From a virus, in IMG/VR virus record IMGVR_UViG_3300042518_000616, positions 1 to 26,896 of that record: a stretch of 26,896 nt of DNA; one strand, given 5' to 3'. How positions within the stretch are numbered: the stretch's first letter is position 1; each line of letters starts with the position of its first letter. The translations under genes were made by a program, and so were the position numbers. This document shows, piece by piece, positions 1-26,896 of the stretch. The notes under the pieces are model-generated. The model did no database searches. It saw only the letters and a program-made list of their open reading frames with translations, and was not told the origin of the DNA.

Positions 1-18
1 ATTTGGAGTCTAAATCAA

Positions 19-264
19 ATGCCGTCCGAAATCGAAATCCCATCACGCATCCTCCCATTGCAGAGTTTAATCCCCGGTGCTAAACCAAGCACTGCTCAAT
101 GGATCGAACGCGAAATTGCGATCAACGTGACGGACGGCAAGATTTACGTTCGGGTTGACGAGGCTCCCATTCTCGTCGCCGAGCGTATGCCTACACCACC
201 AAGCGACACAGGAACATTTGCACTTAAAGTTGTGAATGGAGTTTATACTTGGGTTGAAGAATGA
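19..264 (+). CDS. Small putative tail-fibre accessory protein (Mtd_N-like)
   Basis: 81-aa protein. Residues about 30-55 read EREIAINVTDGKIYVRVD, the pattern (E-[IL]-A-x-N-x-x-D-G-K-[IL]-Y-V) found at the N-terminal domain of many phage tail fibres related to the major tropism determinant, where it forms a small beta unit attaching the fibre. Here nothing follows the motif except a short Thr/Val-rich tail, so it may be a free-standing version or a structural cap. A stop codon in another frame lies at 11-13, probably the end of a preceding gene outside the window. The stop overlaps the next start in an ATGA, suggesting coupled translation. The role is inferred from the motif and from adjacent fibre genes. 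Confidence 0.6.
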   Translation: MPSEIEIPSRILPLQSLIPGAKPSTAQWIEREIAINVTDGKIYVRVDEAPILVAERMPTPPSDTGTFALKVVNGVYTWVEE

Positions 265-629
265 AATTTCTGATTTCCATATTTGTTATCTTACTAACAA
301 ACTGCACATCTACTCCCCCAGTAGATCAACCGCAATTCGTCGGTAAATACAAAAATGCTTGTTTGCCAGAAGCAATTGCGATGACGCAAGCATTGAAACA
401 AAGCGGGATTCAAGCAAAAGTTCTTATAGTAAATACTCCTAAGTTTAGCCATGCCTTGTCATGCTACCTTTATCCAACAAACCAAAACAAACTTTGGGTT
501 TGGGATAGTTATTGGAAAAGTATGAACCTTCGTGCATGGTGGCATGATTCTGATTCAGTTGCTAAAGAGTGGCTGAAATGGTGCAGTGCAGAAACCAAAC
601 TTACGAGTTCTCACTTTATAGAAAACTAA
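261..629 (+). CDS. Predicted lipoprotein with Cys-His-Asp (transglutaminase/papain-like) constellation
   Basis: 122 aa. The N-terminus is a signal peptide (MKFLISIFVILLTNC) with a lipobox-like ILLTNC, giving lipidated Cys15; Asn at -1 is atypical. The mature part shows an ordered triad: Cys34 in NACLPEAIAM at the start of a helix, His64 in FSHALSCY and Asp82 in LWVWDSYW. This is the order and spacing expected of transglutaminase-like or papain-fold proteins (Cys on a helix, His and Asp on strands). It lies between a fibre-like gene and the lysis genes, with ATGA overlap upstream. It could act in lysis, or modify or guard the infected cell envelope, for example against superinfection. Gene and lipoprotein status are well supported; catalysis is inference. 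Confidence 0.65.
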   Translation: MKFLISIFVILLTNCTSTPPVDQPQFVGKYKNACLPEAIAMTQALKQSGIQAKVLIVNTPKFSHALSCYLYPTNQNKLWVWDSYWKSMNLRAWWHDSDSVAKEWLKWCSAETKLTSSHFIEN

Positions 630-633
630 TCTT

Positions 634-855
634 ATGCCAGAGCAAGACGACATTCAGCGAACACTTGGAATACTTTCCGGTAAACTTGATCTTGTGTTAG
701 AAAATCAAAAAGACTTTGGCAGTAAATTTGCTGACTTCGAAAAACGCTTGCGTTCATTAGAATCTCATCGGGGATATGCCTTTGGTATCATCGCCGCAGC
801 AGCATTTATCTGGACAGTGTTTTTTGAATTTATCAAAAACAAATTTGCAAATTGA
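634..855 (+). CDS. XhlA-like membrane protein, coiled coil plus C-terminal anchor
   Basis: 73 aa. Residues about 5-45 form a charged amphipathic helix with heptad-like leucines (LGILSGKLDLVLENQKDF), followed by one transmembrane segment at about 48-68 (YAFGIIAAAAFIWTVFFEF) and a short basic tail. The same layout occurs in haemolysin XhlA-type phage proteins, which sit in lysis cassettes and assist holins. The gene lies four bases after the upstream stop and two bases before the lipoprotein start at 858. No clear Shine-Dalgarno is seen. A holin or spanin-like partner role is inferred from topology and position; the family cannot be fixed by eye. Confidence 0.6.
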   Translation: MPEQDDIQRTLGILSGKLDLVLENQKDFGSKFADFEKRLRSLESHRGYAFGIIAAAAFIWTVFFEFIKNKFAN

Positions 856-857
856 AA

Positions 858-1016
858 ATGAAACCAAACCAACTCGCGCTCATGTTAATCTTGATCTCAC
901 TTGTATTTCTCGCAATGGCATTTTTGAGTGGATGCACAACACTTGGAGTTTCATTAGAGACAGACTACGGGCGTTTGACATATGAACTGCCCGAACCAAA
1001 AGGAACAAAGAAATGA
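858..1016 (+). CDS. Short lipoprotein, Rz1/o-spanin-like candidate
   Basis: A 52-aa gene. A hydrophobic stretch (LALMLILISLVFLAMAF) is followed by a canonical lipobox LSGC with Cys26, then about 26 mature residues ending EPKGTKK. That is typical of an outer-membrane lipoprotein; the short mature part and the lysis cassette context fit an outer-membrane spanin such as Rz1. It lacks the Pro-rich body of many Rz1 proteins and no separate inner-membrane Rz is obvious, so the 73-aa coiled-coil membrane protein upstream is the best partner candidate. It starts two bases after the previous stop and its TGA overlaps the next ATG (ATGA), which supports it as a real gene. Confidence 0.7.
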   Translation: MKPNQLALMLILISLVFLAMAFLSGCTTLGVSLETDYGRLTYELPEPKGTKK

Positions 1017-1186
1017 AAAAAACAATTAACGCATTGCTCGCAAAGTTAAGCGAGAATTCTACATGGCGCGGTTTGATTCTGATTGCTACGGCAGCAGGAG
1101 TTAAACTTGAACCAGAACTCCAAGAAGCAATCCTTGTTGCAGGACTCGGCCTTGTTGGGTTAATCAATATTATCCGTAAAGGCTAA
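1013..1186 (+). CDS. Small holin-like membrane protein
   Basis: A 57-aa gene. It carries the pattern STWRGLILIATAAGVKLEPE followed by a second hydrophobic segment (AILVAGLGLVGLINIIRK). This is a two-helix hairpin with a short acidic turn and a basic C-terminus, a layout seen in many small phage proteins annotated as holins. Holins oligomerise in the inner membrane to time release of the lysin. The start overlaps the lipoprotein stop (ATGA) and the stop overlaps the lysin start (TAATG), so it is embedded in a coupled cassette. Holin assignment rests on topology and position. Confidence 0.7.
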   Translation: MKKTINALLAKLSENSTWRGLILIATAAGVKLEPELQEAILVAGLGLVGLINIIRKG

Positions 1187-1728
1187 TGGTTCCTAACTCC
1201 AGACCGCAGCAAGCGAAAGAGAAAACCCTTGCAATGGTTATCCGTGCAGGGATTGAAGATCGCGTTGCTCTGGTAGGAATAAGAGGATACTACTCTGAAA
1301 CATTCGCTCCATCTGGAAATAATCGGGGAATTTATGATGATGCGATTATTTTATTATCCCCTTCTGTTCACGCTACGTTTAACGCTAATACCGATCCTTC
1401 TATTTTCAAGAAAGGTATCGCGGTTCTTAAAACGGGCGTTCACAGGTATCGTAAGGGGAATCATGGTATCTCTAAACCCGGAGGCGGCTATCCAGCGTTG
1501 CGACCTGCTAACGCCAAAGAGGAGTTGCCTGTTACGCGAGACGGCACTGGAGACGATATGGGCATCGCTATCAACATCCATAAGGGCAGTTACAAATCAA
1601 CTTCATCTGAAGGGTGTCAAACAATCTATCCTTCACAATGGGATGGATTCATCAATCTCGTCTATTCAGAAATGAATAGATACAACCAAAAGACAATTCC
1701 ATATTTATTGGTGGAACAAACATCTTGA
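1186..1728 (+). CDS. Putative lysin / L,D-transpeptidase-like peptidoglycan enzyme
   Basis: 180 aa, no signal peptide. The body resembles a widespread phage family with a DDAIILLSP segment, a GIAVLKTGVHRY segment and a C-terminal core INIHKGSYKSTSSEGCQTI. In that core, His132 (HxG) and Ser141-x-Gly143-Cys144 recall the YkuD (L,D-transpeptidase) active site, which uses a Cys nucleophile in an S/T-x-G-C motif with an upstream His. It sits directly after the holin-like gene, the usual place of an endolysin. No muramidase, amidase or lytic transglycosylase motif is visible. Peptidoglycan cross-bridge cleavage is therefore an inference from motif and context; binding without catalysis remains possible. 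Confidence 0.6.
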   Translation: MVPNSRPQQAKEKTLAMVIRAGIEDRVALVGIRGYYSETFAPSGNNRGIYDDAIILLSPSVHATFNANTDPSIFKKGIAVLKTGVHRYRKGNHGISKPGGGYPALRPANAKEELPVTRDGTGDDMGIAINIHKGSYKSTSSEGCQTIYPSQWDGFINLVYSEMNRYNQKTIPYLLVEQTS

Positions 1729-1741
1729 CAGAAACCTAAAC

Positions 1742-1755
1742 TATCGTTAACGATA
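1742..1755. promoter_or_regulatory. Operator-like dyad, copy 1 (TATCGTTAACGATA)
   Basis: Perfect 14-bp palindrome between the lysin stop and the collagen-fibre start, ending exactly six bases before ATG 1762. A TTGACA at 1725-1730 lies just upstream, but no matching -10 hexamer is placed correctly. The arms are shared with eight other copies in the window. Confidence 0.8.
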
Positions 1756-1761
1756 AAAATT

Positions 1762-3741
1762 ATGAGTTGCGGAAATTCCAGAAGTTCTAAATGCAATCCG
1801 TGCGGCCCAAGTGAGGCGGCAATGAATTCAATTGCAGATCGTGCAGCTTACTATGCTCGCATTGCAGTAGAGGCAGCAAACTCAGCTTGTTTAGCATTAG
1901 AAAATAATGGCAACACAAGATGGGCATATCTTGGAGACGGAACACAAACTGTCTTTGAAATATCTGGAGCTAAATCAACATTTTCTCCATCATTTATAGT
2001 TGCTATTGATGGTGTATTACAAGACCCATTTCTTTATTCTGTAACTTCTGGAACTCCATATATTCTTACGATGTCTTCCCCAGTTCCATCTGGGTCTGTT
2101 ATTGTAATAATACCAATTAATGGTGTTACAGGTGCAACAGGATTTAATGGGGCTACTGGAGCAACTGGATTCGGAGCAACTGGAGCGACCGGAATCCAAG
2201 GAAATCAAGGTTCAACTGGAGCTACAGGTCTTGGAGCTACTGGCGCGACTGGCGTTCAAGGTGCAACTGGCATTGGTGTGATGGGTATTACTGGAGCCAC
2301 AGGAGCTACAGGAAGAGGAGCCACGGGTTCCACTGGCCCAAGGGGTTCTACTGGCATCCAAGGCCCAGCAGGAGGCCCGACTGGTGCGACAGGAGCCACT
2401 GGCCCACAAGGTAACGCAGGCCCAGTAGGTGGTCAGCGTTGGGCATATCCGGGAGACAACCTTGTTAATTTCTCAATAGGTGGAGCTACGACAACAAACC
2501 CACTCGGATACTTGGTTTGCATTGATGGTGTAACTCAAGACCCAGATAACTACACTATTGCTGGAACTGTTCTTACAATGTCGTCACCAGTTCCATCTGG
2601 TTCAACAATTGTAATTATATCTTTGAATGGCATCCAAGGAGCTACTGGCCCTGCTGGTGGCCCTACGGGTGCGACTGGTCTTACGGGCGCAACTGGCCCT
2701 GTTGGTGGCCCTACTGGAGCAACGGGTGCGACTGGATTGGGAGCAACTGGAGCAACGGGCATTACTGGAAATCCGGGTGCTATTGGAGTTGGTTATGTTT
2801 TGTCATCTCTTACTACAATTTTAATTGGAACGGGAAATAAAACATTCTTTGTAGATAAAGATTCTAATAATAGTGCATTTATTGTCGGTAATCGTGTTAG
2901 GGTTTCTAATTCTTCAACGCAATGGATGGAAGGGATAATTACTTCTTTTACAGGATTTTCTTTAATAATAAATGTAACAAATACATCTGGATTTGGGACA
3001 AGATCGCCGTGGAATATAAGTATTGTTGGCGAAATTGGAATTACTGGTGGGGAGGGTGCAACCGGAGCTACTGGAATACAAGGTGTAACTGGTGGGGAAG
3101 GTTCTACTGGAGCAACTGGCCCTGCTGGAGCAACTGGCCCTGCTGGAACTCCTGCTCCAACACAAGGATCAGCTAAAGCATGGGTCAACGCTGATATGAC
3201 CACATTGAATAATACTACTGGTTATCTTGGTCAGCCTTGGACTGGAAATAAAACATCTGGAAATGCAACTGTTACTATTAATACATCAACTGCACATGGA
3301 TTAAAAACAGGAAATTATGTTGCAGTAAATTTTGGTAGTGAAAGTGTAGTTTGCAAGTCAACTATAACTGTAACAGGTTCACAACAATTTGAAATACAAG
3401 CTACAGGAACTTTTGGAACATTAGCCACAACATCCCCTACAGCATTATATTCTGCAACTGTATCATCAGGATATAATGTAAATTCTGTATTTAGAGAATC
3501 AGCACCTACGGATGGAACTGGAACTGCATATATTAACTTTGACACTGCATTAGGAACATCAAACTATGCTTCATTTGCAACAGCAGAAGACGAAACTATT
3601 CCAACTCCAGCCCCACACATGGCAGTATGTAGTAGAGATGAAAAAACAGTAAACTATCAAAAGGTTGTAACATTTACAAATTCCACCCAACCCCCTGTGC
3701 TTACAGATATAAAATTAAGTTACATCGCATTTTCAAACTAA
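1762..3741 (+). CDS. Collagen-like tail fibre protein
   Basis: 659 aa. Order: Cys-rich N-terminus (Cys3, Cys11, Cys14 in CNPCGP); an Ala-rich helix; a beta domain at about 52-121 (RWAYLGDG...IDGVLQDP...SSPVPSGS); collagen-like Gly-x-y block 1 (about 121-223, mostly GATGATG); a second copy of the beta domain (about 225-289); block 2 (about 290-342); a beta domain around GNRVRV and WNISIV; block 3 (about 423-466); and a C-terminal receptor-side domain starting SAKAWVN, with an AHGL-type insert and ending [10 protein letters not shown]. Collagen-like blocks form trimeric rods in phage fibres. The Gly-x-y frame slips in places (GFGATGATG). Start: ATG after an AT-rich leader with no Shine-Dalgarno, six bases after an operator-like dyad. 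Probably a host-recognition fibre. Confidence 0.85.
2122..3160 (+). repeat. Three collagen-coding DNA repeat blocks
   Basis: Blocks of degenerate GGA-GCA-ACT-type units at about 2122-2432, 2629-2790 and 3028-3155 encode Gly-Ala-Thr triplets. They are separated by unique beta-domain sequence. Third positions vary, so the repeat is much stronger in protein than in DNA. Such blocks commonly change length by recombination. They also create long spurious open frames on the opposite strand. Confidence 0.85.
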
Positions 3742-3769
3742 CAAAAACTAAAAAAGAAAAATTAAAATT

Positions 3770-4909
3770 ATGCCACTCACTAAAGCAACAACTAATGTAG
3801 TCAACCTCGACAAAGATACACTTATTAACGGACTTACTGTTGGTAAAGGTGCATCAAATGGCCCAGCAAATACTGCTGTTGGATATAACGCTCTTTCCTC
3901 AAATATTTCTGGAGCAGCCAATACATCAGTTGGTCACGAATCTCTTCTCGTTAATACAATTGGAAGCAATAACTCGGCATTTGGTAATTCCTCTTTAAAG
4001 GCTAATACCACAGGAGAGTTCAATACAGGATGTGGTGCAGGTGCGCTTGAGCAAAATACATCTGGAAACAACAACACAGCCGTTGGTCTACGCGCACTCT
4101 ACTCCAACACAACTGGATTTGCCAACACAGCCGTTGGTGTAAGCGCACTCCAAAACAACACTGGATTTGCCAACTCTGCGATTGGATATGCGTCACTCCA
4201 AGACAATACAATAGGAAACTTTAATACAGCTATCGGAAACGACGCGCTTCAATTCAACATAACAGGTGACTACAATACTGCAACTGGATTTCGATCATTA
4301 TATTCCAACACAACATTTTCAAATGTTGGAGGATTCGGATATAATGCTCAAGTATCTGGCTCAAATCAAATCAGAATTGGCGATACAAATATCACAAGTG
4401 TTACCTGCCAAACCAATGCTTGGTCTGATGCACGAGACAAAGCTGATATTCGTGATACTGTTCTTGGTCTTGATTTCATCAAAGAACTTCGTCCAGTTGA
4501 TTATAAATGGGACTATCGTGAAGATTATCGTCCAGAAGCACCTGCTCATGTAGGGAAACCAATAGAACCAAAAGAAGATGCTTCTGACGAAGACAAGGCT
4601 AAATACGCTCAAGAACTTGCTGAATACAATGCTTATGTTGTTTTGAAAGACAAGTGGCTTGAAGACTGCAAATGGTCTAACCTTGTTCACGATGGAACAC
4701 ACAAACGCACTCGCTTCCATCATGGTTTGATCGCACAAGAAGTTAAATCAGTTATTGAAAAAACTGGAGTTGATTTTGGAGGATTCCAAGATCACACAAT
4801 CAAAGGCGGCGATGCGGTTATGACGATTGGTTACACCGAATTGATTGGGCCACTTATCAAAGCGATCCAAGAACTCTCCGCTAAAGTTGCTGAACTTGAA
4901 GCTAAATAA
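3770..4909 (+). CDS. Tail fibre/spike with YadA-head-like repeats and peptidase S74 chaperone
   Basis: 379 aa. Residues about 30-190 carry repeats of the form NTAxGxxALxxNTTGxxN, the left-handed beta-roll type of trimeric autotransporter heads, here forming a trimeric shaft. The C-terminus is an intramolecular chaperone of the peptidase S74 family: WSDARDKADI gives the Ser219/Lys224 dyad for self-cleavage, then LDFIKELRPVDYKW, HHGLIAQEV and a terminal coiled coil (IKAIQELSAKVAELEAK). An acidic insert at about 255-300 (KPIEPKEDASDEDKAKY) splits the chaperone domain. After trimer folding the last 160 or so residues are expected to be released. The leader is AT-rich with no Shine-Dalgarno. Family assignment is strong. 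Confidence 0.9.
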   Translation: MPLTKATTNVVNLDKDTLINGLTVGKGASNGPANTAVGYNALSSNISGAANTSVGHESLLVNTIGSNNSAFGNSSLKANTTGEFNTGCGAGALEQNTSGNNNTAVGLRALYSNTTGFANTAVGVSALQNNTGFANSAIGYASLQDNTIGNFNTAIGNDALQFNITGDYNTATGFRSLYSNTTFSNVGGFGYNAQVSGSNQIRIGDTNITSVTCQTNAWSDARDKADIRDTVLGLDFIKELRPVDYKWDYREDYRPEAPAHVGKPIEPKEDASDEDKAKYAQELAEYNAYVVLKDKWLEDCKWSNLVHDGTHKRTRFHHGLIAQEVKSVIEKTGVDFGGFQDHTIKGGDAVMTIGYTELIGPLIKAIQELSAKVAELEAK

Positions 4910-4911
4910 TT

Positions 4912-5880
4912 ATGAGTTACTGCACACCATGTCCTCCATGCGACTCGGAATATCCGTTGTTGTGTGAACCACTCGAAACAACTGCCAATGGGAAAAGACT
5001 GGTAGTAGAAGACTCTGCTGCTTGTCAAAAAACGATTCAGACTCCAGCATCCGGTCAAGTTCTAACATCTAACAATGGAACGCTTGGATGGACGAGTGGT
5101 GGTAACTCAACTGTGCTTTCAAAGTCATCAAGTGGTAATCTTGAGTTTGGAAAAGTGCAGACTGACTACATCGCAGATGGCGCAGTAACAACTGCAAAGA
5201 TTGCTGATTCAGCAGTAACTACTGCCAAAGTATCAAACTCGGCAATTTCAAATGATAAAATTAGGAATTCCATAGGAACTTCTATTATTGGTAGATCGGC
5301 AAATAGCACAGGAGTTGTAGCTGATATTCAAGCAACAGCAAACGAGCAATTCCTTAAAAGGAGTGGTGATGCGCTTGTGTTTTCTGCTATCAATCCAAGC
5401 GTTGATTTTCCAAGTGGAGCAGTAATAAATTGTCTTACAATAACTGATAATACTACAAGGACAATTGATTTTGGTACTGGTTCTGGTAATATTCCTATTC
5501 CATATGATAATACAACTCCTCAAATATCAGAAGGAGTTCAAATTATTGAATTAACAATAACACCAAAAAAATTAACAAATAAAATTGTCGCAAGAATTTC
5601 ATTTACTGGAACAACGGCGAGCGGTGAATTGATAGCTGCATTATTTAGAAATAACGAGCCTAATGCAATCTGCACAGCAGTTCAAGAATCAGGGGCTTCA
5701 TTTCAACCATTGATTCTTGATTTTGTTGATACACCAAATTCTACATCTGCAACAAGATATTCAATAAGGGTTGGTGGATCATCAACAAATGATGTTTATT
5801 ACAATAAGCCATCCAATTCAGTATTTAAATTCAATCAAACATTAAATACAGTATTTACTCTTACTGAAATCAACGCATAA
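4912..5880 (+). CDS. Beta-rich tail fibre protein with Cys-rich N-terminus
   Basis: 322 aa. The N-terminus MSYCTPCPPCDSEYPLLC has five cysteines in 18 residues and shares a C-x-P-C-x-P motif with the collagen fibre and the 668-aa tail protein. Residues about 80-115 hold repeats DGAVTTAKIADSAVTTAKVSNSAI, a fibre shaft motif found in many phage fibres. The C-terminal half (from about IIELTITPKKLTNKIV to FTLTEINA) looks like a jelly-roll head, the usual form of a receptor-binding tip. It starts two bases after the previous stop and its stop overlaps the next start (TAATG). Structural fibre role is likely; the receptor is unknown. Confidence 0.75.
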   Translation: MSYCTPCPPCDSEYPLLCEPLETTANGKRLVVEDSAACQKTIQTPASGQVLTSNNGTLGWTSGGNSTVLSKSSSGNLEFGKVQTDYIADGAVTTAKIADSAVTTAKVSNSAISNDKIRNSIGTSIIGRSANSTGVVADIQATANEQFLKRSGDALVFSAINPSVDFPSGAVINCLTITDNTTRTIDFGTGSGNIPIPYDNTTPQISEGVQIIELTITPKKLTNKIVARISFTGTTASGELIAALFRNNEPNAICTAVQESGASFQPLILDFVDTPNSTSATRYSIRVGGSSTNDVYYNKPSNSVFKFNQTLNTVFTLTEINA

Positions 5881-7886
5881 TGCCAGCGGAAGGATCAGTC
5901 TTTGATGGATTCACAAGTATCATCGCGCAAGACGCAGATACCCATCCATCGTATTTACCAGAGTCGGTAGTATCAGAATCGGTAAATAGGACATTCAGAG
6001 GTGGCATAAACCGAACCAGACCAAGCATTCGGAATATCACAATCAAAGCAGGAGAGAATCAATCAGAGACTATCGTTAACGATATTGAGAATGGAAGTTT
6101 TCAAGGCGCATATCCATATCGTGCGGTAAAGTATGGATCGTCAGATGGAATTCTAATTTCAGTTTCTGGGGTTATCTACTTCCTAAAGATCACAAACAAC
6201 TTTGCAACTGCATACAAGATCATTGATGGCAATGATCCGGGCATGATGCACACATGGTTTGTTCAAGCCGAAGATCGAGTGTATATCCAGAATGGCTACC
6301 AGAATGCTATAGCATGGGATGGGGTATTGGGAACAATTGGTGCAAGTCAGATTACAAATAATGATTATTGCGAGATCGTATCAATTGGAAGCACAGATTT
6401 TACTTTGATAGGCGCGGCATCCAATACAATTGGAGTCAAGTTCACGGCAATCATCACAGATACTCAAAGGGGAACTGGAACGGGAACAGTTAAACTTCCA
6501 GCATATCGTTTGAATCCATATCAAAAGAAAATGCCGATTGGAACCATCATGGAGTATGCCTTCGGGCGAGTCTTTGTATCTGATAGGTTCAACCAAATCT
6601 ACGCTTCTGACATTATCTATGGTGGTGGTTTTACTGACACCAAGAATACCGAGAACTTCACAGAGATAGGATACTGGGCAGAAGGCGGGGCGTTCTCGAC
6701 TCCAGCCATGATGGGGAATATTACAGGGATGAAGGCGATGCCAGAGCTTGGATACAACCTTCGCGGCCAAGGTCAGCTAGTAGTCCTTACAGGTGCTGGA
6801 GCATTCTCAATGGATGTCTCTCTACCAAGGTCACAATGGAACACATCGAACATCCAGCGTATCTCACTACTTGGGCGCGGATGCACTAGCCCATATCTAG
6901 CTTTAGTTAATAGTGAGCTTTGGTTCCGCTCGCACGATGGTTGGGCATTCTATTCCAATACCCAGTCCGAGTTCAATAGATACTTCTCACTCCGCAAACT
7001 ATCGAGGGATGTGAACAAATGGGTATCAAATGATACTCCTTGGCTAAAGCAATTTGCTTCCACAATGTTCTTTGATAACTATCTAATTAGCACAGTTGCG
7101 CCACAAACCTATCGAGCAGAAGGTGTAAAAGGACTGAATAGGTATCATCGCGGCATGGTTGTTCTCGACCTTGATCAATCCTCAACTCCTGCACCAGACG
7201 CGCAGCTTCAATTTCGTTGGAATGGACTTTGGACAGGCATTAGACCAACTCAACTTCTGACTGCATTAATCCAAGGTGAGAAGCGTGGATTCGGATTCTC
7301 GTTTGATGCAGACAACAAGAACCGACTTTACGAATTCACGATAGCCCAAGGAGACGACTACGGGCCAAATGGAACTAGACAGATCGAATCCTTCTTCACA
7401 ACTGGCAGGTATGACTTCAACCGAAGCGGGGCTACCAACAAGTTCCTCCGCAAAAAGATTACTGGTGGAGAAATGTGGATGAGTGAGATTAAAGGAGAAG
7501 TAGATAGCTATGTCGATTTCCGCGCAGACTCTAACCCATGCTGGTCAGAACTTAAAGTTCCTACGACATTCGGGTGTGATCCATGCTCACCTAAAGTAAC
7601 TGAATGCTTCCCGCAGAGGGGCGGTAATCGCTACAAACGCTACAAGTTTAACACACCTGACCCAAGTGAGTGTAATGACTTGGCAGGCATCCCATCAGTT
7701 GAAGGAAGCGAGTTTCAAATCAGAGTTACTTTAACTGGCGCGGCTACAGTTGACCGAGTAAGATTAATGGCGAACATCAAGAATAACGATGACTCTCCAG
7801 TTGGTGACTGCCCCGAAGAAAATCAAGAGTGTGAACCATTTTTGTGTTGCCAAGAAAAATACTGGAACTACAATATCGTAAATTAA
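5880..7886 (+). CDS. Large tail structural protein (tail-tube-B/gp12-like candidate)
   Basis: 668 aa, beta-rich with no signal peptide or membrane segment. Repeated blade-like stretches (for example RVYIQNGYQNAIAWDG, FGRVFVSDRFNQIYASD, GQLVVLTGAGAFSMD, SELWFRSHDGWAFY) suggest a propeller such as those of podovirus nozzle proteins. The C-terminal 110 residues are Cys-rich, with CDPCSP at 566-571 and C-rich stretches around GDCPEENQECEP and FLCCQEK. It lies in the tail block, and a tail-tube-A-like gene follows 700 bases later, which supports a tube/nozzle assignment. An operator-like dyad lies inside the coding sequence at 6071. Structural role is likely; the exact T7 counterpart is inference. 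Confidence 0.55.
   Translation: MPAEGSVFDGFTSIIAQDADTHPSYLPESVVSESVNRTFRGGINRTRPSIRNITIKAGENQSETIVNDIENGSFQGAYPYRAVKYGSSDGILISVSGVIYFLKITNNFATAYKIIDGNDPGMMHTWFVQAEDRVYIQNGYQNAIAWDGVLGTIGASQITNNDYCEIVSIGSTDFTLIGAASNTIGVKFTAIITDTQRGTGTGTVKLPAYRLNPYQKKMPIGTIMEYAFGRVFVSDRFNQIYASDIIYGGGFTDTKNTENFTEIGYWAEGGAFSTPAMMGNITGMKAMPELGYNLRGQGQLVVLTGAGAFSMDVSLPRSQWNTSNIQRISLLGRGCTSPYLALVNSELWFRSHDGWAFYSNTQSEFNRYFSLRKLSRDVNKWVSNDTPWLKQFASTMFFDNYLISTVAPQTYRAEGVKGLNRYHRGMVVLDLDQSSTPAPDAQLQFRWNGLWTGIRPTQLLTALIQGEKRGFGFSFDADNKNRLYEFTIAQGDDYGPNGTRQIESFFTTGRYDFNRSGATNKFLRKKITGGEMWMSEIKGEVDSYVDFRADSNPCWSELKVPTTFGCDPCSPKVTECFPQRGGNRYKRYKFNTPDPSECNDLAGIPSVEGSEFQIRVTLTGAATVDRVRLMANIKNNDDSPVGDCPEENQECEPFLCCQEKYWNYNIVN
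6071..6084. promoter_or_regulatory. Operator-like dyad, copy 2, intragenic (TATCGTTAACGATA)
   Basis: Perfect palindrome identical to copy 1, read as Thr-Ile-Val-Asn-Asp-Ile near residues 64-69 of the 668-aa tail protein. No promoter hexamers are evident next to it. Confidence 0.7.
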
Positions 7887-7889
7887 GTT

Positions 7890-8387
7890 ATGGACAACGC
7901 CGATTCAGCTCCAGCCATTACATTTCCAAATGTTCCAGATGATTTTTGTCCAACTGGTAACTGGCAGAATGTCTTCCAAGTATTCATTGATGAAGTTCTT
8001 TCTAATGGAACTATTCTTGTGCCGGGATTAGGTGATGTAACACCAGCGGAAATTAATCAAATCAACCTAACTCTTGCTGACCAACAAAATCAAATCGACG
8101 CTTTAGAAGAAGAAGTCGGCCCATTGGTTACTGTTAGATACGGCAATGTAACTATTATTGCTGGAGACACTGCTTCTATTGGCGTTACATTCTCATCTGA
8201 AATGCCATCAGCGGAATACCATGTTTCGCTTACTCCAATATACAGCACAGGCACTCCAGCGGCAGCACCACTTTTTAGTGTAGTATCTGGGACTAAAACT
8301 GTTTCTGGATTTACCATTCGCATTGATAACAACATTGCATCAATTACAAGTCTGGATTGGATGGCAATCCATACTGAACAACCATAA
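7890..8387 (+). CDS. Putative tail-tip / receptor-binding accessory protein
   Basis: 165 aa. An N-terminal attachment-like part (ITFPNVPDDFCPTGNWQNVFQVF) leads into a short coiled coil at about 52-75 (TPAEINQINLTLADQQNQID). A C-terminal beta domain from about 80 follows (VRYGNVTIIAGDTASIGVTF...YHVSLTPIY...SLDWMAIHTEQP). This layout of shaft helix plus a small beta head ending in a W-x-A-I segment recurs in phage fibre tips. The gene starts three bases after the large tail protein. No enzymatic motif is visible. Fibre or tip function is inferred from layout and place. Confidence 0.55.
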   Translation: MDNADSAPAITFPNVPDDFCPTGNWQNVFQVFIDEVLSNGTILVPGLGDVTPAEINQINLTLADQQNQIDALEEEVGPLVTVRYGNVTIIAGDTASIGVTFSSEMPSAEYHVSLTPIYSTGTPAAAPLFSVVSGTKTVSGFTIRIDNNIASITSLDWMAIHTEQP

Positions 8388-8412
8388 GCCATCACAAAGA
8401 AAAACTAAACAT

Positions 8413-8577
8413 ATGACACCACTAAAAGGAACTGATCCTAAACTCGTTAGCGGCGGCTCACCAACTCGCGGAATGATCCGTGAAGGCATGGGCAACATGA
8501 ACCCACCTAACACTGGTAAGAACCCATACTCCAGCGCACCGCTTCCCAAGTCTGGAAAGCCTGTTGGCTCGAAATAA
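8413..8577 (+). CDS. Small Gly/Pro-rich structural-operon protein
   Basis: 54 aa from ATG 8413 (MTPLKGTDPKLVSGG). It is rich in Gly, Pro, Ser and Lys, with no hydrophobic core, so it is probably disordered. An in-frame ATG at 8323 would overlap the previous gene by more than 60 bases. ATG 8413 follows a G-poor leader (ACAAAGAAAAACTAAACAT) like those of other genes here and is preferred. Its stop is two bases before an operator-like dyad. Function unknown; it could be a minor virion or assembly protein. Confidence 0.55.
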   Translation: MTPLKGTDPKLVSGGSPTRGMIREGMGNMNPPNTGKNPYSSAPLPKSGKPVGSK

Positions 8578-8578
8578 T

Positions 8579-8592
8579 TATCGGAAACGATA
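8579..8592. promoter_or_regulatory. Operator-like dyad, copy 3 (TATCGGAAACGATA)
   Basis: Begins two bases after the stop at 8577 and ends six bases before ATG 8599, the same 6-base spacing to the start as copy 1. Arms are exact, the centre is GAAA. Confidence 0.8.
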
Positions 8593-8598
8593 ATCCCT

Positions 8599-9561
8599 AT
8601 GGCCGATACCCTCGAAGAGATGGTAGAGCTTGTGAAGGGTTTTGTCGGCGACTCTGGCACTTGTTCATACGAGCGCGGAGTTAAAGCCGTAAACCAAGCG
8701 CGGCGACTACTATGGAATAAGCGAGCATGGACTTCGCAAGAAGAATATGTCCAGATTTGCTGTGTGAACGATTGCTTCACGCTTCCAGCCCGTTATGAGC
8801 AAATCAAACTTGCTTGGATCGGGGATAACTCTGCGTCTCTAGCAGACGAATGGTTCAATGCTACCAACGCTTTTGCTCTGCAAGCGGATCACTCATGCCA
8901 TAGAGGAATCGTAGAGGTAGGAGGACTCCATGTCCTCTTCCGCGACTACACAACGCATCCATACCAAATCGGAGTAATGGCAGAGGAAGCTGAAGACATC
9001 GGCGTAGAGTTGATGTTTGAAGCGCAAGACCAGTATGACACCTATCACAAAGTTAAGGTGACTACTGCCAATCCTCCAACGCTGGCTAAATCCGATTTAC
9101 TTGTGAAGGGGATTCGGTCAGTAACCAAGCCAATTACCAAGGGCAGGATTCGTGTGTATGCCTACGACACAGCATTGGAAGCAAAGACGCTGATAGCAAT
9201 CTATCAGCCGAATGATGCCAACCCAACCTTCCGTAGATTCAAAGCTCCGAGGACTTGCGAGTGTATCACGCTTTACGCATCGAAGAAATACTTTGATTTA
9301 ACCGATCCAAAGGAATTGGTTGAGTTCATCCCAGATGCGATGATCTATGCGGTTCTTGCATTGAACTCACGTGAGAATCGTAAGGCGCAGGAGTTCTTGA
9401 GTAACCTATCCCTTGCTGTGCAAGAGCAGGAGAAAGAGATGGAGAACTTGGAGATACCAACTTGCGCTCCATTACGGATAGCAAACTATAGTCGGGCAGA
9501 CAACCTAATCGGTGCTGATATATTGTCACCAACACCCAACGATTATTTCCTCTACCGATGA
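8599..9561 (+). CDS. Tail-tube-A / head-tail adaptor-like protein
   Basis: 320 aa. The first 50 residues (TLEEMVELVKGFVGDSGTCS, then VNQARRLLWNKRAWTS) form a helical start. Next comes a mixed beta region (DCFTLPARYEQIKLAWIG, GLHVLFRDYTTHPYQIG), and a C-terminal helical part follows (ELVEFIPDAMIYAVLALNSR). A helical bundle flanking a beta insertion, with the phrase P-D-A-[ILM]-x-Y-A, recalls podovirus tail tubular protein A and gp4-type adaptors. It sits between the tail proteins and the ejection proteins, as expected. Two Cys pairs (ICCVNDC, CEC) add to the Cys-rich tail theme. Assignment is moderate, without alignment. Confidence 0.55.
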   Translation: MADTLEEMVELVKGFVGDSGTCSYERGVKAVNQARRLLWNKRAWTSQEEYVQICCVNDCFTLPARYEQIKLAWIGDNSASLADEWFNATNAFALQADHSCHRGIVEVGGLHVLFRDYTTHPYQIGVMAEEAEDIGVELMFEAQDQYDTYHKVKVTTANPPTLAKSDLLVKGIRSVTKPITKGRIRVYAYDTALEAKTLIAIYQPNDANPTFRRFKAPRTCECITLYASKKYFDLTDPKELVEFIPDAMIYAVLALNSRENRKAQEFLSNLSLAVQEQEKEMENLEIPTCAPLRIANYSRADNLIGADILSPTPNDYFLYR

Positions 9562-10046
9562 CGCTGACAATTCCAGACAAGATTGAAGCAAAGAGCGTAA
9601 TTGGATATGGCGATCCAAACTACGAGCTTAACTTGATGGACTTGGAGATTCTAAAGCTACCTCCACGGGAATGTCCGCTGGTGCATAGGTTTACTCCGGG
9701 TATGTATATTCGGGAAATCTATATGCCGAAGGATACAATTCTCACAAGTTTACTTCATTTGACTACGCATCCATTTTTCGTGATGAAAGGCGATGTAACT
9801 GTCTGGTATCATGGCATCCCTGCCCACCGATACAAAACAGGCTATAGCGGCATCACAGAAGCAGGAACAAGGCGAATGCTTTATACCCATCGTGACACAA
9901 TCTGGACTACCTGCCACGTCACTGACTTGACTGATCCAGACGAAATTATTGACACGATCACTTCTAGAGACTTTAATCCTCACATCGCCAAGGAAGACCC
10001 AAGGGTGCAGAAGTGGCGGCATAACCGAACCGACTTAATCAAATGA
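9558..10046 (+). CDS. Cupin-fold phage protein
   Basis: 162 aa. The core from about residue 40 to 122 looks like a cupin beta-barrel. His67 and His71 lie in LLHLTTHPFFVMKGDVTVW, which resembles cupin motif 1 ending in the conserved G-D, and GTRRMLYTHRDTIWTTCHV (His111, His120) occupies the motif 2 region. A metal site is possible but the acidic ligand is not clear. Proteins of this kind recur in podovirus structural operons, where their role is unknown. Start overlaps the upstream stop (ATGA 9558-9561) and the stop overlaps the next start (ATGA 10043-10046). Confidence 0.65.
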   Translation: MTLTIPDKIEAKSVIGYGDPNYELNLMDLEILKLPPRECPLVHRFTPGMYIREIYMPKDTILTSLLHLTTHPFFVMKGDVTVWYHGIPAHRYKTGYSGITEAGTRRMLYTHRDTIWTTCHVTDLTDPDEIIDTITSRDFNPHIAKEDPRVQKWRHNRTDLIK

Positions 10047-11149
10047 GATTCCTTTTACCAGACCAACTAGGCAACGATAAACATCCACAGATGTTTCACT
10101 CCAGCGGATTTGCTATTGCTGCTGGTGTGGTTGCGGTTGGAGCGGCGGCGGGTTCTGCGGCTATCTCAATGTCGGCAGCAGATAGAGCTAAAAAAGCGCA
10201 AGGTGCAGCGGCAGGAACATTTAAAAAACAACAGAGAAAAGCTACTGAAGGTTTTGTAAAAGGACAGCAACAAGTCCAAGGAATGATTGAGGGTGTCAAA
10301 GCTCCAGAGTATAATCTTGGATCAATGATCGGTGATGCTGGTCAAATTACTGATTACAACATCCGGCAAGGCCGCAAGATTTCAAAATATAATCGTCAAC
10401 AACTTGAAGAATTTTTACCCGGAGCAGCGCAACAACGCCAGCAAGCGCAGACTCAAATCGGTCAAGCGATGGATATCATCTCACAATATCTTCGCGGAGA
10501 TATCCCACAAGATGTTAAAGATCAGATCACACGCAATGTCGCAGAGAGTGCAGGAGCTGGATTCAACCCAGCAACGGCAGGAAGGGCTGGAGGATTCCAA
10601 GCAGCACAAGGGCAAATGGCGCGTAACCTTGGACTGACTTCACTTGATATTCAAAGGCAGGGACTGGCAGCAATGCCAGCAGTTCAAAACACAGCGCAGA
10701 ACTGGCAGAACTTAGCGAGGGCATTTACAGCAGATGTAAGGGCGGCAGAACCACTTGATGTAGGAAGACTGCAACTTGGCTACCAAGGTGCGGCGGCAGA
10801 AGTCGGATTGCAAAAAGCAAAAATGACATCTGATATGTTTGGAAACATTTACAATGCTCAGTCTGGATTGGCTACGCAAATCTACGGAGCGAATAAAGAA
10901 AACATCGCCGCAAGCTACGCTGCCCAGCAAGCAGTCGGCCAAGGTGTATCTGACATTGGGCAGGCTACTTCTGGCGCGTTGATGGGTATGGCACAAGCAT
11001 CAGCATTGCAACAAGGTTTATATGGTGGACAATCAGGTGGGGCTGGACAAGCGGCAGCACAACTTGGTGGATACGGAAGTTTCCTAGAAGCGAAGAAAGT
11101 AGCATCAGCATATACACCAGAACGATCAATAGGAAGTATGATTTACTAA
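10043..11149 (+). CDS. Internal virion / DNA-ejection protein (T7 gp14-like candidate)
   Basis: 368 aa. A hydrophobic Ala/Gly-rich segment at about 23-46 (FAIAAGVVAVGAAAGSAAIS) precedes an Ala/Gln-rich helical body with many QQ and RQ pairs (RQQLEEFLPGAAQQRQQAQT). The C-terminus is Gly/Gln-rich. T7 gp14 and many podovirus ejection proteins share a small membrane-inserting segment followed by Ala/Gln-rich helices; they are ejected into the envelope to extend the tail channel. It is followed two bases later by the second member of a three-gene ejection set. Position and composition support the call; sequence similarity cannot be tested here. Confidence 0.6.
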   Translation: MRFLLPDQLGNDKHPQMFHSSGFAIAAGVVAVGAAAGSAAISMSAADRAKKAQGAAAGTFKKQQRKATEGFVKGQQQVQGMIEGVKAPEYNLGSMIGDAGQITDYNIRQGRKISKYNRQQLEEFLPGAAQQRQQAQTQIGQAMDIISQYLRGDIPQDVKDQITRNVAESAGAGFNPATAGRAGGFQAAQGQMARNLGLTSLDIQRQGLAAMPAVQNTAQNWQNLARAFTADVRAAEPLDVGRLQLGYQGAAAEVGLQKAKMTSDMFGNIYNAQSGLATQIYGANKENIAASYAAQQAVGQGVSDIGQATSGALMGMAQASALQQGLYGGQSGGAGQAAAQLGGYGSFLEAKKVASAYTPERSIGSMIY

Positions 11150-11150
11150 T

Positions 11151-12830
11151 ATGTCTATCGCAGAACTCATAATGCAGGGAACCAATCGCGCATCGAACTC
11201 TACCGCATGGGTTGGAGATTCTTTGGCTAAACTTGGTCAGAATGTAGGACAAGCCTTGGCTCAACGCGAACAGCAGAAGCAAGCGCAAGAGATGCTACCA
11301 TTCTTGCAGCAGAGTATGCAGGAGTCGATGACACTTGCTGGACAAGGACAGACTGGTGAGGCGTATGCGAAGTTGATGCCGTTTATTACAGACCCATCAG
11401 TAATAAATAATCCAAATTTGAGGCAAGCTATACCTGCATTTCAAAAGGGAATAGAACTTGCAACAAATGATTTCTATAAAAAAGAACAACTTCGCATTCG
11501 TGAAGATATGTATAATGCGAGGTATGGTGGTGGCGAAACGGAGGTTGTCTATGATACCCCAACCGCCGAGCAGATGGCTGATCCAAACTATCGTCCATCT
11601 GCTCGCGTTGTTCCAAAAACAACACCAACCAGAAGCGGTGGTGGTGGCGCAGGAATGGGCGGGGGGTCTGCGCGTGAAGGAGCTATTGCCATAGACCAAT
11701 CAACTCCGCTTCCCGGTATGGAGGCAAGATTTACGGATACCATTCCTGAAGTGGATACTAACGGAGAGCAAAGAGGATTTGGATTTGGTTGGAGCTATCA
11801 AGAAGGATACCGCCCGACTGCTGATAGGCGCAAATCATTTGAGAAGGAATACAACGACTTCCTCAATGCTCCAGTTGAAGAGCAGGAGAAAATAAAGGAG
11901 CAGGTTCAAGTTACTCAAGAAGATGTGCCAGAAGGCAAGCAAGTGATCCCGTTCCGAATGGCATTGAATCCAAACATTGTTGGGATTGTTGGCCCCGAAA
12001 GTTCTGTCGAAGTAGAAAAGATTGTCCAAGTATTCAAGGATGGAAGCCAAGAAGATCGCAGAGAGCTAATCAAAAAAAATCCGCTCGCCGCAACGATCAA
12101 TGACCTAGAGAAAGCAGACAATACTATTTCAAGCAATAACACATTGCTGAACATCCATAAACAGGTTGATGGAAATTATTCTAGGATCACAACAGAAAGG
12201 GTATTCCAAACTGATGATCCAAAGACTGATACATTCAAAATTTTTATTGATGGAAATGAAGCTCCTAATGTGCAGACGGACGCTAATGGAGCAGAAGCTA
12301 TTGGGATAATGAAGGCCAAGGAAGTCGCCGCATTGACAGGCAAATATGATTTTGTCAGAGGAAAACCCACCGCTCCCGCACCAACTCAAGGTGGACTGCC
12401 AGCAACTCAATTTACTACTACCGCTCCTCAAATCCCAGAAGAGGCGATGGCTCTACAAAAAATAGTTGAGCAAGGACAAGCCGCTAAAGCTAAAGAAACA
12501 GAAAAGAGTGTTGATAAACGGATTCAAGATATTGACGCACAAATTAAGCGTTTGGCTTCTCCAACTACTACTGCGTATGACCAAGCTGGTTTGATTGCAG
12601 TAGAGCGTCCAATAAGTAAAACATCAGAGCAAGCTCAAGCTGACATTCAAAAGATTACAAATCTAAAAACTGAAAGAGAATTGCTATTTGCCAAAACAGA
12701 AAAAGCATATAACGCTGCAAAATCTGAAGGTCGTGTATTTCAAAATGCTGACGAAGTGAAATCCAGCAAAAAGAAATTTCCTGCTGGAACGATTATTTAT
12801 ATTGGCAGAGAGCCAGCAAAAGTGAAATAA
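11151..12830 (+). CDS. Putative internal virion protein (gp15-like candidate)
   Basis: 559 aa. The first 120 residues are helical and Gln/Ala-rich (LGQNVGQALAQREQQKQAQE). A Gly-rich linker follows at about 160-175 (RSGGGGAGMGGGS), then a mixed middle domain (FGFGWSYQEGYRPTADRRKS) and a charged helical C-terminus ending IIYIGREPAKVK. No signal peptide or enzyme motif is visible. It stands between the gp14-like protein and the 1960-aa protein, the place of gp15 in T7-like order. A helical, low-complexity architecture is common for ejection proteins. Function is inferred from order. Confidence 0.5.
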   Translation: MSIAELIMQGTNRASNSTAWVGDSLAKLGQNVGQALAQREQQKQAQEMLPFLQQSMQESMTLAGQGQTGEAYAKLMPFITDPSVINNPNLRQAIPAFQKGIELATNDFYKKEQLRIREDMYNARYGGGETEVVYDTPTAEQMADPNYRPSARVVPKTTPTRSGGGGAGMGGGSAREGAIAIDQSTPLPGMEARFTDTIPEVDTNGEQRGFGFGWSYQEGYRPTADRRKSFEKEYNDFLNAPVEEQEKIKEQVQVTQEDVPEGKQVIPFRMALNPNIVGIVGPESSVEVEKIVQVFKDGSQEDRRELIKKNPLAATINDLEKADNTISSNNTLLNIHKQVDGNYSRITTERVFQTDDPKTDTFKIFIDGNEAPNVQTDANGAEAIGIMKAKEVAALTGKYDFVRGKPTAPAPTQGGLPATQFTTTAPQIPEEAMALQKIVEQGQAAKAKETEKSVDKRIQDIDAQIKRLASPTTTAYDQAGLIAVERPISKTSEQAQADIQKITNLKTERELLFAKTEKAYNAAKSEGRVFQNADEVKSSKKKFPAGTIIYIGREPAKVK

Positions 12831-12837
12831 TCAACCT

Positions 12838-15800
12838 ATGGAATTTGAATTTCTTGGTGAAGTTAGTGGCAAGTCTGAAAAACCATCTACGACAAAACCG
12901 AATGATTCTGGAATTGAGTTTGAATTTTTAGATAAAGTTACAGAGCAACCATCTGGCACATCTTTCGGAAAAGAAGTATCACAACTTGGGTCTGCATTTG
13001 TTGAATCTATTGGTCGTCCATTGGAAAACATGGGGGAATCTTTTGAGTCCTTTGGATTCACGGGTGTAGCTAATGCGCTTAAAGGAGCTATTACAGAACC
13101 AGAGAACTATGTTTCCGCAGGGCAAAGGTTCATAGAACCAGCACCAGATGAAGCTCAGTTTATGGGATTCGCTTGGCAGTATGCTCCAAGAGCGGCAGTC
13201 GAACAAGTTGGTCAAGCAATCGGAGCAATAGGAACGAGGGCCGTTGGTGCTGCTGCTGGTGGCGCAGTTGCTGGCCCACCGGGAGCGATTGCTGGTGGCT
13301 TTGTTGGCCCAGCAATATTTGGAGCCGCACAAGTTATCGGCCCAGTAGCTAAAGAACGAGCAAAAAACAATGGCCGTGAAGTTCCGAACAACGAGGACTT
13401 GGTAGCTGCTACCCTGACTGCTATCGGGTCTGGTTCTTTGGATGCGATTGGAGCGAGATACCTACCCGGAGGAGACAAGGCTACTGGCAAATTCTTCAAA
13501 CGAGTAGCTTCATCATTTGTTGGAGAAGGTGTGCTTACAGAAACTCCGCAATCTTTCATTGAGCAAATTGGTTCTACTGCTGGAACTGAAAAAGGATTAA
13601 ACATCAATGTTAAGCAAGCTGTAGGTGAAGGATTGATTGGCGGCACAAGTGCTGCTGGACTTACAGCAATCGTTTCTCCGTTCTCTAAACCAACTGAGAA
13701 CCAAGTTATCCGCACTCCAGAAGAAGCAGAGGAACTGGACATTAATGCTAAGGCTAACCAAGAAGCGATATTGTTGATGGGTGATCCAGCAGATCAAACC
13801 CAAAACGAGCGCATCACCAAATTAAAAGAAATAGAATCGGTCATAGCCAACAACGAAACTTTGATGAGTGGGTTGGAGCCTAATGCGCCAGAGAGAACCA
13901 AACTTGATTTGGAGAATCGTGTAGCTAAGAAGGAAGCTGAAAAGCTGAAGGTAGAAATAACTCAAGGAGCAGGATTATCGGAACCGATAACTACGATAGA
14001 AGAACAGCAGGCAGCATTGGCTGGAGAGATTGCCGCACCCGCCGAGCCAGCAGCAGAACCTTCCCGAACGGGAATAACACAGCCTGCCATAGCCGCCGAA
14101 GAGCAAGTTGTTACCGAGCGGGAAGCTGCACCAGTAGAACAAGTAGTCACGCCACCAGTAGAGGTTGCGCCACTTCCTGCAAGAACAGTTGAAGAATCTA
14201 TTCAGAACAAAGATACCTTTGAGTTTGAAGGAATGCGTGGAGCAGTAACGCTTGAAGATGGCACTGCTGTATTCCGTCCATTTGGAACAAATGATAAGTA
14301 TGAAGTTCCAATCAATCCCAACCAAGCTATCAGCGAGATTGAAGGAATCCAATGGGTTCGTAAAGGACAAACGCGCCAAGCTCCAGTTGAGCCAACAATT
14401 CCAGAAGTTGCGGCAATAGTTGAATCGCAACCACAGATTACAGAAGAAGAATTTAACGCTACGGAAGATGACTTCCAACTTCCTCCATCTTTGATTGAGA
14501 TTGAAAAGTCACCAACGCTAAATGCGATAGCTGATATTTTTAATACAGGTGAATCGAAGGTTGTCCAAGAAGGTAAACGAGCAAAGAAAGTTTCAGCTAC
14601 TCCAGAGTTCTATAGGCAGATCAGTCCAGATCAAATTGATGTAGCAAATCGTCAGATTGATAATGCGTTAAGAATCATTGATAACCTGTTTGTATCTGAA
14701 GAACAAAAACAAACATTGGCAGAACCATATTTGTTAATCGACCAAGACATTTCAACTTATGAAAACAATCCAGAATACAAACAATACAAAGCCTCAATTC
14801 GCAGGGAAGTTCGCCCTGCTGACCAAGCTGTCACACTCCCAGAAACTGCTGGCAAAACTAAACCCGCAGCAAAAAAACCAAAACTCGGAGAAAAAGGCGG
14901 CGTTCTAATCCCTACCAAAGAAGACTTCATCCAAGCAGGACAGAACATCTACGAAGCTGGCATGGAGTTTGGTGCTTGGGCTAAACAGATGATCCAGCAA
15001 TTCGGTGATGCCGTGAGAGAGTTCCTTGGGGAAGTATGGCAAGCAGTGAGTGGTGCGCCAGCGAAGTTGAATGAACTGATGGGGTATCTTCCGAAGAAGG
15101 GTGAGGCTGGAGCAGTCAATGTTGGCAAAGGTAAGATAGGTGAGAAAGCTAAAGCCGCAGAAAAGCCAGCAGAGGAAGCTAAAGCAGAAGAGAAACCAGC
15201 GGTAGAACCTGACAAAGAACAGATCAAGGGTGAAAAGATTGGCCCACCAAAGAAAACTCCCGAAGGCATCATAGCAAAAACCCAAGAACTCCTACGCAAG
15301 CAGTTTGACCCATCGAAAGTATCAGATAAGAATACTACTGAAGCATTCCGTGCATTGGGAAGATTGATGGGTAAAGGTGGAACTGATTTCGCTAAAGAAC
15401 TGAACGACATTGGTAGGGTAGTAGATAAGTCGGGCGCGGCGAGCGAGATCAGTATGGGCGCAGCGTTGTTCATTAACGACTTGTTTGAGTATTCCATTAG
15501 ACTCGCAGCAGAAGGAAATAAAAAGTTGCTTGGCATAATGTTGAGCAACATCAACAAACTTCCAACCGCTGGAATAGGAGTAAGCCAAGCTGCCAGAGAT
15601 TTACGCGCAAGGCTTGAGATAGCTCAACGATTCTTGACAATGGGGCAAGCTGAACAGGATGCCTACACTAACTATGTAGCAGAGTTTATCTACCAACCTA
15701 ATCCAACTAAAGATCAGATTCAATCTATCAAGGATGCTTATGCAGCGGTAGAGAAGACCCCGCAAGTAACCGAGCAAGAGTTGACTGATGAGATTGCAGC

Positions 15801-22630: not shown

Positions 22631-22912
22631 ATGTCAGAACCAACACAACAAAACGAAACATCCAAAACAATACTTGAAGCCTTTTCATTTATTAAGTGTG
22701 AGGATGAGAAACTAAACGAACGAGTCCATGCTATGGCGAGCCTCCTGCATACGGCGGCGATGATGGTAGTCCGATCTGAATCCCGTAAGGGTGAAGGGTT
22801 TGAAGCTATCCGCTATTTGGAAACGGCATTCCTTTACTACAAAGAAAGCCAATTCCGCAAGCGATTCGATAAGGAAGAAGAGAAAGAAGAAGCTCCACGA
22901 ATCATTACATAA
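22631..22912 (+). CDS. Small helical-hairpin protein, possible Acb2-like anti-CBASS protein
   Basis: 93 aa. An N-terminal tail (residues 1-28) is followed by helix 1 at about 29-48 (NERVHAMASLLHTAAMMVV), a short charged turn (RSESRKGEG) and helix 2 at about 56-78 (EAIRYLETAFLYYKESQFRK), then an acidic tail. The two-helix hairpin with an S-R-x(4-5)-[AF]-x-x-x-L-E-x-A-x-x-x-x-x-x-x-x-R pattern resembles the Acb2/Tad1-type hairpin domain of phage proteins that bind cyclic nucleotides and block CBASS or Thoeris signalling. Size, place at the end of the early operon and lack of any other motif are consistent. The resemblance is by eye only. Confidence 0.45.
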   Translation: MSEPTQQNETSKTILEAFSFIKCEDEKLNERVHAMASLLHTAAMMVVRSESRKGEGFEAIRYLETAFLYYKESQFRKRFDKEEEKEEAPRIIT

Positions 22913-22913
22913 G

Positions 22914-22927
22914 TATCGTAACCGATA
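22914..22927. promoter_or_regulatory. Operator-like dyad, copy 8 (TATCGTAACCGATA)
   Basis: Starts two bases after the stop at 22912 and ends ten bases upstream of the P3 -35 hexamer, followed by a run of seven A. Same 14 bases and same trailing A-run as copy 6, which also lies upstream of a TTGACA-N16-TAGATT promoter. Confidence 0.85.
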
Positions 22928-22937
22928 AAAAAAGTAT

Positions 22938-22965
22938 TTGACATTGGTTTTCTCCGTGATAGATT
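22938..22965 (+). promoter_or_regulatory. Promoter P3 for a non-coding RNA locus
   Basis: TTGACA at 22938-22943 and TAGATT at 22960-22965 with a 16-base spacer ending TGA (extended -10 like). Predicted start near 22972. No credible protein gene follows on this strand for more than 2.5 kb, so its product should be RNA. Confidence 0.75.
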
Positions 22966-22966
22966 C

Positions 22967-22983
22967 CTCGTATCCAATACGAG
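22967..22983. promoter_or_regulatory. Dyad at the P3 start site (CTCGTAT-CCA-ATACGAG)
   Basis: Perfect 7-bp arms around a three-base centre, overlapping the predicted transcription start of P3. It could be an operator for a regulator different from the TATCG dyad, or part of a 5' hairpin if transcription starts slightly upstream. Confidence 0.5.
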
Positions 22984-23066
22984 TTCTGACGGACTTTGGA
23001 GATCAATTTTCAGTCAATAAAATGGGTCTGTTGTAGTCCGTCAGCTACGACAGGCCCAATTTTTTT
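22972..23066 (+). ncRNA. Candidate ~95-nt RNA with loop-complementary terminator
   Basis: Runs from the P3 start to the T tract at 23060-23066. The segment CTGACGGACT (22986-22995) is an exact 10-base complement of AGTCCGTCAG (23035-23044), which is the whole 8-nt loop plus two stem bases of the terminator hairpin. The RNA can therefore form either the terminator with a loop-to-upstream pseudoknot or a competing long hairpin. That is the layout of an attenuator or of a compact regulatory RNA. No open frame is present. Transcription is inferred. Confidence 0.6.
23023..23066 (+). terminator. Strong internal hairpin terminator / attenuator
   Basis: TGGGTCTGTTGTAG (23023-23036) and CTACGACAGGCCCA (23045-23058) form a 14-bp stem with two G-U pairs and an 8-nt loop TCCGTCAG, followed by A and seven T. 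Efficient termination is expected, although the loop complementarity to 22986-22995 could modulate it. Confidence 0.8.
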
Positions 23067-23437
23067 GCCACCATTGGATCGTGTAGCCAGCGGGGATGCG
23101 TGAAGGACGCACCGAGAGTAGTCTGCTAAATACTGGTGAAGGAGTGGAGTTGGAATGGCTGCTGAGACTGTTATCCTGCCAACTTAATGCTGTCCTTCGG
23201 GACGACTTGCAATTAGTCAACGAGATTAGACTAGCCTAGGTAAAGGAAGACCGCTGGGCGTGGATTGTTAAGCGAAAGGTGACAACACCCATACTGAAAC
23301 GTATGATTCATTCGGCAAGTTTTCCCAAATTCCTTGGGAGACTTGTCGCTCTGGTTCTGCCCCGCCAGAAACGCAGGAGATTCATTGATCTCCGAGTAGA
23401 ATATATTCTGAATAGTTTCAGAAATAGTTTAGAAAAC
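23067..23437 (+). ncRNA. Large structured RNA candidate (or structured DNA locus)
   Basis: 370 bases without a credible protein gene but with dense hairpins: TGCGT/ACGCA (23097/23107); GTCC-TTCG-GGAC (23192-23203, a UUCG tetraloop); TAGTC/GACTA (23214/23229); CATAC/GTATG (23290/23301); a stem of about 11 bp at 23316-23345; GGAGAT/ATCTCC (23376/23388); and TTCTGAA/TTCAGAA (23406/23417). CCAGCGG (23087-23093) pairs exactly with CCGCTGG (23251-23257), closing a domain of about 170 nt. A transcript from P3 to the bidirectional terminator would be near 500 nt. I do not recognise RNase P, tmRNA, 6S or a group I/II intron core. The large ornate phage RNAs (ROOL, GOLLD) are comparison candidates. Confidence 0.55.
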
Positions 23438-23476
23438 AAAAAAACCAGAAAGGAATTTCTTCCAATCTGGTTTTTA
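23438..23476. terminator. Bidirectional intrinsic terminator
   Basis: AAAAACCAGA and TCTGGTTTTT pair outside an inner GGAA-TTTC-TTCC hairpin. Read rightward it ends in TTTTT; read leftward it is followed by TTTTTTTGTTTTC, so it is strongest for the leftward helicase operon, whose stop lies 20 bases away. It separates that operon from the RNA locus. Confidence 0.8.
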
Positions 23477-23495
23477 AGTTTGGGTGAAACTGGTT

Positions 23496-25121
23496 TTAAA
23501 TCAGATTCTCTTCTTCTTTTGGAGCGAGTGAGATGGTAGGGTCGATGGCCCCGTCATTCAAAAGATCGAGACGCTTTAACTTCTCGTCTAACTTCTCGCA
23601 AATGGATTCTTCGATTGGAACTCCCGCTGCGTAAACCAAAAACTGGATACTTTTGGATTTCCCACCTGCTCTATGCACCCGACCCAACACTTGGCGGGTG
23701 TCGAAAATCGAAGGGCAAGGCATGATTAAGGCTACCCGCGCATGATTGCCGTTCAGATCGTGGAGGTTTAATCCCTCGCGGCACGCTTGGATTATCCCAA
23801 TAATGACTCTCGACTTATCATTCTGGAACGAATCAATCTTGCCTCTTCGGTCAATGTCGTTCTGTCCTCCGTAGATGGCGCAATCGGTCTTCAACTCTTC
23901 CATGAGCCATTCGCGTGTTTCAGTGTAGTTGACTGCGATGAAGATAGAGTTACCTTCTTCGATCAAGTCACGCGCCATTGCTGCCACCGCTGGAGCCTTC
24001 AACATCTCGATCCTCTGCCTTGCTCTGGTTTGCTCTGCGAGAACATTAGCCGAGAAGTTTTCCTGCATCCGTAACTCCTCGATACGATTGCAAAGATCGT
24101 CATACTCACCAGCGATCTTCTTAGCGTTGTCCATGTCGAAGGCTTTTGCTTTGATAAGCGTCTCAGGAAATGCGTCACCCAAGTCTGAGTGGCGAAGTCG
24201 ATTTCCTTTTTCGGGGTAAATGCGGCTATGGAGTTTCTTCAACACCGAATGCCCTCCAGTAAACTGCATACCAAAGCGGGTTTTCCTGCATCCGTTCTGA
24301 CTGAGGAAACGGAAGTAGTCTTTCCCGCCTTGGTGGAGTCCTAAGAACTGACCGATTGCCCACAACTTTGTAGGATCGTCTGCAATGGTAGCAGACAGAG
24401 CAATGGCAGGAATGTTCTGGACTACTGAATCACGGACAAGGAAAGCGTTCTGGGTAGCCTCACCCTTGCCGCGATGAACCTCGTCAAAGACAAGTAGAAC
24501 ATCATCTGGCAGCATGAAGCGGAATGTTTTCTTATGCTCGTCTGTCCATCGGCCTAACTGACTTTTACCAGTCTTCGCCCACTCCCAGCCGCAGATCTCA
24601 AAGACCTCAACGCCCATCATCTTCGCGGCGCGATGCCAGTCGGTAGTGATAGGTTTAGGACAGACAACCGCAATGCGTTTGCCTAACTCTCTGGCGATAC
24701 CTAAAGCGCAAAAGGTTTTCCCTACGCCTGTGGAGTGACCGAGAAGCACCCGATTGTATTTGTTCATCGAAGCAACGCCCATCTGAACGCTCGTCTGCTG
24801 ATACTCAAACAAACCTTCGGGGTGGAGTAGCGGAATCAGATCGAGTTCTGGCACTGCCTCTGTCTGAGTATCGGTTACGATAATCGACTTAAATTTAAGC
24901 TGATCGTCTGACCAGTGCGTCAACTGCCATTCTTCACGGAACTTGCCAAGCTGGATACCAGCATCGGCCATTTGCTTTTTGAATAGCTCTTTGTCCTCAC
25001 CATAAACTTTCCAAAAGGCTTGGGTGATCGGAGCTTTCTTGAGGAGTCGAACGCCTCGCTTAGTGTTGAGTTGAATGGGGTGAGACCACTCAACTGTTGC
25101 CATAAGGTCGTGGATGTTCAT
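23496..25121 (-). CDS. SF2 DEVH-box (SNF2-like) helicase
   Basis: 541 aa. Helicase motifs in order: FEYQQTSVQMG near 105-115 (Q-motif like), Walker A GHSTGVGKT at 128-136, DEVH at 213-216 (LLVFDEVHRG), SAT at 243-245 (ALSATIADD), a C-terminal RecA lobe with YGGQNDIDRRGKIDSF, and motif VI QVLGRVHRAG. The compact length and the IFDTRQVLGRVHR phrase match phage SNF2/DEAD-type helicases that work in replication, recombination or initiation. About 100 N-terminal residues precede the core. Start: ATG overlaps the upstream stop (ATGA), with an AGGAG site six bases before. An operator-like dyad lies inside near its 5' end. Confidence 0.9.
   Translation of the reverse strand: MNIHDLMATVEWSHPIQLNTKRGVRLLKKAPITQAFWKVYGEDKELFKKQMADAGIQLGKFREEWQLTHWSDDQLKFKSIIVTDTQTEAVPELDLIPLLHPEGLFEYQQTSVQMGVASMNKYNRVLLGHSTGVGKTFCALGIARELGKRIAVVCPKPITTDWHRAAKMMGVEVFEICGWEWAKTGKSQLGRWTDEHKKTFRFMLPDDVLLVFDEVHRGKGEATQNAFLVRDSVVQNIPAIALSATIADDPTKLWAIGQFLGLHQGGKDYFRFLSQNGCRKTRFGMQFTGGHSVLKKLHSRIYPEKGNRLRHSDLGDAFPETLIKAKAFDMDNAKKIAGEYDDLCNRIEELRMQENFSANVLAEQTRARQRIEMLKAPAVAAMARDLIEEGNSIFIAVNYTETREWLMEELKTDCAIYGGQNDIDRRGKIDSFQNDKSRVIIGIIQACREGLNLHDLNGNHARVALIMPCPSIFDTRQVLGRVHRAGGKSKSIQFLVYAAGVPIEESICEKLDEKLKRLDLLNDGAIDPTISLAPKEEENLI
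24869..24882. promoter_or_regulatory. Operator-like dyad, copy 9, intragenic (TATCGGTTACGATA)
   Basis: Reverse complement of copies 6-8, so on the helicase coding strand it reads TATCGTAACCGATA, encoding Ile-Val-Thr-Asp. It lies about 240 bases into the helicase gene. Confidence 0.7.
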
Positions 25122-25306
25122 CGTGTTCTCCTCGCGTTATCTAAGGCGCGGCGGCACTGCATCATAAGGAGAGTGTCACCATCGCCATAAGCATCAATAA
25201 CGGCTTCCAATGCTTCCATCATTTCCCGCTTCACTGACTCCCCACTAAGTGGAGAGTCTTTGAATCTGAAGAGGGGTTTCTGTTTGTGCATGGTGTAGGT
25301 TCTCAT
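25118..25306 (-). CDS. Small protein upstream of helicase
   Basis: 62 aa (MRTYTMHKQKPLFRFKDSPL). A basic N-terminus precedes one long helix (ESVKREMMEALEAVIDAYGD) and a basic end (CRRALDNARRTR). Its start overlaps the stop of the 50-aa gene and its stop overlaps the helicase start, both as ATGA, giving a three-gene coupled leftward operon. The start lacks a Shine-Dalgarno and probably depends on coupling. Not recognised. Confidence 0.65.
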   Translation of the reverse strand: MRTYTMHKQKPLFRFKDSPLSGESVKREMMEALEAVIDAYGDGDTLLMMQCRRALDNARRTR

Positions 25307-25455
25307 TTTTTAAATGGAATGGCTTTGATGTTTTTGTTAGGGTAGACAGTAGACCGGAACTTAGGCATTTCGGTTTGCTTTTCAGCCTTCTGCCAGAGAC
25401 GAATGTAAACCTCCGGTGGAAGGCAAGTTGACTCTGTTTTTTCTGTGTAACTCAT
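25303..25455 (-). CDS. Small protein, first gene of the leftward helicase operon
   Basis: A 50-aa gene (MSYTEKTESTCLPPEVYIRL). It has a helix LPPEVYIRLWQKAEKQTE and a basic C-terminus ending AIPFKK. Its stop overlaps the next ATG (ATGA at 25303-25306 on the leftward strand), which is strong support. The leader is CA-rich and nearly free of G. Function unknown. Confidence 0.6.
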   Translation of the reverse strand: MSYTEKTESTCLPPEVYIRLWQKAEKQTEMPKFRSTVYPNKNIKAIPFKK

Positions 25456-25545
25456 GTTATGTTATTAGTTTAGGTTTGGTTTATGTTGTGGTGTTGTGGA
25501 GGGAAATTTGTTGACAAGCGAAAGTGTATAGAATAGAAGGAGAAC
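25456..25545. promoter_or_regulatory. Divergent intergenic region
   Basis: Ninety bases between leftward and rightward operons. Rightward: TTGACA at 25511-25516 with TAGAAG at 25534-25539 (spacer 17) is a possible promoter. It would start at about GTG 25546, so either that mRNA is leaderless or the hexamer match is chance. The AGAAGGAG before GTG looks like a ribosome site. Leftward: no convincing promoter hexamers, but a long leader without G (TAAACCAAACCTAAACTAAT) precedes ATG 25455. Confidence 0.4.
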
Positions 25546-26124
25546 GTGAAACAAGAATATAATGCGGAGACACTCGGAACCCGTGGAGTGAAGCGGGGTA
25601 ATAGGAAATGGGACACGGCGAAAATTGAGGCGTTATACATGGCAGGGGCAGAGCTTGGTGACATTCTCAAGACTGAGGAGTTTTCCAAAATGTCGAAGAA
25701 CTATCTCAAAAATTTGATGGTTCAAGGCCGATGGATTTCCAAAAGGCTCAAGTTGCGTGAAGAGGTAGCAAACACTCTTGCGCCAAAGATGGAAGATGTG
25801 ATGCGGAGGGAAACGGAAAACCATTACAACTTCATGCTCACGCAAATTGCGGAGGAGAGAAAGCAAATCGAAATCAGGAACAAAAGCGGGAACATTAAAG
25901 ACCAAGCAGGAAGGCTCGATGTATTGGCGCAATACGAGAAAATGGCAACGAGAGCATTGGGACTGGATGAGAATAATCTTCACGATAGGAAGGGGTTAAA
26001 TATAAACGCCATGATAAGCCTCCATGTGGAGGGGCCAAAGAAAGCGGAGGACATTACTATTGTTCCCGTGGAATGTTCCAACCCTGTAGAGGGGGAGTTT
26101 GAACCAGTGGAAAGGCAACAATAG
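25546..26124 (+). CDS. Small terminase subunit-like protein
   Basis: 192 aa from GTG 25546, preceded by AGAAGGAG. Residues about 20-70 form a helix-turn-helix-like unit (KWDTAKIEALYMAGAELGDI, then MSKNYLKNLMVQGRWISKR), the usual start of small terminases, with the W-x-x-[KR]-R ending. The middle is a long charged helix (NHYNFMLTQIAEERKQIE) as in the oligomerisation domain, and the C-terminus is variable and acidic. A small terminase binds the packaging site and recruits the ATPase/nuclease. No large terminase follows, because the next genes run leftward, so an ordinary terminase pair is not present in this window. DNA-binding regulator is the alternative. Confidence 0.6.
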   Translation: MKQEYNAETLGTRGVKRGNRKWDTAKIEALYMAGAELGDILKTEEFSKMSKNYLKNLMVQGRWISKRLKLREEVANTLAPKMEDVMRRETENHYNFMLTQIAEERKQIEIRNKSGNIKDQAGRLDVLAQYEKMATRALGLDENNLHDRKGLNINAMISLHVEGPKKAEDITIVPVECSNPVEGEFEPVERQQ

Positions 26125-26158
26125 GTAGAGCAAAATCGTGTCATAAAAAACTATGGAC

Positions 26159-26190
26159 AAAAGGCAGAATAGGATCGGACTATTTCTGCC
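26159..26190 (-). terminator. Intrinsic terminator of the rightmost leftward operon
   Basis: GGCAGAATAG (26163-26172) and CTATTTCTGCC (26180-26190) form a stem with one bulge and a 7-nt loop. On the leftward strand it is followed by TTTTGTCC. The rightward side lacks a T tract, so it mainly serves the leftward genes that end at 26205. Confidence 0.55.
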
Positions 26191-26204
26191 CCTTGTGGAG
26201 GGTA

Positions 26205-26387
26205 TTATTTTAGCTTCGGAACCTTGTAAATATACTTCACCGAGTGATCGTTTCCAAGCCAAGCCGCCCATGTTCGAGGGGCAAGCCTGACATATTCGCC
26301 CGGAGGCATAGGACAATCAGGAACCGGATGCGTCCCCCATCGAAGCATCGTTGCGGGGAGTGGAATGTCGAATTTTACGATAGTCAT
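26205..26387 (-). CDS. Small phage protein of unknown function
   Basis: 60 aa from the ATG at 26387 (MTIVKFDIPLPATMLRWGTH). That start overlaps the upstream gene stop (ATGA) and has a strong AAAGGAG site eight bases upstream. A longer in-frame start at 26492 would run inside the upstream gene and is rejected. Proline-rich, with a PPGEYVRLAPRTWAAW segment. Last gene of a three-gene leftward operon. No family recognised. Confidence 0.65.
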   Translation of the reverse strand: MTIVKFDIPLPATMLRWGTHPVPDCPMPPGEYVRLAPRTWAAWLGNDHSVKYIYKVPKLK

Positions 26388-26623
26388 TTTGAATCTCCTT
26401 TCCAGATAGGGCCGAGGCTTTCCAGATAGCGATACATGGGCGTGCCGATAGGTATGCGGCGGTGAACCCCGTCGCGTCGAATCCATTCGCAATCGTAAAT
26501 TTTTCCTTCACCCGTGAACCACGCCGAGCAATGGCCCGTGAAGTAAGGGGAGGTTATCTTGTGGAGGGCGAATGACTTTGTGGGAAATACGCCGCCTTCA
26601 AAAGTGACTTTTTGGATTTTCAT
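26384..26623 (-). CDS. Small phage protein of unknown function
   Basis: 79 aa (MKIQKVTFEGGVFPTKSFAL). It is rich in beta-type residues and aromatics: TSPYFTGHCSAWFTGEGKIY, CEWIRRDGVHRRIP. GAAGGAA lies just upstream of its ATG, and both ends overlap neighbours as ATGA. No motif recognised; the CEWIRRDG phrase recalls small hydrolase-like or regulatory inserts but is not diagnostic. Confidence 0.6.
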   Translation of the reverse strand: MKIQKVTFEGGVFPTKSFALHKITSPYFTGHCSAWFTGEGKIYDCEWIRRDGVHRRIPIGTPMYRYLESLGPIWKGDSK

Positions 26624-26880
26624 TTTCCTTCGGCTTTAGCGATTGCGGCGCGGGCATGGGCAAGAATATCGGCTCTGGTATCGTTCGGGGAAACGATCAT
26701 GGCGCAAATATCCTGTAATGTGGAGAGTAAATCGGGAGCCGCTGAGATGAGGCGAGCATTTTCTTTCCATGCTAACGCATCGTCGTTTATACTTGCAATT
26801 GTGACATCACTGTGGATTGCAGCTTCATATTCGCCAAAGGTCAAATTCCAATGGCCGGGAGTGTGGAGTGTATTATTCAT
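26620..26880 (-). CDS. Conserved small phage protein (NARLISAAPDLL family)
   Basis: 86 aa. The core WKENARLISAAPDLLSTLQD followed by ARAAIAKAEGK is a very common phage signature: an N-A-[KR]-L-I-A-A-A-P-x-L-L helix and a C-terminal A-R-A-A-I-A-K-A-x-G helix. The family is widespread in phages and prophages, function unknown. It begins the leftward operon and its leader is CA-rich with no G (ACAACACAACACAAAA). The window ends 16 bases upstream of the start, so its promoter is not visible. Confidence 0.75.
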   Translation of the reverse strand: MNNTLHTPGHWNLTFGEYEAAIHSDVTIASINDDALAWKENARLISAAPDLLSTLQDICAMIVSPNDTRADILAHARAAIAKAEGK

Positions 26881-26896
26881 TTTTGTGTTGTGTTGT

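Follow-up and report, generated by a model that had tools for sequence, protein, structure and literature searches.

Why should a phage carry, between fibre and lysis genes, a small lipoprotein with the residues of a cysteine enzyme, and on what would such a protein act? The question was raised by a gene located at nt 261–629 (plus strand, stop codon included) of a 26.9-kb virus record (IMG/VR IMGVR_UViG_3300042518_000616), the whole analysed stretch of 26,896 nt being referred to here as the window. A preliminary description had placed this gene in a lysis cassette and had pointed to Cys34, His64 and Asp82 of its product as an ordered triad, with the spacing of transglutaminase-like or papain-fold enzymes, behind a lipoprotein signal. 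The analysis presented here indicates that the many environmental phages with this gene probably equip the host outer membrane, on its inner side, with a tethered enzyme that cuts or modifies proteins, and that alteration of the cell envelope is most likely the purpose of this enzyme.

Lipoprotein signal and predicted location

The 122-aa protein, for which a transglutaminase-like fold was predicted (see below), consisted of a short hydrophobic signal, Cys15, an 18-residue linker and a compact domain. The signal peptide, residues 1 to 15 (nt 261–305, plus strand), ended at the lipobox cysteine Cys15, the lipobox being LTNC in the window and LAGC, VAGC or LTSC in relatives. A lipoprotein signal, which mediates export to the periplasm, was present in every complete family member. 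Among 49 aligned members, 48 possessed the pattern [LVI]-x-[GSA]-C after a hydrophobic stretch and all possessed Cys15, by which the signal proposed ahead of the triad was borne out. The exception was the window copy itself, in which lipobox residue -1, being Gly, Ser or Ala in the other 48 members, was Asn (LTNC, nt 294–305), a residue outside the usual set at this position; its closest relative, sharing 98% identity, had LTSC. The window copy may be poorly lipidated, or may carry a sequencing or assembly error at the lipobox.

In E. coli, the residue at position +2 after the lipid-bearing cysteine (Asp or not) bears on the membrane to which a lipoprotein is directed. Since Asp occurred at this position in one member only and not in the other 48 of the 49, the outer membrane was the location predicted under this rule, which suggests that the lipoprotein is sorted there.

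Family members and conservation of the triad

Four scans of IMG/VR viral contigs yielded about 50 distinct proteins sharing approximately 40% to 98% identity with the window copy. Because the motifs used in the first scans included Cys34, the invariance of this residue was potentially circular, and the contigs were therefore rescanned with an alignment of residues 45–122 only as bait; Cys34 was retained in every complete protein retrieved. Asp82 was present in all proteins returned by a scan with N-terminal motifs, except one that ended earlier at its contig end, and His64 was absent from all search patterns. The invariance of the triad is free of retrieval bias.

Searches of INPHARED phages with three family members as tblastn queries, and of PLSDB plasmids, revealed no relatives, and a profile search against PDB sequences gave no meaningful match. 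A scan of GTDB genome contigs with fixed peptide motifs, which divergent cellular relatives could escape, revealed no true family member; its sole match (L069) was a 16-residue chance match within a PriA-like helicase and was rejected. Pentatricopeptide matches obtained with phmmer were also rejected, as they covered 30 residues of designed repeat proteins with no stretch significant alone.

Cys15, Cys34, His64 and Asp82, and these alone among the Cys, His and Asp residues, were invariant across the 49 aligned members. The order Cys-His-Asp in a single sequence is weak evidence, because the window protein contains four Cys, three His and several Asp. The triad picked out in the preliminary description was present at nt 360–362 (Cys34), 450–452 (His64) and 504–506 (Asp82), all on the plus strand, and was preserved in every aligned homologue, none of which lacked Cys34. 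Its codons showed synonymous variation only, with TGT in 33 and TGC in 16 members for Cys34, CAT in 30 and CAC in 19 for His64, and GAT in 32 and GAC in 17 for Asp82. The distance between Cys34 and His64 was 30 residues in 49 of 49, and that between His64 and Asp82 was 18 residues in 42 members, 15 in six, and 16 in one. As had been proposed, the 30/18 spacing fits transglutaminase-like enzymes, compared with 34/15 in HvyA (PMC4241560). Synonymous sites were close to saturation between the window copy and most members, and dN/dS values of 0.05 to 0.14 were obtained between the window copy and its three closest members; the family is under strong purifying selection.

Two further cysteines, Cys68 and Cys108 (nt 462–464 and 582–584), co-occurred in eight members, the clade of the window, most other members having a single Cys67 in place of this pair. 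Judged from the residue pattern, a clade-specific periplasmic disulfide between Cys68 and Cys108 is possible.

Predicted fold and profile matches

An AlphaFold2 run based on 12 near-identical sequences gave a poor model (pLDDT 58.6) and was replaced by a run with 49 sequences, in which the mean pLDDT was 84.3 and the core was largely above 90. The elements of this model were a helix (residues 35–47), four strands (52–58, 63–70, 78–82 and 86–90), a second helix (97–107) and a further strand (116–120). Cys34, the predicted nucleophile, opened the first helix; His64, the predicted catalytic histidine, was located near the start of strand 63–70; and Asp82, the predicted third residue of the triad, closed the following strand. 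In the model, the order of the elements and the placement of the triad correspond to the arrangement of transglutaminase- and papain-type enzymes.

When 972 chains were re-ranked with VIA-align, enzymes of the papain/transglutaminase superfamily made up nearly all of the best 50 rows, their matches spanning model residues from about 22 to 122. Names among these 50 were AvrPphB, CPR-C4, SseI, VASH1/2, LapG, protein-glutaminase, arylamine N-acetyltransferases and staphopains, and NlpC/P60 was absent from the list, an absence that carries no weight as evidence. The best Z was 5.5, over 86 to 88 residues, and since a Z of about 5 alone is insufficient as proof, the fold argument rests on the make-up of the match list. 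With a confident core and one superfamily nearly filling the best 50 of 972 chains, structure prediction and fold search supported the kind of fold initially suspected. A Foldseek search against PDB gave nothing significant, with no E value below 0.24, and one against BFVD gave no significant match, its listing including a COG3672 transglutaminase-like entry of 117 aa from an uncultured phage (E = 0.72).

None of the curated Pfam families passed its cut-off in any of the 49 members. The most frequent sub-threshold match was to Tox-PL-2 (PF15643, papain fold toxin 2), observed in 24 of the 49 with a best E value of 0.042; Transglut_core3 (PF13471; MEROPS C96, McjB) was matched in six (best 0.022) and Transglut_core in one (0.026). 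The Tox-PL-2 match of the window protein ran from before Cys34 to past His64 but scored 14 bits versus a cut-off of 25, under which "papain-fold toxin" was rejected as a label; the protein considered here is, moreover, a lipid-anchored stand-alone phage protein. The Transglut_core3 matches lay over the region of the Cys helix and scored 12.7 to 14.2 bits, where shown, versus a cut-off of 26, and no lasso-peptide context was seen here. Among the 49 members there was no Pfam match to NlpC/P60 (PF00877) or CHAP (PF05257) at E values of 0.5 or less, which leaves an NlpC/P60 affiliation improbable but conceivable, and none to BTLCP (PF06035). Given the low Z, about 5, and the failure of every Pfam model to exceed its cut-off, the family is regarded as divergent.

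In a review of papain-like enzymes (PMC10318531), Tox-PL-2, Transglut_core3 and vasohibins fall into a single cluster, consisting mostly of deamidases and transglutaminases, and with this shared cluster peptidase, deamidase and transglutaminase chemistry are all possible for the lipoprotein. Assignment of the fold and enzyme class to the transglutaminase-like cysteine enzymes is made with high confidence.

Gene neighbourhood

The ATG of the lipoprotein gene overlapped by 4 bp the stop of an 81-aa fibre-associated ORF directly upstream (nt 19–264), which weakly resembled a tail fibre PHROG (E = 7e-4). Downstream, and similarly on the plus strand, were, directly after the lipoprotein gene, a 73-aa ORF with a single transmembrane segment (nt 634–855), a gene for an Rz1-like small lipoprotein with the lipobox LSGC (nt 858–1016; weak PHROG spanin match, E = 0.13), a 57-aa membrane ORF representing a possible holin (nt 1013–1186), a putative lysin gene (nt 1186–1728), and a gene for a collagen-like tail fibre protein (nt 1762–3741; tail fibre PHROG, E = 2e-39). 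The putative lysin, in a slot held by CHAP/PG_binding_3 lysins in related contigs, had no Pfam match, matched phrog_3000 (E = 1e-10) and shared 48% identity with a protein of Bdellovibrio phage phi1422; it contained a motif H-x(n)-S-x-G-C that recalls L,D-transpeptidases, and perhaps represents an undescribed lysin family. Elsewhere in the window, nt 12838–18720 was occupied by a single ORF of 1960 aa with no significant PHROG match.

With its Rz1-like, small membrane and putative lysin genes, the window agrees with the lysis cassette of the preliminary description, but this placement did not extend across the family. The window's clade comprised 15 contigs, in each of which a fibre-like ORF was situated at exactly -242 from the lipoprotein gene; the downstream lysin was of the window type in six, of the CHAP type in four, of the PG_binding_3 type in three, and truncated in two. 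Over 72 loci, some of them truncated and scored with incomplete marker sets, lysis markers were found within 3.5 kb in 38, fibre markers in 36, and neither in 24. Phages with tail668 sharing 89% to 91% and lysin sharing 80% to 84% identity with the window had lipoproteins sharing 50% to 57% identity and placed elsewhere. In three loci (L156, L157 and L161) the lipoprotein gene was located between fibre genes, in two (L166 and L163) beside genes for a glycosyltransferase and a dCMP deaminase, and in one (L148), from a 217-kb virus, it was surrounded by small genes. Position after a group 1 glycosyltransferase gene, often before that of the dCMP deaminase, was a recurring neighbourhood, being observed in L166 (4847–6736), L163, L065 and L121. 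Two divergent copies were present in each of two contigs, 7.6 kb apart in IMGVR_UViG_3300044638_003204 (L130/L157) and 3.3 kb apart in IMGVR_UViG_3300042374_000171 (L139). In the family tree, gene context was clustered, yet had switched several times.

The variable context, the constant fibre link in the clade and the changing lysin indicate that the lipoprotein gene is a portable accessory gene, tied more tightly to fibres than to lysins. Assignment of the gene strictly to a lysis cassette was rejected, since the context varies and the lysin changes independently. As one third of the loci (24/72) had neither fibre nor lysis markers, a connection with receptor recognition does not hold for the whole family.

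Comparison with known systems

The BTLCP enzymes (Peptidase C93, PF06035), such as LapG and HvyA, resemble the lipoprotein in periplasmic export and in a similarly spaced Cys-His-Asp triad, and LapG structures were among the VIA-align matches of its model, with Z of 4.1 to 4.6. They differ in that the lipoprotein has no PF06035 match, is 122 aa in length versus 272 for HvyA, and is lipid-anchored whereas HvyA is soluble. HvyA, a periplasmic BTLCP of Caulobacter for which C192, H226 and D241 are needed, prevents capsulation and thereby alters phage sensitivity, which is changed upon its loss (PMC4241560). NlpC/P60 and CHAP wall hydrolases are likewise of the papain-type superfamily, but gave no profile match, and the triad spacing of the lipoprotein fits transglutaminase-like enzymes better.

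Llp of phage T5, encoded beside the receptor-binding protein gene (pb5), blocks superinfection through its action on the receptor (PMC9586334). Llp and Cor are similar to the present protein in being small phage lipoproteins adjoining receptor-binding or fibre genes, but they act by binding and possess no catalytic triad. The Cor PHROG match of the window protein was confined to residues 1–45 (E = 0.16) and did not cover the mature protein; assignment to the Cor family was rejected on this account.

Proposed function and alternative explanations

Combined, the precedents of HvyA and Llp favour an enzyme altering an envelope protein or receptor. The lipoprotein would be exported by the Sec pathway and lipidated, and the linker of about 18 residues would tether its domain to the outer membrane on the periplasmic side. 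Cys34 would then attack an amide in a protein of the periplasm or the outer membrane, resulting in cutting, or in deamidation or cross-linking, and the host surface or the phage receptor would be remodelled during infection, by which superinfecting phages would be kept out and progeny would be prevented from rebinding to debris. The best guess is thus a periplasmic, outer-membrane-tethered cysteine peptidase or deamidase that remodels the envelope of the host and may exclude superinfecting phages. Action on envelope proteins and superinfection exclusion, both suggested in the preliminary description, are plausible. An envelope-protein target with a surface-remodelling purpose is given a probability of roughly 0.45, while the narrower proposal of enzymatic superinfection exclusion, in which the tethered peptidase or deamidase alters the receptor of the phage's own genetically linked fibre, is considered unlikely.

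An accessory role in lysis, with the enzyme aiding the last lysis step by cutting peptidoglycan stem peptides or the proteins that link the outer membrane to the wall, would agree with the Rz1-like, small membrane and lysin genes adjoining the gene in the window, with the lysis markers near more than half of the loci, and with the place of NlpC/P60 and CHAP wall hydrolases among papain-type folds. It is rather unlikely, given that in the window's clade the fibre-like gene was constant while the lysin was of three unrelated types, that other loci had neither kind of marker, such as those beside the glycosyltransferase and dCMP deaminase genes, and that both wall-hydrolase families went unmatched in Pfam. 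Quite unlikely is an auxiliary enzyme for host fitness with no link to exclusion, for example one cutting adhesins in the manner of LapG for cell dispersal or adjusting the capsule. BTLCPs do act on adhesins and capsule, and they were the most frequent auxiliary genes in a single-virus survey of river viruses, apparently having spread between viral clusters (PMC11283719), but PF06035 was not matched, and the frequent location in the late structural or lysis region makes such a role less sensible.

The lipoprotein might also exclude other phages without enzymatic activity, binding and jamming an outer-membrane receptor as Llp and Cor do, its fold serving only as a scaffold. The position of a small lipoprotein gene beside fibre genes, as Llp is beside pb5, and the weak Cor PHROG matches are in line with this; the restriction of the window protein's match to its N-terminal part is not, and exactly one invariant Cys, His and Asp in catalytic order would be unexpected, which leaves a plug of this type distinctly unlikely. 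Maturation of fibre or tail proteins of the phage itself, to which the adjoining fibre genes in many contigs might point, is highly improbable, as the lipoprotein signal directs the protein to the periplasm whereas virions are assembled in the cytoplasm, and the fibre genes next to the lipoprotein gene differ.

Significance

The exclusion lipoproteins known so far, Llp and Cor, work by binding. If remodelling of the host envelope by a tethered cysteine enzyme is true, a widespread phage family with a membrane-anchored cysteine-enzyme triad would constitute an enzymatic route to changing the host envelope, and the enzyme would travel between phages together with fibre genes. Phage-encoded enzymes of the general BTLCP kind are already known (PMC11283719), what is new here being a short, lipid-anchored variant without a PF06035 match. 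The family would also offer a concrete candidate for the role that may be played by BTLCP-like genes of viruses, which were the most common auxiliary genes in that survey of river viruses.
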